From assembly GCF_024204665.1 (NCBI RefSeq), contig NZ_CP100355.1:930001-994000 (forward strand): 64,000 bases of DNA, in the 5' to 3' direction. Source of the stretch: Natronosalvus rutilus. GTDB taxonomy: Archaea > Halobacteriota > Halobacteria > Halobacteriales > Natrialbaceae. Within the stretch, counting starts at the first letter, position 1. Every line of letters begins with the position of its first letter. Below are positions 1 to 64,000 of this stretch, piece by piece. Made by a program: the position numbers and the translations under genes. The notes beneath the pieces were generated by a model. It searched no databases, had not been told where the DNA came from, and worked only from the letters and a program-made list of their open reading frames with translations.

Positions 1-1
1 C

Positions 2-673
2 GACTCCGTCTCGATCCCCGTCATGGGCAAGGCCCGTATCGGCCACCGCACTGAGGCCCAGATCCTGGAGGCCGTCGGCGTCGACATGATCGACGAGAGC
101 GAGGTGCTCACGCCCGCGGACAACGACTACCACATCGACAAGCGCGAGTTCACCGCGCCGTTCGTCTGCGGCGCGCGTAACCTCGGGGAGGCCCTGCGCC
201 GGATCGACGAGGGCGCGGCCATGATCCGCACCAAGGGCGAGGCCGGCACCGGCGACGTCAACCAGGCGGTCTACCACCAGCGAACCATCAAAGGCGAGAT
301 CCGCAAACTCGAGGGAATGAGCCACGAGGAACGTGAGGCGTACGCCCGCGAGATCGAGGCGAACGCCGACCTGGTCCACGAGGCTGCGGAGATGGGGCGG
401 CTCCCGGTCGTGAACTTCGCCGCGGGCGGCATCGCCACCCCGGCAGACGCCGCGCTCATGATGACCCACGACTGCGACGGCATCTTCGTCGGCAGTGGCA
501 TCTTCGGCGCGGAGAACCCGCCGGAGATGGCCGAGGCCATCGTCGAAGCGGTCAACCACTGGGACGATCCCGAATCGCTCGCCGAAATCTCGAAGAACCT
601 AGGCAAGAGCATGAAGGGCGACGCGAACGTCGACCTGCCCGAAGAGGAGCGGATGCAGGGCCGAGGCGTCTGA
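2..673 (+). CDS. pdxS: PdxS, pyridoxal 5'-phosphate synthase lyase subunit (5' end cut by the window)
   Basis: PdxS makes PLP from ribose 5-phosphate, glyceraldehyde 3-phosphate and ammonia supplied by the glutaminase PdxT, in the cytoplasm. The reading frame is open from base 2, so only the C-terminal 223 or so residues of a roughly 300-residue TIM-barrel protein are here. Family motifs seen are [13 protein letters not shown] near the start, the phosphate-binding stretch [26 protein letters not shown] and GSGIFG near the C-terminus. pdxT is not visible in the window. The call is secure; the true start lies outside. Confidence 0.97.
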
Positions 674-749
674 ACGAGGACTCGAACCCGTCTTCGTCAC
701 CGAATCGGCAGCCCGAACGCGATTCCTGCCTCGTGACCTTTCCCTGGTA

Positions 750-778
750 AGGCGCCTCGTTTTCTCCGTTCGGCGCCT
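750..778. repeat. 7-bp inverted repeat ahead of the 788 gene
   Basis: AGGCGCC (750-756) and GGCGCCT (772-778) flank a 15-nt pyrimidine-rich spacer that contains TTTT. The element lies between the pdxS stop and the next start codon. It could be a terminator for pdxS or an operator for the next gene; sequence alone does not decide. Confidence 0.4.
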
Positions 779-787
779 CTGTACGGT

Positions 788-1573
788 ATGAACAGTACGT
801 CGAGCGAGACGAACGGACTTGAGCAGCTCTCCGAACGCGTCCTTGGGGGAACGACCGGATTGTTTCAGGCGATCGAACAGGACGCGTCCGACGAGCGGGT
901 GTCGAGCCTGGCGAAGGAGCTGTGGGAGATCACCGACGCGGCCGAAGGCCTTCTCGAGACGGTGGACCTCGAACGGCTGCCCGACGCCGTCGACGCCGAC
1001 GACCTCCCCGACCTGATCGACGTCGAGAACCTCCCGAAAGCGATCCGGGATCGCGACGCGAGCGAGGTGCTCGATCTCAGCGAGCTCCGCCACGCGATCA
1101 AGTTGCGGGAACTCTGGAATACGGTCGACCTCGTGGACTTTCGACAGGCGAGCCACCGACTCAAGGCAGAGATCGAGGACGTGGTCGGTCCCGATCGGAT
1201 GTCCGCGGCTTCGGACGGCGACTCGAGAGCCGCAGCCGACCTCGAGGCGTTCGGCGACGAGATCCGGGCCGAGGCGCCCAACGTGGCGCTCCAGCAGCAG
1301 GCCAAGAAACGGATGAAACAAGCTCGTCGCGGCGTGCTCGAGGGGCACGCGGCCCTCGAGGAGGTGTACGCCGGGAATCGGTCGAAGCCCTCCAAGAGAC
1401 GGCGAGAAGGGCCTCGAAACCCGACAGCCGTCTCGCTGCTTCCGGGCGGTCCGCTGCCGGACAGCGCCTCCGTGCGGTATTCGTCGGTTCCGCCCGCCGT
1501 TCGGGGCGCGGCGATCGACCCACTTCCGCGGATTTATGGCCGCCGCTGGCGAGGGAAGCGCGGCTCACCGTGA
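788..1573 (+). CDS. Conserved haloarchaeal hypothetical protein
   Basis: This is a 261-residue acidic protein of unknown function, with no signal peptide and no membrane segment. Residues 40-130 are rich in short Leu/Asp/Val helical segments (ETVDLERLPDAVDADDLPDL). The C-terminus turns basic and Pro-rich and ends NPTAVSLLPGGPLPDSAS...RIYGRRW. I recall tails of this kind from other haloarchaeal hypothetical proteins, so I treat the gene as intact despite the change in composition. It converges on the ATP synthase operon, at the place where atpD might be expected after atpB. No function is proposed. Confidence 0.7.
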   Translation: MNSTSSETNGLEQLSERVLGGTTGLFQAIEQDASDERVSSLAKELWEITDAAEGLLETVDLERLPDAVDADDLPDLIDVENLPKAIRDRDASEVLDLSELRHAIKLRELWNTVDLVDFRQASHRLKAEIEDVVGPDRMSAASDGDSRAAADLEAFGDEIRAEAPNVALQQQAKKRMKQARRGVLEGHAALEEVYAGNRSKPSKRRREGPRNPTAVSLLPGGPLPDSASVRYSSVPPAVRGAAIDPLPRIYGRRWRGKRGSP

Positions 1574-1666
1574 AATCGGAGCCCCCATCGTGGCGAGCGT
1601 CCTTCGAAAAATCGGTGCTCGAGCGGGCGAATACAGGAAAACGGCGTCGTTCGAAACGCGAGAAGG

Positions 1667-3082
1667 TTAGTCGGCCTGAACGGCTTCCGCGGACTCCTCG
1701 GACTCGCGGTAGTGCTCCGCGATGAGGTCCTCGTCGATCCGGTTGAGTTCCTCCTTGGGCAGCGTCGAGAGCAGGTCCCAGCCAATCTCGAGGGTGTCCT
1801 CGATCGACCGGTCGGTATCGTACCCCTGCTGGACGAACTCGTTTTCGAACCGGTCGGCGAAGTCGAGGAATTTGTTGTCCCGTTCGGTCAGCGCCTCGCG
1901 ACCGACGATATTCACGAGGTCGCGTAGGTCCTCACCCTCCGCGTACGCGGCGTAGAGCTGGTCGGAGACGTCCGCGTGGTCTCCACGGGTCAGCCCCTCG
2001 CCGATCCCGTCGTCCATCAGCCGCGACAGGCTGGGCAGGACGTTGATCGGCGGCTCGATCCCCTGGCTGTTCAGGGATCGGTCGACGATGATCTGACCCT
2101 CGGTAATGTAGCCCGTCAGGTCCGGAATCGGGTGGGTGATGTCGTCGGAAGGCATCGTCAGGATCGGAATCTGAGTGACCGAGCCCTCGCGGCCCTCGAT
2201 TCGACCCGCCCGCTCGTAGAGCTGGGCCAGGTCGGTGTACATGTACCCGGGGTAGCCACGTCGGCCCGGAACCTCCTCGCGGGCCGCGCCGATCTCGCGC
2301 AGTGCCTCACAGTAGTTCGTGATGTCCGTGAGGATGACGAGGACGTGGTAGTCCTTCTCGAAGGCGAGGTACTCCGCGGTGGTCAGGGCCAGTCGCGGCG
2401 TGACCGTCCGCTCGACGGCGGGGTCGTCCGCCAGGTTCATGAAGACGACCGAGCGCTCGAGCGCGCCGGTGCGTTCGAAGTCCTGCATGAACTCGTTGGC
2501 CTCCTCCTGGGTGATGCCCATCGCGCCGAAGATGACGGCGAACTCCGAGCCCTCGTCGCTTTCTCCTTCCTCCTCCGGCACCGTTGCCTGCCGGGCAATC
2601 TGGAGCGCCAGATCGTTGTGCGGCAGTCCGGAACCGGAGAAGATCGGCAGTTTCTGCCCGCGAACGAGCGTGTTCATGCCGTCGATGGAGCTGACACCCG
2701 TCTGGATGAACTCCTCGGGGTACTCCCGGGAGTAGGGGTTGATCGCCGCCCCGACGATGTCGAGTCGCTCGTCGGGAACGATCTCGGGACCGCCGTCGAT
2801 GGGGTTCCCGGACCCGTCGAGCACGCGACCGAGCAGGTCCTCCGTGACGGGCATCTTCATGGTCTCGCCCAGGAAGCGAACGGAGGCGTTGCGGTCGATG
2901 CCGCCCGTCCCCTCGAACACCTGGATCGAGACGAGTCCTTCGCTCGATTCGAGTACCTGTCCGCGAAGGGTCTTGCCGTCTTCCGTTTCGATCTCGACGA
3001 TCTCGTCGTAGCCAACGGGTTCGTCGACCTCGGCAAACACCAGCGGACCGCTGATTTCCGTGATCGTTTGATATTCTTTCAT
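1667..3082 (-). CDS. atpB: A-type ATP synthase subunit B
   Basis: Subunit B is the non-catalytic nucleotide-binding subunit alternating with A in the A1 head of the membrane ATP synthase. The 471-residue length is normal. The start ([20 protein letters not shown]) shows the beta-barrel domain, and the central region has [17 protein letters not shown] in place of a Walker A motif, as expected for B. The tail is acidic. It is the last gene of the minus-strand operon, 6 nt after atpA. No subunit D gene follows; the next gene lies on the opposite strand. Confidence 0.97.
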
Positions 3083-3088
3083 GATTGG

Positions 3089-4846
3089 CTAGTAGAGGGC
3101 CTTAATCTGGGACTCGAGGTCCGACTCGAGTTCGTCGATGAATTCGTGCCAGTCCTCGGCGGTTCCCATCCGGTTGAGTCGGGGCGCGGCGTCGACGTCC
3201 TGGATCTCGTCGACCGGGACGCCGGCGTCGAGCGCCTCGAAGGCCTCGTCGTTGAACGTTCGAATCGCCTGGAGCATCCGGTAGGTCTTCTCGGGCTCGC
3301 AGTAGGTGTCCACGTCGTGGAACGCGTTCTGCTGGAGCCACGCCTCCCGGAGGTAGCGTGCGACCTCGAGAGTCATCTGCTGGTCTTCCGGCAGGGCGTC
3401 CTTGCCGACGAGCTGGACGATCTCCTGGAGTTCGTCTTCCTCGTCGAGCACGTCGACGGCCCACTGGCGGATCTCGGGGTAGTCTTCTGCGACGTTCTCC
3501 CGGTACCAGGGGTCGAGTTGCTGTCGATACAGCGAGTACGACTCGTTCCAGTTGATCGAGGGGAAGTGCCGACGCTCGGCGAGGTCGGCGTCCAGCGCCC
3601 AGAACGTTTTGACGATACGCAGGGTGTTCTGGGTGACGGGCTCGGAGAAGTCGCCGCCCGGGGGCGAGACTGCACCGATGACCGACACCGATCCCTGGGT
3701 GCCGTTGACGTTCTGGAATAGGCCGGCGCGCTCGTAGAACTCAGAGAGCGACGCGGCGAGGTAGGCAGGGTAGCCCTCCTCACCGGGCATCTCCTCGAGT
3801 CGGCTCGAAATCTCTCGCATGGCCTCTGCCCACCGCGAGGTGGAGTCGGCCATCAGCGCGACGTCGTAGCCCATGTCGCGGAAGTACTCCGCGATGGTAA
3901 TGCCCGTGTAAATGCAGGATTCGCGGGCCGCGACGGGCATGTTCGAGGTGTTCGCGATGAGGCAGGTCCGGGACATCAGCGGCTTCCCGGTCTTGGGGTC
4001 TTCCAGTTCCGGGAAGTCCTCGATGACCTCGGTCATCTCGTTGCCACGCTCGCCACAGCCGACGTAGACGACGATGTCCGCGTCGGCCCACTTCGCGAGC
4101 TGATGCTGGGTGACCGTCTTTCCGGAGCCGAATGGGCCCGGAATCGCCGCGGTGCCGCCCTTGGCGATCGGGAAGAGGCCGTCCAGAATGCGCTGGCCGC
4201 TGATGAGCGGAATCGTCGGCGTCTGCTTCTCCTCGGCGGGTCGGGCCGACCGAACCGGCCACTCCTGGTGCATCGTGATCTCCTCGTCGGAATCGAGTTC
4301 GGCGACGACCTCGTCGACCGTGAACGTGCCGCTCTCGATTGAGGTGATCTCGCCGCCCTCGTAGTCCGGCGGGACCATCACTTTGTGGGTGATGCTCTCG
4401 GTTTCGGGAACCTCACCGATGACGTCCCCGGGTTCGACCGCGTCACCCTCCTCGACGGTGGGCGTAAACTCCCACGTTCGCTCGAGGTCGATGCCCGGCG
4501 CGTCGACCCCGCGGTCGAGGAACGCCGAGTTCATCTTCTCCTCGAGTTCGTCGAGGGGTCGCTGGACGCCGTCGTAGATGGTGTCCAGCAGACCGGGTCC
4601 GAGGTCGACGCTCAGTGGCTCGCCCGTGTTCTCGACGGGTTCGCCGGGGCCGACGCCGGAGGTTTCCTCGTAGACCTGAATCGTGGTCAGGTTCCCTTCG
4701 ATTTCGATGACCTCGCCCATCAGCCCTTCGTCGCCGACGTAGACGACGTCGTTCATTCGGGCGTCGAGGTCCGCGGCGGTCACGACGGGACCGCTCACGC
4801 TTTCTATCACACCGTCTTCGTCGACGGATTCTAGTGCCTGGCTCAT
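3089..4846 (-). CDS. atpA: A-type ATP synthase catalytic subunit A
   Basis: This is the catalytic ATP-binding subunit of the A1 head. The protein has 585 residues, the usual size. Walker A is GPFGSGKT with the lysine at about residue 243, followed by the subunit A signature [14 protein letters not shown]. The insertion typical of subunit A (the bulge region, residues 115-190) is present, which separates it from subunit B. No intein interrupts the P-loop, although inteins occur there in some archaea. It starts 3 nt after the atpF stop and is followed after 6 nt by atpB. Confidence 0.98.
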
Positions 4847-4849
4847 AGG

Positions 4850-5194
4850 TTACTCACTGTCTTGGTCTTCGTCCTCGTCCATCAGGTCGATCCCAATGGC
4901 GCGTTTGATCTGCTCGCGAAGGCCGCCGCCACCGCTGGCGCCGCCGCCGATGGTGATGACGACCGGTTCGACGCTCGTTTCGACGTCCGAGCGGACGTTT
5001 CGCGAGAGATACTCGAGGTCGCCCTCGTGCATGATGACGATACCGACGTCGCCGTCCTCGAGGACGGCCGTGGCGGCGTCGTCGAGGGTGTCGGCCTTTT
5101 CGTCGTCGGGGACGTTCTCGAACCGTCTGACGCCGGCGAGCCGAAAGCCCGTGGTGAACTCCGGACTGCCGACGACCGCGATTTCCTGGCTCAT
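4850..5194 (-). CDS. atpF: A-type ATP synthase subunit F
   Basis: Subunit F is a small central-stalk protein that binds subunit D and modulates coupling. It has 114 residues, matching the family. The N-terminus EIAVVGSPEFTTGFRLAG and the middle GIVIMHEGD match the Rossmann-like F fold. The middle-to-late GGGASGGGG loop precedes the C-terminal helix LREQIKRAIGIDL. Its ATG overlaps the atpC stop by 4 nt, so translation is probably coupled. Confidence 0.93.
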   Translation of the reverse strand: MSQEIAVVGSPEFTTGFRLAGVRRFENVPDDEKADTLDDAATAVLEDGDVGIVIMHEGDLEYLSRNVRSDVETSVEPVVITIGGGASGGGGLREQIKRAIGIDLMDEDEDQDSE

Positions 5195-6267
5195 AGGATC
5201 ACCAGCTCCTCTTCGATCTCACTTTCCGAGAGGCCGACCTCCCGACCGCGGGCGATGGCGCGGATGTTCTCGATCTCGCGTTCCTTCGCGAGGATGTACG
5301 ACAGCACGGCCGACACCGACACCGGGTAGATGCTCGAGAGCGTATCCGCGTACTCGAGCAACGCGGCGTCGACGGCGTGCTCGAACTGGATCAGGCTGTC
5401 GGCGTCGCGCAGTCGGTCGAGCGCGCCCGAGAGGCGGTCACCGTAGCGTCGGTTGGCGGCGATGTGATCGACCAGGTCGTCGTAGCGGTTGACCAACTGG
5501 CGGAGTTCGCTCTCGGTGAAGAGCACGCCGCCGTCGATGTAGTATGCCGCGGGGTCGAGGTCGGCGCCGCTGCGAGCGAGTCGCAGGGCGTTCCGTGCGT
5601 TCCGGAAGTCGATCTCGGCCTGGAGGAACTCGATGTAGAGCGCTCGTGGGCCCTCTTGTGGACCGGCCGACCCGGGCGTGTCGAGGCCCCGAATGTCAGC
5701 CAGCAGCCGTTCGTAGAACGCCCGATCGAGCGCGTTCTCGAGGGGGACCAGCGCGTGGCTCTCCTCGTACTCCTCGTAGGCGACCTCGAGCGGATCGTGG
5801 TAAATCGTCCGGCTGAGTACTTCGATCGCGTCCTCGATGGTGTCGACCTCGAGCAGGCGGTCGATGGTTCGCTCGTCGAGTTCGCCGGCACGGATCAGGT
5901 CCGTCCGAACCTCCTCGGCGTTGGAGTCGGTGTAGATGCCTCGGAGGATCGTCTTCAGGTTCCAGACGTCGAACTTCCGGAGGTATCGGGCGATCAGGTC
6001 GTAGAGGCGACCGTCCGACCAGTCCAGCAAGTCGTGGAAGTGCCTGGCGAGGTTCTGGTTCAGCGCGTACTCGATCAGGTCGACGCCGGAAAAGCGGGTG
6101 CCGAGGGCGTTGATCTCGCGTTCGTACTCCGTCTCCTCCATGAACCGTGCGATCTCGCTCGGCCCCATCCGGACCAGCTTCCGATAGTCTTCGTCCGCGA
6201 ACAGCGAGGCCCGACGCGACCGCACGCGAGCGTTCACGTATTCCGGATTCGAGGCGCCCGTGCTCAT
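5191..6267 (-). CDS. atpC: A-type ATP synthase subunit C
   Basis: Subunit C (the eukaryotic V-ATPase d homologue) is the funnel-shaped linker between the central stalk and the membrane rotor. The 358-residue, mostly helical protein has the family's repeated pattern, for example YDLIARYLRKFDVWNLKTILRG near residue 90 and EREIENIRAIARGRE near the C-terminus. It overlaps atpE upstream and atpF downstream by 4 nt each. Confidence 0.94.
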   Translation of the reverse strand: MSTGASNPEYVNARVRSRRASLFADEDYRKLVRMGPSEIARFMEETEYEREINALGTRFSGVDLIEYALNQNLARHFHDLLDWSDGRLYDLIARYLRKFDVWNLKTILRGIYTDSNAEEVRTDLIRAGELDERTIDRLLEVDTIEDAIEVLSRTIYHDPLEVAYEEYEESHALVPLENALDRAFYERLLADIRGLDTPGSAGPQEGPRALYIEFLQAEIDFRNARNALRLARSGADLDPAAYYIDGGVLFTESELRQLVNRYDDLVDHIAANRRYGDRLSGALDRLRDADSLIQFEHAVDAALLEYADTLSSIYPVSVSAVLSYILAKEREIENIRAIARGREVGLSESEIEEELVIL

Positions 6268-6845
6268 TGCTCGAAGAGTCGGTTACTGATCTCCCGGAGG
6301 TTCTCTTCCCAGACGTCCTCGAGCACCGAGTCGAAGGTGTTGTTCACCCGGACGCGAGACTGCTCGCTCTCGACGACGACGCCGCCGAGGCAGTCGCGCT
6401 CGCCGGCGTACGCGTAGCCGTCGTAGTCCGCGAGGATCGACTCGATCAGTGCCTGGTCGTCGGCACGACCGTAGACGCTGACGTCGTCGCCCTCGTCGAA
6501 CTCCTCGCCGGCGGCGTCGATGAGCGTCCGCGTTAGGTCCTCGCGGGTCTCGCTCTCGAGGCCGACCAGTTCGGCTTCGACCTGCTCGCGAACGTCGCCG
6601 AGGACGTTCCGTCGGGCCTCCAGGCGCTCCTGTTTCGCCTCCAGTTTCGCACTGGAGAGTCGCTGTTCGCGCAACTGCTCAATCTCGCGTTCGACCTCGG
6701 TCTCGGCACGCTCGAGGGTTTCCTCGGCGTCGTCCTCGGCCGCCGACTCGATCTCCTCGGCGCGAGCCTCGCCTTCCGCGCGGATCTCCTCCGCACGCGC
6801 GTGGGCCTCTTCTCGAATGTCTGTGACGACTGTATCCAAACTCAT
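6264..6845 (-). CDS. atpE: A-type ATP synthase subunit E
   Basis: Subunit E forms the peripheral stalk with subunit H. Residues 1-105 are a long charged coiled coil rich in Glu, Arg and Ala (EEAHARAEEIRAEGEARA). The C-terminal half is the globular domain that holds the A1 head, ending NRLFEQ. The 193-residue length is typical. It starts 22 nt after atpK, the largest gap inside the operon, and its stop overlaps the atpC start. Confidence 0.94.
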   Translation of the reverse strand: MSLDTVVTDIREEAHARAEEIRAEGEARAEEIESAAEDDAEETLERAETEVEREIEQLREQRLSSAKLEAKQERLEARRNVLGDVREQVEAELVGLESETREDLTRTLIDAAGEEFDEGDDVSVYGRADDQALIESILADYDGYAYAGERDCLGGVVVESEQSRVRVNNTFDSVLEDVWEENLREISNRLFEQ

Positions 6846-6867
6846 TGTGGAAAAGCGAACGGGGTGC

Positions 6868-7107
6868 TCAGGCGATGAAGACGACGACCAGTGCCAGGAT
6901 CACGAGCGTCTCTGGGAGGACGGTCATGATCAGGCCCGGCACGAACATGTCGTCGTCCTCGGCCATCGCGCCGACGGCAGCCGCACCGATACCTCGCTCG
7001 GCGTATCCCGAGGCGAGCGCCGCGAGACCGACCGCGATCGCGGCGGCCGCGCCGGGGTCGTTCAGCGTCTGCAGTGCAACGTTCGAGGCTTCGAGGGATT
7101 CCATCAT
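6868..7107 (-). CDS. atpK: A-type ATP synthase proteolipid (c-ring) subunit K
   Basis: This is the membrane rotor subunit. It has 79 residues and two predicted transmembrane helices (about 19-48 and 55-79) joined by a short acidic loop, AEDDD. The ion-carrying carboxylate is Glu66 in the second helix (LPETLVILALVV). One carboxylate per two-helix hairpin makes it a simple, non-duplicated c subunit. It lies 6 nt after atpI. Confidence 0.95.
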   Translation of the reverse strand: MMESLEASNVALQTLNDPGAAAAIAVGLAALASGYAERGIGAAAVGAMAEDDDMFVPGLIMTVLPETLVILALVVVFIA

Positions 7108-7113
7108 TTTTGA

Positions 7114-9363
7114 TTACTCCTGACTGTAGGTTCGATCGTGTCCGAACGGTTCGTAGTTGGCTCCACCGCCTTCATAAAACTTGTTAAAGAATTCGACGTA
7201 CTCGAGTCGAACTCCCTGTAAGCCGGCGCTTGTCACGCCAAGGACTAACACGACGACGTGTCCGACGACTAGAATGACGAACCCGCCGATGAGTCCAGCG
7301 ATGCCGCCCATGTGCATGAGGCCGTCGAAGATTACGGTGGCCCCGCTGTCGTAGTGTTCGGCGACGTAGCTGGGGTCGTGTCCGGCCGAGCCCAGGAAGT
7401 GGAACGCGCCATCGGGGTCCTCGTAGGCCCCGAAGAACAGCAGGTTGACCACGAACGCCATGCCGGCCTTCGCGAGCAACACTGCGCCCATCCGGGTGTA
7501 CGAGAAGACGTTGACGACGACGTCGAGGGCTTCGACGGCCTCGACGGGTTCGCTGCTGATCAGCATGACGAGGCCGATTAGGAAGACGAGCAAGGGTGCC
7601 GTCAACAGGAAGTCGCCGACGGCAGGGAGTGGGATGGTCACCAGCCCCCACTCGGGGAAGCCGGTGAACCCGATGGGAAACGGCCCGTCGCTAGCAAACG
7701 TCGTGAAGAGGAACTCTGGCTTCGACGCTTCGGCCTGTGCCGAGAAGATCCAGATCCAAATGCCGTTGAGCATCAGGATCCACGACCCGCTGTGGAAGAG
7801 CGCATCCTTGAGGCCGTGGCTCAGGTTCTCGACGAAGTCGATCAGGTAGCCGATGTTCAGGTGCACGATGCCGGCGAGCACGCTCACGACCATCCAGCCG
7901 ATGGCGAAGTCGGACGCACCGGGTTCGAGACCCTTGTTCAGCGGCAACAGTTCGACGTTGAGCAGGTCGCCCCAGACGATAGATCCGAGAACGTGTAGGC
8001 CGAAGATTTCGCCGTAGATGAACCCGAAGATGATCGTGAACGCACCGGCCCAAATGGCCACGCCGCCCAGGCTCGAGACGCCGTCGCTCTCGAAGTTGGT
8101 TGCCATGTAGTAGCCGATGGCGACGTACAGGATCCCGTAGCCGACGTCACCGATCATGAAGCCGAAGAAGACCGGGAACGTCAGGAACAGGAAGACCGTT
8201 GGGTCGAGTTCGCTGTACTTCGGTTTGTTGACCGCGTTGACCAGGGCCTCGAATGGTTTCGCGACGCCGGGGTTGTCCTGGATGACCGGCGGTTCGTCGT
8301 CCATCGTGACGGCCGAGCCACCGTCGGTGACGGCTTTCTGTTCAGCCCGCTCTTCTTCGTCCTCACTGGCGGTCGGCCCGTCGTCGTCCTGTGCGGCGGG
8401 CGTCCCCTTCTGGACGTCTTCGGTGTGCGTGTGGGCGCCGTGACGGTCGTAGTCGGCGCGCTCGAGTTCTTCGATCTCGACGCTGTCGCCGACGGCGTCG
8501 TTCAGCGCGGCGACGAGGCGGTCGTACTCGGTCGTCGGGATCCAGCCCTCGGCGATGAACGCCCGGTCGCTCGTCGCGAATTGGAGCGGCGCTTCGGCGC
8601 GCTGGACCTCGACCGTGAGTTTTTCCTCGGCGAGCAACAGGAACGCGCCCTCCTCGGTCTTGATCGTCTCGAGGTCGGCGTCGATTTCCTCGAGTTTGGC
8701 CTCGAGTTCGTGTTCCTCGCGCTCGAGATCGGACACGTAGGACTCGGGGTCCTTCTCCGTCTCGGGCACCTGGTAGCGACTGAAGTCGACGCCGACGAGG
8801 GCGTCGTCGACGAACCCTTCGTCGGCTCCGGCGGCGGGTGCTGCGACGATCGCGACGACTCCGTCGCCGGTGAACGTCTCGTAGGCACGGACGTCGTCGG
8901 ACGCGTCGAGGACGGCCTCGACCTCAGTCAGCGACCCCTCGCCGACGACGACTTCGACGGAGTCGTACCCCGACAGCAAGTCGAGGTCGATCCCGAGGTC
9001 CGCGAACGGTTCGATCCGGTCGAGTCGCTCCCTGACGCGGCGCAACTGGTCGCGAACCTCGGTACGTCGGTCGTCGAGGTCGTTGACCCGCGTCCGGATG
9101 GATTCGAGGCGGGACTCCCAGTCCTTGCCGAGCCGTCCGGACTGGACGTCGACGTCGTCGTCCTCGAGGTCGAGCGTGCTCTCGAGGGCCCGGACCGTGA
9201 CGAGCTTCTCGGAGGCCTCGTCGGCGCCCGCGATGGGGTTGCCGTTATCGAAGCCCGCCCAGGAGCCGTCGTAGTCCGAGAGGTGTACCAGGTTCAGGTC
9301 GTAGACTGCCTCGATGACCGTGGGCATGACGCCCTTCGAACCGGTCACCGAGACCTTGCTCAT
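7114..9363 (-). CDS. atpI: A-type ATP synthase membrane subunit I (subunit a)
   Basis: Subunit I carries the ion half-channels against the c-ring and anchors the peripheral stalks. Its N-terminal 380 residues are soluble and coiled-coil rich; the C-terminal half has about seven to eight membrane segments, including GDVGYGILYVAIGYY and SYTRMGAVLLAKAGMAF. An Asp/Glu-rich insert (about 325-365) precedes the membrane domain. I start at the ATG at 9363 (MSKVSVTGSKG), 4 nt after the atpH stop. An open frame continues to 9786 but reads through atpH in another frame and is not a fusion. An ATG 18 nt further upstream (9381) is possible. Confidence 0.95.
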   Translation of the reverse strand: MSKVSVTGSKGVMPTVIEAVYDLNLVHLSDYDGSWAGFDNGNPIAGADEASEKLVTVRALESTLDLEDDDVDVQSGRLGKDWESRLESIRTRVNDLDDRRTEVRDQLRRVRERLDRIEPFADLGIDLDLLSGYDSVEVVVGEGSLTEVEAVLDASDDVRAYETFTGDGVVAIVAAPAAGADEGFVDDALVGVDFSRYQVPETEKDPESYVSDLEREEHELEAKLEEIDADLETIKTEEGAFLLLAEEKLTVEVQRAEAPLQFATSDRAFIAEGWIPTTEYDRLVAALNDAVGDSVEIEELERADYDRHGAHTHTEDVQKGTPAAQDDDGPTASEDEEERAEQKAVTDGGSAVTMDDEPPVIQDNPGVAKPFEALVNAVNKPKYSELDPTVFLFLTFPVFFGFMIGDVGYGILYVAIGYYMATNFESDGVSSLGGVAIWAGAFTIIFGFIYGEIFGLHVLGSIVWGDLLNVELLPLNKGLEPGASDFAIGWMVVSVLAGIVHLNIGYLIDFVENLSHGLKDALFHSGSWILMLNGIWIWIFSAQAEASKPEFLFTTFASDGPFPIGFTGFPEWGLVTIPLPAVGDFLLTAPLLVFLIGLVMLISSEPVEAVEALDVVVNVFSYTRMGAVLLAKAGMAFVVNLLFFGAYEDPDGAFHFLGSAGHDPSYVAEHYDSGATVIFDGLMHMGGIAGLIGGFVILVVGHVVVLVLGVTSAGLQGVRLEYVEFFNKFYEGGGANYEPFGHDRTYSQE

Positions 9364-9367
9364 CCGT

Positions 9368-9700
9368 TCAGGTCTGAGCATTGACGTCCTCCTGGAACAG
9401 GTCGACGACGTGGGATGCCACCTCGTCGACCCGTGTCGTGGCGCGTTTCTCGAGCGCCTCGCGATCTTCGGTTCCCTCCCGGAGCACGCGCTCACACTCG
9501 GCGTCGATCTCCTCGCGAGCGTCCTCGAGCCGGCGCTCCTTGAGGTCTCGAGCCTCCGCTTCCGCTTCCGAGCGTATCTCCTCGGCGCGTTTCCGGGCCT
9601 CGGCGATGCGCTCGTCGCGGTCGTTCTCCGCCTGTGCGACGATTTCGTCGGCCTCCTCTTCTGCCGACTTGATCTCTTGTAGAACCTGTGGCCTCGGCAT
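9368..9700 (-). CDS. atpH: A-type ATP synthase peripheral stalk subunit H
   Basis: This 110-residue protein is almost entirely one charged coiled coil (IKSAEEEADEIVAQAENDRD), as expected for subunit H, which dimerises with E to form a peripheral stalk. It is the first gene of the operon and is preceded by a TATA box. Small coiled coils are hard to assign by sequence alone; its position ahead of atpI makes the call firm. Confidence 0.88.
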   Translation of the reverse strand: MPRPQVLQEIKSAEEEADEIVAQAENDRDERIAEARKRAEEIRSEAEAEARDLKERRLEDAREEIDAECERVLREGTEDREALEKRATTRVDEVASHVVDLFQEDVNAQT

Positions 9701-9730
9701 ACTCTAAGCACCCGACGTTTGCTTGAGCGC

Positions 9731-9739
9731 GTATAAGGT
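9731..9739 (-). promoter_or_regulatory. TATA box of the ATP synthase operon
   Basis: On the minus strand the site reads ACCTTATAC. A start about 26 bp downstream would fall near 9709, leaving a leader of about 9 nt before the atpH ATG at 9700, so the operon is nearly leaderless. No other TATA-like element is seen between the divergent atpH and methyltransferase genes. Confidence 0.6.
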
Positions 9740-9916
9740 AGTTGCGAAAGTGGCTGGCGTGCGGCCTCGCGTTTCGCTCCGGTCACGAACGAACTGCCGA
9801 CGAGCGCCTCTCTCGAATCGCCCCAGCGGTGTCAACAGCCGCCCTGCCGACGGACGGGAGCGCCGAATCACGCTGGATGGACAGACCTATCACGCCAGGC
9901 GACCAATCGGCGCCAA

Positions 9917-10543
9917 ATGGGAATCCTCGAGAACAAGGCGCGGGCGCGGCTGTTCTACAAGTACCTCTCGACGATTTACGACCGGATCAACCCCTTCATC
10001 TGGAACGAAGAGATGCGAACCGAGGCGCTCTCGCTGCTGGACTTCGAGGACGCTGAAATGGTGCTCGACGTGGGCTGTGGTACCGGCTTCGCGACCGAGG
10101 GTCTGCTCGAGCACGTCGACACCGTCTACGCGCTCGACCAGAGTGAACACCAGCTCGAGAAGGCCTACGCCAAGTTCGGGAAGACGGGCGGCCGCGTCGA
10201 CTTTCACCGGGGCGACGCCGAGCGACTGCCGTTCAAGACTGACACGTTCGACGTCGTCTGGTCCTCGGGATCGATCGAATACTGGCCCGAACCCGTCCTC
10301 GCCCTTCGGGAGTTCAACCGCGTGCTCAAACCGGGCGGCCAGGTGCTCGTCGTCGGGCCGAACTACCCGGACAACCGGATCGCCCAGGTGCTGGCCGACG
10401 CGATGATGCTCTTCTACGACGAGTACGAGGCCGATCGCATGTTCAAGGAGGCGGGCTTCGAAGAGGTCCAGCACCTGTTCCAGGGACCGTCCTACGAGCC
10501 CGAGGTGGCGATCACGACGATCGCTCGAGCGCCCGAGAAGTAA
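9917..10543 (+). CDS. Class I SAM methyltransferase resembling MPBQ/MSBQ (VTE3-type) quinone methyltransferases
   Basis: This 208-residue methyltransferase has motif I VLDVGCGTGFATEG (about 49-62), the acidic end of strand 2 in YALDQSEHQLEKA, motif II GDAERLPF and motif III VLKPGGQVLVVGP. The combination LDQS-HQL-KA, GDAE-LPF-TD and GSIEYWP-P closely follows, from memory, the plant chloroplast methyltransferase that methylates plastoquinone and tocopherol precursors. In an archaeon the likely substrate is a menaquinone-type headgroup precursor. It stands alone, divergent from atpH. Substrate is inference; the fold is certain. Confidence 0.85.
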   Translation: MGILENKARARLFYKYLSTIYDRINPFIWNEEMRTEALSLLDFEDAEMVLDVGCGTGFATEGLLEHVDTVYALDQSEHQLEKAYAKFGKTGGRVDFHRGDAERLPFKTDTFDVVWSSGSIEYWPEPVLALREFNRVLKPGGQVLVVGPNYPDNRIAQVLADAMMLFYDEYEADRMFKEAGFEEVQHLFQGPSYEPEVAITTIARAPEK

Positions 10544-10595
10544 CCTCGAGACGCGATTTGACGCCGATACTTTGGTTGCCCATATCGAGCCGACC

Positions 10596-12461
10596 TCACT
10601 CCACCCGCCGCTCGAGGAAGTCAGCCAGCAGTTCGAACATCCGCAGTTTCTGTGCCTGGTCCGAAGAGGCGTGACCCTCCTCGCCGAGTTCCTCGTACTC
10701 GAAGTCCTCGCCCTCCTCGTAGCCGCTCTCGAGCAGGGCGTCCCGGAAGATCCGGGCCTGCGAAACGGGGACGCGGCGGTCGTTGACGCCGTGAACGAGG
10801 AAGATCGGGTCCTCGACGTTCTCGACGTGGGTCACGGGGCTACGCTCCCGGTAGAGGTCGGGGTTCTCCTCGGGCGTCCCGAGGTAGGTCTCCATCAACT
10901 CGGTCCGGAAGTGGGGCATCGTGTTCTCGAACATGTCCTCGAGGTCGGTGAGGCCGATCCAGGCGACCCCCGCCGCGTAGAGGTCGGGGTACTGGACCAT
11001 CTGCCAGTAGGCGGAGTAGCCGCCGTAGGAGCCGCCGAAGACGACGACGCGGTCCGAATCGAGGAAGTCGTAGGTCTCGAGAACGTGCTCGGCCGCGGTG
11101 GCGACGTCGCCCTGCTCGGCACCCGCCCAGTCGTCGTAGAGTTCGCGAACGAACTTTCGTCCTCGTCCGGTGGATCCGCGGTAGTTGATTTGCAACACCG
11201 AGAAGCCCTGGGAGACCAGCACCTGGGTGTAGAGGTCGAACGACTTCGTGTCTCGAGCGCGGGGGCCACCGTGGGGGTTGACGATCAGCGGCGACGGTCG
11301 CTCGCCCGAATCGTAGAAGAGCGCGCCGATCTCGAGTTCGTCGTAAGGCTCGTGCTCGACGGCGCGCTGGGGCGTCTCCGGGATGCCGTCGGAGTCCACG
11401 CGGAGGTACTCCGCGTCCGCGAAGTCCTCGGGATCGAACGGCCCGTACTCGGCCTCGAGCAGCGTCTCGTAGCTGTCTTCGGACAGGTCGTAGACCAGCA
11501 GCTCGGGGCGCCGGGTGGGCGTCGTGTGCTGGACGAGCACCCGGTCGTCGTCGATGACGACGCTGCCGGGACCATAGCCGCCCAGGGAGGCGACGCCCTC
11601 GGGGACGTCGAACTCGCGGCTCTCGCCGGTCTCGAGGTCGTAGACGATAGGGACAGCGACGGCGTCACGGCTCCGCATCGCGAGTACCCGCTCGCCGTCG
11701 GGGAGGAAGGTGGTGCCGTGTTCCTCGTACTCGTCCTCGCCGTACCACTCGACGGAGTCCGACTCGAGGTCGTAGACGCCGATCCGCCCCAGGTCAGCGG
11801 AGTTGTCGCTGACGAGCAAGCGCTCGCCATCGGGGCTCCAGTCGTTGGGCATCGACTCTGCGCCGTCCTCACCCAGTTCGAGATTTCGGGGATTCGAGCC
11901 GTCGACGTCCATCACGTAGACGTCCTTGTTGTTGTGATCGTCGGATTCGTTCGTCGAGAACGCCACTCGCTCGCCGTCCGGCGAGAGCGTCGCTCCGCCA
12001 GCAGCCCGCTCGTAGTCGGTGATCTTGGTCGTCTCGCCGCTCGAGCGACCGTGGCGGTAAAGGTTCATCTGCCCGTCTCGCGTGGAGCCGACGACCAGCG
12101 TCTCGCCGTTGTCGCTCACGTCCTGGATCGTGACCTGGCCGTCCATCTCGAGGACGGACTCGACCTCGCCATCGCGGGTGAGCGCGTAGATGTCGTTCTG
12201 CTCGTTACCGTCGTCGTCGAGGTGGAAGAACACTCGATCACCGTCGCCCCAGGTGACGAACCAGCGGGCGTTTCGAGGGACCTCGCCGTCGGACCACTGC
12301 TCGAGGTCGCCGCTCTCGACGTCGAGGACGTGGAGCTCGTTTCGGCCCGTCACGTCGTAGTAGAGTGCCACTTCGTCGCCGTCCGGACTCACCGTCGGAT
12401 GGGCCATCGTCGGCAGACTCGCCAGCTCCTCGAGAACGTCGGCGTCGGTAGATTGTGCCAT
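10596..12461 (-). CDS. S9-family (prolyl oligopeptidase / acylaminoacyl peptidase-like) serine peptidase
   Basis: The 621-residue protein has an N-terminal beta-propeller (about 1-370) with TolB/WD40-like blades such as TLSPDGERVAFST and DWSPDGERLLVS. The C-terminal alpha/beta-hydrolase domain carries Ser478 in GGSYGGY, Asp561 in HGVNDRRVP and His597 in GEEGHAS. It probably trims short peptides in the cytoplasm, since no signal peptide is present. The frame opens at 12515, but the ATG at 12461 (MAQSTDADVLEEL) fits the family start and is preferred. Confidence 0.92.
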   Translation of the reverse strand: MAQSTDADVLEELASLPTMAHPTVSPDGDEVALYYDVTGRNELHVLDVESGDLEQWSDGEVPRNARWFVTWGDGDRVFFHLDDDGNEQNDIYALTRDGEVESVLEMDGQVTIQDVSDNGETLVVGSTRDGQMNLYRHGRSSGETTKITDYERAAGGATLSPDGERVAFSTNESDDHNNKDVYVMDVDGSNPRNLELGEDGAESMPNDWSPDGERLLVSDNSADLGRIGVYDLESDSVEWYGEDEYEEHGTTFLPDGERVLAMRSRDAVAVPIVYDLETGESREFDVPEGVASLGGYGPGSVVIDDDRVLVQHTTPTRRPELLVYDLSEDSYETLLEAEYGPFDPEDFADAEYLRVDSDGIPETPQRAVEHEPYDELEIGALFYDSGERPSPLIVNPHGGPRARDTKSFDLYTQVLVSQGFSVLQINYRGSTGRGRKFVRELYDDWAGAEQGDVATAAEHVLETYDFLDSDRVVVFGGSYGGYSAYWQMVQYPDLYAAGVAWIGLTDLEDMFENTMPHFRTELMETYLGTPEENPDLYRERSPVTHVENVEDPIFLVHGVNDRRVPVSQARIFRDALLESGYEEGEDFEYEELGEEGHASSDQAQKLRMFELLADFLERRVE

Positions 12462-12581
12462 ACGACACCGTGACTCGGGGGGCTCTTCAATACTTGGAAA
12501 TACGTCACGTCTCACCGGTTTCGCACCCTCGCCAGCGGTCGATATGGTGGCTTCAAGCCCCTCGAGGTCGAACCGCCGGCC

Positions 12582-13181
12582 GTGTCACAGCCGATCGTCG
12601 TCCCCGGAGCGCGAGACGTCCGGGCCACGCTCGAGGAACCGTCGTCGGAACCGACCGCGATCGTCGTCGCCTGTCCGCCTCACCCCCAGCATGGCGGGAA
12701 CCGGGGAGACCGCCGCCTGGTCGCCGTCAGCGACGCCCTCCTCGAGCGGGGAATCGCCTGCCTGCGGATCGACTACGGGGAGTGGGACGAGGGCCACGGC
12801 GAGCGCGAGGACGTCCGGAACGCGATTCGCTGGGCGAGCCCACGATACGATCACGTCGGCGTCTTCGGCTTCAGTTTCGGCTCCGGCCTGGCCCTGCTCG
12901 CGAGCGCCGACGACCCCGCCGCCGACGCGGTCTCGGCGCTGGCACCGCCTTCTAGCCTCGGTTCGGATCTCGAGGTGGTGCCGGCGCTCGCGTCGCTCGA
13001 GACTCCGGTCCAGGTCGGGTACGGGACCCGGGATTCGACCGTCGACTGGGAACCGGTCGTCGAGGCGGCGACGGAACGGGGCGACCGCGTGCTTGAGTTC
13101 TCGGCCGACCATTTCTTCGTCGGCCAGCACGAGTCGGTCGCGACGGAGATTGGCGAGTTTTTCGCCGAGACGCTCGAGTGA
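12582..13181 (+). CDS. Alpha/beta hydrolase, dienelactone hydrolase-like
   Basis: The protein has 199 residues and a GTG start (MSQPIVVPGARDV). The nucleophile elbow is GFSFGS with Ser98; an acid residue in YGTRDSTVDW and a C-terminal His in SADHFFVG complete a plausible triad. The early PPHPQHGG segment matches the oxyanion-loop region of small cytoplasmic hydrolases. The substrate is unknown. It is divergent from the S9 peptidase and convergent with upp. Confidence 0.85.
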   Translation: MSQPIVVPGARDVRATLEEPSSEPTAIVVACPPHPQHGGNRGDRRLVAVSDALLERGIACLRIDYGEWDEGHGEREDVRNAIRWASPRYDHVGVFGFSFGSGLALLASADDPAADAVSALAPPSSLGSDLEVVPALASLETPVQVGYGTRDSTVDWEPVVEAATERGDRVLEFSADHFFVGQHESVATEIGEFFAETLE

Positions 13182-13280
13182 GGCGTCGCTCTCTCCGAGT
13201 CATCGGTTCGGTCACTGACTCTCGCTCGAGCGACACCCCGTCGTGGAAACACGCCCACAGAAAGGCGGCTCGTCGACCGC

Positions 13281-13958
13281 TCAGGTCGTCCGGAACGCCC
13301 GGTCGCCCGCGTCACCCAGGCCGGGGACGATGAACCCGTTCTCGTCGAGGTGGTCGTCGATAGCCACCGTCAGGAGGTCGGCCTCGGGGACGGCCTCGCT
13401 CACGCGGAGGAGTCCCTCCGGCGCCGAAACTGCCGAGAGGACGATCAGATGCTCCGGATCGGTCGAGTTCGCGATCACGTGTTCCAGGACGGCGTTCATG
13501 GTGCTGCCCGTCGCGAGCATTGGATCCGCGACGATCACGGTATCGTCTTCGGTAATCTCGGGAAGTTTGACGTAGTCGATGGTGATCGGGAAGGTGCCGT
13601 TCTCGTCGCGCCCGGCCTCCTCGTCGCGACTGGCGCTGATGACGCCTTGACGGGCGCGCGGGAAGGCCTTGAGCAATCCCTCGACGAAGGGCGTCGCGGC
13701 CCGGAGGACGTTGATGATGACCACGTCGTCGAGGCCCTTGACCCGCTCGCCCATGGTCGCCTCGAGGGGCGTCTCGATCTCGACGTACTCGGTCTCCATG
13801 CGCCCGTCGATGATCTCGTAGCCACAGATTCGCCCGAGTTTCACGAGTCCCTTGCGGAAGCTCACCTGCTCGGTTTCGATGTCCCGCAGGCGCGAGAGCG
13901 TGTCCTTCGCCAGCGCGTGGGTGACGAGGTAGGCGTCACCGCGGTCTTCGATCGGCAT
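13281..13958 (-). CDS. upp: Uracil phosphoribosyltransferase
   Basis: Upp converts uracil and PRPP to UMP in pyrimidine salvage. The 225-residue protein has the PRPP-binding loop [14 protein letters not shown] (about 145-158), the upstream [11 protein letters not shown] motif and the C-terminal uracil-binding region [10 protein letters not shown]. Length and motif order match the enzyme. It is monocistronic. The 256 bp that follow, up to the frhB-like stop, hold low-complexity GGTCCG-type sequence and no gene I can support. Confidence 0.96.
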
Positions 13959-14214
13959 ACCGGCACTCTGCGGGCGGTGACATTTATTGTACCGATTGCT
14001 CGAGACGAGCCTCCCTCCGAGCGCCCCGCTCTCGTCACCACTCGAGCCTCGAACCTCGAACGGCTCGCGGGCGGTGCCTCGAGTCGGTCCGGAGGGGGCG
14101 TTTCAGCTGCAGGTACAGGTGCCGGTGCAGGTGGCGCCCGACGGTTCGCCGGTCGTCCGGTGTCGGTCCGGTTTCGGGCAGGTCCGTTCGGCGTCCGGCA
14201 TCGGTCCGGCCCGT

Positions 14215-15888
14215 TCAGTGCCCAGCGTCGTGCGGGTTCAGCGCAGTACCGTAGTTTTCGGCGTGGTCGGCGTAGTCGATGAACCGCGGCGCGTCCGGGT
14301 CGAACGGCCGCTCGAGGCTCTCGAAGGCCTTCTTCTTGTCCCAGCTCTGGAGGCCGCCGATGGCCGACCGATCCTCGAGGTCGTGGTAGTCGAGAACGGG
14401 TTCGGTGAGTTCCCACGCCTTCAGACCCTGCTCGGTGCGGACGATGACACTCGAGAATTCGTCGGCGGAGCCGACGGACCCGACGGTAACGTCGGCGGCG
14501 TAACCGGTGAAGTCGGCGCACTCGTCACAGCCCTTGAGCGCGGCGTCGTGGAAGTTCTCGATGTCCTCCTCCAGCATCATCCGGCCGTCGAGGTCGTAGA
14601 CCATCAACTTCCCGTGGAGGACGTCCATCTTGCCAATCTCGGCGGGCGAGATGCCCCGCTGTTCCTCGAGGTGCTCGCCCATGAGGCTGTAGTAGTTGAA
14701 ATTCTTGGTGCACATCAGCGCGATGGTGTATTCCACCGCGCGGACGCCCTCCTCCTGGGCGCCGTACTCCCACTCGAAGTCCTGTAGGGCGCGGATGCCC
14801 TCGATCTCGCAGGGAGTGCCCACGAGCGCCAGCGAGATGTCCTCCCAGGGCTTGTCGGGAAGCTTGTGCTCCCACTGACCGAGGTCGAGGTTGCCGAGCG
14901 CGAGCGTCTGGTTGTAGATGGTGCCCGCGTTCTCGATCAGGTCCTCGCGGCTGGTGGCGAGGTAGCTCTCGGCCTTCCAGGGCTCCTCCTCGCTCTCGGT
15001 GGCGACGAGCGCGCCGTCGATCTCGCCGGCCTCGAGCAGGGTGGCGAGGATGCCAGTGACGACGCCGCCGTCCTGGGCGCCGTCCGTCCAGTCGTCGTCG
15101 ACCTTCGCGGAGAACTCCGTGATCGGGTCGCCCGCGCCCGAGACGTTGTCGTCGCCGCCGGTGATCTTCCACTGGCGCTCGTAGCGCAGGCCGCCGCGGG
15201 GGCAGAAGTCCCAGCAGAGTGAACAGCCGGTACACATCTTGACCAGTTTCGGCAGGTCGTCGTCGCCGACGCCGATGGAATCCGAGGGGCAGGCCGAGAC
15301 GCAGGTCCCACACTGGATACAGCGGCCGTCGTCGATGACGGCTTCGTCCAGTTCCATGAACCAGGTCTTCTCGTCGGGCGTCTCGATGTCGTTCATCTCC
15401 GAACGGATCTCGTAGCCCGGCGTGTCGAGGTCGACGCCCTCGGGAACGCCGACGCGCTCGTCGGGGGCGCCGCTGTCGACGTCCTGGCTGACCCCCTTGG
15501 CAGGTTCGGTGAACTCCACGTCGCCGAGGGTCCCGTCGGCGTCGACGTTGGCCGGCCGAGCACCACCGTCAGAGCGGAGCCCTGACGTACTCCCCCTCGT
15601 TTCACTCGCGGGAACGTCGTCAGACCGAGGCTCCGATGAATCTCGACTCGCCGTACTTGCCGAAGATTGCGCGGCCGATTCGGGCGCCTCGGCGCCGGGA
15701 CCGACGCCGTCGGCGGGAATCGTGCCGTGTTCGCTGTCGGGGCGGTGGATCCGCGCGCCCGACGCCGTCGGGACGGACTCCTCGTCACCGTCGACGTCCG
15801 CCTCGGGGACGCCCGGGAGGGCAGGGGCGTCGCTCCGTTCGTCGCCCTGGCGGGTCTCGGTCGCCCGTTCATCGTGCTCGTCAGTCAT
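14215..15888 (-). CDS. F420H2 dehydrogenase/hydrogenase beta-subunit (FrhB/FpoF-type) FeS flavoprotein
   Basis: FrhB-type proteins pass electrons between coenzyme F420H2, FAD and FeS clusters. Two [4Fe-4S] motifs are visible: C190, C193, C196 and C200, and C219, C222, C225 and C229, each ending in CP. The FrhB domains follow, with GTPCEIEGIRAL and CTKNFNYYSLMGEHL. Residues 1-160 form an unusual acidic, Ser/Ala/Gly-rich extension without predicted fold. Its ATG overlaps the stop of the siroheme reductase by 8 nt, so it is translated with it and is probably its electron donor, like the N-terminal half of methanogen F420-dependent sulfite reductase. Confidence 0.85.
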   Translation of the reverse strand: MTDEHDERATETRQGDERSDAPALPGVPEADVDGDEESVPTASGARIHRPDSEHGTIPADGVGPGAEAPESAAQSSASTASRDSSEPRSDDVPASETRGSTSGLRSDGGARPANVDADGTLGDVEFTEPAKGVSQDVDSGAPDERVGVPEGVDLDTPGYEIRSEMNDIETPDEKTWFMELDEAVIDDGRCIQCGTCVSACPSDSIGVGDDDLPKLVKMCTGCSLCWDFCPRGGLRYERQWKITGGDDNVSGAGDPITEFSAKVDDDWTDGAQDGGVVTGILATLLEAGEIDGALVATESEEEPWKAESYLATSREDLIENAGTIYNQTLALGNLDLGQWEHKLPDKPWEDISLALVGTPCEIEGIRALQDFEWEYGAQEEGVRAVEYTIALMCTKNFNYYSLMGEHLEEQRGISPAEIGKMDVLHGKLMVYDLDGRMMLEEDIENFHDAALKGCDECADFTGYAADVTVGSVGSADEFSSVIVRTEQGLKAWELTEPVLDYHDLEDRSAIGGLQSWDKKKAFESLERPFDPDAPRFIDYADHAENYGTALNPHDAGH

Positions 15889-17578
15889 CGGCGGCCACCC
15901 CCTCGGTGACGGGTGCGTCGGCCCGCTTCATGATCGAGCGCAGGTGCCCGTTGTCGACCCGACGACACCACTCGTAGAACCGCTCGCCGTCGGTCCGGTC
16001 CTCGGCGTAGGCCTCGAACAGCCGCTCGAGGGCGGGGATGACGGCGTCGGCGGGCACCGCGTTCTCGACCCAGTCGAGGAACTCGTTGTCGGACCCGATC
16101 GAGCCACCGAGGCCGAAGTCCATGCCCTCGACGATGGCGTCGGCGTCATCGTCCCCATCGGTATCGACCTGGACGGTCTCGCCACGGAAACCGATGTCCG
16201 CGATTTGGGGCTGGGCGCAGGAGGCCGAGCAGCCCGACATGTGCATCCGGACGACCTCGAGGTCGTCCAGCGTGTCGATGCGCTCGTCGAGTTCGCGGGC
16301 CCAGCGCCTGACGCGCTTTTTTGTCTCGATGATGCCGTAGTTACAGAACTCCGAACCGGTGCAGCCGACGGCGCCGCGCGAGAACGGCCCCGGATCGGGC
16401 TGGTAGTCCTGGGCGAACGGCTCCGCGAGCAGGTCCTCGACGTTCTCCGCTGGAACGTGGGTGATGAGGAAGTTCTGGTCAGTCGCCAGCCGGATAGAGG
16501 CGTCATCGGTGCCGTACGTCCTGGCCGCGCGGGCCGCCTTGGCGAACTCGTCGCCACCCATCCGTCCGGCGATCACGTTGAAGCCGACGTAGGTCAGGCC
16601 CTCCTGCTTCTGGTCGTGGACGCCGACGTGGTCGCCGGCGTACCCCTCGGTGAGGTCGACGCCCCTGGTGGGCAGGTCGACGGTGCAGCGGTCGCGGATT
16701 GCCGCCTCGAACGTTTCGGGGCCGAGTTGCTCGACGAGGTAGCGCATCCGGCAGACGCCGCGGTTGTTGCGGTCGCCGAGTTCCTTGAACGTCTGGGCGA
16801 CCGCCCGGCAGAACTCGACGGCGGCTTCAGGCGGGACGAAAACGTCGAGGTTCGAGGCCATCCGCGGACCGTCCGAGAGGCCGCCGCCGACGCGGACGTG
16901 GAAGCCGTAGTACTCCTGTCCCTCGAGTTCCTTACGTGCGGGAACCAGTCCGAGGTCGTTGATCTGGGACTGGGCGCAGTCGTGTTTACACCCCGTGATC
17001 GTCATCTTGAACTTCCGGGGGAGGTTCGCGTACTCGCGATTGCCGGTGAAGTAGTCGGAGACGGCGTCGACGACTGGCTGGGCGTCGAAGCACTCGTGGT
17101 CGTCGAGCCCTGCGGCGGGACAGCCGAGTACGTTCCGCGCGCCGTCACCGCACCCCTGGATCGTCGTCAGGCCGACCTCGTCGTAGCGCTCCCAGACGTC
17201 GGGGACGTCCTCGATCTCCACCCAGTGTTTCTGGACGTCCTGTCGGGTGGTGATGTCGAGGTAGGCGTCGCCCCAGCATTCGTTCTGGTTCTCGCCGCCG
17301 TACTCCTCGGGCGCGGTAGCGTACTCCTCGACGACCTCGCCGATCACCTCGGCCTGATCGGGCGTGAGGTAGCCGCCGGGAACCTTCGTCCGCATCATGA
17401 AGTAGCCGTCCTGAACGCCGTGGCTGTACATTCCGGCCCACTTGAGCCGTTCCCACTCGCCGCCGCCGGCGCGCTCTTCGATCTCGTCGAAGGACAGCCC
17501 CTCCTCGGCGTACTGCCTGATGTCCTCGATCACGTCCAGCGGGTGTTTCTCTCGTTTCCACTCCTCGACCGCGTTCAT
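15881..17578 (-). CDS. Siroheme nitrite/sulfite reductase
   Basis: The protein reduces nitrite to ammonia or sulfite to sulfide by six electrons. It has 565 residues, with the two-fold repeated ferrodoxin-like and catalytic domains of the family. The siroheme-[4Fe-4S] ligands are CTGSEFC and CSASC in the second half; the first half has a related CKHDC. I start at the ATG at 17578 (MNAVEEWKREKHPLDV) because GGAGG (17587-17591) lies 8 nt upstream; an earlier in-frame ATG lacks this. The overlapping FrhB-type gene suggests F420H2 as reductant. Nitrite versus sulfite cannot be settled; no nitrate reductase lies nearby. Confidence 0.9.
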   Translation of the reverse strand: MNAVEEWKREKHPLDVIEDIRQYAEEGLSFDEIEERAGGGEWERLKWAGMYSHGVQDGYFMMRTKVPGGYLTPDQAEVIGEVVEEYATAPEEYGGENQNECWGDAYLDITTRQDVQKHWVEIEDVPDVWERYDEVGLTTIQGCGDGARNVLGCPAAGLDDHECFDAQPVVDAVSDYFTGNREYANLPRKFKMTITGCKHDCAQSQINDLGLVPARKELEGQEYYGFHVRVGGGLSDGPRMASNLDVFVPPEAAVEFCRAVAQTFKELGDRNNRGVCRMRYLVEQLGPETFEAAIRDRCTVDLPTRGVDLTEGYAGDHVGVHDQKQEGLTYVGFNVIAGRMGGDEFAKAARAARTYGTDDASIRLATDQNFLITHVPAENVEDLLAEPFAQDYQPDPGPFSRGAVGCTGSEFCNYGIIETKKRVRRWARELDERIDTLDDLEVVRMHMSGCSASCAQPQIADIGFRGETVQVDTDGDDDADAIVEGMDFGLGGSIGSDNEFLDWVENAVPADAVIPALERLFEAYAEDRTDGERFYEWCRRVDNGHLRSIMKRADAPVTEGVAADD

Positions 17579-18045
17579 CGTGTCGTCCTCCGGTTCTGGT
17601 CCGGGGGACCGTCTGTACCGTGCATGGTGAATCACCGACGCAACTTGCGTGCGAATGTCTTACAGTCGCCCTCTCAATGCCTCTTGGTATCACGGTCAAC
17701 GCTGCTTGCGCTGCGCGAAACGTTCACATTCTTGCCGGTACCCGTGACACGCCCACCAGCGAGATCAGTAGCGAAGGGTCGATCCTATCCGGGCGTCCGC
17801 CGGCCTCGGCGAGGTAGAGCCCGGCACGCCCGACCGACGTTCCCGCCGCTCGCCGTGATCACTCCGAACCGGTACGCTATCGGTCCAGGCGGGTTATTGG
17901 GTGCTGGTCGTTCGCTACGATGCGGAGGAAATTGCCGGCTTCGGGCAGCGGCGGCGACGGCCGTTCCCGACCGTCTTCAGGTTGATTGACAACGTCGGTG
18001 AGCGCTCGATTCGATTCCGTCCTCGAGCCGAGACCTCTCGGCCGG
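17579..18045. other. 467-bp non-coding stretch upstream of the siroheme reductase
   Basis: No open frame here looks coding. The reductase-proximal part holds the GGAGG site (17587-17591), a 13-bp palindrome (17638-17650) and a TATA-like ACTGTAAGACA on the minus strand (17656-17666) that would start transcription near 17634. I see nothing recognisable in the rest, up to the site-2 protease stop at 18046. Confidence 0.5.
17638..17650. promoter_or_regulatory. Palindrome between TATA-like box and predicted start of the reductase operon
   Basis: ACGCAA-C-TTGCGT is a perfect 6-1-6 inverted repeat. It sits between the TATA-like box at 17656-17666 and the expected transcription start, a position where a bound repressor would block transcription. 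Regulation by nitrogen or sulfur source would make sense but is not shown. Confidence 0.4.
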
Positions 18046-19875
18046 TCACCCTGCCAACAGTTGCGGCCCGAACAGCATGAACAGGAAGCTCACGAGCATC
18101 GTGACGCCGACGAGCGTCGTCACGACCCGAACCATTCCCCGGGTCGCCTCGAGCGGGAGCCGCGAGAGGACGGACTCCGTACTCGTCCGGAGGATGTGCC
18201 CGCCGTCGAGCGGGAACGCCGGAATGCAGTTGAAGAAGCCGAGCTGGATGTTGATCCACCCGGTCCAGAACAGCGCGTTGGCGATGGCGAACACGGTCCA
18301 GTCGCCCAGGCCGGCGAGCAGCCCCTGGGCCTGGTAGAAGTTCTCGATGCCGCCGGCGAAGCCGGCGAAGTTGTACGGCAGGAGGCCGACGACGGAGACG
18401 ATCGGCAAGAAGAGCACGAACGCGACCTTCCCGAGGAAGCTGTCGGTGATGTGGCCGTAACTGCCCTGAGCGTCGCCGTCGCCGCCGAGGACCGCCAGGT
18501 ACTCCTCGACCGGGTACAGTTCGAGGCCCGCGTCGCTCACCTGGACGCCCGAGATGCCGCCGACGCTGAAGAAGCCGACGGTTCCGCCCTCGGTGAGCTG
18601 ACTGCGTTCGCCGAGGGTGACGTCGTAGCTGACGCGCTCGCCGCCGAGGTAGCCCGCGACGGTCACCTCGTCGCCGGGATCGGTGTCGCCGAGCAGGGAC
18701 TCGAGGTCGGCGTACGACTGCGTGCGCTCGCCGTCGAACTCGGTGATGACGAATCGCTCGCCGGCGGGGGCTCCCGCCTCGGTGAGCGGCCCGTCGTCGG
18801 CCACTTGGACGACGCTCCCGATAGGGACTGCCTCGAGCGTTCGCTCCTCGCCGTCGCGCTCGATGGTCAGGTCGACGACCTCGCTGTCGCCGACGGCCTC
18901 GAGGAAGCCGGCCTCGGTGACGACCGGGTCACCGTCGACAGCCAGGATGAGGTCGCCGGGCTCGATGTCGATCGGCGAGTCCTCGAGCGCGGCGGTCACC
19001 GGCAAGGACTGGTCCATCTCCTCGGTCCGGTCGCCGTTGAGTTCGACGGTGACGGTGCCGCTCCCCCCGGCCTCGAGCGTCTCCGAGAGGTCGTCGTTCG
19101 ACTCGACTGGCTGGCCCTCGATGGCGGTGATGCGATCGTTGGGCTGGATGCCCGCAGCTTCGGCGGGCGAACCGGGGGCGACCCCGCCGACGGCGGCGCC
19201 CGGGGCGACGCCGATCGAACCGACGACCGGGCCGAAGAGCAGGGCGAACGCGAGGATCGTCACCGCGAAATTGAACGTGACGCCCGCGGCGAACATCCGC
19301 GTTTGCGCTCCGCGGGAGGCCGCTCGACTGCTCTCCTGGTCGGGTTCGACGAACGCGCCGATCGGCAAGACGGCGAGCATGGCGACGCCCATCGAGTCGA
19401 TGTCGATGTCCTCGACGCGACAGAGGAGGCCGTGGCCGCCCTCGTGGACGACGAGGCCGACCAGGAGGCCGATGACGATGCCCGGCGTGGCCGACAGTGG
19501 CAGGAACTCGTTGACGCCCGGTATCACGAGGACGTTCGAGGGTTGCTGGACGCTCGAGGGCTGGGGGGAGTTCGCGGCGGCGAACGCGGCGGTGAGCAGG
19601 AAGACGAACATCGCGCCCATGACGACGATGGCGATGCCGACGCCGAAGTTCGCCCAGGCGCGCCAGAACCGTCTGGGCCCGGCGAGCCAGTCGAGGAAGG
19701 CGCGCCCGCGTTTTGTGTGGATCGTCAGGATCGGCCCCTGGGTCTTGACGTAGTCGGGGAGGAGGCCGCGCTGGCGGAGGGCGATGATGGCGAGCCAATA
19801 GGCGGCGATCCCGGCGAGAATCCACGTGAGAGTGTCCGAGATGGGGAGGAACGCGACGACCGTGGAAGACTGCAT
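18046..19875 (-). CDS. Site-2 protease (M50 metalloprotease) with tandem PDZ domains
   Basis: Site-2 proteases cut membrane proteins within the bilayer. The zinc motif HEGGH is at residues 144-148 and the third ligand lies in FPLDGGH near residue 557. Between them are two PDZ-like regions (for example GGVAPGSPAEAAGIQPNDRI and DIEPGDLILAVDGD), then further membrane helices. The 609-residue start at 19875 (MQSSTVVAFLPISD) places a membrane helix at the N-terminus; the longer frame adds a basic stretch that is not family-like. The substrate is unknown. A second, PDZ-less site-2 protease lies at 25061-26185. Confidence 0.93.
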   Translation of the reverse strand: MQSSTVVAFLPISDTLTWILAGIAAYWLAIIALRQRGLLPDYVKTQGPILTIHTKRGRAFLDWLAGPRRFWRAWANFGVGIAIVVMGAMFVFLLTAAFAAANSPQPSSVQQPSNVLVIPGVNEFLPLSATPGIVIGLLVGLVVHEGGHGLLCRVEDIDIDSMGVAMLAVLPIGAFVEPDQESSRAASRGAQTRMFAAGVTFNFAVTILAFALLFGPVVGSIGVAPGAAVGGVAPGSPAEAAGIQPNDRITAIEGQPVESNDDLSETLEAGGSGTVTVELNGDRTEEMDQSLPVTAALEDSPIDIEPGDLILAVDGDPVVTEAGFLEAVGDSEVVDLTIERDGEERTLEAVPIGSVVQVADDGPLTEAGAPAGERFVITEFDGERTQSYADLESLLGDTDPGDEVTVAGYLGGERVSYDVTLGERSQLTEGGTVGFFSVGGISGVQVSDAGLELYPVEEYLAVLGGDGDAQGSYGHITDSFLGKVAFVLFLPIVSVVGLLPYNFAGFAGGIENFYQAQGLLAGLGDWTVFAIANALFWTGWINIQLGFFNCIPAFPLDGGHILRTSTESVLSRLPLEATRGMVRVVTTLVGVTMLVSFLFMLFGPQLLAG

Positions 19876-20123
19876 TGGTATGTTCTGGGGGAGGCGTGGC
19901 CAAAGGCGTTTTGTCTGGGACCGTGCCGGAGCGTGTTCACCTCGAGGGGCAGTCACGAGTGCGTGCCCACGAGCAGCGGGTAGGGGTGGCCGTCACGCCA
20001 TCGGCAGGTCGAAACCGGCCTGGACGGCTTTTGAATACTGGTCTCCAGATGGCGTACCGACTTGTGTGGGTAGCTTCTGATTCTCGGGGAAGATTCTTGT
20101 GAATACCCATCGTACGACTGCGT

Positions 20124-20354
20124 ATGACCGACGCGACGCTGGACGATCGCGGGCGTTTGACGCTCCCGAAGGCGCTCCGAGAGCGATACGGTGACCACTA
20201 TCACATCGCCCAGCTCCACGACGGAATCAAGTTGATTCCGATCGCGGACGATCCCCTCGAGGCACTCCGAGACGAGTTTGCGGGTGTCGAGAAGACCACT
20301 AGCGAACTCCGTGAGGAGGCACGCGAAGCGGCGCTGGACGAGGCTGGGCGCTGA
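20124..20354 (+). CDS. vapB: AbrB/SpoVT-type antitoxin
   Basis: This 76-residue protein starts with a swapped-hairpin AbrB domain (TLDDRGRLTLPKALRERYG) and ends in an acidic, helical tail that would wrap the toxin. It should bind DNA and neutralise the PIN toxin whose ATG follows the stop codon directly (TGA at 20352-20354, ATG at 20355). It probably represses its own operon. Confidence 0.9.
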   Translation: MTDATLDDRGRLTLPKALRERYGDHYHIAQLHDGIKLIPIADDPLEALRDEFAGVEKTTSELREEAREAALDEAGR

Positions 20355-20726
20355 ATGTACGCGGAAACGGACTTTCTCCTCGCGCTCATCAAGGACGACG
20401 ATTGGCTCGGTGAGGCGGCCGAGACGGTGTATCGCGATCATCGAGACGACCTGTGGACCTCGCAGTTCACGCTCATCGAACTGCTCCTCGTCGCTTACTG
20501 CGAGGACCGTGATACGGAACGGGTCGTGACGAACGCCGCGAGACTCGTCAACGTTCGCGGTGACGTGGACACCGTCATCGCAGCGGCAACGTACGTAGAA
20601 GACCACGGCTTCACGCCGTTCGATGCACTTCACCTCATCGAGTCCAGGGACGACACTATCGTCTCGAGTGACGGGGCGTACGAAGGGTTCAGCCCCCGTC
20701 TCGATCTGAAGTCGGTAGACGAGTAG
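20355..20726 (+). CDS. vapC: PIN-domain ribonuclease toxin, VapC family
   Basis: PIN toxins cleave RNA, often tRNA or rRNA, with a cluster of acidic residues. In this 123-residue protein the expected carboxylates are Asp6, Glu42, Asp90 (in FDALHL) and Asp106 (in VSSDGAY), so it looks active. It is translated immediately after its AbrB-type antitoxin. No mobile element borders the pair, so it seems chromosomally resident. Confidence 0.9.
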   Translation: MYAETDFLLALIKDDDWLGEAAETVYRDHRDDLWTSQFTLIELLLVAYCEDRDTERVVTNAARLVNVRGDVDTVIAAATYVEDHGFTPFDALHLIESRDDTIVSSDGAYEGFSPRLDLKSVDE

Positions 20727-20782
20727 TCACTGAAGACGGAGTACCGGGTAGCAGGAGGCCCGATCTGAAACGTAGACTGAAG

Positions 20783-22528
20783 CTATCGCTCCCGTCGAAG
20801 CCGATCCACGACGAACGCTCGATCTACCTTCGCGAGGAACGGACCGAGCTTCGGTCCCTGCTCCTCGTCGAAGAAGAGGCGGTAGCCAGCCGAGAAGAAG
20901 TCGCCGACGCCGACGTCGTGGCGCTTCGCGGTCTCGTAGATCTCGCCCTGGATCTCGTCGGGGTCGTGGCCTTCCTCGATGAAGTCGGCCAGTTCCTCGA
21001 GCGCCGCCTCCGTCGCCGCGTCGAAGTCGTGGTCCGGGATCGCCTCGCGCTTGAGTTCGTAGTCGAACTCGTTCTCGGTGCGCCGGGCCCAGTTACGGGC
21101 GCGCTCGACGCGGGCGAGGGCGTCCTCGACGGCCCACTCGGGGGCGTCGTCGGGAATGTGACCCTCGCGGCGGGCAATCTCCTCGCGCAGTTCGGGGTCC
21201 TCGGTCATGCCGAGGACGGCGGCGAAGGTGTAGGGGAGGCGGATGCGCTCCGCTCGTTCCTCGAGTTCGTCGACGCCGCCGACCACCAGCGGATACACCC
21301 GCTCGGCGAACGCTTGCTCGTCCTCGCTGGCCTCCACTTCGCCGAAGTAGATCGCTTCGAATCGGTCGAACTCGTCGACCAGGAGGTCGAGGCGCTCGAC
21401 GCTGAAGTCCCGGGCCTTCGCCGGGTCCTTCGCGAAGAAGTACCGCAGCACTTCGGGCTCGAGCACCTCGAGGACGTCCGATACCAGAATCACGTTCCCC
21501 TGCGAGGACGAGAAGGGCTCGCCGTCGAGGGTGAACCACTCGTAGACCATCGGGACGGGCGGTTCGACCTCGAAGAAGTTTCGAGAGATATCCTCCCCGC
21601 TGGGCCAGGAGCCCTCGGCGTGGTCCTTCCCGAAGGGCTCGAAGTCGACGCCCAGGACCTGCCACTGGCCGGGCCACTCGAAGCGCCAGGGCATTTTGCC
21701 CTCGCGGAACGTGGCGGTTCCCTCGTGGCCACAGCCCGAAATCGTCCGGTCGCCGGCCTCCATGTCGGTGCACTCGTAGTCGACGGTGCCGGCCTCGAGG
21801 TCGACGCCGGTGACGGTCTCGGTCACCTTGCCGCACTCCTCGCAGATCGGATTGAACGGGACGTAGTCGCCATCGCTGTCGACCTTGTCCTGGTAGGTCG
21901 AGAGCACATCGGCCGCGCGTTCACGGTTTTCGAGGACGTACTCGACGACGTCGTCGAACTCTCCCTCGAGGTAGAGGTCGGTCGTCGAGACGAGGTCAAT
22001 AGGTACCTCGAGGGCGTCCGCGCTGTCCTGGATGATAGTTGAGAAGTGGTCGCCGTAGGAGTCACAGCAGCCGAAGGGGTCCGGGATATCGGTGTAGGGG
22101 GCGCCAAGGTTCCGACCGAGCGCGCCCGCGTCGACGTTCCCGAGGTCGACGAGGTTCCCCTCGAGGTCACAGAGCGTGCGGGGGAGCTTTCTGAGGGGGT
22201 CGCGGTCGTCGCTGGTGAACACCTGCCGGACCTCGTGGCCGCGCTCGCGGAGGACCTCGGCGACGTAGTAACCGCGCATGATTTCGTTCATGTTGCCGAG
22301 GTGGGGGACGCCAGAGGGGGAGATGCCGCCCTTGATGACGACCGGCTCCTCGGGGTCTCGAGCCTCGATCCGGTCGGCGATCTCGTCGGCCCAGAAGACG
22401 TGGTACTCGTCGCCGCTCCCCTCGTCGCGCTCGCGCTGGAGTGTGTAGGGGTGTTCCGTTTCGCCCGTCGCCATCTCGTCGCCCGCACCGCGTTCGCCGC
22501 CGCTCGAGTCCGTCCCTTCAGTGCTCAT
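20783..22528 (-). CDS. lysS: Lysyl-tRNA synthetase, class I
   Basis: The enzyme charges tRNA-Lys using the class I fold found in most Euryarchaeota. The HIGH-like motif is HLGN (in SGVPHLGNMNEIMRG) and the KMSKS-like motif is FSSSQGN. A Cys-rich zinc-binding segment (NPICEECGKV and later Cys/His) lies between them. It has 581 residues; the first 25 are acidic and disordered, and an inner ATG at 22474 is an alternative start. It overlaps the end of pyrH by 11 nt and is probably co-transcribed with it. Confidence 0.97.
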   Translation of the reverse strand: MSTEGTDSSGGERGAGDEMATGETEHPYTLQRERDEGSGDEYHVFWADEIADRIEARDPEEPVVIKGGISPSGVPHLGNMNEIMRGYYVAEVLRERGHEVRQVFTSDDRDPLRKLPRTLCDLEGNLVDLGNVDAGALGRNLGAPYTDIPDPFGCCDSYGDHFSTIIQDSADALEVPIDLVSTTDLYLEGEFDDVVEYVLENRERAADVLSTYQDKVDSDGDYVPFNPICEECGKVTETVTGVDLEAGTVDYECTDMEAGDRTISGCGHEGTATFREGKMPWRFEWPGQWQVLGVDFEPFGKDHAEGSWPSGEDISRNFFEVEPPVPMVYEWFTLDGEPFSSSQGNVILVSDVLEVLEPEVLRYFFAKDPAKARDFSVERLDLLVDEFDRFEAIYFGEVEASEDEQAFAERVYPLVVGGVDELEERAERIRLPYTFAAVLGMTEDPELREEIARREGHIPDDAPEWAVEDALARVERARNWARRTENEFDYELKREAIPDHDFDAATEAALEELADFIEEGHDPDEIQGEIYETAKRHDVGVGDFFSAGYRLFFDEEQGPKLGPFLAKVDRAFVVDRLRRER

Positions 22529-23249
22529 CGGTCTCGCCCGCCCAGTAGGTCGGTTCCTCGCCCGCTCCTTCCGGAATGACGTCCGTGCCGTCGTGGTCGC
22601 CGTAACGAACTGCCCGGGCGATCCGATCCGGATCCGTCCCGTCCAGGACGATGGTTCGCATGCCCGAGCGCTGGATGATTTTGGCGGCCAGCAGGTCGAC
22701 GGGCGCCGAGGAGCCGGCGTTCATCTCGAGGCCGGCAATGACGTCTACTAGCTCCGTGGCCGACAGTTCGTCGTACTTCGTCGCCCTGTCGTTCTCGTTC
22801 GGGTCGTCGGAGTAGACGCCGGGGACGCTCGTGGCGTAGACGAGCAGGTCGGCGTCGACGTACTCCGCGAGAGCGGCGCCGACGGCGTCGGTCGTCTGGG
22901 CCGGAGCGACCCCGCCCATCACGCAGACCTCACCGCGCCGGAGGGAGTCGCCGGCGGTCTCGTAGTCTCGAGCCGGCGCCGTCACGGCATCTTCGCCGAG
23001 AGCGGCGATGAGCAGGCGCGCGTTGAGCCGGGTGACGTCGATACCCAGCTGGTCGAGTTCGATTTCGTTGGCGCCAAGGTCCCGGGCGGCGCTAATGTAC
23101 TCGCGAGCGACGCCGCCGCCCCCGACGACGGCCCCGACTCGGCACCCGTCTGCGACGAGATCTTCGACGACGGCGGCGTGTGCTTGCACCCGATCCGCGC
23201 CGGGCTCGGGCACGAGCACGCTCCCACCAATAGAGACGACCACTTTCAT
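22518..23249 (-). CDS. pyrH: UMP kinase, archaeal type
   Basis: PyrH phosphorylates UMP to UDP. The 243-residue amino-acid-kinase fold starts MKVVVSIGGSVLVPEPG and has VVGGGGVAREYI, TDAVGAALAEYVDADLLVYAT and GVYSDDP, all typical. I start at 23249 rather than the longer frame because a TATA-like CTTAAG lies at 23277-23282, leaving essentially no leader. The promoter is bracketed by a perfect inverted repeat. Confidence 0.96.
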   Translation of the reverse strand: MKVVVSIGGSVLVPEPGADRVQAHAAVVEDLVADGCRVGAVVGGGGVAREYISAARDLGANEIELDQLGIDVTRLNARLLIAALGEDAVTAPARDYETAGDSLRRGEVCVMGGVAPAQTTDAVGAALAEYVDADLLVYATSVPGVYSDDPNENDRATKYDELSATELVDVIAGLEMNAGSSAPVDLLAAKIIQRSGMRTIVLDGTDPDRIARAVRYGDHDGTDVIPEGAGEEPTYWAGETDEH

Positions 23250-23262
23250 ACTACCGCGGTCT

Positions 23263-23298
23263 AACGGGGTTGCCATCTTAAGGGTTGTCAACCCCGTT
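23263..23298. promoter_or_regulatory. Perfect 10-bp inverted repeat bracketing the pyrH TATA box
   Basis: AACGGGGTTG (23263-23272) and CAACCCCGTT (23289-23298) are exact reverse complements separated by 16 bp. The spacer holds TTAAGGG on the plus strand, that is CTTAAG, the minus-strand TATA box of pyrH. Arms on each side of a TATA box are a natural place for a dimeric repressor. The element also lies upstream of the divergent MobB-MoaE gene and could control both. Confidence 0.55.
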
Positions 23299-23327
23299 CG
23301 GCTGCCGCTCCGCACGTGGACGACAGC

Positions 23328-23334
23328 TACAAAA
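23328..23334 (+). promoter_or_regulatory. TATA-like box of the MobB-MoaE gene
   Basis: TACAAAA is centred 26 bp before the ATG at 23357, so transcription would start at or near the first codon. This supports the chosen start over the longer open frame from 23285. Confidence 0.45.
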
Positions 23335-23356
23335 CGCTCGGCGCCGAGTATCGAGT

Positions 23357-24190
23357 ATGTACGTCCTGGGCATCATTGGCGACGGGCCCGCCGACGTCCT
23401 CGAGCGAACGGCCGACCTGGCCGTCGACAGGCTCTCGCAGGCGGGCCGAGTCGGCGTCGTGCGCTACGACGCGACAATCGCGGACGGACTGGCGGACGCC
23501 CGAAGTTCGGGGCTCACCCCCGGCGGCGACGTCACTTACGCCCTCGGCGCCGACGGCGACTGGACGGCCACGGGGACTGGCCTCTCGGTAACCGACGCCC
23601 TCGACACCCTCGCGACCGACTGCGCGTTCGCGGTCGTCGTCGGCCTCGAGATCCCAGGGCACCCGTCGGTCGTGGTCGGCGACGACGCCGCCATCGCTCG
23701 CTCGCCGGTTCTCGCGACCGTCGACGCGCCCGGCGACCTCGACCTCAAGTCCCTCGTCACGGAGCTCGAGGCCCACGAACCCTACGAGACGCTCGAGTCC
23801 CTCGTGGATCGCCTTAGGGATCGTCCGGCGGCGGATCAGGCGGGAGCGATCGCGACGTTTACCGGGCGCGTCCGCGCGAAAGACGCTCCGGATGACGAGC
23901 GGACGGAGTATCTCGAGTTCGAGACCTACGAAGGGGTCGCCGAGCAGCGCATGGCGACGATCCAGGCGGAACTCGAGGCGCGCGAGGGCGTCTTCGGCGT
24001 CGAGTTGCACCACCGAACGGGCGTCGTTCGCGACGGCGAGGACATCGTGTACGTCGTCGTCCTCGCAGGCCACCGCGAGGAGGCGTTTCGGACGGTCGAA
24101 GACGGGATCAATCGACTCAAAGACGAGGTGCCGCTATTCAAGAAGGAAGTGACGGTCGAGGACGAATTCTGGGTTCACGAACGCTCGTGA
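23357..24190 (+). CDS. moaE: MobB-like / MoaE fusion, molybdopterin synthase large subunit
   Basis: MoaE, with the sulfur carrier MoaD, makes the dithiolene of molybdopterin. Residues 1-135 resemble a MobB-type N-terminal domain (MYVLGIIGDGPADVLERTADL), without a clear complete P-loop. Residues 150-277 are MoaE, with ATFTGRVRAKD, LEFETYEGVAEQRM, HRTGVV, VVLAGHREEAF and PLFKKEV containing the catalytic lysine region. MoaD is not in the window. The fusion links cofactor assembly with a domain usually involved in guanylation; I recall similar fusions from other haloarchaea. Confidence 0.88.
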   Translation: MYVLGIIGDGPADVLERTADLAVDRLSQAGRVGVVRYDATIADGLADARSSGLTPGGDVTYALGADGDWTATGTGLSVTDALDTLATDCAFAVVVGLEIPGHPSVVVGDDAAIARSPVLATVDAPGDLDLKSLVTELEAHEPYETLESLVDRLRDRPAADQAGAIATFTGRVRAKDAPDDERTEYLEFETYEGVAEQRMATIQAELEAREGVFGVELHHRTGVVRDGEDIVYVVVLAGHREEAFRTVEDGINRLKDEVPLFKKEVTVEDEFWVHERS

Positions 24191-24331
24191 GACGATCAAA
24201 GTGACATTGTAATACTATTTCCACGACCGTTTGCGACCCTCGATGAGATTCGACCAATAATATGTTAGTAGCTGTTTTAAAACGTCTAAGCGGATCTGGT
24301 GGAGCCTTTAACGGTTCGTAAAACACGGATA

Positions 24332-24353
24332 AAACGAGGATTACCCCTCGTTT
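24332..24353. repeat. Hairpin in the region upstream of the small helix-turn-helix gene
   Basis: AAACGAGG (24332-24339) and CCTCGTTT (24346-24353) form a perfect 8-bp stem with a 6-nt loop. It lies in AT-rich sequence between MoaE and the TATA box at 24391. It may be the MoaE terminator or an operator for the next gene. Confidence 0.4.
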
Positions 24354-24390
24354 GCCTGAAGCGATTTGAAACGGTTCTAAGTAACTGACC

Positions 24391-24398
24391 TTTATAAC
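24391..24398 (+). promoter_or_regulatory. TATA box of the DUF7123-like gene
   Basis: TTTATAAC is followed by a purine-rich stretch and the ATG at 24427. The predicted start near 24421 leaves a leader of only a few nucleotides. The surrounding 200 bp are much more AT-rich than the genes, as expected of a strong haloarchaeal promoter. Confidence 0.65.
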
Positions 24399-24426
24399 AG
24401 TATCCGGTCTGTAGAGGTAGTTGTCG

Positions 24427-24666
24427 ATGAGCACGACAGCCCAACCCTCCACCGACCGCAAAGAACTCCGCCTGAAGCAGTACCTGCGCGACCGTGCCGC
24501 AGACGGTGAGATGTACTTCAAAGGGAAGTTCATCGCCGACGACGTCGGTCTCTCTCCTAAGGAAATCGGCGCGCTGATGGTCAAACTCTCCGACTCGGCG
24601 ACCGATCTCGAGATCGAGAAGTGGTCGTACACGAGCGCGACGACCTGGCGCGTCGCCCCCGCCTGA
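24427..24666 (+). CDS. Small haloarchaeal winged-helix-like protein (DUF7123-like)
   Basis: The product has 79 residues and no membrane segment. Its core KQYLRDRAADGEMYFKGKFIADDVGLSPKEIGALMVKLS looks like a winged helix-turn-helix and resembles a family I know only as a domain of unknown function in haloarchaea. It may bind DNA. A strong TATA box suggests high expression. The TTG six bases upstream is an alternative start but fits the promoter less well. Confidence 0.8.
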   Translation: MSTTAQPSTDRKELRLKQYLRDRAADGEMYFKGKFIADDVGLSPKEIGALMVKLSDSATDLEIEKWSYTSATTWRVAPA

Positions 24667-25060
24667 TCGCGTCGTGCCATTGACGCCCTGAACGGCCCCG
24701 ACGCGTGTGCGTTCCTCCAAGGCGCACACGGCGATCATTGCCGGACCCGGGCGATCTGTATCGCCCACCCACGTACCGCCGCCCTCGCCAACCGGACGGG
24801 GGCGTGATCGAACGCACAGCGGACACCCAACACGCACACACGTTCCGGCGCCGACCCTGTCGTACCCGTCGGCGCCGGGCGTTCCCCTTCCATTGTCCCC
24901 AGGTCTCGAGTGGCGACTCGTGTTCGATCGTCTCCACGCCTCGAGTGTCGACTGGGTCAGAAACGACCGCAATAGCCGCTCCCGCTCCCACTCACCCGGT
25001 TTCCACCAGCGCTCGCCGCCGACAGTCGATTTATACGCACAGGCGGTCAACGAACCGGTA
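24667..25060. other. 394-bp non-coding stretch with several strong hairpins
   Basis: No protein gene is supported here. Three perfect stems stand out: 24704-24711 with 24723-24730 (8 bp), 24749-24755 with 24760-24766 (7 bp, 4-nt loop) and 24845-24855 with 24868-24878 (11 bp, 12-nt loop). Segment 24707-24714 can also pair with 24810-24817, competing with the first stem. I do not recognise RNase P or SRP RNA motifs. It could be a 3' UTR, a small RNA or chance in GC-rich sequence. Confidence 0.4.
25030..25037 (+). promoter_or_regulatory. TATA box of the second site-2 protease gene
   Basis: TTTATACG is centred 28 bp before the ATG at 25061. The predicted transcript would start at or just before the first codon, which fixes the start inside a much longer open frame beginning at 24707. 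Confidence 0.65.
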
Positions 25061-26185
25061 ATGGATCCGGCGGACCCGACCGACCCCGTCGACGGCCCGC
25101 CCCTCGAGTCGATCGAACCGGCGTTTTCGGTCTACGAGATCGCCGTGGATGACGAGGAGATTCGCTACTACGGCACGCCGCAAATGGCCCCCGAGCGAAT
25201 GATGCGCGAACTCTGGCGGGACTTTCGAGACGCCGGCTACGACGTGCAGCTCACGGTTCGCCGCGGCGAGTACGTGCTCGTCGCGGAACCGCTCTCACTC
25301 GGCCCGGACGGCGTTCCCTGGACGAACGTCTTTCTCCTGCTCGCCACGGTCGTCTCGACGCTGTTCGCCGGGACGATGTGGTACGGCATCGACCCGATCG
25401 CCAACCCAGCCGAGATGTGGCGCGCCTGGCCGTTCACCGTCGCTATCCTCGGCGTCCTCGGCGTCCACGAGATGGGCCACTACGTGCTGAGTCGCTACCA
25501 CCGGGTCGACGCCTCGCTGCCGTACTTCCTGCCGGTGCCGACGCTCATCGGGACGATGGGTGCCGTGATCAAGATGAAAGGCCAGATGCCCGACCGCAAG
25601 GCGCTGTTTGACATCGGCGTCGCGGGCCCGATTGCCGGGCTCGTCGCGACCGTCGTCGTCACCGTCGTCGGCCTCCACCTCCCGCCGGTGCCCGTTCCCG
25701 AGGGGGCGACCGACCCGAACGCGACCCAGATTCGACTGGGGTTCCCGCCGATGCTCGAGTTGATCGCGGCCGCCGTCGACCAGCCGCTGTACGCTGACGA
25801 CCCGACTCGAAACGTCAACCCGGTCGTCATCGGCGGCTGGGTCGGGATGTTCATCACGTTCCTGAACCTGATCCCGGTGGGCCAGCTCGACGGCGGCCAC
25901 ATCCTGCGGGCGATGGCCGGCGACCTCCAGGAGACCATCGCGGCGCTGGTGCCCGGGGTCCTGTTCGCGCTCGCGGGCTACCTTTACTACGTGGGCGACT
26001 ACAGCGGAAACTCGGTGTTCATCTGGGTGTTCTGGGGACTGTTCACCGGGTTGCTCGCGGCGGTCGGCCCGGCGGTCCCGATCGACGACGACCGACTGGA
26101 CCGCAAACGGTTCGCTCTCGGGGTCGTCACGTTCGGGCTCGGATTGCTGTGTTTCATGCCCGCGCCGATCGCCGTGATCAACTGA
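25061..26185 (+). CDS. Site-2 protease (M50 metalloprotease) without PDZ domain
   Basis: This 374-residue intramembrane metalloprotease has an acidic N-terminal 90 residues, then about seven membrane helices. The zinc motif HEMGH is at residues 136-140 and the third ligand Asp277 lies in QLDGGH. The cytosolic N-terminal domain (VYEIAVDDEEIRYYGTPQM) resembles that of plant EGY-type site-2 proteases. The substrate is unknown. The ORF extends upstream, but the TATA box at 25030 excludes that part. Confidence 0.93.
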   Translation: MDPADPTDPVDGPPLESIEPAFSVYEIAVDDEEIRYYGTPQMAPERMMRELWRDFRDAGYDVQLTVRRGEYVLVAEPLSLGPDGVPWTNVFLLLATVVSTLFAGTMWYGIDPIANPAEMWRAWPFTVAILGVLGVHEMGHYVLSRYHRVDASLPYFLPVPTLIGTMGAVIKMKGQMPDRKALFDIGVAGPIAGLVATVVVTVVGLHLPPVPVPEGATDPNATQIRLGFPPMLELIAAAVDQPLYADDPTRNVNPVVIGGWVGMFITFLNLIPVGQLDGGHILRAMAGDLQETIAALVPGVLFALAGYLYYVGDYSGNSVFIWVFWGLFTGLLAAVGPAVPIDDDRLDRKRFALGVVTFGLGLLCFMPAPIAVIN

Positions 26186-26260
26186 CTGCTCGAGACTGCC
26201 GTGCTCGAGGGCGCCGGAGACGATCGCTCACTCGTCGTACGTTTATTACTGTGTGTGCGG

Positions 26261-27211
26261 TCACTCGCCGTGTGTGTACCCCCGATCGACCAGCGCTTCG
26301 TCGTCGAGGCTGACCCCCGCGTCGGCGTCCACGACCCGTCCGACGACCGCCAGCGGACACTCAAGTTCACCTCGTACGCGTTCGACGGCCGCCTCGGGCA
26401 AGGTGCAGACGAGTTCGAAGTCCTCGCCGGTCGTGATCGCTCGCTCGAGGGCGGTTTCGTGATCATCGACCACGGCCTCGAGTTCGGGCGCGACGGGGAT
26501 CGACTCGCGCTCGAGGGCGAACCCGCAGCCGCTGGCCTCGGCGAGTTGGTGGAGCGAACGGGCGAGACCGTCGCTCGAGTCCATCATCGCGCTTGCGTGG
26601 GGGGCAAGGACGCGGCCTGCACGGACGCGCGGCTCGAACTGGAAGAGGTCGTTGGCTCGCTCGAGGACGCTGTTTCCCTCTTCGGCGCTGTCTTCGTCTC
26701 TGCTATCTCTACCCTCGTCTCCGTTTCTCTCATCTTTACCGACCTCGAACAACTCGAGAGCCGCCACGGTCCGCCCGAGCGTCCCCGTCACGCAGACGAC
26801 GTCACCGGGGGAGGCCCCATCGCGAAACACTGGCTCGTCTGCTCGCCCGACGGCGGTCGTCGCCACCGTAAACTCTTGGTGGGTGTCCAGGTCCCCGCCG
26901 ACGTACTTCGCGTCGACGAGCGCACAGACCGCGATCGCACCGTCGACGAACGCCTCGAGGGCTGCGGCGTCGAAGTCGGGGGCTGCGTAGGCGGCGACGG
27001 CCGCCGTCGCTTCGGCACCCATGGCGGCGACGTCCGAGAGCGAGGCGCCGACGGCGCGCCAGCCCGCCGTGTACCGGGTCGTCCCCGGCGGAAAATCGGT
27101 CGTCTCGTGGAGCATGTCCGTCGTGATGACGAGGTCGTTCACGACGGCAGCGTCGTCGCCTACCGGGTCGAGCCGGTTCTCGAGCAACGCCAGCGCGGCC
27201 CGTTCGTCCAT
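26261..27211 (-). CDS. thiL: Thiamine-monophosphate kinase
   Basis: ThiL phosphorylates thiamine phosphate to the active diphosphate. The 316-residue protein has the GDDAAV motif (residues 18-23), TTDMLHETTDF, a metal-binding VGGDLDTH, VTGTLG and MDSSDGLARSL, in family order. Residues 175-200 hold an extra acidic stretch (EVGKDERNGDEGRDSRDEDS), probably a loop insertion. I start at the ATG at 27211, because the first residues match the family; the open frame runs further to 27610. Confidence 0.94.
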   Translation of the reverse strand: MDERAALALLENRLDPVGDDAAVVNDLVITTDMLHETTDFPPGTTRYTAGWRAVGASLSDVAAMGAEATAAVAAYAAPDFDAAALEAFVDGAIAVCALVDAKYVGGDLDTHQEFTVATTAVGRADEPVFRDGASPGDVVCVTGTLGRTVAALELFEVGKDERNGDEGRDSRDEDSAEEGNSVLERANDLFQFEPRVRAGRVLAPHASAMMDSSDGLARSLHQLAEASGCGFALERESIPVAPELEAVVDDHETALERAITTGEDFELVCTLPEAAVERVRGELECPLAVVGRVVDADAGVSLDDEALVDRGYTHGE

Positions 27212-27330
27212 ACCGGTCCTTTCGACGGCGGGGCGAAAAACCATCCGGATCCACGGGCCCGACCCGTGCGGGGCTCTGACACCCGGAATCGGCGAGGCGG
27301 GCCGGTCAGCCGCCGAAGGGACAACGATGC

Positions 27331-27338
27331 GCTTAAAT
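27331..27338 (+). promoter_or_regulatory. TATA box of rps19e
   Basis: GCTTAAAT is centred 28 bp before the rps19e ATG at 27363, so the transcript is probably leaderless. Confidence 0.6.
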
Positions 27339-27362
27339 GGCGCAAGCGGGAACCAGAACCCA

Positions 27363-27818
27363 ATGGCTACGATGTACGACGTCCCGGCGGAAGCGCTCAT
27401 CGAGGCGCTCGCCGACGACCTCGAAGACGACCTCGAGCAACCGGAGTGGGCAGCGTTCGCGAAAAACGGCGTCAACCGAGACCTTCCCCCAGAGCAGGAG
27501 AACTTCTGGGCGGTCCGCGCGGCAAGCCTGCTCCGCAAGATTGCCGACAACGGTCCCATCGGCGTCGAGCGCCTGGCGACCGAGTACGGCGGCGCCAAAC
27601 GCGGCTCCAACCGCTACCAGGTCGCCCCCGACAAGCGCGCCGACGGCTCGCGAAACGTGATTCGGACGATCCTCCAGCAACTCGAGGACCTCGCCCTCGT
27701 CGAGACCGCCGAGGGCGAGGGGCGCCGCATTACCGCCGAGGGACGCAGCCGCCTGGACGAGACTGCCGGAGAGGTCCTCTCGGATCTCGACCGTCCGGAA
27801 CTCGAGCGTTACGCCTGA
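27363..27818 (+). CDS. rps19e: 30S ribosomal protein S19e
   Basis: S19e is a small-subunit protein shared by archaea and eukaryotes and needed for subunit maturation. The 151-residue protein contains YDVPAEALIEALADDLE, NRDLPPEQENFWAVRAASLLRK and YGGAKRGSNRYQVAP, all typical. Its winged-helix fold ends in the Glu-rich tail common in haloarchaea. It is followed by the PDCD5 and PP-loop genes on the same strand. Confidence 0.97.
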   Translation: MATMYDVPAEALIEALADDLEDDLEQPEWAAFAKNGVNRDLPPEQENFWAVRAASLLRKIADNGPIGVERLATEYGGAKRGSNRYQVAPDKRADGSRNVIRTILQQLEDLALVETAEGEGRRITAEGRSRLDETAGEVLSDLDRPELERYA

Positions 27819-27973
27819 GACGGCCCCGTTGTGATTTTCTATCGCCGATCGGTCAAGTGATGCGTAGTCGACGGTAACACGGCGCGACGACCCGTCTAAT
27901 CGGTTTTCGACTCCAGTTGCACGACCCGTACGCGTCCGTAATCATTTTCTCCGTTGGCCGACAACACGCGTCT

Positions 27974-28351
27974 ATGAACGGCGGACAATCTGACGACGAC
28001 CTCGAGGAACTGCGCCGGAAGAAACTCGAGCAGCTCCAGGACCGTGCCGAGTCCCAGGGTGGGCAGGGCCAGGGACAGGGACGGGCCAACGCCGAAGCCC
28101 AGGAGGCCGCCCAGCAGCAGGCCGACGCCCAGCGCCAGGCCCTCCTGCGCCAGTACCTCACCGACGACGCGCGAAAGCGCCTGAACACCGTCAAGATGAG
28201 CAAACAGCAGTTCGGCGAGCAGGTTGAACGCCAGGTCGTCGCCCTCGCCCAGAGCGGGCGCATCCAGGGCAAGATCGACGACCAGAAGATGGAGCAGTTG
28301 CTCAAGGAACTCCAGCCCGAGAAGAAGAGCTTCGACATCAAGCGCCGCTAG
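27974..28351 (+). CDS. PDCD5-family DNA-binding protein
   Basis: The protein has 125 residues. The N-terminal helix with a Gln/Gly-rich linker (residues 27-36), then the three-helix core ([20 protein letters not shown]) and basic C-terminus [10 protein letters not shown] are typical of archaeal PDCD5 proteins, which bind DNA and may act with chaperonins. I start at the ATG at 27974, which matches the family; an upstream in-frame ATG would add 19 residues unlike the family. The next gene begins 2 nt after its stop. Confidence 0.92.
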
Positions 28352-28352
28352 G

Positions 28353-28979
28353 ATGGACGAGTCGACGCCCCGGTCACTCCGTCTCGGCCTCCTCTACAGC
28401 GGCGGCAAGGACTCGACACTCGCCGCACTCCTGCTCGAGGACTTCTACGACGTGACGCTGACGACGGCCACCTTCGGCGTCACCGACGACTGGACCTACG
28501 CGCGAGACACGGCTCGTTCGCTCGGCTTCACGTTCGAGAAGCTCGAGCTCGATCCAGACGTCGCGACCGAGGCCGTCGAGACGATTCGAACCGACGGCTT
28601 CCCGCGAAACGGAATCCAGCGGGTCCACCAGCACGCCCTCGAGCGCCTGGCGGGGATGGACTTCGACGCCATCGCCGACGGAACGCGACGCGACGATCGA
28701 GTGCCGACGGTCTCGCGTGCCCAGGCCCAGAGCCTCGAGGATCGCTACGACGTCGACTACATCGCACCGCTGTCGGGGTTCGGCCGCCAGGCGGTCGATC
28801 GGCTGGTCGAGTCGACTCTCGACGTGACGGTCGGACCGAGCGAGGAGATCACGCGGGCGGATTACGAGGCCGAGTTGCGAGCGCTCATCGCCGAGCGCGA
28901 CGGTGAGGCGGCGCTCGGGTCGATCTTCCCGGCTCACGAACAGACGCACGTCACGGGCGTGCAGGACTGGAATCGCTGA
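28353..28979 (+). CDS. PP-loop ATPase of the alpha-hydrolase superfamily
   Basis: The PP-loop SGGKDS lies at residues 16-21, as in enzymes that adenylate a carbonyl before amidation or thiolation (diphthamide synthase, tRNA-modifying and GuaA-like enzymes). The 208-residue protein also shows AIADGTRRDDRVPT and APLSGFGRQAVDRL. The substrate is not clear; archaeal Dph6-like or tRNA-thiolation roles are both possible. It is translated just after PDCD5, which argues for a translation-related job. Confidence 0.82.
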   Translation: MDESTPRSLRLGLLYSGGKDSTLAALLLEDFYDVTLTTATFGVTDDWTYARDTARSLGFTFEKLELDPDVATEAVETIRTDGFPRNGIQRVHQHALERLAGMDFDAIADGTRRDDRVPTVSRAQAQSLEDRYDVDYIAPLSGFGRQAVDRLVESTLDVTVGPSEEITRADYEAELRALIAERDGEAALGSIFPAHEQTHVTGVQDWNR

Positions 28980-28997
28980 CTCGAGCGGCGTTTTCAC

Positions 28998-29813
28998 CTA
29001 TAGGAGGGTCTGAAGCACCTCGAGTGCCACCGACGCAATCGAGGTCACCTCCTCGATCATCTCGTCGGAGCCGTACTCGAGGACGATGTACAGCTGGCCG
29101 AACTGGAACGCGTTGAACCCGGCGTGGGCGGCGATCGGCACGAAGAGGTTGTCGGTGATCGCGTACAGGTACCCGAAGATGATCGCGCCGCCGGTGACGA
29201 CCAGCAGCGAGGCGAAGACGCCGAACGAGAGCTGGTCGCCGATGGCGTAGACGGGAAGGTGAACGAGCCCGAAGATGACGCTCGTCACGACGACGGCCTG
29301 GCGTTTCGTGAACGCTTCGTAGAGGCGCTTCTGGATGACGCCCCGGAAGAGGAACTCCTCGGCGGGCGCGTTGAACAGGAAGACGATGACGATCATGATC
29401 AGGACCATCGTCGAGTCCGTCCCGATGAAGTTGAGGACGCTGTTCGACGTCGACTCGATGCCGAAGGTAGTCAGAATCACGCCAGCGATGATCACGAACG
29501 CAATGCTCGCGACGACGCCGATTCCACCGACGATCCAGCCGCGGCGGTCCGGGATCGAGAGGTCGACGAACGACCAGCCGCGATCGGTCCACCAGAGGTA
29601 GGCGGCCCCGGCGACGACGAATCCGGTGAAGTTCAGGACGAAAAAGAGCGTCCTGACCTCGTAGGACGTCTCCGTCGGTGACTCGAGCAGTGACGGGTCT
29701 GCGAGAAACGCTGGCAACGTCATCAGTTCCGCCGTCAGTATCCCGGCAACTGTCAACAGGGCGGCTACCACGAGCGAGCGAGTATACCCGCTGGTCCGGT
29801 CCAGGGTATCCAT
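28998..29813 (-). CDS. CPBP-family (Abi/CaaX) intramembrane metalloprotease
   Basis: This 271-residue membrane protein has about seven to eight helices. The family motifs are EEFLFRG (Glu152, Glu153, Arg157), FGLVHLPVY and the C-terminal AHAGFNAFQF, which together form the glutamate/histidine active site of Rce1-like proteases. Archaeal roles are unknown; candidates are processing of lipidated or C-terminally sorted proteins. It is monocistronic and lies just downstream of the vesicle operon, transcribed in the same direction. Confidence 0.9.
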   Translation of the reverse strand: MDTLDRTSGYTRSLVVAALLTVAGILTAELMTLPAFLADPSLLESPTETSYEVRTLFFVLNFTGFVVAGAAYLWWTDRGWSFVDLSIPDRRGWIVGGIGVVASIAFVIIAGVILTTFGIESTSNSVLNFIGTDSTMVLIMIVIVFLFNAPAEEFLFRGVIQKRLYEAFTKRQAVVVTSVIFGLVHLPVYAIGDQLSFGVFASLLVVTGGAIIFGYLYAITDNLFVPIAAHAGFNAFQFGQLYIVLEYGSDEMIEEVTSIASVALEVLQTLL

Positions 29814-29861
29814 AGTGCACGTTCGTGTCCGGGCTCCTTTGGCGTTGCCTTCCCGGGTTCA

Positions 29862-29900
29862 CTGACCGGAGTCGCTGACCGGACTCACTGATCGGAGTCG
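29862..29900. repeat. Three tandem 13-bp imperfect repeats across the arvC stop codon
   Basis: Units CTGACCGGAGTCG (29862-29874), CTGACCGGACTCA (29875-29887) and CTGATCGGAGTCG (29888-29900) follow each other without gap. The arvC stop codon (29885-29887 on the minus strand) lies in the middle unit. Replication slippage is the simplest origin. The repeat covers the last codons and the first downstream bases. Confidence 0.7.
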
Positions 29901-30814
29901 CCGCCGTCGCGCCAGGAATCCGGCACGTCGATCACGTACCGGCCGTCTTCCTGTAAAGAGACGATGTACTCCTCGCGGTCGTAGAGTTCCATCAGATTGA
30001 GTTCGTACTGGCCGGGCTTGAGAATCTTGATGCTCTCGAACTGCTCGTTGAGTTCCTCACGAAGGTCCTCGAGCGACGGGCGCTCGTCGTCGGTCGGTTC
30101 GCTGACGACGCGGCCGTTTTCGACGTCGGGGCCTGCCTTCTCGTCAGCCGGACCGGTCGCACTCGAGGCGGGGAGTTCGTCGCTCGAGACGACGTCGCTC
30201 CGCGCGCTCGCCTGGGCGGCGTCCTCGTCCCCATCGCTTCCTTCGGGTTCGGTGTGGGTGTCACCGGCTTCGACGGTCGAGTCGTCCGCTCGAGGCGCGG
30301 GCCGCTCGGTGTGTTTCTCCGCTCGCTCCCGGTCGTCGGGTCGCCGCGCCGATTCGGGCCACTCGGTGAACTCCGCCGGCGCGTCGTCCTGCCCGGACGA
30401 GGCGGGTTCGCTCGCAGTTTGGGGCCAGGTACGGTTCGTGGACGTCGATTCCGATGTCGAGGTGGACGTCGATGGTGACGTCGACGTAGACGTCGACGTG
30501 GCCCTGGGCCCAGATCCAGTCCCAGACTCGGACCCGGATGCCGATTCGGACACTGACCCCGACCCCGACTGCGTAATCCCGCGACCATCGCCGTCACTCT
30601 CACTCGAGGACGCCGATTCGGACGCTCGCGTGATACCGCCGGACTGACCGCCGGTGGCTGACTCGGTGTCGGTGTCGGTCCCACTCGAGGTCGCACTGCT
30701 GGACGACGCCGGCGCAAACTGGAACTTGTTGCCGCCACAGTTCGGACACCCCGAGAGCATCTCTTTGGATCCGTCGGGGAACGTCCGACCGCAGGTGGTA
30801 CACTGGTGTGGCAT
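29885..30814 (-). CDS. arvC: Zinc-ribbon protein of the ArvC/OapC family
   Basis: The protein has 309 residues. Residues 1-35 are a zinc ribbon (CTTCG and CPNCG, two CxxC pairs). Residues 36-230 are low complexity, rich in Ser, Thr, Glu and Asp, including a pure Ser-Thr stretch. The C-terminal 75 residues (EDLREELNEQFESIKILKPGQYELN) are the conserved domain. In Haloferax the homologue (OapC/ArvC) is encoded with a GTPase and a DUF2073 protein and is linked to vesicle formation. The linker is probably the part that varies most between species. Confidence 0.85.
   Translation of the reverse strand: MPHQCTTCGRTFPDGSKEMLSGCPNCGGNKFQFAPASSSSATSSGTDTDTESATGGQSGGITRASESASSSESDGDGRGITQSGSGSVSESASGSESGTGSGPRATSTSTSTSPSTSTSTSESTSTNRTWPQTASEPASSGQDDAPAEFTEWPESARRPDDRERAEKHTERPAPRADDSTVEAGDTHTEPEGSDGDEDAAQASARSDVVSSDELPASSATGPADEKAGPDVENGRVVSEPTDDERPSLEDLREELNEQFESIKILKPGQYELNLMELYDREEYIVSLQEDGRYVIDVPDSWRDGGDSDQ
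30440..30500. repeat. GACGTC-type hexamer repeat encoding the Ser-Thr tract of ArvC
   Basis: On the plus strand variants of GACGTC/GATGTC recur almost without break. On the coding strand they give an alternating Ser-Thr run (STSTSTSPSTSTSTS). This is slippage-prone DNA and should differ in length between close relatives. Confidence 0.7.
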
Positions 30815-30823
30815 TCGTCGTCG

Positions 30824-31222
30824 CTAGCTCCGGGAGACGAGCGCGCTGATGAGCGTCTCGTCTTTGTGCAGGGTCTCGATCTGGTTCGCCGGCCCGATGA
30901 CGGTGAGTTTCTTCGGCGACTCGTCGTTGCCCATGATCCGACCGAGCAGCGAGGAGTCGCGGGTGCCGGACTTCGGATAGGTCTCGATTTCGATGCCGTT
31001 GAACTCGTCAGGGCTGATTTCGGCCATCGTCACCTCGATCAGGCGACTCTCTTCGTCCGGGGTGAGGCCTTCCTCGAGGATGACGATGTTGCCGTCGTGG
31101 ACGCCGTCGAGGATCATTCGGATCTTTTCCATGCTCGCCAGACCCTCCATGCGCTCTCCGCTGATGAGGTCGATCTGGACGCCGTTGCGGCGGTCGTCGT
31201 CGGCTTTGGTTGCTTCCGGCAT
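30824..31222 (-). CDS. arvB: DUF2073 protein, ArvB/OapB
   Basis: This 132-residue protein of the DUF2073 family contains GVQIDLISGERMEGLASMEKIR, IVILEEGLTPDEESRLIE and LIEVTMAEISPDEFNGIEIETY. It lies 2 nt after the GTPase gene and 9 nt before arvC, so the three form one transcript. In Haloferax volcanii the homologue is part of the GTPase system affecting vesicle formation. Its biochemical role is not known. Confidence 0.9.
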   Translation of the reverse strand: MPEATKADDDRRNGVQIDLISGERMEGLASMEKIRMILDGVHDGNIVILEEGLTPDEESRLIEVTMAEISPDEFNGIEIETYPKSGTRDSSLLGRIMGNDESPKKLTVIGPANQIETLHKDETLISALVSRS

Positions 31223-31224
31223 GA

Positions 31225-31863
31225 TTACCCGAAGTACTCCGCGATGTTTTCGTACACTTCGTCCATGTTCTCTCCTTCCTTCGCCGACAGCGGGACCGTC
31301 TTGTGCTGGGGGAAGGCGTCCTCGATCCGCTTGACGCTCGATTCGGGGAGGTCGATCTTGTTCGCGAAGATGAGTACGGGCAGGTCGCGCGATTCGATGA
31401 TGCCGATCAGCATCGTGTTGACCTGGGTGATCGGGTCCTCGGCGCTGTCGAGCACGTAGATGACGCCGTCGACGTCCTCGCGAAGCCAGTGCATGGCCTC
31501 GGCGACTCCCTCGGTGGCCTCTCGAGAGCGTCTGATCGCGTCGTCTTTCTCCATTTCGTCGGTGAACTCCTCGTAGTCGACTTTCGTCGTCACGCCGGGA
31601 GTGTCGACGATGTCGATGGTCACCGACTTGCCGTTGCGCTCGATTTCGACGTCTTCTTTCCGGCGAGCGCGCCGGGTTTCGTGAGGAATGTGGCTTTCGG
31701 TGCCGATGGCGTCACCGGTCCAATCACGGGCGATACGGTTCGCGAGGGTCGTCTTCCCGGCGTTTGGGGGGCCGTAGATGCCGATCCGCTTTGGCTCCTG
31801 CTCGGAGAAGAGCCGATCCGTCGCGCGAGAGATGCTATCTTTGAGTCCTGTAAACAATCCCAT
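31225..31863 (-). CDS. arvA: Small Era-like GTPase, ArvA/OapA
   Basis: The product has 212 residues with all G motifs: GPPNAGKT (31-38), DTPG, NKID and SAK. The amphipathic N-terminus MGLFTGLKDSISRATDRLF could bind membrane. In Haloferax volcanii this GTPase was reported to drive extracellular vesicle formation. I start at 31863 (MGLFTGL) rather than 31887; the shorter protein matches the family. A palindrome lies in its leader. The operon order GTPase, DUF2073, zinc ribbon is conserved in haloarchaea to my knowledge. Confidence 0.92.
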   Translation of the reverse strand: MGLFTGLKDSISRATDRLFSEQEPKRIGIYGPPNAGKTTLANRIARDWTGDAIGTESHIPHETRRARRKEDVEIERNGKSVTIDIVDTPGVTTKVDYEEFTDEMEKDDAIRRSREATEGVAEAMHWLREDVDGVIYVLDSAEDPITQVNTMLIGIIESRDLPVLIFANKIDLPESSVKRIEDAFPQHKTVPLSAKEGENMDEVYENIAEYFG

Positions 31864-31876
31864 CCTGGAGATCCTC

Positions 31877-31892
31877 CACACTTGCAAGTGTG
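31877..31892. promoter_or_regulatory. 16-bp perfect palindrome in the arvABC leader
   Basis: CACACTTG-CAAGTGTG is a perfect palindrome lying 14-29 nt upstream of the arvA ATG. With the TATA box at 31919-31926 the transcript should start near 31896, so the palindrome covers about positions +4 to +20. It is a plausible operator for repression of the vesicle operon. Confidence 0.55.
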
Positions 31893-31918
31893 TCTGAACG
31901 TACTACAGAACCGAATTC

Positions 31919-31926
31919 ACTTAAGT
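31919..31926 (-). promoter_or_regulatory. TATA box of arvABC
   Basis: ACTTAAGT on the minus strand lies 56-63 nt before the arvA ATG, giving a leader of about 33 nt with GGAGG-like sequence (GTGGAGGAT) roughly 9-13 nt ahead of the ATG. Confidence 0.5.
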
Positions 31927-32175
31927 CTACGTCAGACAGAGGGATTGTCACACACGGGCGACGGTTTCGACCGCGAGACCGTATCCCCTCCCGCGATTTT
32001 AGTGGTGGGCGACTCGAGTTCTAACCGACTCGAGGCGCTCCACGACGTCTGGGCGCTTCGAGAACCGCTGTCGTCGATTCGGATTCCCGAGTCACAGAAA
32101 GCGGTCAGTTGTTGGGGGAACCGAGACGGTTTTCGCGCTCAGCACCCTCTACTCGAACGTACAGTAGACTGCTCA

Positions 32176-32910
32176 ATGGCTCCATCCCACGACCCCTCCA
32201 CATCGGCAGATGCCGCCCCCGATTCCGCCGTCAGTTTTTCCCTCGAGGGCGTCCGAACCGGCTTTCTGACCTGTATCCCGGTCGCGCTCGGAGTCGCCGG
32301 CTACGGCGTCGCCTTCGGCGTCGTCGCGAACCAGGCCGGCCTCAGCGTCGCGGAAGCCGCACTGATGAGCGCGACGGTTGTCGCCGGGGCTTCTCAGCTC
32401 ATCGCGGTCGAGCTCTGGGCCGATCCTCTCCCGGTGACCGCGATTCTCGTGACGACCGTCGCCGTCAACCTCCGGTACTCGCTCATGGGCGCCGCCCTCG
32501 AGCGCTGGTTTCGTCACCTCTCGCCCACCCAGGTCTACGGTAGCCTCTTCCTGATGGCCGACGAGAACTGGGCGCTGACCGTTCGCGACCTGAAAACCGG
32601 GAGCGGCCGCGGCGCCTTCCTCCTGGGTAGCGGTATCGCGATCTGGACCTTCTGGGTCGCCTCGACGGTCGTCGGCGTCCTCGCCGGCGGCGTCATCGGC
32701 GATCCGGCCAGGTACGGCTTCGACTTCATCCTCGCCGCCGTCTTCCTCGCGCTCGCGGCCGACCTGTGGGACGGCCGGTCGACGTTCGTCCCCTGGCTCG
32801 TCGCCCTCGCCACGGCGCTGGTCGCCTCGTCGGTGCTTCCCGGCCGCTGGTACATCCTCCTCGGCGGACTCGCCGCGGCGGCACTCGAGGTGATCCGCTA
32901 CGATGCGTGA
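32176..32910 (+). CDS. azlC: AzlC-family branched-chain amino acid exporter, large subunit
   Basis: AzlC and AzlD form a two-protein exporter for branched-chain amino acids or their analogues. The 244-residue protein starts with a short acidic tail and then about seven helices; ATVVAGASQLIAVELW, VAVNLRYSLMGAAL and SLFLMADENWALT are the AzlC signatures. I start at 32176, after which the tail and first helix match the family. Its stop overlaps the azlD start by 8 nt. Confidence 0.93.
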   Translation: MAPSHDPSTSADAAPDSAVSFSLEGVRTGFLTCIPVALGVAGYGVAFGVVANQAGLSVAEAALMSATVVAGASQLIAVELWADPLPVTAILVTTVAVNLRYSLMGAALERWFRHLSPTQVYGSLFLMADENWALTVRDLKTGSGRGAFLLGSGIAIWTFWVASTVVGVLAGGVIGDPARYGFDFILAAVFLALAADLWDGRSTFVPWLVALATALVASSVLPGRWYILLGGLAAAALEVIRYDA

Positions 32911-33220
32911 GGGATGGCTCTCGCTCGACCCGCTCGTCGTCGCCCTCGTCCTCACGATGGCCGTCCTCACCTACCTCACGAAAGTCGGCGGGCTCTGGGT
33001 CCTGAGCCGACTCGAGGTGAGCGACCGCCTCGAGGCCGGACTGTCGGTGCTCCCGGGGGCGATCGTAGTCGCGATCCTGGGCCCGGAACTGGCGTCGGGC
33101 GGGCCGGCCGAGTGGGCCGCCGGAGCCGTCGTCCTGGCACTCGCGTGGCGAACGGAGAGCATCCTCCTGGCGCTGTGTGGTGGCATCCTCGCGGTCGTGG
33201 CGTTTCGCGGGCTGGTGTAG
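32903..33220 (+). CDS. azlD: AzlD-family exporter small subunit
   Basis: The 105-residue partner has three to four membrane helices and the typical LTYLTKVGGLWVLSRLEVSDRLEAGL. Overlap with azlC indicates coupled translation. The substrate in haloarchaea is inferred from bacterial homologues. Confidence 0.9.
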   Translation: MREGWLSLDPLVVALVLTMAVLTYLTKVGGLWVLSRLEVSDRLEAGLSVLPGAIVVAILGPELASGGPAEWAAGAVVLALAWRTESILLALCGGILAVVAFRGLV

Positions 33221-33318
33221 CGTCGAGGCGAAACGCGCGTAACCTTCTCGCTCGAGTAGCGATCTAGTACTATCGGCACTCCCACCGATTCACGATCCAT
33301 CGCCCGCGAGCCAGCCGG

Positions 33319-34515
33319 TTAATCCGACTGGTCGCTCATGGCCACATTTCGAAACTCAAATTGCGCCCCACCGGCGTCGCTCTCGGTCAACTGCAGGTCC
33401 CAGTCGTAGATGCCGGCCAGTCGGTCGACGAACGCGAGTCCCAGTCCGGTCCCGTCCGTGTCGGCAGTCGTCGTGAACCCCGGCTCGAACACCATCTCCC
33501 TGTCTTCGGGCGGGATGCCGTTCCCGTCGTCCGCCACGTAGAACCCACCCGCCACCGTTCCGACCTCGATCACCACGTCCGACCCGCCGTGTCGAATCGC
33601 GTTCTCGAACAGGTTCCTGAACAGGTGTCGCACGTACACCTCGTCCGCTTCGATCACGAGGTCGATGTCGACCACCAGAGTCGCCTCACGGGTATCCACG
33701 TCGTCCCAGACGTCCCGGGCCATCTCGGCGAGAGATACGGGTGCACGTTCCCCGACAGCGTCCCCACGCCGCGTCAACACGAGCATCACGTCGATCATGT
33801 TCTCGATCCGGTCGAACGACTCCACGACGTTTTCGACCGCCTTCGGCGCGGCCTCCTCCGGCAGGTGCTGGGCGTAAATCTGGCCGATCGTCACCGGGTT
33901 CCGGAGTTCGTGGGCGAGCATGCTGGCGAACTTCTCGAGGCGCGTGTTTAACGCCTGGAGTTCCGCGACCGTCTCCTCGAGTTCGTCCTGGTAGGTGTGG
34001 CGCTCGATCGCCGCGGCGAGGAGGTTGGCGACGCTCTGGACGAAGTCGACGTCGTGGTCGGTGAACGCGATCTCGTCCGTCGTGTGGACGCCCAGGATCC
34101 CCCACGGATCGTCGATGGTGCCGATGATGACGCTGATGCCGCTCACCACGTCGTGATCGATGAGGAGGTCCGGCCCACTGAATCGCTCTTCAGTCCGCAG
34201 GTCGTCGACGACGACCGGTTCCTCCGAGAGGAGCGTGTACCCGGCCTGCGAGTTCGTATCCGTCGGAATCTCCGCCTCCCCGACGATCCCCTCCTGCCAG
34301 CCCACCCCCTGTCGCAGGAAGACGTTTCCGGAGGGGAGCAACTCGAGTACCTTGCAGTAGTCACAGCCGAGGGTCTCCGCGACCGTCGCCGCCGCGTCGT
34401 GCATGAGTCGATCGATGTCGTCCGTCTCGAGCGCCCGTCTCCCCAGCGAAGAAATGACTTTCTGCTGATGAATGCGGGTGTGAAGTTCCGTCTCCGAGTC
34501 GGACGGTGAACTCAT
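33319..34515 (-). CDS. GAF-domain sensor histidine kinase
   Basis: The 398-residue soluble kinase has an N-terminal GAF domain (about 20-175; CDYCKVLELLPSGNVFLRQGVGW), a coiled-coil linker, an H-box MLAHELRNPV with phospho-acceptor His202, and an HATPase domain with NLFENAIRHG, DDGNGIPP and GTGLGLAFV. The input ligand is unknown and no response regulator lies next to it. I start at 34515 because TATA-like ACTTATG (34541-34547) is 26-30 bp upstream; two earlier ATGs would lie too close to it. Confidence 0.92.
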   Translation of the reverse strand: MSSPSDSETELHTRIHQQKVISSLGRRALETDDIDRLMHDAAATVAETLGCDYCKVLELLPSGNVFLRQGVGWQEGIVGEAEIPTDTNSQAGYTLLSEEPVVVDDLRTEERFSGPDLLIDHDVVSGISVIIGTIDDPWGILGVHTTDEIAFTDHDVDFVQSVANLLAAAIERHTYQDELEETVAELQALNTRLEKFASMLAHELRNPVTIGQIYAQHLPEEAAPKAVENVVESFDRIENMIDVMLVLTRRGDAVGERAPVSLAEMARDVWDDVDTREATLVVDIDLVIEADEVYVRHLFRNLFENAIRHGGSDVVIEVGTVAGGFYVADDGNGIPPEDREMVFEPGFTTTADTDGTGLGLAFVDRLAGIYDWDLQLTESDAGGAQFEFRNVAMSDQSD

Positions 34516-34540
34516 CGTGGCAGCCATTATTCTGAACCCG

Positions 34541-34547
34541 CATAAGT
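34541..34547 (-). promoter_or_regulatory. TATA box of the GAF histidine kinase gene
   Basis: On the minus strand the site reads ACTTATG; a start about 26 bp downstream falls near 34518, giving a leaderless transcript at the ATG at 34515. Confidence 0.5.
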
Positions 34548-34800
34548 TTCTGTCCAATACACATTGGGTTCGATTTCACGGCCGGCGGTGATCCGTACTG
34601 TTACTTTTTCGCTGCTCTCGATACACTGGCAGATGATGGTGCGGACCAGGAACGCTGGCCCCGGAGCATATTGGCTCTAACGAATCGCATGACGGAGGCG
34701 ACTGGAACACGAATCGTGACGAGCTCCAGCCAAGGTGGCGGCAGTGGGTTTATATATGCCATACCGTCGGCTAGTGGATTCGAACCGTGACGAAACGTAG

Positions 34801-34873
34801 CGGGCGCGACGGGATTTGAACCCGCGACATCCTGGTCCGGAACCAGGGACTCTGTCCACTGAGCTACGCGCCC
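34801..34873 (-). tRNA. tRNA-Arg, anticodon CCG
   Basis: A 73-nt cloverleaf is read on the minus strand. The acceptor stem GGGCGCG pairs with CGCGCCC with discriminator G. The anticodon stem CCTGG/CCAGG encloses TTCCGGA, so the anticodon is CCG, reading CGG codons. The T arm is GCGGG-TTCAAAT-CCCGT. CCA is not encoded and there is no intron. A TATA box on the minus strand (GTTATACG, 34898-34905) places the start at its 5' end. Confidence 0.96.
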
Positions 34874-34897
34874 TCGTCGGTACAGATTGACTACGGC

Positions 34898-34905
34898 CGT
34901 ATAAC
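34898..34905 (-). promoter_or_regulatory. TATA box of tRNA-Arg
   Basis: GTTATACG on the minus strand is centred about 28 bp upstream of the tRNA 5' end at 34873. It lies between the MATE stop codon and the tRNA gene, so the tRNA has its own promoter. Confidence 0.65.
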
Positions 34906-34918
34906 GTTTCTGTCGTGG

Positions 34919-36577
34919 CTAGTCTTCGCCTCGAGCGGTCGGCGCTTCGAGGTCCTGTTCCTCCCCGACATCGCCCACGTCCGCGTCGTCGATGTACTTC
35001 TCCTTCCAGGTACCGCGGGTGAACCAGGCGACCCCCACGGTGGCGCCGAGGACGTTTCCGAGGGCCATGCCGGTCCAGACGCCGGTTTCGCCCCAGCCGA
35101 GGGCGGCGAGGGTGATCTCGACGCCGGGAATCGTGACCGACCAGGAGAACGCCAGCACGAGGACGCTCACGACGCGACCGACCCAGAGGGTGAGCATCGA
35201 GATGACCATCGCCGTCTTCGTGTTTCCGGCGCCGCGGAAGGCGCCGAGGATGACCTGCGAGACGCCGATGAAGGCGAACTCGACGGAGCGGATGCGGACG
35301 TACTCGACGCCGTAGGCGATGGTCGCGGGGGCGTCGGGGACGTCGCCTAGGAAGACGCTGACGATGGGTTCGGTGAAGGCGACGGCGATCACAGCGACGA
35401 CGAGCATCACCCCGGCGCCGGTCGAGGCGGCGAGCCAGACCGAGCGCTCGGCGCGGTCGCTCCGGTCGGCGCCGAGGTTCTGGCCGACCATGGTGTCGAT
35501 GGCGCGACCCAGCCCCATCGCGGGCAGAAAGACGAGGGAGATCAGTCGGTTGCCCAGGCCGTAGGCGGCGACCACTGGCGGCGAGAACGTGACGATCATG
35601 GCGGTGAGCGTGATCATCGCCATCGCGCTCGTGGTCTGTTCGACCGTGCTCGGCACGCCGAGACGGACGATGTCCTCGATGATCTGGCGGTCCAGCGGGA
35701 GGTGCTCGAGGCTCACGGCCGGCCCGCTCGCGGTGGTGAAGAGGATCCACAGGCCCATCACGGTCGCGACGCCGCGGGCGGCGATCGTCGCGAGTGCGGC
35801 GCCCTGGATCCCCAGGCCAGAAAAGCCGGTCCAGGCGAAGAGGGCGGCCTCGAGGCCCTCGAGGTTGAGCCAGAGGAAGAGGGGGTTGTCGGCGAACCCG
35901 AAGATGAAGAACGGGTCGAGCAGGACGTTGAGGAAGACGGAGACGACCATCACGAGCATCGGGGTTCGGGTGTCGCCGTAGCCGCGCATGAGTGCCGAGA
36001 AGACGAAGAAGCCGAACATGAGGGGGATGCCCAGGAAGATGACCTCCATGTAGTCAGCGGCCAGCGGAATCACCGACGCGGCGGTCTCCTGGTCGCTGGG
36101 CAGGAGCTCGAGGGCGGGGCGGGTGTAGAAGTAACCGGCGATGCCGATGAACACCGAGAGGAGGCCGACGAACGAGAGGGTTTGGCCGGCGACGAGACCC
36201 GCGGATCGATTCCCTTTCGCGCCAGTGTACTGGGCGACGAGAATCGCGCCCGCGGTGGTGAAGCCGCCGGCGATGGCGATGAGCAAGAATATTAGCGGAA
36301 AGGCGAGGCTAATCGCGCCGACGGCCTCGGCGGAGAGGCGTCCGAGGTAGAGGGTGTCGACGACGTTGTAGGTGACCTGCAGCAACTGGATGACGACGAT
36401 GGGCCAGGCGAGGCGAAAGAGTGGTCGGACGAGGCTCCCCTCGGTGATCGAGGCGCTGGTGTCGACGGGGGTGGGGTCGGCTGGGGCGTCGTCGCCGTTG
36501 CCATCGACGTCGGCGTCGACGTCGGTATCGCCGTCCGGGGCTGGCTGGTCGCTCGAGGCGTCTGACTCGTCGCTCAC
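34919..36577 (-). CDS. MATE-family multidrug/cation antiporter
   Basis: The 552-residue protein has twelve predicted helices in two related halves, with a 55-residue acidic N-terminal tail and a charged C-terminal tail. Family signatures include LFRLAWPIVVIQLLQ, RLSAEAVGAISLAFP and MGLGRAIDTMVGQNLGA. It probably exports organic cations with H+ or Na+; no substrate can be named. The start at 36577 includes the acidic tail, which is common in haloarchaea. Confidence 0.93.
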   Translation of the reverse strand: MSDESDASSDQPAPDGDTDVDADVDGNGDDAPADPTPVDTSASITEGSLVRPLFRLAWPIVVIQLLQVTYNVVDTLYLGRLSAEAVGAISLAFPLIFLLIAIAGGFTTAGAILVAQYTGAKGNRSAGLVAGQTLSFVGLLSVFIGIAGYFYTRPALELLPSDQETAASVIPLAADYMEVIFLGIPLMFGFFVFSALMRGYGDTRTPMLVMVVSVFLNVLLDPFFIFGFADNPLFLWLNLEGLEAALFAWTGFSGLGIQGAALATIAARGVATVMGLWILFTTASGPAVSLEHLPLDRQIIEDIVRLGVPSTVEQTTSAMAMITLTAMIVTFSPPVVAAYGLGNRLISLVFLPAMGLGRAIDTMVGQNLGADRSDRAERSVWLAASTGAGVMLVVAVIAVAFTEPIVSVFLGDVPDAPATIAYGVEYVRIRSVEFAFIGVSQVILGAFRGAGNTKTAMVISMLTLWVGRVVSVLVLAFSWSVTIPGVEITLAALGWGETGVWTGMALGNVLGATVGVAWFTRGTWKEKYIDDADVGDVGEEQDLEAPTARGED

Positions 36578-36686
36578 TGGTTGAGGATGTGGGAGCGGGA
36601 CAATGAACGTTCTGAACCTGTCCCGACATCCTCCGTCGACGCACGCCTCGAGCGGTGTCCCCGCTATCGGTTACGCTCGAGGAACC

Positions 36687-37541
36687 CTACTCGACCAGTC
36701 GCTCGATTTCGGTAACGAGAATGTCGCTCGCGCCGGTGTTCTTCACTTCGGTGATGGTCTCGAACACCTCGCGCTCGTCGACGACGGCGTGGACGGCGAC
36801 GGACTCGCCGCCTCCGTTGGCGATGTCCATGATCGTCGGGCCGCCCATGCCGGGGATGACTTCGCGGACGTCCTCGAGCCGGTTTTTTGGAACGTTCATC
36901 ATCAGGTACCGCTTCCCGTCGGCGGCCAGCACCGAGGAGAGCGCGGTTCGAATCTCTTGCACCTTGGGCTCCTCGAGGACGTCCTCGCGGGCGAACAGGC
37001 GCACGGAACTCGAGAGGACCTCCTCGATGACGGCGAGGCGGTTCATCTTCAGGGTCGTCCCCGTGCTCGTGATGTCGACGATGGCGTCGGCCATCTCGAC
37101 GTGTGGCGTCAACTCCGTCGCGCCCGTGACCTCGACGATCGAGGGCTCGAGCCCGCGTTCGTCGAAGAACTGCCGGGTGACGGTCGGGAACTCGGTGGCG
37201 ACGGTCTTGCCCGCCAGGTCCTCGACGGCGTCGATGTCGCCGTCTTCGGGCGACGCGAGCACGAGTCGACAGCGGCCGAACTCGAGGTCGAGCAGTTCCG
37301 AAACGGTGGCGACGTCGGCCTCCCGATACTGGTCGTAGCCAGTGATCCCGAGGTCGGCCGCCCCATCGGCGACGTACTCGGGGATGTCGGCGGCCCGGGC
37401 GAAGAGGATGGTGACCTCGGGGTCGACGGTGTCGGCGTAGAGCTTCCTGGCGGCGCCGTTCTCGAGGTGGAGGCCGGCCCGCTCGAGGAGGTCGATCGTC
37501 GGATCGTGCAGGCGGCCCTTGTTGGGGACGGCGAGACGCAT
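36687..37541 (-). CDS. hisG: ATP phosphoribosyltransferase
   Basis: HisG joins ATP and PRPP in the first step of histidine synthesis and is feedback-inhibited by histidine. The 284-residue protein is the long form, with a C-terminal regulatory domain of about 75 residues ([22 protein letters not shown]). [30 protein letters not shown] and [13 protein letters not shown] are diagnostic. I start at 37541, matching the family; the frame opens at 37643. No other his gene is adjacent. An exact 13-bp inverted repeat lies upstream. Confidence 0.96.
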
Positions 37542-37594
37542 TGACGGGCCATTGGGTGCGTAGCGGGAACTGTCTTTCCATCGCAACTGCACCG

Positions 37595-37646
37595 CGTTTG
37601 CTCGATCCAGGTGAGGTCGCTTCATCTCGAGTCGATCGAGCAAACG
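37595..37646. repeat. Perfect 13-bp inverted repeat upstream of hisG
   Basis: CGTTTGCTCGATC (37595-37607) and GATCGAGCAAACG (37634-37646) are exact reverse complements with a 26-nt spacer. They lie 54-105 nt upstream of the hisG ATG. They may be an operator pair or a hairpin in the leader. Confidence 0.6.
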
Positions 37647-37975
37647 TTTGATTCCAGCAATCGACGTACTCGATAGTCGATTACTGAACGGTTAACGGAA
37701 ACTGAGTGAGAAGTGAGTCGAAGGTGTACAAGCGACTATCGACGACCTGGGAACTGCTCCGCGGTCGCAATTCCGCTAAATGGTCTCGGAAATACTCGAG
37801 CGCAGTGGGCGATCAGTCGGGTTCGTCCGTTTCGAAGCAGGCACCGGTACGGCCGCTCCAGCGACTCCATCTCCCAGTTCCAGATCGGTAAGCGTACTTT
37901 TACCCGTTCGTGGTCGATTACACCCGTCAGTTACCACTTTCTAATGTCAATCTGTGGGTGAAACGATCCGCCTCG

Positions 37976-37982
37976 CTTTACG
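37976..37982 (+). promoter_or_regulatory. TATA-like box of the PRC-barrel-like gene
   Basis: CTTTACG is centred about 29 bp upstream of the ATG at 38008 and is preceded by a purine-rich GAAACGA that could be its BRE. This supports the 38008 start over the longer frame from 37954. Confidence 0.5.
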
Positions 37983-38007
37983 TCCGACCGTGCATCTCGA
38001 AGGTGTT

Positions 38008-39444
38008 ATGGACGAACCCACAGATCAACCCGGGGAGAGTCGATTGTCGGCAGACCGAGAGACGATCCGCCGCTGGGCGGACGAACACGCTGCGACGCCC
38101 GCTCGCCACGAGGACGAACCGGATCGCTACCGCATCCTCCCGGAGTCCGAGACGATGGGATCCCACGAGACGGTCGAGTGGGACGAGTTCTTCGGCCGAC
38201 TCGAGGAGGGCGACCAGGTGGTAATCTACCACGGTGCGGAGGCGTCCGAACCCTTCGAAGTGACCCGTCGCGAAGAGGCCCTCACGCGAAGCAACGTCGA
38301 TCGAGAGGACCTGAAAGAGCGCCTCCTCGAGGGCGAGACGGTGACGACGGAGATTACCGAGACCACCGTCGTCGAGAGCGTCGTCGTCGAGGAGACGAGC
38401 ATCGAGAGCGAACTCGTCGACACCGAGGTGATCGACGAGAGCGTGGTCGACGTCGAACTCCTGCAACGGGAGTGTACGGGCTGTACGCTCGTCGACGAGG
38501 GAGGGAGTGATCGTGATCACGCGGACTGGTTCGACGAGGACCGCTACTACGACGCGGTCGACCGTACGGGGTCAGAGCCCGTGCCCGCAGACACCGGGGT
38601 CGGCTCCATCGAGTCCACTACCGACGTCCCGTACTCCGCCGAACTCGAGGTGGAGGAGATGTGGTCGGTTACTCGCGAGTTCACCGAACGGTTCACCGTC
38701 GAGAGCCACGTCGCGGGCACCGACGTGGTCGAAACCGACACCGTCGAGGACCGCGACATCGACGTCGAGGGACTCCAGCGCACGATCGCCGAGAGCGACC
38801 TTCTCGACGTCGACGTGTCGACCGACAACGTGCTCACGGAGTACGAGGTCGAATCCGAGGTGAGCGAAGACGACCGAATTCACACCTACTTCACCCGCGA
38901 ACACGTCGTCCAGGACGAGGTAGTCGACCGGAAGCGCCTGGACGCTGACGTGACCGGGGGCGAACTCCTGGCGATGGAGACCGTTCACACCGAGGACGTC
39001 GTTACCGAGGAATCCGGAACGATGCCGACCGGCACGACCGAAGGTGGCGCTGTTGAGGGCGCCGACGGGGAATCGATGGGTGCTACCGAAGCGGAACCGA
39101 TGGGAGCCACCGGAGAGGAGTCAATGGGTGCCACCGGAGAGGAGCCAATAGAGGCCACGGAAGGGGCCGGGCGAGTAACGCTCTCCGACGACGAAATCGG
39201 AAAAGCGGTCGTCGACACCGCGGGCGAGGAACTCGGGATGGTTACCGACGTCGAAGAGGGCGGCGAAACGATGTACGTCGATGCCCATCCGGGGATCACC
39301 GAGAAGATCAAAGCCGCGCTCGACTGGGGCAACGTCAACGACGACGACTTTCCCGTCGAGGCCAACGAAATCGAGCACGTGACCGACGACCAGGTAGTAC
39401 TCAAAGGAGCCGAGGAGCTCGGATCGGACGAGAAATCGATGTAA
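38008..39444 (+). CDS. Acidic repeat-containing protein with a PRC-barrel-like C-terminus
   Basis: The 478-residue protein has no signal peptide or membrane segment. Residues 1-105 are an uncharacterised N-terminal domain. Residues 105-345 consist of alternating Val/Thr/Glu/Asp strands in two related blocks (ETTVVESVVVEETSIESELVD and later EYEVESEVSEDD), suggesting stacked beta repeats. Four 8-residue repeats (357-388) link to a C-terminal domain (GKAVVDTAGEELGMVTDVEEGG) resembling a PRC barrel. The function is unknown; a stress or envelope-associated role would be a guess. A terminator-like hairpin follows. Confidence 0.72.
   Translation: MDEPTDQPGESRLSADRETIRRWADEHAATPARHEDEPDRYRILPESETMGSHETVEWDEFFGRLEEGDQVVIYHGAEASEPFEVTRREEALTRSNVDREDLKERLLEGETVTTEITETTVVESVVVEETSIESELVDTEVIDESVVDVELLQRECTGCTLVDEGGSDRDHADWFDEDRYYDAVDRTGSEPVPADTGVGSIESTTDVPYSAELEVEEMWSVTREFTERFTVESHVAGTDVVETDTVEDRDIDVEGLQRTIAESDLLDVDVSTDNVLTEYEVESEVSEDDRIHTYFTREHVVQDEVVDRKRLDADVTGGELLAMETVHTEDVVTEESGTMPTGTTEGGAVEGADGESMGATEAEPMGATGEESMGATGEEPIEATEGAGRVTLSDDEIGKAVVDTAGEELGMVTDVEEGGETMYVDAHPGITEKIKAALDWGNVNDDDFPVEANEIEHVTDDQVVLKGAEELGSDEKSM
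39076..39171 (+). repeat. Four tandem 24-bp units (8 residues each)
   Basis: Units start at 39076, 39100, 39124 and 39148 and encode MGATEAEP, MGATGEES, MGATGEEP and IEATEGAG. The middle two are nearly identical at the DNA level. They form the linker before the PRC-barrel-like domain. Confidence 0.8.
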
Positions 39445-39463
39445 CCCGGTCGCGTAATTTCGC

Positions 39464-39495
39464 CCGCTGTGTTCTTCGAGCGGCGGGTTCTTTTT
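39464..39495 (+). terminator. Terminator-like hairpin and T-run after the PRC-barrel-like gene
   Basis: CCGCT (39464-39468) pairs with AGCGG (39479-39483) and is followed by a GGG and a T-rich tail (TTCTTTTT). It lies 20 nt after the stop codon. Archaeal termination depends mostly on the T-run, which is present. Confidence 0.5.
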
Positions 39496-39632
39496 CGAGA
39501 CGACGAGCGGCTCATCCACTTTCACTTCATCGATCCATCGGTCGTGATACTTTCCAATCGAAATTCGGATGGCAGGATACTCTCATTTTGAAAGGCACAA
39601 CTCGCTTGAACCCGTAGCCCGTAGTATCCACC

Positions 39633-42278
39633 ATGACGAAACGACGCGCCCACCTCGAGATAACCGGGATGTCATGTGCGACGTGTTCGGGGTCCGTCGA
39701 GAGTGCGCTGGCGGATCTCGAAGGGGTCGAGGAGGCGAGCGCGAACTTCGCGACCGACGAGGGAGTCGTCGCCTACGACCCCGACGAGGTCAGCCTCGAG
39801 GAAGTCGTCGAGGCGGTATCGAACGCGGGCTACGAGGTCGCGACCGAAACCACCTCGATTCCCGTGATGGGGATGTCCTGTGCGACCTGCTCGGGAACCG
39901 TCCAGGAGGCGACGGAGGCTCTCCCCGGGGTCGTCTCGGCGGACGTGAACTTCGCCTCGGACGAGGCCCGGATCCGGTACAATCGGTCGGACGTCTCGCT
40001 GGCCGAAATCCGACGCGCGATCGAGGAGGCGGGATACGAACCCGCTGGCGGCGAGAACGAGGAAGACGAGGGCCAGCGCGAGCGTGCCGTCGAGCGCGAA
40101 CTGTCCCGGCAGCGACGGCTGGTGATCGGTGGCGGCCTGCTCACGCTGCCGTTCGTGCCGATCATGCTCGCGATGCTCGGACTCGTGCCGCCGCTCCACG
40201 AGGTGCTCGGGATCGGCGAGGGAGTCGTCGACTGGACCGAGTTCGCCATCGCGACGGTCATGATGGCGACCCTCGGCCGCGAGTTCCTTGTCGGCGCCTA
40301 TCGTGCGTTCGCGCACAACCGGCGGGCGAACATGGACACCCTCGTCGCCGTCGGTACCCTCGCGGGCTACGTCTACTCGACGGCCGTGCTAACGGTCGGG
40401 CTGACCGGCAACCTCTACTTCGAGGCCGTCGCGTTCATCCTCTGGTTCATCACGCTGGGCAACTGGCTCGAGGTCCGCTCGAAGGCGCGAGCGGGCAATG
40501 CCCTGCGGGAACTCCTCGAGATGGAGGCCGAGGACGCCACGGTCGTGCGGGACGGGACTGAAGTACAGGTGCCCCTCGAGGACGTCCAGGTCGGCGACGT
40601 GCTCAAGGTCCGCCCGGGCGAGCGGATTCCGACCGACGGCGTCGTCCTCGAGGGCCAGAGCGCCGTCGACGAGTCGATGTTGACCGGCGAATCGGTCCCG
40701 GTCGAGAAGGGCGAGGGCGACGACGTCGTGGGGAGCACGATCAACGAGAACGGCGTCCTGCTGGTTGAGGCGACCAAAGTCGGCTCCGAGACGGCGCTCC
40801 AACAGATCGTCGACCGGGTCAAGGAGGCCCAGTCGCGCCAGCCCGATATCCAGCGGGTGGTCGACACTGTAAGCGCCTACTTCGTCCCCGCGGTGATCGT
40901 CAACGCCGTGATCTGGGCCGTTTTCTGGGCGCTGTTCCCCGACGCTCTCTACGGCGCCTCGGCTTGGCTCGGCTCCTGGATTCCCGTGCTTGAGCCGGTC
41001 GGCGGCGGCCCGGTCGCGGGCGGCGTACCCGTCCTCGAGTTCTCGGTCGTCGTGCTCGCCTCCGCACTGTTGATCGCCTGCCCCTGCGCGCTCGGGCTGG
41101 CGACGCCTGCGGCGACGATGGTCGGCTCCACGCTGAGTGCGACCAACGGCGTCCTATTCAAGGGTGGCGACGTCCTCGAGCAGGTCCGGGGAATCGATAC
41201 CGTCGTCTTCGACAAGACCGGGACCCTGACCCACGGCGAGATGACGCTGACCGACGTGGTTGTCCTGGACGACGAAGCGAGCGGAGTCGCGGCCGACGGG
41301 GGGACCGACCCCCGCGCCGACGGCGGCGTCCTCGAGACGCGCGAGGAGTCCCTCGAATCGTTCGTCCTGGGAGCCGCGGCGGCCGCCGAATCAGGCTCGG
41401 AACACCCCATCGGGCGCGCCGTCGTCGAGGGCGCCGCCGACCGGGGCGTCGAAGTAGGAGAACTGGAGGACTTCGAGAACGTCCCCGGTCACGGGATCCG
41501 TGCGGAGACGGCCCGCGGGACGGTCGTGGTCGGTCGGCGAAAATTGCTCGAGGACGAGGGGATCGACCCCGAGCCAGCCGAAGAGGTCCTCGAGCGCCTC
41601 GAGCGCGAGGGGAAGACCGCTATCCCGGTCGCCGTCGACGGCACGTTGCTGGGCGTCGTCGCGGTGGCCGACGAGGTCCGCGAGAGCGCGACGGAGACCG
41701 TGGCCACCCTGCGGGAGCGGGGCATCGAGGTCGTCATGCTGACCGGCGACAACGAGCGGACGGCTCGAGCGGTCGCGGAGCGGGTGGGCATCGAGCCCGG
41801 GAACGTCCGGGCAGGCGTCCTGCCGGAGGACAAGGCGGACCACGTCGAGGACCTGCAGTCGGCCGGCGACGACGGTAGCGACGGCACGCGAGTGATGATG
41901 GTCGGCGACGGCGTCAACGACGCTCCCGCGCTCACGACGGCCCACGTCGGCGTCGCTATCGGCTCCGGGACCGACGTGGCCATCGAATCGGCCGACGTGA
42001 CGCTGATGCGCGACGACCCCGCCGACGTGCTCAAGGCGATCCGCATCTCGGAGGCTACCTTGCGGAAGGTTCGACAGAACCTCTTCTGGGCGTTGATCTA
42101 CAACACCACGCTGGTCCCGATCGCCTCGCTCGGGCTGCTCAACCCCGCCCTGGCCGGCCTGGCGATGGCGACCTCGAGCGTGAGCGTGATGACGAACAGC
42201 CTCTCGTTCGCCGCCTACGATCCCCACGAGGACCACCGGCCGCTGGTCACGCGGCCGCTCGAGTGGATTCGGCGGTAG
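39633..42278 (+). CDS. copA: Copper-exporting P1B-type ATPase, CopA-like
   Basis: The 881-residue pump has two N-terminal heavy-metal domains, each with GMSCATC (Cys15/Cys18 and Cys83/Cys86). Eight helices follow, with the CPC metal motif at Cys483 and Cys485 ([13 protein letters not shown]). The phosphorylated Asp527 lies in DKTGTLT, and [10 protein letters not shown] is near the C-terminus. CPC with twin CxxC domains points to Cu(I) export. An acidic insert (about 550-570) sits in the nucleotide-binding domain. No copper chaperone or CopR-like regulator is visible beside it. Confidence 0.95.
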
Positions 42279-42318
42279 GACGATCGGCCAGCCAACGAAT
42301 AAATTTTCGAATTGGGGC

Positions 42319-42333
42319 TGTTCGACGAACAGA
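42319..42333. promoter_or_regulatory. 15-bp palindrome upstream of the aldehyde dehydrogenase gene
   Basis: CTGTTCG-A-CGAACAG is a perfect 7-1-7 inverted repeat, about 60 bp upstream of the TATA box at 42391. It lies in AT-rich sequence after copA. GTTC/GAAC half-sites recur in other promoters of this island, for example near 45735-45760 and 57613-57623. Confidence 0.45.
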
Positions 42334-42390
42334 GTTCTGAATTTATCCCTGTGGTAGAACAATACTCAGATATCGGGTGCTATTCACAGA

Positions 42391-42398
42391 CATAATAT
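42391..42398 (+). promoter_or_regulatory. TATA box of the aldehyde dehydrogenase gene
   Basis: CATAATAT is followed by the ATG at 42421, about 26 bp after its centre, which predicts a leaderless message and favours 42421 over the GTG at 42412. Confidence 0.65.
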
Positions 42399-42420
42399 AG
42401 CTGGGGCGTCAGTGACACAC

Positions 42421-43902
42421 ATGGGCCAGTTCACGCACGCCGACCTCGAGATCGCGTCGGCGTACGACGCCTACATCGACGGCGAACGGACCCCGCCGGC
42501 CGGGGGAGACTACAGCGACCTGATCGACCCGGCGAGCGAGGAACCCTTCACGCGCGTCGCCAGCTGCACCGAGGCCGACGTCTACGACGCCGTGCGAGCG
42601 GCGCGGCGAGCCTTCGCGGAGTGGCGAGAGACGCCCCCGGACGAACGGGGTCGACGGGTTTACGAAATGGGACGCATCATCCGCGAACACGTCGACGAAC
42701 TCGCCGCCCTCGAGAGCCTGGATCAGGGGAAGCCGCTATCGCAGGCGCGAAGCGACGTCGAGAGTGCGGCCCGCTACTTCGAGTACTACGCCGGGTTCAC
42801 CGACAAACTCGAGGGCAAGAGCATCCCGCTCGGTTCCGACACCCTCGATTTCACGATTCGCGAACCCTACGGCGTGAGCGCGCAGATCACGCCGTGGAAT
42901 TTCCCCGGGAATCTCTTCGCGCGTGGGACCGCCCCCGCGCTGGTCGCCGGGAACGCGGTCGTCGTCAAACCAGCGCCGAACACGCCCCTGAGTACGCTCA
43001 GGCTGACCGAACTGTGCGCGCAGGTGGGTGTTCCCGACGGTCTCGTCAACGTCGTTCCGGGCGGCGGGGAGACGGGGGCCGCGCTCACCGGTCACAAGGA
43101 TGTCGACACGATCACCTTCACGGGCAGCGTCCCGACAGGGCAGGCTATCATGCGATCGGCTGCCGACTCGATCACGCCAGTCACGCTCGAGCTCGGGGGG
43201 AAGAACCCCGCGATCGTGTTTCCAGACGCCGACCTCGAGGCCACGACGGAGACCATTTCGACGGCTATCTTCACGAACGCCGGACAGGTCTGTTCGGCCG
43301 CCGACCGGGCGCTCGTCCACGAGTCGGTCTACGACGAGTTCGTCGAACGAATCGTCGACCTGGCCGCGGACTACGAGCTCGCCCCCGGGGCCGAGGACGC
43401 CGACATGGGTCCGTTGGCCTCCGAGGAACAGTTCGAGAAGGTCACGAGCTACGTCGACCTCGGGCAACGCGAGGGCGCGACGCTCGCGGCCGGCGGCGGG
43501 ACGCCGGATCGGCCCGGCTACTTCGTCGAACCGACCGTCTTCGCCGACGTCGAACCCGGGATGCGCATCGAACAGGAGGAGATTTTCGGCCCCGTCCTCT
43601 GCGTCGTTCCGTTCGCCGACGAGACCGAGGCCCTCGAAATCGCCAACGGAGTCGACTACGGGCTGGTCTCCGGCGTCTTCACCGGGGACGTTTCGAGAGC
43701 AGGTCGACTGGCGAGGCGTCTCGAGGCGGGGAACGTCTACGTCAACGACTGGTTCGTCGACACCCAACAGACGCCCTTCGGCGGGTACAAGCGGAGCGGT
43801 ATCGGCCGCGAAAAGGGCCTGGAGGCCCTCGAGTCCTACGTCCAGACCAAGAACGTCGCCATCGCGCTCGAGGACGGCGGCGGCAACCTTCCGGGTGCGT
43901 GA
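42421..43902 (+). CDS. NAD(P)-dependent aldehyde dehydrogenase
   Basis: The 493-residue enzyme belongs to the hydrolytic aldehyde dehydrogenases. Catalytic Cys291 lies in NAGQVCSAAD and the general base Glu257 in LELGGKNP; ITPWNFPGN is the substrate/cofactor motif. It resembles succinate-semialdehyde and aminobutyraldehyde dehydrogenases. Its place at the edge of the uptake island suggests that it oxidises an aldehyde from the imported compound. It ends 187 bp before the binding-protein gene. Confidence 0.9.
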   Translation: MGQFTHADLEIASAYDAYIDGERTPPAGGDYSDLIDPASEEPFTRVASCTEADVYDAVRAARRAFAEWRETPPDERGRRVYEMGRIIREHVDELAALESLDQGKPLSQARSDVESAARYFEYYAGFTDKLEGKSIPLGSDTLDFTIREPYGVSAQITPWNFPGNLFARGTAPALVAGNAVVVKPAPNTPLSTLRLTELCAQVGVPDGLVNVVPGGGETGAALTGHKDVDTITFTGSVPTGQAIMRSAADSITPVTLELGGKNPAIVFPDADLEATTETISTAIFTNAGQVCSAADRALVHESVYDEFVERIVDLAADYELAPGAEDADMGPLASEEQFEKVTSYVDLGQREGATLAAGGGTPDRPGYFVEPTVFADVEPGMRIEQEEIFGPVLCVVPFADETEALEIANGVDYGLVSGVFTGDVSRAGRLARRLEAGNVYVNDWFVDTQQTPFGGYKRSGIGREKGLEALESYVQTKNVAIALEDGGGNLPGA

Positions 43903-44053
43903 TCGTTCGGTCCTCGTACCGGGAGAACGTCGTTCGGCGACTCCACGCTGAAGGCAGTTTTGATCGGTTGCCGATCGGATGTGGTGTAACAAATCCGGAT
44001 ATTTCCCACATGGGAGAAAATTTTCCACATTTATCATGCTGGTTATGGAAACT

Positions 44054-44061
44054 GTTTTATC
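44054..44061 (+). promoter_or_regulatory. TATA box of the solute-binding lipoprotein gene
   Basis: GTTTTATC is about 32 bp upstream of the ATG at 44090 and lies in unusually AT-rich sequence with a GAAAATTTTC palindrome (44016-44025). It supports the internal start rather than the longer frame from 43979. Confidence 0.5.
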
Positions 44062-44089
44062 ATCGAGCGATAATAGTGATACGAGCGTC

Positions 44090-45679
44090 ATGACTGACAT
44101 TTCCACACAAGGTGCGATCGACGCGTCGCGGCGACGGCTCCTCACGGCGATCGCGGCGGCCGGCGGGGTGAGTCTCGCGGGGTGTACCAGCGACGACGGG
44201 AACGGTGACGGTGGGAACGGTGGCAGCGGGGACGGTGGTGGCGGGAACGGTGGCGGCGGAACCAGCGTCTCGCTCGGCATCGGACGGGGCGCGTGGGACC
44301 TGATTCCCGCGCGCGACACCGACTTCGACTCCAACAAAGTGTACTCGCTGATCTACAACAACCTCGTGGACATTACCCCCGAAGGGGAGTACGTCCCGCA
44401 GCTGGCGAGCGACTGGGAACTCGAGAGCGACACCCAGTACGTCTTCACCCTCGAGGAGGGCGTCACGTTCCACAACGGCGAGGAGTTCACCGCCTCGGAC
44501 GTCCAGTACACCTACGACTGGATCGAGACCGAGGAGAACCCCCGGAAGAACTACGTAAGCGCGATTGAGGACGTCGTCGTCGAGGACGATTACACGGTCC
44601 GCTTCGACCTCGCACACCCCCACGCGCCGTTCCTCGACAACATCGAGAAGGTGATGTGGCCGCTCTCGGAGGAGGCCGTCACCGAACACGGCGAGGACTA
44701 CAACTCGAACCCGGTCGGGACCGGGCCGTACGAACTGGTCGAGTGGAACTCGGGACAGAACGCGATCCTCCGAAAGTACGACGACTACTGGCAGGACGAC
44801 CTGCCGAACATCGACGAAATTGAGTTCCGTATCCTCCCCGACGAGTCGTCGATGATCTCCCAGCTCGAGACGGGGTCGATCCAGGCTGTCGACCAGATGT
44901 CACCCCAGTACGTCGACCAGGTCGAGAGTGCCAACGGCATCTCGGTCCTGCGAACCGAGGACGTCAGTTCCGGTCGCGTCGACTTCAACACCGACGTCGA
45001 ACCGCTCGACGACCGCCGGGTCCGTCGGGCCATCGCGTGGGCGATCGACAAGGAACAGATCGTTCAGACGGTCCTGCAGGGGTACGGCGAGGCCGGGAAG
45101 TCGATCCTCCCGAGTTCCTTCGCGGCCTATAACGGCGACCTCTCGGACTTCAATCACCCGAACGGGGACCCACAGCAGGCCCAGGACCTGCTCGCGGAAG
45201 CCGGCCAGGAGAATCTCTCGCTCGAGATCATCAGTTCGACGACGACCCAGCACGAACAGGCGGCGACGCTCGTCCAGAGCATGCTCGAGGACATCGGTGT
45301 CGAGGCGAGCGTGCAGACGCTGGACGGCTCGACGTTCTGGACCCGCGAGCAGGAGGGTGACTTCGAGATTGCCGTCTCTAACTGGGAGTCGTTCGCCGAT
45401 CCGGACGAGTTGCTCTACCTCCACCACACCGATGGCCTCAACGTCTGGAACATCAGCAACGACGAACTCGACAGCTTGCTCGAGGAACAGCGCCAGACGA
45501 CGGACCAGGAGGCCCGACAGGAACTCCTCGACGAGATTCAGCAGATCATCTACGAGGAAGCGTACTCCGTCTACACTTACTACCCCGAGCGGCTCCAGGG
45601 CGTTTCGGACCGCATAGAGGGATTCGAACAGTATCCCCACGGCTCGTTCCGGTCGCTCCACGAGGCGACTTACGAGTGA
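44090..45679 (+). CDS. Peptide-type (family 5) ABC transporter solute-binding lipoprotein, Tat-exported
   Basis: This 529-residue protein would bind its ligand outside the cell for the transporter encoded at 53415-57471. The N-terminus has a twin-arginine signal (RRRLL, residues 14-18) and a lipobox LAGC with Cys32, followed by a Gly/Asn/Asp-rich linker. The mature part has NLVDITPEGEYVPQLASDWELE and GTGPYELVEWNSGQ, typical of DppA/OppA-like proteins. Family members bind peptides but also sugars, nickel chelates and other solutes, so the ligand is open. It begins in front of the SDR operon, 138 bp away. Confidence 0.93.
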   Translation: MTDISTQGAIDASRRRLLTAIAAAGGVSLAGCTSDDGNGDGGNGGSGDGGGGNGGGGTSVSLGIGRGAWDLIPARDTDFDSNKVYSLIYNNLVDITPEGEYVPQLASDWELESDTQYVFTLEEGVTFHNGEEFTASDVQYTYDWIETEENPRKNYVSAIEDVVVEDDYTVRFDLAHPHAPFLDNIEKVMWPLSEEAVTEHGEDYNSNPVGTGPYELVEWNSGQNAILRKYDDYWQDDLPNIDEIEFRILPDESSMISQLETGSIQAVDQMSPQYVDQVESANGISVLRTEDVSSGRVDFNTDVEPLDDRRVRRAIAWAIDKEQIVQTVLQGYGEAGKSILPSSFAAYNGDLSDFNHPNGDPQQAQDLLAEAGQENLSLEIISSTTTQHEQAATLVQSMLEDIGVEASVQTLDGSTFWTREQEGDFEIAVSNWESFADPDELLYLHHTDGLNVWNISNDELDSLLEEQRQTTDQEARQELLDEIQQIIYEEAYSVYTYYPERLQGVSDRIEGFEQYPHGSFRSLHEATYE

Positions 45680-45817
45680 GTCGAAATATCTGAACGGATT
45701 ATTCTATCAACGGATCTCGTTGAACTCTGTTCTATAATTCTTCCAAAGTCGGAACAAAGTCCCGATATCGACCCCCGCATCCCAAAACTTCATGTCCGTT
45801 CGAACTGACCCTCGAGT

Positions 45818-46567
45818 ATGTCTGACAGTGACAGAAGCGTCCTCGTGACCGGGGCCGGGTCGGGGATGGGCGAAGCCACCGCCCGGCGGTTCGCGGCGAC
45901 GGGTGCGAACGTGCTGGTCGTCGACCTCGACGAAGAGGGGGCCGCGGCGACGGTCGGGGCGATCGAGGCCGACGGGGGGACCGCCCGGAGTCACGTCGCG
46001 GACGTGTCCGATCCAGCGGCCGTCGAGGGGATGATCGACCGCGCCGCCGAGGCGTTCGGCGGGCTGGACGTGCTCCACAACAACGCGGGCGTGCCCCAGG
46101 AGTCGACGCCCGTCGAGGACGTGACCGAGGAGACGTGGGACGCCACCGTCGACGTGAACCTCAAGAGCGCGTTTCTCGGGGCGAAGTACGCGGTGCCCGA
46201 ACTCAGGGAGAGCGACGCGGGCGTGATCCTCAACACGGCCTCGACCGCCGCGATTCGCCCGCGGACCGGGCTCTCGGCGTACGTCGCCTCCAAGGCCGGG
46301 ATGGTCGGCCTCACGAAGCAACTGGCGTACGAGCTCGCCGACGATGGGATTCGCGTCAACGCCATCTGCCCCGTCGCGACGGACACGCCGATGCTGCAGG
46401 ACTTCGCTGCCGGCGACCTGAGCGTCGAATCGATGCACGACACCATCCCGCTCGGGCGGCTCTGCGAACCAGAGGACGTCGCCGGCGCGGCTGTCTTCCT
46501 CGCCAGCGAGGACGCCTCGATGATCACCGGCACCGCCCTCGAGGTCGACGGGGGGCGCGACATCTGA
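45818..46567 (+). CDS. Short-chain dehydrogenase/reductase
   Basis: The 249-residue SDR has the NAD-binding TGAGSGMGEATA, NNAGVPQ, catalytic YVASK with Tyr and Lys and a serine in the preceding strand. The C-terminus ends GTALEVDGGRDI. It could oxidise a hydroxyl or reduce a carbonyl group in the imported compound. It is the first gene of the operon; the M20 ATG follows after 2 nt. Substrate cannot be read from the sequence. Confidence 0.92.
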   Translation: MSDSDRSVLVTGAGSGMGEATARRFAATGANVLVVDLDEEGAAATVGAIEADGGTARSHVADVSDPAAVEGMIDRAAEAFGGLDVLHNNAGVPQESTPVEDVTEETWDATVDVNLKSAFLGAKYAVPELRESDAGVILNTASTAAIRPRTGLSAYVASKAGMVGLTKQLAYELADDGIRVNAICPVATDTPMLQDFAAGDLSVESMHDTIPLGRLCEPEDVAGAAVFLASEDASMITGTALEVDGGRDI

Positions 46568-46569
46568 CC

Positions 46570-47835
46570 ATGACGACCCGAACTGCCATCGACGACGCCG
46601 TCGAGTCGCGCCAGGCGGACGGCCTCGAGTTCCTGACGGAGTTCCTCCGGATCGACACCGAGAACCCGCCCGGTCGAAACTACCGCGAGGGAGCCGAGTT
46701 CCTCCGGGAGCAACTCGAGGCCCGCGAGTACGACGTAGACGTGATCGACGTTCCCGACGAGGTCGTCGAGGAGCACTACCCCAACCGGACCGATCATGAC
46801 CGGATGAACGTCCTCGCTCGACTGGACGAGGGCCGAGAGGGGCCGGACGTCCACTTCACGGGCCACTACGACGTGGTCCCCGCGGGCGAGGACTGGGCCA
46901 CCGACCCCTACGAGCCGACCCTCGAGGACGGGAACCTCTACGCCCGCGGGTCCAGTGACATGAAATCCGGCATCGCCGCGAGCGTGCTGGCCGTCGACGC
47001 GCTTCGCGAGCTGGGTGTACCAATCGAGGGGTCGATTACCCAGAGCATGACCGTCGACGAGGAGACCGGGGGCTTCACCGGCCTCGGCGAACTGGTCCGG
47101 GAGGGACATATTTCCCGGGAGAACACCGACTACTGCATCTACACCGAGTGCTTCGACTCCTCGCGGATCTGCCTGGGCCACCGCGGCGTGTTGAAGTTCC
47201 GGGTTGTCACCCACGGCGAGAAAGCCCACGGCTGCATGGCCCACGGCGGGGAGAACGCCGTGATGGCGATGAACGACTTCCTCACCCGGATCGGCGAGTA
47301 TCGCGAGACCCTCCACGGACGAACGACGGACGAACCGGTCGTCCCTGCGGCGTCGGCCCGGGCGGACGTCTCCGCGACGATGATCGACGCGGGCTACTCC
47401 GAGAACGTGGTGCCCGACCGCTGTACGGCCACGTTCTACCGCGTGCTCGTCCCCGAGGAGAGCGTCGATGGCGCCCGCGAGGAACTCGAGGCGCTGATGG
47501 CCGAGACCGAGGCTGCGACGGGTGCGCGGGTCGGCTACGAGGAGATTATGTTCGCCGAACCCGCGCTCGTCTCGCGTGACTGCACCGTCGCCCAGACGTT
47601 CGCCCGAGAGATCGAACCCCACCACGGGCCGCCGGAGTACGTCGTCTCGCCGGGGTCGGACGACCAGCGCTTCGTTGTCAACGACGCCGGCATCGAGGAG
47701 TGCATCGTCTACGGGCCGGGTCTGCTCGAGCAGGCCCACGTCGAGGACGAGTACGTGCCCGTCGAGGAGGTCGTCACGGCTGCGAAGGTGATGGCCGCCG
47801 CGACGGCGGACCTGATGGGACATCTCGATGGCTGA
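46570..47835 (+). CDS. M20-family metallo-amidohydrolase (ArgE/DapE-like)
   Basis: M20 enzymes split amide bonds of N-acyl amino acids, dipeptides or carbamoyl compounds with two metals. The ligands and catalytic residues are in place: GHYDVVP, SSDMKSG, DEETGG, an acidic residue in YTECFD and the late His in LLEQAHVEDEYV. The 421-residue length is normal. Its stop overlaps the next ATG by 8 nt, so it is made together with the M20-like partner. A carnosinase-like or N-acyl-amino acid hydrolase activity fits the island. Confidence 0.92.
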   Translation: MTTRTAIDDAVESRQADGLEFLTEFLRIDTENPPGRNYREGAEFLREQLEAREYDVDVIDVPDEVVEEHYPNRTDHDRMNVLARLDEGREGPDVHFTGHYDVVPAGEDWATDPYEPTLEDGNLYARGSSDMKSGIAASVLAVDALRELGVPIEGSITQSMTVDEETGGFTGLGELVREGHISRENTDYCIYTECFDSSRICLGHRGVLKFRVVTHGEKAHGCMAHGGENAVMAMNDFLTRIGEYRETLHGRTTDEPVVPAASARADVSATMIDAGYSENVVPDRCTATFYRVLVPEESVDGAREELEALMAETEAATGARVGYEEIMFAEPALVSRDCTVAQTFAREIEPHHGPPEYVVSPGSDDQRFVVNDAGIEECIVYGPGLLEQAHVEDEYVPVEEVVTAAKVMAAATADLMGHLDG

Positions 47836-48793
47836 GTTGCCGTCGCCGGAAACGATTCGAGAGCGAGCACTCGAGGCGGGCGAACGTGGTTCGGACGGCT
47901 CCGACGAGGAAGCGGCCCGCGGCGGACGGGATCGGGGCGTCAACCTGCTCGTCGGCCCGCTCGACGACACCGATCCGCTGGCCGACCTCGAGGTCGCGAT
48001 CGATCCCGAAACCGGCGGGGCCGTCTATCGCGGACCACGGGCGGCCCGGGCGGGACTGCTCGCCGTCGCGGGAACCGTTGCCACAGACGAGGAGACGGCC
48101 GCCCGACTGTACTACCCCGACGCGGACCTCGCCGCAGACGGGCCCTGGCTCGTCCTCGAGCCTCTCGACGGACGACTTTCGACCGTCGTGCGGGGTCAAG
48201 CGAGGGTGTCGGTCGACCTCGAGCGCGCACCGGAGGCGAGCGCGAACTACCGGCGACTCGAGACCGACGAGAACCGACTGTCGGCCGTCCTCGAGGCCGC
48301 GAAGCCGTCCCACCCCCACTATCCGATCGAGGACGACCGGGACGGGGTGTTCACGACCGGAATGACCACCTTCTCGCTGACGGCCGTCGAGGCCGGTGAC
48401 GACCGGCTGACCGCCAGTGGTGAGGCCAGCAGCGAACGGCTAACGGTCGTCTTCGAGGCGGCGACGACGCCGACGACCGCCTTCGCCGAGGTCGAATCCC
48501 GGTTCGAATCCTGTCCGGGTGTCGAAGCGGTTCGCCTCGAGCGCGTCGCGGACGTCGACCGCGCCCGACCGTCTCGAGCGACGCGGACAGCAGTCGAGGG
48601 CGCCCACCAGGCGGTGCTCGGGGACTGCGCGTACGACTGGCTGGCGCCCGGATCGATCTTCGAGGCCGTGCCAACCCCCGAGAAGGTTGCGCTCGGAACC
48701 GGCGCGCCGGGCGAACCGTTCGACGCGGACGCGTTCACGATCGGGACGCGACTCCTCGAGGAGACGCTCGCCCGCGTGGAGGGATCGGTGTGA
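47828..48793 (+). CDS. M20-like protein without metal ligands (probable pseudoenzyme)
   Basis: The 321-residue protein follows the M20 order but the key residues are gone. LLVGPLDDTDPLAD stands where the metal His-x-Asp should be (His replaced by Pro), and YRGPRAARAGLLAV where the bridging aspartate of the DMKxG motif should be. Later parts (EPLDGRLSTVVRGQARV, LTVVFEAATTPTTAF, TAVEGAHQAVLGD) resemble the M20 dimerisation and C-terminal regions. It overlaps M20 by 8 nt and the LpxC-like gene by 4 nt. It may be a scaffold or regulatory partner. The relationship is my alignment by eye. Confidence 0.6.
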   Translation: MAELPSPETIRERALEAGERGSDGSDEEAARGGRDRGVNLLVGPLDDTDPLADLEVAIDPETGGAVYRGPRAARAGLLAVAGTVATDEETAARLYYPDADLAADGPWLVLEPLDGRLSTVVRGQARVSVDLERAPEASANYRRLETDENRLSAVLEAAKPSHPHYPIEDDRDGVFTTGMTTFSLTAVEAGDDRLTASGEASSERLTVVFEAATTPTTAFAEVESRFESCPGVEAVRLERVADVDRARPSRATRTAVEGAHQAVLGDCAYDWLAPGSIFEAVPTPEKVALGTGAPGEPFDADAFTIGTRLLEETLARVEGSV

Positions 48794-49575
48794 GGACGGT
48801 CGTCGCGCCCGTCGAGGGCGAGTACGTTCGCGTCGAATCCCGGTCGGAACCGGGCATCGAGGTCAACGGCATCCCGGCGACTCTCGAGTGCGTTCGCAAG
48901 GCGGACGTGCGCGTCGACCTCGTCGATCCGGACGCCGTCTGCACCGACGACGGCCGCGCGTTCGTGGTCGAACACGTCCTCGGCCCCCTCCGCCTCTGTG
49001 GTGTCACCGCCGCGTCCGTCACCGGAATCGCCAGCGAGTGGGACTTTTCCCGGCCGGAACACCGCTTCTGTTACGCGACGGCGCTCGGCCCCGACGCGGT
49101 CGTGAGCCACCCCGCGGGACTCCCGAATCCCGCGCTCGCGAAGGCCGTACGCGAGGTCGGCACGGAACCGATCGACGGCGAGACCCGCGCGACGCTCTCC
49201 GAGTCCGTGACCCGCGAGACCGATGTCGGCTCGATCACCGTCTCACCCGCCGAGACGGGATCGGGCGTCTCCCTCGACCTCGAATACGCCGGCGCGCGCT
49301 TCGGCGCGGACGTCCCCCACGACGGCGCTCGAGGCGACGTGATCGAGGCGATCACCACCGCGACGACGCCGTACCTCGCGCCCGACGCCGAGGTGGCCGT
49401 CACGCACGCCGCCGCCGACGTACTCTCGGACGTGGTGGTGCTCGGCGGCCTCGAGGACGTCCGCATCGAGGCGAGCCTGGGCGGGGCCTACCACGCCGAG
49501 ACGATTGGTGTAGCGCGACGTGCCCGCGAGCAGGGGGCCGTCACCGGGCTCGAACGCCCGGCGGCGGACCGGTGA
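48790..49575 (+). CDS. Divergent LpxC-like metallo-deacetylase candidate
   Basis: LpxC removes an acetyl group from a UDP-amino sugar in bacterial lipid A synthesis. This 261-residue protein keeps its landmarks: FVVEHVLG (Glu61, His62; E. coli Glu78, His79), THAAADVLSD (His206, Asp210, Asp214; E. coli His238, Asp242, Asp246) and His235, a possible match for His265, at similar spacing. The second half also follows the LpxC domain order (SESV, then SLDLEY). Lys239 is not kept. It has a GTG start overlapping the M20-like gene by 4 nt. Archaea make no lipid A, so another amide must be the substrate. Assignment is by motif alignment from memory. Confidence 0.55.
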   Translation: MRTVVAPVEGEYVRVESRSEPGIEVNGIPATLECVRKADVRVDLVDPDAVCTDDGRAFVVEHVLGPLRLCGVTAASVTGIASEWDFSRPEHRFCYATALGPDAVVSHPAGLPNPALAKAVREVGTEPIDGETRATLSESVTRETDVGSITVSPAETGSGVSLDLEYAGARFGADVPHDGARGDVIEAITTATTPYLAPDAEVAVTHAAADVLSDVVVLGGLEDVRIEASLGGAYHAETIGVARRAREQGAVTGLERPAADR

Positions 49576-49579
49576 CCTG

Positions 49580-49615
49580 TCAGATACCCGTGGAACCTAT
49601 CAAATACTCGTGAAG
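49580..49615. repeat. Direct repeat with 20-bp periodicity upstream of the Lrp gene
   Basis: TCAGATACCCGTGGAA (49580-49595) and TCAAATACTCGTGAAG (49600-49615) agree at 12 of 16 positions and are exactly 20 bp apart, two helical turns. They lie directly ahead of the TATA box of the Lrp-type gene. Tandem sites of this spacing are what an Lrp octamer would use for autoregulation; this is inference. Confidence 0.45.
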
Positions 49616-49622
49616 ACACACG

Positions 49623-49630
49623 TTTTTATG
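49623..49630 (+). promoter_or_regulatory. TATA box of the Lrp/AsnC gene
   Basis: TTTTTATG is centred about 27 bp upstream of the ATG at 49654, which predicts a leaderless transcript, separate from the upstream operon. Confidence 0.6.
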
Positions 49631-49653
49631 TGAGACGGCGGTCTACGTGAGGT

Positions 49654-50175
49654 ATGTCGAACACGCGCCCTCGTGGCGAAACCTTCGATCAGACGGACGT
49701 CGACCTCCTCGAGTACGTCGAGAATGACTTCGACGTCAACCTCAACGTCCTCTCGGAGGAACTCGGCCTGTCGAAATCCGCGATCCACTATCGACTCGAG
49801 AAACTCAAGGACCGGGGTGTTATCCGCGGGATCACGGCCGACCTCGATCCGGTGCCGTTCGGGCTGGACATGGTGGCGCTGACGGAGGTTTCGGTCACCC
49901 ACGAGCAGGGATACTCCGAGGACATCGGGACCGAACTCGCGGCGATCGACGGCATCGAACAGGTCTACTACACGATGGGCGACGTGGACTTCGTGACGAT
50001 CGTGCGCGTCCAGGACCGCGAGCAGATGAACGAGGTCATCGACGAAATCGTCGGCATCGAGGGCGTCAAGGAGACGTCCTCGCGGTTCGTCATGGACGAA
50101 ATCAAGAGCACTCCGCGGGTCGTCTCGGTGATGTCCGAGGAGATGAAGCGGGTCGTCCAGGACGGGGATCGCTGA
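49654..50175 (+). CDS. Lrp/AsnC-family transcription regulator
   Basis: The 173-residue protein has an N-terminal helix-turn-helix (DVDLLEYVENDFDVNLNVLSEELGLSKSAIHYRLEKL) and a C-terminal RAM ligand-binding domain (VALTEVSVTHEQGYSEDI). Such regulators sense amino acids. Position between the hydrolase operon and the divergent mmsA/aminotransferase pair makes it the likely regulator of the island. It has its own promoter with a direct repeat. The gene converges on mmsA. Confidence 0.93.
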   Translation: MSNTRPRGETFDQTDVDLLEYVENDFDVNLNVLSEELGLSKSAIHYRLEKLKDRGVIRGITADLDPVPFGLDMVALTEVSVTHEQGYSEDIGTELAAIDGIEQVYYTMGDVDFVTIVRVQDREQMNEVIDEIVGIEGVKETSSRFVMDEIKSTPRVVSVMSEEMKRVVQDGDR

Positions 50176-50215
50176 TCGACGTCTCGACTCGAGGCGCTTC
50201 GGACGGAGGACGGGG

Positions 50216-51685
50216 CTACGCGTTCGGCCAGCGCTCGATGTACACCGTCTCGTCGGTGTAGAACCGGACGACGTCCTCCGCCTGGGCGTGGAGGTCGCCG
50301 AAGAACGAGTCCTTTTGCCCACCGAAGTGGAAGAAGGCCATCGGTGCGGCCGTTCCCGCATTGACTGCGAGGTTGCCCGCCTCCGCTCGGTGGCGGAACT
50401 GCCGGGCCTCGGAACCGCTCTCGGTGAAGAGGCTCGCGGCGTTGCCGAAGTCGCTGCGGTTCATGACCTCGATTCCCTCCGCAACGCTCTCGACTGCCAT
50501 CGCGCCGAGGACGGGGCCGAATATTTCCTCTTGGCAGATGGTCATCTCGGGGGTCACGTCCCGGAAGAGACAGGGACCAAGGAAGTTGCCCTCGCCGTCG
50601 CGACCGACGTCCCGGCCGTCGACGACCAGTTCGGCCCCCTCCTCGAGGCCGGTTTCGACGTACTCTCGTACTCGCTCCTCGTGTTCGGGCGTGATCAGCG
50701 GGCCGACGGTAGTCTCGGGGTCGAGGCCGTCGCCGACGACCTGTTTCTCGGTCTCCGCGGCGAGGAGGTCGACGAACTCCTCGTAGACGCTCTCCTCGAC
50801 CAGCACGACGTCGTTGGCGAGGCAGCGCTCGCCCGAGCACGCCAGCGCGGAACTCACCGTCTTCTCGGCGGCGAACTCGAGGTCGGCGGTCGCGGAGACG
50901 ACGACGTGATTCTTCGCCCCGCCCTGGGCCTGAACGCGCTTTCCGTGGGCGGCCGCCTTCTCGTAGACGTGTTTCGCGACGGGGGTGGAACCGACGAAGG
51001 AGATGCCGGCGACGTCAGGGTGCTGGAGGAGGGCGTCGACGGTGTCGACGCTCCCGTTGACGAGCTGGACGACGCCGTCAGGGAATCTGGCCTCGTCGAT
51101 GAGTTCGAACAGCCGCTGGGTCACGAGCGGGTCCCGTTCGCTCGGTTTCAGAATGAAGCTGTTCCCGGTCGCGACCGCGTACGGGAGGAACCATAGCGGG
51201 ATCATGCCGGGGAAGTTGAACGGAGTAACGGCGGCGAACACGCCGAGGGGTTCCCTGACGGCCGTCTCGTCGATGTCGGGGGCGGCGTGCTGGACGTGTC
51301 CCGCCTGCATGAGCGTCGGGATGCCGCAGGCGACTTCGACGTTCTCGATGCCTCGACGGAGTTCCCCTCGAGCCTCGCCCATCGTCTTTCCGTGCTCGCG
51401 GACGAGGGTCTCCGTGAGTTCGTCCAGGTGTTCCTCGAGGAGGCGTTTCAGCTCGAACAGTGGCTGGATGCGCGCCTCGACGGGCGTCTCTCGCCAGTCC
51501 TCGAAGGCGGCCAGCCCCGCCTCGACGGCTGCGTCCACGTCCTCGCCGGTGCTGAAGCCGACGTATCCGAGGGCGTTGCCAGTCGCCGGATTCACCACGT
51601 TCTGGCCGTCCGCGCCCGGGGCGACCCACTCCCCGTCGACGTAGTTTTTCACCGTCCCGAACCGTTCGGTGGTATCGTGTGGCAT
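50216..51685 (-). CDS. mmsA: CoA-acylating (methyl)malonate-semialdehyde dehydrogenase
   Basis: The enzyme oxidises malonate or methylmalonate semialdehyde to acetyl-CoA or propionyl-CoA with loss of CO2. Catalytic Cys288 is in SGERCLAND, and the general base glutamate of ordinary aldehyde dehydrogenases is replaced (QAQGGAKN in place of LELGGK), the hallmark of the CoA-acylating group. Length is 489. It is divergent from the aminotransferase gene. Together they would turn beta-alanine or beta-aminoisobutyrate into acyl-CoA. Confidence 0.9.
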   Translation of the reverse strand: MPHDTTERFGTVKNYVDGEWVAPGADGQNVVNPATGNALGYVGFSTGEDVDAAVEAGLAAFEDWRETPVEARIQPLFELKRLLEEHLDELTETLVREHGKTMGEARGELRRGIENVEVACGIPTLMQAGHVQHAAPDIDETAVREPLGVFAAVTPFNFPGMIPLWFLPYAVATGNSFILKPSERDPLVTQRLFELIDEARFPDGVVQLVNGSVDTVDALLQHPDVAGISFVGSTPVAKHVYEKAAAHGKRVQAQGGAKNHVVVSATADLEFAAEKTVSSALACSGERCLANDVVLVEESVYEEFVDLLAAETEKQVVGDGLDPETTVGPLITPEHEERVREYVETGLEEGAELVVDGRDVGRDGEGNFLGPCLFRDVTPEMTICQEEIFGPVLGAMAVESVAEGIEVMNRSDFGNAASLFTESGSEARQFRHRAEAGNLAVNAGTAAPMAFFHFGGQKDSFFGDLHAQAEDVVRFYTDETVYIERWPNA

Positions 51686-51709
51686 TCGTCTAGGGCTGTC
51701 CGCCAGTCA

Positions 51710-51717
51710 CTATAAGG
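51710..51717 (-). promoter_or_regulatory. TATA box of mmsA
   Basis: CCTTATAG on the minus strand is centred about 28 bp upstream of the ATG at 51685, so the message is probably leaderless. The 176-bp region between mmsA and the aminotransferase is AT-rich and carries both promoters. Confidence 0.6.
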
Positions 51718-51861
51718 CTTCTGATATTATGAATATTGTACTCCCTATACATAGAAAATATGGACTGAATGCTGTGTCACCATGGAGTGTAGAATTTTGT
51801 CCGAGAAATCTGATTAAGGGATAAATATTAATCAATAGAGTCCGATAGCCGTGATAGGGAC

Positions 51862-53196
51862 ATGGTAACGGATAACTCGAGCGACGGGCTGAACGCCGTC
51901 GAGGCGATGGACAGGGAGTACGTCTTCGGGACGTGGGCCTACCAGAGCGAGGTCTCACCGACCCAGATCGTCGGTGGCGACGGCGCCCGGTTCACCGACG
52001 CTGACGGGAACGAGTACGTCGACTTCTCCGGGCAACTCATGTGTTCGAACCTCGGCCACTCGGCCTCGGCGGTCGAGGAGGCCATCGCCGAACAGACTCG
52101 AGAGGGTGCGTACTTCGCGCCGGGGTTCGCCACCGAGGCACGAGCCGAACTCGGAAAGAAACTCGCCGAGGTGACGCCGGGAAACCTCTCGAAGACGTTC
52201 TTCTCGACTAGCGGCACCGAGGCCATCGAGGCTGCGATCAAGATTGCGAAGTTCTACACGGGCAAGGACAAGATCATCTCCCGGTACCGCTCCTACCACG
52301 GCGCGACAGCGGGATCGATCAGCGTCACCGGCGACCCCCGCCGACTCGCCGCCGAACCCGGCATTCCGGGCGCGATCAAGGCGCCCGACCCCTACGCCTA
52401 CGGGTCGACACTCGACCCCATGGAGAGCCTCGAGTACATCGACGAAATGCTGATGCTTGAGGGCGACACCGTCGCGGCGGTGCTGGTCGAACCGGTCGTC
52501 GGTTCGAACGGCATCCTGGTCCCGCCGGCGGAGTACCTCCCGCGGCTCAAGGAGATCGCCCACGACCACGGCGCGTTGCTCGTCTGCGACGAGGTGATGA
52601 CCGGGTTCGGCCGGACCGGCGAGTGGTTCGGCAGCGACCTCTTCGACGTGACTCCCGACATCATGACGATGGCGAAGGGGCTCACGGGCGCCTACCAGCC
52701 TCTTGCGGCGACCGTCGTCACCGACGACATCGCCGCTCACTTTGAGGACAACATGTTCACTCACGGCCACACCTACGCGGGCCACCCGGTCGCCTGCGCG
52801 GCGGGACTGGCGGCCGTCGAGACCTACGAGTCCGAGGGTTTGATCGAGCGGGCGGACGAGGTCGGCTCGTACCTGAGCGACCGAATCGCCTCGCTCGCCG
52901 TCGACCACCCGAGCGTCGGCGACGTCCGCGGAACCGGGCTGTTCCACGGGATCGAACTCACGAAACGGACCGACGAGCGGGCCCCCTTCGGAACGCGTGA
53001 GGACAAACTCTCGAAGGGGTCGACCGTCGTCGACGAGGTCGCTGCCCGCGCGCTCGAGCACGGGACCTACGTCGCCAACATGATCAACACGCTCATCGTC
53101 GCGCCGCCGCTGACGATCACCCGGGCGGAGATCGACGAGGCCGTCGCGGCGATCGACGCGGCCCTCGAGGTCGCCGACGCGGCGATGGAGGCGTAA
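51862..53196 (+). CDS. Class III PLP-dependent aminotransferase
   Basis: The 444-residue enzyme belongs to the omega/beta-amino acid transaminases. The PLP lysine is Lys272 in MAKGLTGAYQPL; SGTEAIEAAIKIAK and CDEVMTGFGRTG are family motifs. Related enzymes act on beta-alanine, beta-aminoisobutyrate, taurine or GABA. With the divergent mmsA, beta-alanine or beta-aminoisobutyrate is the best guess. AT-rich TATA-like sequence (AATATTAA near 51824-51831) precedes it. It leads into the permease genes, 218 bp away. Confidence 0.9.
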   Translation: MVTDNSSDGLNAVEAMDREYVFGTWAYQSEVSPTQIVGGDGARFTDADGNEYVDFSGQLMCSNLGHSASAVEEAIAEQTREGAYFAPGFATEARAELGKKLAEVTPGNLSKTFFSTSGTEAIEAAIKIAKFYTGKDKIISRYRSYHGATAGSISVTGDPRRLAAEPGIPGAIKAPDPYAYGSTLDPMESLEYIDEMLMLEGDTVAAVLVEPVVGSNGILVPPAEYLPRLKEIAHDHGALLVCDEVMTGFGRTGEWFGSDLFDVTPDIMTMAKGLTGAYQPLAATVVTDDIAAHFEDNMFTHGHTYAGHPVACAAGLAAVETYESEGLIERADEVGSYLSDRIASLAVDHPSVGDVRGTGLFHGIELTKRTDERAPFGTREDKLSKGSTVVDEVAARALEHGTYVANMINTLIVAPPLTITRAEIDEAVAAIDAALEVADAAMEA

Positions 53197-53414
53197 CCCG
53201 AACCGGCGCGGGGTTCGAGCGGCTACCGCTGGGAGAGCCCCCGGAGCGTCGAGTCACCAGTCGATTAACACTATCCAACCCACAATCGATATAATGAATG
53301 AATTTCAGGTAACTCGGGATTCCCACGAATCCGACACAACATTTAAGCGATCGGACGAGTACGACCTACCCATGTTTTTACGTCTCGCGTCACCGGAGGT
53401 GGCCTGATCGCTCG

Positions 53415-54365
53415 ATGAATTTCCTTCGCTACGTCGCGGTGCGGACGCTCCAGACGGTCCCCGTGCTGGCCGGGGTCTCCGCGGTCGTGTTCCTGATCGT
53501 CCACGCGGCACCCGGCGATCCGGTCGTCAACATGCTCGGCATTCAGGCGACCGAGGAGAACATCGAGGCGGTCCGGGCCGCCCACGGACTGGACCAGCCG
53601 CTGTACATCCAGTACTTCTCGTGGCTCTCGAACGTGCTCCAGGGCGACTTCGGCCGATCGCTCGTCCAGGGCCGGGCCGTCTCGGACCTGATCGTGAGCC
53701 GTCTGCCAGCGACGCTGTTCCTCGCCGTCTCCTCGATGGTCGTCGCCATACTCATCGCGATTCCCGCCGGTATGGTGAGTGCAGTCCGCAAGGGGTCGAA
53801 GACCGATTTCGCGGTCACGCTCGGGGCGCTCTCGGGCATCTCGATCCCGAACTTCTGGCTCGGTCTGCTCTTAATTCTCTTCTTCGCGACGTCGATCGAC
53901 CTCTTTCCCGCGGGGAACTACGTCTCGCCGATGGACGACCCCGTCGGCGCGCTCGAGAGCGTCTTCCTGCCGGCGGTGACGGTCGGAACCGCCTACGCCG
54001 CTCTGCTGACGCGCCAGACACGCTCGGCCGTCCTCGAGAACCTCCGCTCCGATAGCGTGCGGATGGCAAAGGCGAAGGGACTCTCGGCGCGCCGGATCAT
54101 GACCGCCCACGTCCTGAAAGGAGCGCTGTTGCCCGTCATCACCGTCGCCGGATTGCAGTTCGGCTACCTCCTCTCGGCCACCGTCGTCGTCGAGCAGGTG
54201 TTCGCCTGGCCCGGCATGGGGCGACTGATCTGGTTCGCCGTCCTCCAGCAGGACTACCCGGCGGTACAGGGGGCCGTCCTCGTCGTCGCCACCCTGTTCG
54301 TCGCGATCAACCTGCTCGTCGACCTCACGTACGGCTACCTCGACCCGCGGGTGAGCGCCCAATGA
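53415..54365 (+). CDS. ABC transporter permease, DppB type
   Basis: The 316-residue membrane protein has six helices and the EAA-loop region near GLSARRIMTAHVLKGALLPV. LAGVSAVVFLIVHAAPGDPV at the N-terminus is typical of DppB/OppB permeases. It pairs with the overlapping DppC-type permease (4 nt). The likely partner binding protein is encoded 8 kb upstream at 44090. GGAGG lies 15 nt before the ATG, and TATA-like boxes are at 53341 and 53374. Confidence 0.94.
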   Translation: MNFLRYVAVRTLQTVPVLAGVSAVVFLIVHAAPGDPVVNMLGIQATEENIEAVRAAHGLDQPLYIQYFSWLSNVLQGDFGRSLVQGRAVSDLIVSRLPATLFLAVSSMVVAILIAIPAGMVSAVRKGSKTDFAVTLGALSGISIPNFWLGLLLILFFATSIDLFPAGNYVSPMDDPVGALESVFLPAVTVGTAYAALLTRQTRSAVLENLRSDSVRMAKAKGLSARRIMTAHVLKGALLPVITVAGLQFGYLLSATVVVEQVFAWPGMGRLIWFAVLQQDYPAVQGAVLVVATLFVAINLLVDLTYGYLDPRVSAQ

Positions 54366-55267
54366 GCGTCGTCTCGAGCGCCCGTCGGGATCGATTACGC
54401 CGGTTCGTTCGGAGTTTCGCGGCGCATAAACTGGCGGTCGCCGGGCTCGCGGTCGTGTCGGTAATCGTCGTCGTCGGCGTGCTCGCGTTCGTCGACGAAC
54501 AGTTCTTCGGCGGGGCGATCATCGAGACCGTCCACCACGACCCGAACGACCCCGCGTTCACCCCGCTCGAGGGGCCGAGCGCGGACCACCCGTTCGGGAC
54601 CGACGAACTGGGTCGCGACGTCCTGTCGCGGACGATCTACGGCGCGAAGGTGTCGGTGCAGGTCGCGCTCACGGCGGTCTCCGTGGCCGCCGTGATTGGC
54701 TCGCTGCTCGGCGTACTCGCCGGGTACGCGAAGGGGTACACGGAGACGGTCATCATGCGCGGGGTGGACGTGCTGCTCGGGTTCCCCGCGCTCATCCTCG
54801 CGATCGGCGTCGTCGCCGCACTCGGATTCAGCCTCCAGAACGTCATCATCGCGCTGGGAATCGTCTACATCCCGCAGTTTGCCCGCATCGCCCGCAGCAG
54901 CGCCCTCTCGGTCACCGAGGAGGAGTACGTCGAGGCCGCCGAAGCCCTCGGCTACTCGAGGCGTCACATCGTCTTCTGGGAGGTGTTACCGAACTGCCTC
55001 TCGCCGCTGCTGGTTCAGGCCTCCCTGCTGATGGCGTTCGCCATCATCGCGGAAGCCTCCCTCTCGTTCCTCGGTCTCGGCGTCCAGCCGCCCCAGGCCT
55101 CGTGGGGGCAGATGGTCGCCGACGGGAGTAGCTACATGAGCAACGCCCCCTGGATTTCGGTGTTCCCGGGGGTCGCCGTCTTCGTCACCGTGTTGGGCTT
55201 CAACCTGGTCGGCGACGGGCTGCGCGACGCGCTCGATCCACACGAAAACGCCGAACGGAGGTTCTGA
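54362..55267 (+). CDS. ABC transporter permease, DppC type
   Basis: The 301-residue permease has the N-terminal DppC helix, a periplasm-facing domain (EGPSADHPFGTDELGRDV) and the core helices ending in VVRL-like GDGLRDALDPHE. It starts 4 nt before the DppB stop and is followed after 2 nt by the ATPase gene, so the three are one unit. Confidence 0.95.
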   Translation: MSVVSSARRDRLRRFVRSFAAHKLAVAGLAVVSVIVVVGVLAFVDEQFFGGAIIETVHHDPNDPAFTPLEGPSADHPFGTDELGRDVLSRTIYGAKVSVQVALTAVSVAAVIGSLLGVLAGYAKGYTETVIMRGVDVLLGFPALILAIGVVAALGFSLQNVIIALGIVYIPQFARIARSSALSVTEEEYVEAAEALGYSRRHIVFWEVLPNCLSPLLVQASLLMAFAIIAEASLSFLGLGVQPPQASWGQMVADGSSYMSNAPWISVFPGVAVFVTVLGFNLVGDGLRDALDPHENAERRF

Positions 55268-55269
55268 GG

Positions 55270-57471
55270 ATGAGTACGAACACGAGCACGAATACGAGCA
55301 CGGGTGACCCACTGCTATCGGTCGACGGACTGACGACGGAATTCGCGACCGATGAGGGCGGCATTCGCGCCATCGAGGACGTGAGCTTCACCCTCGAGCG
55401 CGGAGAAACCCTCGGCATCGTCGGAGAGAGCGGTTCCGGCAAGAGCGTCACCGCTCACTCGATTATGCGGCTACTCGAGGACAACGGCCGGATCGCGTCG
55501 GGCTCGGTCACGTTCGACGGCGCCGATCTGACGACGATGTCCGACTCGACGCTGCAGTCGATCCGCGGATCGGAGATCGCCATGGTCTTCCAGGATCCGA
55601 TGACCTCGCTCACGCCGGTGTTGACCGTCGGCACGCAACTCCTCGAGACGCTCCACCAGCACCGGGAGCTGTCCGACGAGGAAGCGCGGGAGACGGCGCT
55701 CTCCCTGCTCGAGCAGGTGCGCCTGCCAGACCCCGTTGACGTCTTCGAGTCCTATCCGCACGAACTCTCCGGGGGTCAGCGCCAGCGGGTCCTTATCGCG
55801 ATCGCCATCTGCTGCGATCCCGAGGTGCTGATCGCCGACGAACCGACGACGGCGCTGGACGTGACCATCGAGGCCCAGATCCTCGAGTTGCTCGAGGACC
55901 TCCGGGACTCCCGCGACCTCAGCGTCGTCCTCATCACCCACGACCTGGGGGTCGTCGCGGAGTCGACCGACCGCGTGGGCGTCATGTACGCCGGACAGAT
56001 GGTCGAGCAGGGGTCGACCGACCGAGTGTTCACCGAACCCCGTCATCCCTACACGGCAGGCCTGCTCCGATCGATGCCGCGGCTGACCGACCACGTTCCC
56101 GAACTGCTCGAGGGAACCGTTCCCCAGCCCGGAAACCGGCCGAGTGGCTGTAACTTCGCCCCACGCTGTCCGTACGCGACGGCGGCCTGCGAGGCGGACG
56201 ATCCGCCGCTCGAGCCGGTCGAGAGAGGCGACGGCGTCCCAGCGGGGACCTCCGAGACCGCCGCTGAAATTACGGCCGAAACCGCCGCTGGAACCGCACC
56301 GTCGCCGACCGACGACGGCGCCGTCCAGCGAGCGGCCTGCATTCGAACCGACGAGATCGGCGTCCTCGAGCCCGTTCCCGCCGAGGCCTCCGAGACGGCT
56401 AGGTCGCGGACGACCGACGTCGGCGACCCCATCCTCGAGATCGAGAACGTGCGAAAGGAGTTCGACACCTCGACCTCGCTGCTCGATCGCCTGCTCCCGA
56501 AGGGATCGCCGCCGGTGCAGGCCGTCGACGGCGTCTCGCTCTCGCTTCGCGCGGGCGAAACCGTCGGACTCGTCGGGGAGAGCGGCTCCGGTAAGACGAC
56601 CCTCGGGCGCCTCTGCATCGCTCTCGAGGAGCGGACCGAGGGCGACATCCTGCTCGACGGCGTCTCCCTCGCGGAGACTCCCGACGAGGAACTCCGCCAG
56701 CGAGTCCAGTTCGTCTTCCAGGACCCCAGTTCGTCGCTCAACCCGCGCCAGCGAGTCGGGCGCATCCTCGGGTTCGCGGTCGAGAAACACGCGACGCTGG
56801 CGCCAGACGAGACGGTCACCGACCGCGTGATCGACCTGCTCGAGGAGGTGGGTCTCGACGCCGAGACCCGTCACCGCCACCCCCACGAACTCTCCGGCGG
56901 GCAGAAACAGCGCGTCGGCGTCGCCCGGGCGCTCGCGGTCGATCCGGACGTCCTGATCGCGGACGAGCCGACCAGCGCGCTCGACGTGAGCGTCCAGGGC
57001 CAGATCCTGGCCCTCCTCGAGCGGATCAAGGCCGAACGCGACCTCTCGATGATCTTCATCAGTCACGACCTCTCGGTCATCCGCCACGTCTCCGACCGCG
57101 TTGCCGTGATGTACCTCGGCCGACTCGCGGAGACCGGGCCTGTCGACGCGCTCTTCGCCGATCCGAAACACCCCTACACGGAGGCGCTGCTGAGCGCGAT
57201 TCCCGACCCCGACCCCGATCCCAATCCGCAGCGGTCGAGCGAGCGGATCACTCTCGAGGGCGAGATTCCGGACCCGCGATACCCGCCGACGGGGTGTAAC
57301 TTCGCCAGCCGCTGTCCGGCGGTCATGCCGAAGTGTCGCGAACACGACCCGGCGCTCGTCCCGGTCGACGGCGATCAGCGTGCGGCCTGTTTCCTCCACT
57401 CGACGGCCACCAGGGGCGACGAGGAGCCGCCGGAGGACGTTCTCGAGGCGACCCACCGTGGCAGCGACTGA
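55270..57471 (+). CDS. Fused double ABC ATPase (DppD-DppF type)
   Basis: The 733-residue protein joins the two ATPase subunits that are separate in bacteria. The first cassette has [17 protein letters not shown] and ADEPTTALD; the second has [18 protein letters not shown] and ADEPTSALD. Each is followed by the oligopeptide-type C-terminal domain with Cys-rich segment ([15 protein letters not shown] and [15 protein letters not shown]), which may hold an FeS cluster. A Thr/Ala/Glu-rich linker (about 325-375) separates them. Both Walker A motifs look intact. Confidence 0.95.
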
Positions 57472-57602
57472 GCCGGACACCGCCGAATCGACGGCTACAG
57501 CCCCCCGACCGATTCCATACTGAACGGCGGTCTGTGACCTTACAAATTAACCGAACAAAGTTCATCCAATAGTAATATATGTGAATAACTGTATACTACG
57601 GT

Positions 57603-57655
57603 TGCGAGATTTGGAACTGTTCCACCACCACCAACGAACCACCACAAATCTCGCA
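57603..57655. repeat. 11-bp inverted repeat followed by T-run after the ABC operon
   Basis: TGCGAGATTTG (57603-57613) and CAAATCTCGCA (57645-57655) are exact reverse complements, separated by 31 nt containing CCACCACCACC, and followed by CTTTT. It lies 132 nt after the ATPase stop and 50 nt before the end of the convergent glmS gene. It could terminate the transporter operon. Confidence 0.5.
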
Positions 57656-57704
57656 CTTTTCCGGCAGCGATCGTCCGATCACTCGCCAGTGACGCACTCT
57701 CCGA

Positions 57705-59510
57705 TCATTCGACGGTGACGCTCTTCGCCAGATGCCGGGGCTTGTCGATCGAGCGACCCAGTTCGTTGGCGATCCAGTACGACACCAGCTGGAGCTGGAC
57801 GTTCGCTACGACCGAACTCGCGACGTCCTCGAGCGCCGGAATCTCGAGGACGTGGTCGGCGTATCGTTCGACGTCCGACTGGCCGTCCGTGACCGCGACG
57901 ATGGGGACGCCGCGAGCCTCGACCTCCTTGACGTTGCCGATGGTCTTCTCGGCTTCCTCGCCGTCGCCGGTCACGAGCGCGAAGACCGCCGTGTTCGGGC
58001 CGACCAGCGCGAGGGGGCCGTGTTTCAACTCGCCCGCCGCGAAGCCCTCGGCGTGTTCGTAGGAAATCTCCTTGAGCTTCAGCGCCCCCTCGAGCGCGAC
58101 GGGGTAGTTGAGGCTGCGACCGATGAAGAAGTACGCGTCGGCGTCGCGGTAGGCGTGAGCGACCTCCCGGGCGCTTGAGGTGTCGAGCACCTGTTGGATG
58201 GCGTCGGCGATCGATCGGAGCGACTGGATCAACTCGCGGGAACGGTGGTCGCTCAGTGCGGCGGCGACCATGGTGAGGGCGGCCTGCTGGCTCGCGAACG
58301 TCTTCGTGGCAGCGACGCCGATTTCCGGACCGGCCCGGATGTAGAGGACGTGATCGGTCTCGCGGGCGGCCGAACTGCCGACGACGTTCGTCACGGCGAG
58401 CGTCGTCGCGCCCGCCCGGTTCGCCTCCCGGAGGGCGCGCATCGTGTCGGCCGTCTCGCCGCTCTGGGTGACGCCGACGACGAGCGAGTCGTCCGTGAGC
58501 GGCATCGTCTCGGCCGTAAATTCGCTCGCCAGGGAAGCCTGGGCGGGGACGCCCCAGCGGTTCAACAGCGAGACGCCGAACATCGCGGCGTGATAGGAGG
58601 TCCCGCAGGCGACGAACGTTACGGGGCCGTCGAAGGCGATGTCCGCCAGTTCCTCGAGTTCGATTCGACCGGTGAGTTCGTTGAGTCGCCCGCGGAGACA
58701 CTCCCGGATCGCAGTGGGCTGTTCGTGGATCTCCTTGAGCATGTAGTGGTCGTAGCCGCTCTTGCCGGCGTCCTCGGCGTCCCACTCGATGGTCTCGACG
58801 CTGCTCTCGACGACCTCGCCGTCCGAATCGGTGATCCGGATCGAGTCGCCGGTGAGCGTCGCGAACTCACCGTCGTCGAGGTAGATCACGCGGTCGGTGT
58901 ACTCGATGAACGCCGGGACGTCGCTCGCCAGGTAGTGGCCGTCCTCGCCCAGGCCGAGTACGAGCGGCGACTCGTGGCGGGCCGCGTACACCGTCTCCGA
59001 CCCCTCGAAGACGGCGGCGATGGCGTAACTGCCCTCGAGGCGCTCGATGGCCGCCCGAAACGCCGACTCGGGGTCGAGGCCGTCCTCGAGGCCGCGGGCG
59101 ATCAGGTGGGGAACGACCTCGGTGTCGGTGTCGCTCTGGAACGTGACCCCGACCTCGCGCAGTTCCGTCCGGAGTGACTGGTAGTTCTCGATGATGCCGT
59201 TGTGGACGACGGCGACCCGGCCCTCCGCGTCGGTGTGCGGGTGAGCGTTCACGTCCGAGGGCGGGCCGTGGGTGCTCCAGCGGGTGTGGCCGATGCCGAC
59301 GGACTCGCCGCCTGGTTCGTTCGCCTCCAGGGTCTCCTCGAGCGAGGAGACCTCGCCCTGGCGCTTGTGGACGCGGAGGTCCGTATCCCCGAGGGCGACG
59401 CCGGCGGAGTCGTACCCCCGGTACTCGAGGCCCGAGAGGCCGGTCATGAGAACGTCGAGCGCGTCGGTCTCGTGCTCGCCGTTGCCGACGAAGCCGATGA
59501 TGCCACACAT
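57705..59510 (-). CDS. glmS: Glutamine-fructose-6-phosphate aminotransferase
   Basis: GlmS makes glucosamine 6-phosphate, the entry to UDP-GlcNAc. The 601-residue protein begins MCGIIGFVG, so Cys1 is the nucleophile after Met removal, with RWSTHG, then two SIS domains with GTSYHAAM and SQSGETADT and a C-terminal KSVTVE tail. The ATG overlaps the stop of the upstream nucleotidyltransferase gene by one base (TGATG), hence coupled synthesis. The open frame upstream belongs to the nucleotidyltransferase gene. Confidence 0.96.
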   Translation of the reverse strand: MCGIIGFVGNGEHETDALDVLMTGLSGLEYRGYDSAGVALGDTDLRVHKRQGEVSSLEETLEANEPGGESVGIGHTRWSTHGPPSDVNAHPHTDAEGRVAVVHNGIIENYQSLRTELREVGVTFQSDTDTEVVPHLIARGLEDGLDPESAFRAAIERLEGSYAIAAVFEGSETVYAARHESPLVLGLGEDGHYLASDVPAFIEYTDRVIYLDDGEFATLTGDSIRITDSDGEVVESSVETIEWDAEDAGKSGYDHYMLKEIHEQPTAIRECLRGRLNELTGRIELEELADIAFDGPVTFVACGTSYHAAMFGVSLLNRWGVPAQASLASEFTAETMPLTDDSLVVGVTQSGETADTMRALREANRAGATTLAVTNVVGSSAARETDHVLYIRAGPEIGVAATKTFASQQAALTMVAAALSDHRSRELIQSLRSIADAIQQVLDTSSAREVAHAYRDADAYFFIGRSLNYPVALEGALKLKEISYEHAEGFAAGELKHGPLALVGPNTAVFALVTGDGEEAEKTIGNVKEVEARGVPIVAVTDGQSDVERYADHVLEIPALEDVASSVVANVQLQLVSYWIANELGRSIDKPRHLAKSVTVE

Positions 59511-60694
59511 CAGGAACGCACCTCCACGTCGTCCTTCACGGTTCCACGGAGCGTCGCCCCCGCTTGGACGTAGGCGTCGGCGCCGACGATCACGCCGGGG
59601 GCGAACGTCGATCCGCCCTCGTCGTGGGCGTGGTCGGCGAACAGCGCGCCGAAGTCGACGTCTCGGTGGACCGCGTCGTTGATCTGGACGTCGCTCGGCC
59701 CGCCGACGACGGTCGACCCGGGGCCGATTCGCGCCCCGCGGCCGGTGACGCAGTCGCGGACCGTCGCCCCGTCTTCGACTCGCGTGTCGGCGTCGACGAC
59801 GGCGTGCGTGAGCGAGACGTTCGAACCGACCGTCACGTTCTCGCCGAGACAGACGTTCGGTCCCACGACCGACCCCGCCCCGATGACGCAATCGGCGGGG
59901 ACGACGACGGGGTCGACGATCGTCGCGGACTCGTGGACGTAGGCGTCGGCTGACACCTGGCTGTCGACGCCGCCCCTGGCGAGGAGGTCTTCAGCGATAG
60001 TCAGCAGGTCCCACGGGTAGGTCGCGTCGACCCAGAGGCCGTCGGAGACGACGCCCCGAACGCTGGCGGTCTCGTCGTCGACCAGGCTCGAGATGCCATC
60101 GATGAGGGACTGTTCACCCACACGCGGGTCGACGCCGCGAATCGCCTCGAATATCAGGTCGTCGAAGACGTAGACGCCGGCGTTGAGGGTGTACTCGCGG
60201 TCGTCGAACGGGTGTTCGACGATCTCGGTCACCTCGCCGTCGTCCGTGAGGACGCCGCCGTACTCGCCGACGTCGTCGGTCGGGATCAGGCCGAGCGTCG
60301 CCACCGAGTCCTCGTCGTGGGACTCGAGTACGTCCGCGACGATGTCGCCGTCGACGAGCTGGTCGCCGTAGACGACGAGCGTCGGCCCCTGGTGGTCCCG
60401 GTGGTCGTCTTCTGCGGCCAGGAGCGCGTGGCCACTTCCCAGCAGCTTCTCCTGTTTGACGTACTTGATCGGGACGTTGCGGTAGGTCGGCCCGAAGTGC
60501 GACTGGACGCGGTTTCGCTGGTAGCCCACGACGGTCGTGATCTCGGTCACGCCCGCGTCGATCAGCGCGTCGAAGACGTGCTCCAGGATCGGCTTCGTCG
60601 CCGCCGGCAACATCGGCTTCGGCCGATGTTTGGTCAACGGTCTGAGACGGCTTCCCTCCCCGGCCGCGAGCACGATCGCGGAACGTTCGGTCAT
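59510..60694 (-). CDS. glmU: GlmU-type sugar-1-phosphate nucleotidyltransferase
   Basis: The 394-residue protein has a nucleotidyltransferase domain (LAAGEGSRLRPLT, then KPMLPAATKPILEH) and a C-terminal left-handed beta-helix of hexapeptide repeats (TIVDPVVVPADCVIGAGS). In archaea such proteins make UDP-GlcNAc from GlcN-1-P. Gene coupling to glmS supports this over a glucose or thymidylyl role. I start at 60694, with GGAGG 11 nt upstream and a TATA box at 60755; the longer frame has no promoter. Confidence 0.9.
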   Translation of the reverse strand: MTERSAIVLAAGEGSRLRPLTKHRPKPMLPAATKPILEHVFDALIDAGVTEITTVVGYQRNRVQSHFGPTYRNVPIKYVKQEKLLGSGHALLAAEDDHRDHQGPTLVVYGDQLVDGDIVADVLESHDEDSVATLGLIPTDDVGEYGGVLTDDGEVTEIVEHPFDDREYTLNAGVYVFDDLIFEAIRGVDPRVGEQSLIDGISSLVDDETASVRGVVSDGLWVDATYPWDLLTIAEDLLARGGVDSQVSADAYVHESATIVDPVVVPADCVIGAGSVVGPNVCLGENVTVGSNVSLTHAVVDADTRVEDGATVRDCVTGRGARIGPGSTVVGGPSDVQINDAVHRDVDFGALFADHAHDEGGSTFAPGVIVGADAYVQAGATLRGTVKDDVEVRS

Positions 60695-60754
60695 ACTATT
60701 CGAACCTCCGTCTGGCGACGTCAGTCTTTTGGATGTACTCATTTGCACGGTTTT

Positions 60755-60762
60755 AGTATCTC
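60755..60762 (-). promoter_or_regulatory. TATA box of the glmU-glmS operon
   Basis: ACTAAAAC on the minus strand predicts a start near 60730 and a leader of about 36 nt with GGAGG. This excludes an ATG at 60742. Confidence 0.5.
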
Positions 60763-60933
60763 GGTCGATTCTCACGGCGGGTGTCGAGTCGTCCTCGAGC
60801 GTCCCCGATTCGGCGGGTCCAGTGGGCTCGAGTCGGCGGTGTGCGAGCGGGTGATCGGACGTGGACGCGAACACCGGACGTGGACGGGAGCGACGGCGGA
60901 CGAGAGCGGAAGCGGGAACCAGGACGGAGCGAT

Positions 60934-61188
60934 CTATCCCTCCCCCTCGGACTGATAAGGTTCACCGACGGCTTCCATCGGCAGGACGTTGTACAGCGAA
61001 TCCTCGAGTTGGTCCGCGGAGTCGTACTCCTCGCTGTGCGTGTCCTCGACGAGCGACCCGAGGTTGGCTTCCCCGTCGGCGAGCAACAGCGTCACGTCGT
61101 TCAACTCGACGGCGGCGTCCGCTCGCGTGATCGGGTACGAGAGCTCCGAGAGTTCGTGTTCGACGCGGCTGAGTTTGACTTCCTCCAT
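60934..61188 (-). CDS. Small conserved haloarchaeal protein (DUF5789-like)
   Basis: The 84-residue protein, MEEVKLSRVEHELSELSYPI, is acidic and resembles a haloarchaeal family I know as DUF5789. The ending EAVGEPYQSEGEG is typical of it. The function is unknown. I start at 61188; the frame continues upstream to 61404 but the added part is Arg/Cys-rich and unlike the family. Confidence 0.82.
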   Translation of the reverse strand: MEEVKLSRVEHELSELSYPITRADAAVELNDVTLLLADGEANLGSLVEDTHSEEYDSADQLEDSLYNVLPMEAVGEPYQSEGEG

Positions 61189-61440
61189 ACGCCTCGGACA
61201 TCGGCGAACGGCTTGAATTTCTGCGAGGTTTTCGGTGAGTGTCCGCTCGAGTGACGCGAACGTGGACACGGTAGTTGATAAAATCGCGAAATTCACGATG
61301 TACGTCGGCCAAACCTCCCGTCGGTCCGCTCGACTCTCTTCCCGGAGACGGTCGGTAAGATTGTGGAGAATGCACGAGAACAATTCGCACGCGGCGATTC
61401 GCACCGCTTTTGGCCCTCGAGACCGAATCGGTGCTATCGA

Positions 61441-62436
61441 ATGATCTCGAAGGGCTGTGAGCAGTGTGCGAAAGGCGGCAAGATGGTACTATTCGTCTAC
61501 GGCTACTGCGACCAGCGCGACTGCTTTTACTGCCCGCTCGGCGAGAACCGCAAGAACGTCACGGACGTCTACGCCAACGAGCGCCTCGTCGAGTCCGACG
61601 AGGACGTGCTCACCGAGGCCCACCGGATGGACGCCCTCGGCACCTCGATCACCGGCGGCGAACCCCAGGAGGCCCTCGAGCGCACCTGTCACTACCTTTC
61701 CCTGCTGAAAGACGAGTTCGGCGAGGACCACCATACTCACCTCTACACCGGCATTCCGGGGGGACGAGAGAACATGCGACGACTCTCGGAGGCCGGCCTG
61801 GACGAGATTCGCTTCCACCCACCGCTCGAGCAGTGGGGGGACCTCCACGGCACCGAGTGGGAGGGCATCCTCTACGTCGCCCGCGAGGAGGGGCTGACGC
61901 CGGCGTTCGAGATCCCCGGCATTCGCCCCGAGACGGAGTTCCTCGACTTTCTGGACGAGGGCGCCGCCGACTTCTGTAACGTCAACGAGTTTGAGATGTC
62001 CCACGGCAACTACCGCCGGATGCAGGCGGAAGGGTTCGAACTCAAAGAGGGACACATGAGCGCCGTCGACAACGACCGGGACGGCATCCTCGAGGTGATG
62101 GGCGACCACCCGAAGGTCTACTTCTGCACCTCGGTGTTCAAGGACGCGGCCCAGCACCGGCGGCGACTCAAGCGGATGGCCCGGACGGTGCGCCGCGAGT
62201 TCGACGACGTCACCGACGACGGGACCCTGGTTTATGGGAAGACGCGAGTCGCCCCCTCGAGATTCGAGGCGCTCGGGGTCCCCGAGGAGTTCTACACTGT
62301 GAAGTCGAACCACGTCGAGGTCGCCTGGTGGCTGCTCGAGGAGATGATCGAAGCGGGTGACGTCGACGACGGCGAGATTGTCGAGCAGTATCCGACATAC
62401 GACGGCCAGGTGGTCGAGCGGACGCCGCTAGCGTAG
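61441..62436 (+). CDS. Radical SAM protein with CX4CX2C motif
   Basis: The 331-residue protein starts MISKGCEQCAKGGKM and has its cluster cysteines at Cys23, Cys28 and Cys31 (CDQRDCFYC), a CX4CX2C spacing rather than the usual CX3CX2C. A second Cys pair (Cys6, Cys9) sits just before. SITGGEP is the SAM-binding GGE motif, and IRFHPP and FEIPGIRPE follow. The substrate is unknown; it may activate or modify a protein or a tRNA. Related archaeal proteins are known as uncharacterised radical SAM proteins. TATA-like CTTTTGG lies about 30 bp upstream, so the message may be leaderless. Confidence 0.85.
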   Translation: MISKGCEQCAKGGKMVLFVYGYCDQRDCFYCPLGENRKNVTDVYANERLVESDEDVLTEAHRMDALGTSITGGEPQEALERTCHYLSLLKDEFGEDHHTHLYTGIPGGRENMRRLSEAGLDEIRFHPPLEQWGDLHGTEWEGILYVAREEGLTPAFEIPGIRPETEFLDFLDEGAADFCNVNEFEMSHGNYRRMQAEGFELKEGHMSAVDNDRDGILEVMGDHPKVYFCTSVFKDAAQHRRRLKRMARTVRREFDDVTDDGTLVYGKTRVAPSRFEALGVPEEFYTVKSNHVEVAWWLLEEMIEAGDVDDGEIVEQYPTYDGQVVERTPLA

Positions 62437-62522
62437 GTGTTCAACACGCCGTCGACCCCCTCGAGGCGAGTCTCCTGGTGAACGGATCGGGGGCCTCGAA
62501 CGCCGATTCCCTTTTGGCGGGA

Positions 62523-63734
62523 CTACACCAGAACCTCGACCGCATACCCGTGATCCTCGATAGCCTCGAGCAACTCCTCGACGTGGTCGTGGCCGCGCGT
62601 CTCGAGGTCGATCTCGACTTCAGTGTCGCTCATCTTGATGTCCCGGGAGGTGCGGTCGTGCTGGATCGCGTAGATGTTCGCCCGGTGGCCCGAGATGATC
62701 GCCAGGAGTTCCTCGAGTGCTCCTGGCTGATCCTTGAGCACGGTCTGAATCTTCAGGTAGCGGCCGGTTTCGATCAACCCACGAACGATTACCGTGGTGA
62801 GCATGTTGAGGTCGATGTTCCCTCCCGAGAGGAGCGGAACGATCACCTCCCCGTCGTCGTAGTCGAACGCCTCGAAGAGGATCGCCGCGAGCGGGACGGC
62901 GCCCGCACCCTCGACGACGGTCTTCGAGCGCTCGAGGAGGTGGGCGACGGCCATCGCGATCTGTTCATCGGTGACGGTGACGACCTCGTCGACGCGCTCT
63001 TGGATGACCGAGAACGTCTTCTCGCCGATGCTCCTGGTCGCGATTCCGTCGGCGATCGTGTCGACCCCGTCGATGGTGACGACCGATCCCTTCTCGAGGG
63101 ACGCCGCGGCGCTCGAGGCGCCCGTCGATTGGACGCCGATCACGCGGACGTCGGGTCGCTTCGCCTTGATGGCCGTCGCGATGCCGGCGATGAGGCCGCC
63201 GCCGCCGATAGGGACGACCACGGTGTCGACGTCGAGACAGTCCTCGAGGATCTCGAGGCCGATCGTCCCCTGGCCAGCCATCACGTGCTCGTCGTCGAAG
63301 GCGTGGACGTAGGTTCGTCCCTCCTCGCGTTCGATCTCGTGAGCGCGCTCGGCGGCCGCGTCGTAGTCGGCCCCTGCGAGGACGACCTCGGCGCCGTAGC
63401 TCCGGGTCGCCTTGACCTTCGCGATCGGAGCCTGCTCGGGCATGACGATCTTCGAGTCGACCCCGGCTCGCGTTGCTGCGAGCGCGACGCCCTGGGCGTG
63501 GTTGCCCGCGCTGGCCGTGACGACGCCGGCGGCTTGCTCTTCGGGCGAGAGCGTCTGAACGCGGTTGGTCGCCCCGCGAATCTTGAACGCACCGGTCCGC
63601 TGGAAGTTCTCGAGTTTCAGGTGGACCGCTGCGCCGGTCATGTCGGAATAGGTGTGTGAGTACGTCAGCGGAGTGTGACGCGAGGTCTCTCGAACCCGTT
63701 CGCGGGCCTCGAGGACGTCAGCAAGCTCGAGCAT
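62523..63734 (-). CDS. ilvA: Threonine ammonia-lyase with C-terminal ACT domain
   Basis: The enzyme converts threonine to 2-oxobutanoate. PLP lysine is Lys51 in GAFKIRGA; VTASAGNHAQGVAL and GGGGLIAG are family motifs. The 403-residue length and C-terminal ACT domain (about 325-403; LKIQTVLKDQPGALEELLAII) match the shorter, TdcB-like forms. The role may be isoleucine synthesis or threonine breakdown. I start at 63734 because a TATA box lies 27 bp upstream. Confidence 0.95.
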   Translation of the reverse strand: MLELADVLEARERVRETSRHTPLTYSHTYSDMTGAAVHLKLENFQRTGAFKIRGATNRVQTLSPEEQAAGVVTASAGNHAQGVALAATRAGVDSKIVMPEQAPIAKVKATRSYGAEVVLAGADYDAAAERAHEIEREEGRTYVHAFDDEHVMAGQGTIGLEILEDCLDVDTVVVPIGGGGLIAGIATAIKAKRPDVRVIGVQSTGASSAAASLEKGSVVTIDGVDTIADGIATRSIGEKTFSVIQERVDEVVTVTDEQIAMAVAHLLERSKTVVEGAGAVPLAAILFEAFDYDDGEVIVPLLSGGNIDLNMLTTVIVRGLIETGRYLKIQTVLKDQPGALEELLAIISGHRANIYAIQHDRTSRDIKMSDTEVEIDLETRGHDHVEELLEAIEDHGYAVEVLV

Positions 63735-63757
63735 ACCTGCGAGTATCGGGCAAGTAT

Positions 63758-63765
63758 TGTAAAGG
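63758..63765 (-). promoter_or_regulatory. TATA box of ilvA
   Basis: CTTTACAA on the minus strand is centred 27 bp upstream of the ATG at 63734, predicting a leaderless transcript. Confidence 0.55.
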
Positions 63766-63840
63766 ATTGCTGTTGGCGACGGGGCGAGCACTCACTCAGC
63801 GGGGATAGGCACAGCAGTGCTGCTGGTCTCGTGTGGAAAA

Positions 63841-63864
63841 CGTGCTGTCAGAAGCGACAGCACG
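63841..63864 (-). terminator. Hairpin with T4 tail on the minus strand
   Basis: CGTGCTGTC (63841-63849) and GACAGCACG (63856-63864) form a perfect 9-bp stem with a 6-nt loop. On the minus strand it is followed by TTTT. It would end a minus-strand transcript entering from beyond base 64000, ahead of ilvA. It could instead be an operator. Confidence 0.4.
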
Positions 63865-63918
63865 ACAGGGAATACAGGGTATGCACGGCGTGTGACGTGC
63901 GACTGTATAGGAGGACCG

Positions 63919-63934
63919 GAGATATATAAATCTC
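63919..63934 (+). promoter_or_regulatory. TATA-containing inverted repeat near the window end
   Basis: GAGAT-ATATAA-ATCTC holds a strong TATA sequence. A plus-strand transcript would begin near 63955 and run out of the window. No coding sequence that I can recognise begins before base 64000. Confidence 0.4.
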
Positions 63935-64000
63935 ATGCAGCCGGAGCGAAAGTGTAATCGATAGACTGGAGCGAGGTGAAACTGGCGTCTGACGGGTAGC

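What the first reader, a model, noticed from the sequence alone, without database searches (positions are those of the whole stretch)
48790..49575. LpxC-like metallo-deacetylase candidate in an archaeon
Seen: a 261-residue protein has VVEH (Glu61, His62), HAAADVLSD (His206, Asp210, Asp214) and His235. The same residue types, order and similar spacing occur in E. coli LpxC (Glu78, His79, His238, Asp242, Asp246, His265). Known: LpxC acts on the lipid A pathway of Gram-negative bacteria, and archaea have no lipid A. Inference: a metal deacetylase of LpxC fold has been recruited to a catabolic operon, coupled with an M20 hydrolase. If right, this would be a new archaeal use of the fold.
Basis: partly seen in the sequence, partly recalled or inferred. 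Interest (0 to 1): 0.85.

Follow-up and report, generated by a model that had tools for sequence, protein, structure and literature searches.

The report
Archaeal relative of LpxC enzyme
Some salt-loving archaea, which make no lipid A, carry a shortened relative of LpxC (the zinc enzyme that starts bacterial endotoxin synthesis and was thought to stand alone in its fold), always paired with an apparently dead M20-peptidase-like protein and usually set in an operon that breaks down imported nitrogen compounds.

Summary
The 261-residue protein at 48790-49575 (here 'Q') has Glu61-His62, His206-x3-Asp210-x3-Asp214 and His235. All six, plus a seventh LpxC catalytic equivalent (Thr193), are invariant in 13 homologues from haloarchaea. 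No single-sequence search of the window protein finds LpxC, but seven of the 13 homologues hit Pfam LpxC weakly (best E 0.0012). A profile-profile comparison is collinear and none of 200 column shuffles reaches its score. An AlphaFold model made without LpxC sequences or templates, although low in confidence, matches only LpxC at the top of the PDB (Foldseek E 6e-8; Z 12.7 against 7.4 for the next fold). Q is a remote member of the LpxC superfamily, but not an LpxC enzyme: Insert II (the acyl tunnel) is deleted, the pyrophosphate-binding Lys is missing, and LpxB is absent from the genome. U and Q occur in exactly the same 7 of 391 genomes, usually behind an intact M20 deacylase with SDR, ALDH and oligopeptide-transporter genes. 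Most likely Q is a zinc amidohydrolase working with U on a small N-acyl substrate; the chemistry is inferred, not shown.

The parts
48790..49575 (+). Q: LpxC-superfamily protein, 261 aa, GTG start
48970..48975 (+). Glu61-His62: equivalents of the general base E78 and zinc ligand H79 of E. coli LpxC; invariant in 13
   Evidence: LpxC roles from PMC13342928
49036..49131 (+). Residues 83-114: family-specific loop with invariant W84, R88-P-E-H-R92, H107, G110-L111, N113-P114, in place of LpxC's IxDGS segment
49366..49368 (+). Thr193: proposed equivalent of LpxC T191, which stabilises the gem-diolate; invariant
   Evidence: position inferred from the I-x(2)-A-x-T context; invariant; LpxC role
49369..49404 (+). 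Site where LpxC Insert II (acyl tunnel) is missing: 13 residues from Thr193 to His206 against 47 in E. coli LpxC (T191-H238)
49405..49431 (+). His206-x3-Asp210-x3-Asp214: equivalents of LpxC H238 and D242 (zinc ligands) and D246; invariant. The Lys after the His (K239) is replaced by Ala, Ser or Trp
49492..49494 (+). His235: equivalent of general acid H265; invariant
47828..48793 (+). U: M20 (DapE/ArgE)-fold protein, 321 aa, without conserved M20 metal ligands; its stop overlaps the Q start by 4 nt (GTGA, 48790-48793)
46570..47835 (+). Intact M20-family (ArgE/DapE-type) deacylase
45818..46567 (+). Short-chain dehydrogenase/reductase
43979..45679 (+). Dipeptide/oligopeptide-type ABC transporter substrate-binding protein
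42412..43902 (+). Aldehyde dehydrogenase (betaine/aminobutyraldehyde type by best match, below the curated cut-offs)
49654..50175 (+). Lrp/AsnC-type regulator
   Evidence: best match LysM-type regulator, below cut-off
50216..51685 (-). CoA-acylating methylmalonate-semialdehyde dehydrogenase (TIGR01722, above cut-off)
51862..53196 (+). Class III aminotransferase
53415..54365 (+). ABC transporter permease, Opp/Dpp type
55270..57471 (+). Fused Dpp/Opp-type ABC transporter ATPases

Best explanation
Q is a remote, shortened member of the LpxC superfamily, working as a zinc amidohydrolase (N-deacylase) in a haloarchaeal catabolic pathway. By analogy with LpxC, His62, His206 and Asp210 hold one Zn2+; Glu61 activates the zinc water; it attacks the amide carbonyl; Thr193 and His235 stabilise and protonate the tetrahedral intermediate. 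Without Insert II there is no acyl tunnel, and without the K239 equivalent no pyrophosphate grip, so the substrate should be a small N-acylated amine or amino acid rather than a UDP-lipid. Q works as an obligate pair with U, an M20-fold protein that has lost its metal site and probably serves as binding or scaffold subunit, alongside an intact M20 deacylase. Shown by computation: fold, homology, invariant catalytic set, missing Insert II, U's M20 fold, strict U-Q pairing. Inferred: metal, chemistry, substrate class, physical complex.
For: Seven of 13 members hit PF03331 (best E 0.0012). hhalign of Q and LpxC profiles: probability 80%, E about 1e-5, 164-213 aligned columns, with EH and HxxxDxxxD in register; 0 of 200 shuffles and neither the reversed nor unrelated profiles reach it. 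Foldseek: the 50 best PDB matches shown are all LpxC, E from 6.0e-8, probability 1.00. VIA-align: LpxC Z up to 12.7 over 198 residues, best other fold 7.4. Invariant E61, H62, T193, H206, D210, D214, H235. U: pLDDT 84, pTM 0.80; top PDB matches all M20 enzymes, E 4.4e-13, Z 18.5. U and Q in the same 7 of 391 class genomes. M20 orthologue (68-73% identity) in all seven Q-bearing genomes tested, adjacent or not. Operon content.
Against: The Q model has mean pLDDT 50 and pTM 0.45 and its coordinates were not measured; AlphaFold has seen LpxC structures in training. The window protein itself has no Pfam, NCBIfam or PDB sequence hit. Two U-Q pairs (L027, L066) lie apart from the M20 gene, so participation in the same pathway is not certain. 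U and the operon M20 show no sequence-level relation; that U is M20-like rests on the predicted fold. No substrate is identified.
Confidence: 0.72

Rival explanations
1. Q has the LpxC fold and binds metal but is not an independent enzyme: it is a regulatory or structural subunit of the M20 deacylase, with U as the connector.
For: U and Q are strictly paired and usually follow the intact M20 gene; U already looks like a dead M20.
Against: All seven LpxC catalytic positions are invariant, including the general acid and base that a purely structural protein need not keep; even the divergent second copy in L027 keeps them.
Confidence: 0.15
2. Q is a metal hydrolase of the LpxC superfamily, but it does not deacylate a linear amide: it opens a ring or hydrolyses another bond (lactam, hydantoin-like, ester).
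For: One Q-bearing genome (G480) has its M20, aminotransferase, MMSDH and regulator genes near further M20 hydrolases and an Amidohydro_3 protein, as in N-carbamoyl or cyclic-amide catabolism. The active-site loop 83-114 is unlike any LpxC.
Against: The one listed enzyme of LpxC fold is an N-deacetylase (PMC6281622). No direct evidence on substrate.
Confidence: 0.1
3. The motif match is convergence on another protein of ribosomal-S5-domain-2-like fold, not LpxC homology.
For: One domain of the model also matches domain IV of EF-G (Z 7.0-7.4), and the model has low confidence.
Against: Both LpxC domains match collinearly, LpxC stands 5 Z units above EF-G, and sequence profiles match independently of structure.
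Confidence: 0.03

Closest known systems
LpxC, UDP-3-O-acyl-N-acetylglucosamine deacetylase (PF03331; E. coli, P. aeruginosa, A. aeolicus)
   Same: Two-domain fold; E-H pair on a domain I helix; H-x3-D-x3-D on a domain II helix; catalytic Thr and His; about 250-300 residues.
   Different: About 14-18% aligned identity; no Insert II (13 against 47 residues between T and H); K239 replaced; GxGLHxG and DGS motifs absent; a different conserved loop 83-114; paired with U in a catabolic operon; archaeal host without LpxB.
M20 family deacylases (DapE, ArgE, LysK, beta-alanine synthase), for partner U
   Same: Predicted fold across the full length, including the lid/dimerisation domain (Z 18.5 with 4q7a).
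   Different: U is shorter (321 against about 360-420 aa), has no Pfam or NCBIfam M20 hit and no conserved M20-type set of metal ligands.

Membership tests
LpxC (PF03331) | Match above the curated Pfam cut-off | tested here: not met
   No hit for the window protein; best E 0.0012 among 13 members; own genome no match, and none of 295 phylum genomes over the cut-off.
LpxC (PF03331) | LpxC two-domain fold | tested here: met
   Foldseek and VIA-align with a low-confidence template-free model; profile-profile alignment.
LpxC (PF03331) | Zinc ligands H79, H238, D242 (E. coli numbering) | tested here: met
   H62, H206, D210 aligned and invariant. Metal itself not tested.
LpxC (PF03331) | Catalytic E78 and H265 (and T191) | tested here: met
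   E61 and H235 invariant and placed at the LpxC positions by alignment (H235 within a one-residue gap shift in hhalign); T193 invariant, assigned from local context.
LpxC (PF03331) | HK-Phi-Phi-D motif with pyrophosphate-binding K239 | tested here: not met
   Residue after His206 is Ala, Ser or Trp in all 13; motif and role from PMC7962117 and PMC13342928.
LpxC (PF03331) | Insert II, forming the acyl-chain tunnel | tested here: not met
   13 residues between the catalytic Thr and the HxxxD helix against 47 in E. coli; role from PMC13342928.
LpxC (PF03331) | Lipid A pathway in the host | tested here: not met
   No LpxB (PF02684) match in the genome; other lpx genes not searched.
LpxC (PF03331) | UDP-3-O-acyl-GlcNAc deacetylase activity | not testable with these tools
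   Needs biochemistry.
M20 peptidase/deacylase (partner U) | M20 fold with lid domain | tested here: met
   Model pLDDT 84, pTM 0.80; top PDB matches all M20.
M20 peptidase/deacylase (partner U) | Five conserved metal ligands (H, D, E, D/E, H) | tested here: not met
   No invariant Asp or Glu and one invariant His (H162) in 12 sequences; the near-invariant acids lie in the lid domain or a C-terminal helix.

The most novel reading that the evidence does not exclude
LpxC is one branch of an older amidohydrolase superfamily, and this is a lipid-A-independent branch in archaea; Q, the inactive M20-like U and the intact M20 enzyme form one multi-subunit amidohydrolase that joins two unrelated metal-hydrolase folds.
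Probability: 0.2. Interest if true: 0.88.

Novelty: new variant of a known kind. Interest (0 to 1): 0.74.

Why it matters
LpxC has been described as having a unique fold that matches no other known architecture (PMC6281622) and no sequence homology to other zinc enzymes (PMC7962117), and lpxC has been used as a marker for outer membranes (PMC3603455). A tunnel-less relative in archaea would give the fold a second function, offer a natural experiment on what Insert II does, and bear on where the lipid A pathway got its key enzyme. LpxC is a major antibiotic target, so its minimal catalytic core is of wide interest. The strict pairing with an apparently dead M20 protein is a further testable puzzle.

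Tried and rejected
1) Q as a Pfam-recognisable LpxC: the window protein gives no hit; only other members and profiles do. 2) U as a sequence-detectable M20 paralogue of its neighbour: hhalign of U and the operon M20 gave 0.1% locally and no useful global alignment; the relation shows only in the predicted fold. 3) U as LpxC-like: 0.1%. 4) Relatives in viral contigs and plasmids: none. 5) A PF03331 hit in another haloarchaeon (G074, L069) is antisense to a MaoC-like (by eye) gene and was discarded. 6) Weak E 1e-4 to 1e-3 profile hits covering under half of Q were taken as chance, not as family members. 7) Distances between active-site residues could not be measured: model coordinates are not exposed. 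8) Literature: no paper found on archaeal LpxC homologues; subscription journals are mostly not in the library.

Full report
Observation. It starts with GTG and overlaps the stop of the upstream gene by four bases (GTGA). dN/dS against two congeners is about 0.32 and 0.27, so it is a maintained gene.

Relatives. The window protein has no hit in Pfam, NCBIfam or PDB sequences, and Pfam LpxC does not ring in its genome. Homologues were found in 13 loci of Halobacteria (window included), among them Halorussus and Halobacterium. The distribution is patchy: 7 of 391 sampled class genomes have a full-length match; in a sample of 295 genomes of the phylum only congeners had one, apart from one short weak match; none was found in plasmids or viral contigs.

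LpxC relation. (i) hmmscan of 13 members: PF03331 is hit by seven, best E 0.0012, and no other family by more than one. (ii) The family profile against PDB sequences lists A. aeolicus LpxC first, not significant (E about 1) but in register over both motifs. (iii) hhalign against an alignment of 11 LpxC proteins: probability 80%, E about 1e-5; 0 of 200 column shuffles reach the score, 44.8 against at most 27.9; reversed and unrelated profiles give under 1%. (iv) A template-free AlphaFold2 model from seven homologues has low confidence (pLDDT 50, pTM 0.45), yet the 50 best Foldseek matches shown are all LpxC (E from 6e-8), and VIA-align gives LpxC Z 12.7 over 198 residues, with EF-G domain IV, which shares the S5-domain-2-like fold (own knowledge), next at 7.4. 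The lines differ in weakness, and together they make remote homology very likely.

Active site. In E. coli LpxC, H79, H238 and D242 bind zinc, E78 is general base, H265 general acid, and T191 stabilises the gem-diolate (PMC13342928). The equivalents H62, H206, D210, E61, H235 and T193 are invariant in all 13 sequences, as is D214 (D246). What is lost: Insert II, which largely forms the acyl tunnel: T-to-H spacing is 13 residues here and 47 in E. coli; K239, which binds pyrophosphate, is Ala, Ser or Trp; LpxC's N-terminal GxGLHxG and its DGS motif. What is gained: a loop (83-114) with invariant W84, R88-P-E-H-R92, H107, N113 and P114. LpxB is absent from the genome. So Q is LpxC-like in fold and probably in chemistry, but not a lipid A enzyme, and it should not be filed as LpxC.

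The partner. The gene just upstream, U (47828-48793), belongs to a family unknown to Pfam and NCBIfam. U and Q have the same 7 of 391 genomes, and the four-base overlap is seen in most loci. U is predicted with good confidence (pLDDT 84, pTM 0.80) and matches M20 enzymes of the DapE/ArgE kind over its whole length (E 4.4e-13, Z 18.5). It has no invariant Asp or Glu and one invariant His, whereas the neighbouring intact M20 keeps the GHxD, DEE and other ligand motifs. U is therefore most likely a pseudo-M20.

Context. M20-U-Q run in one direction in 10 of 13 loci. In an 11th the M20 gene ends about 90 bases before a contig end and the U fragment opens another contig. In two (L027, L066) the pair stands apart, but both those genomes carry the M20 orthologue elsewhere. 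Many loci add SDR, ALDH and a dipeptide/oligopeptide ABC transporter, and several a class III aminotransferase, an Lrp-type regulator and methylmalonate-semialdehyde dehydrogenase. In G480 that set, with the M20 and SDR, lies near further M20 hydrolases and an Amidohydro_3 protein. This reads as uptake and breakdown of an N-acylated or N-carbamoylated amine or beta-amino acid (inference).

Mechanism and limits. Proposed: import, N-deacylation by M20 and by Q with U, transamination, semialdehyde oxidation. Metal content, activity, substrate and a Q-U complex are not shown. Distances in the Q model could not be checked. The claim of a second function for the LpxC fold rests on computation, but it is specific and easy to test.

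Noticed in passing
Export of U but not Q would be odd, or the start is wrong.
   Followed up: no
L027:8998-10712 (-): G189 holds two U-Q pairs: one in the full operon (L026) and one stand-alone and divergent (Q 44% identical to the window's) that keeps all catalytic residues.
   Followed up: partly
L032:333-1184 (-): The Q protein of G359 carries a low-complexity insert (DDTRADDTGADDTRSDGT...) just before the RAFVVEH motif, at the place where Q lengths vary.
   Followed up: no
L066:9360-10900: In G480 the U-Q pair sits beside genes that look by eye like NAD biosynthesis (nadA/nadB/nadC), away from its M20 operon.
   Followed up: no
L072:1-19001: G480's M20 operon region also encodes two more M20 hydrolases, a sodium:solute symporter and an Amidohydro_3 protein, which suggests N-carbamoyl or cyclic-amide catabolism.
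   Followed up: partly
window:39633-42278: A heavy-metal P-type ATPase (by eye) precedes the operon on the same strand.
   Followed up: no
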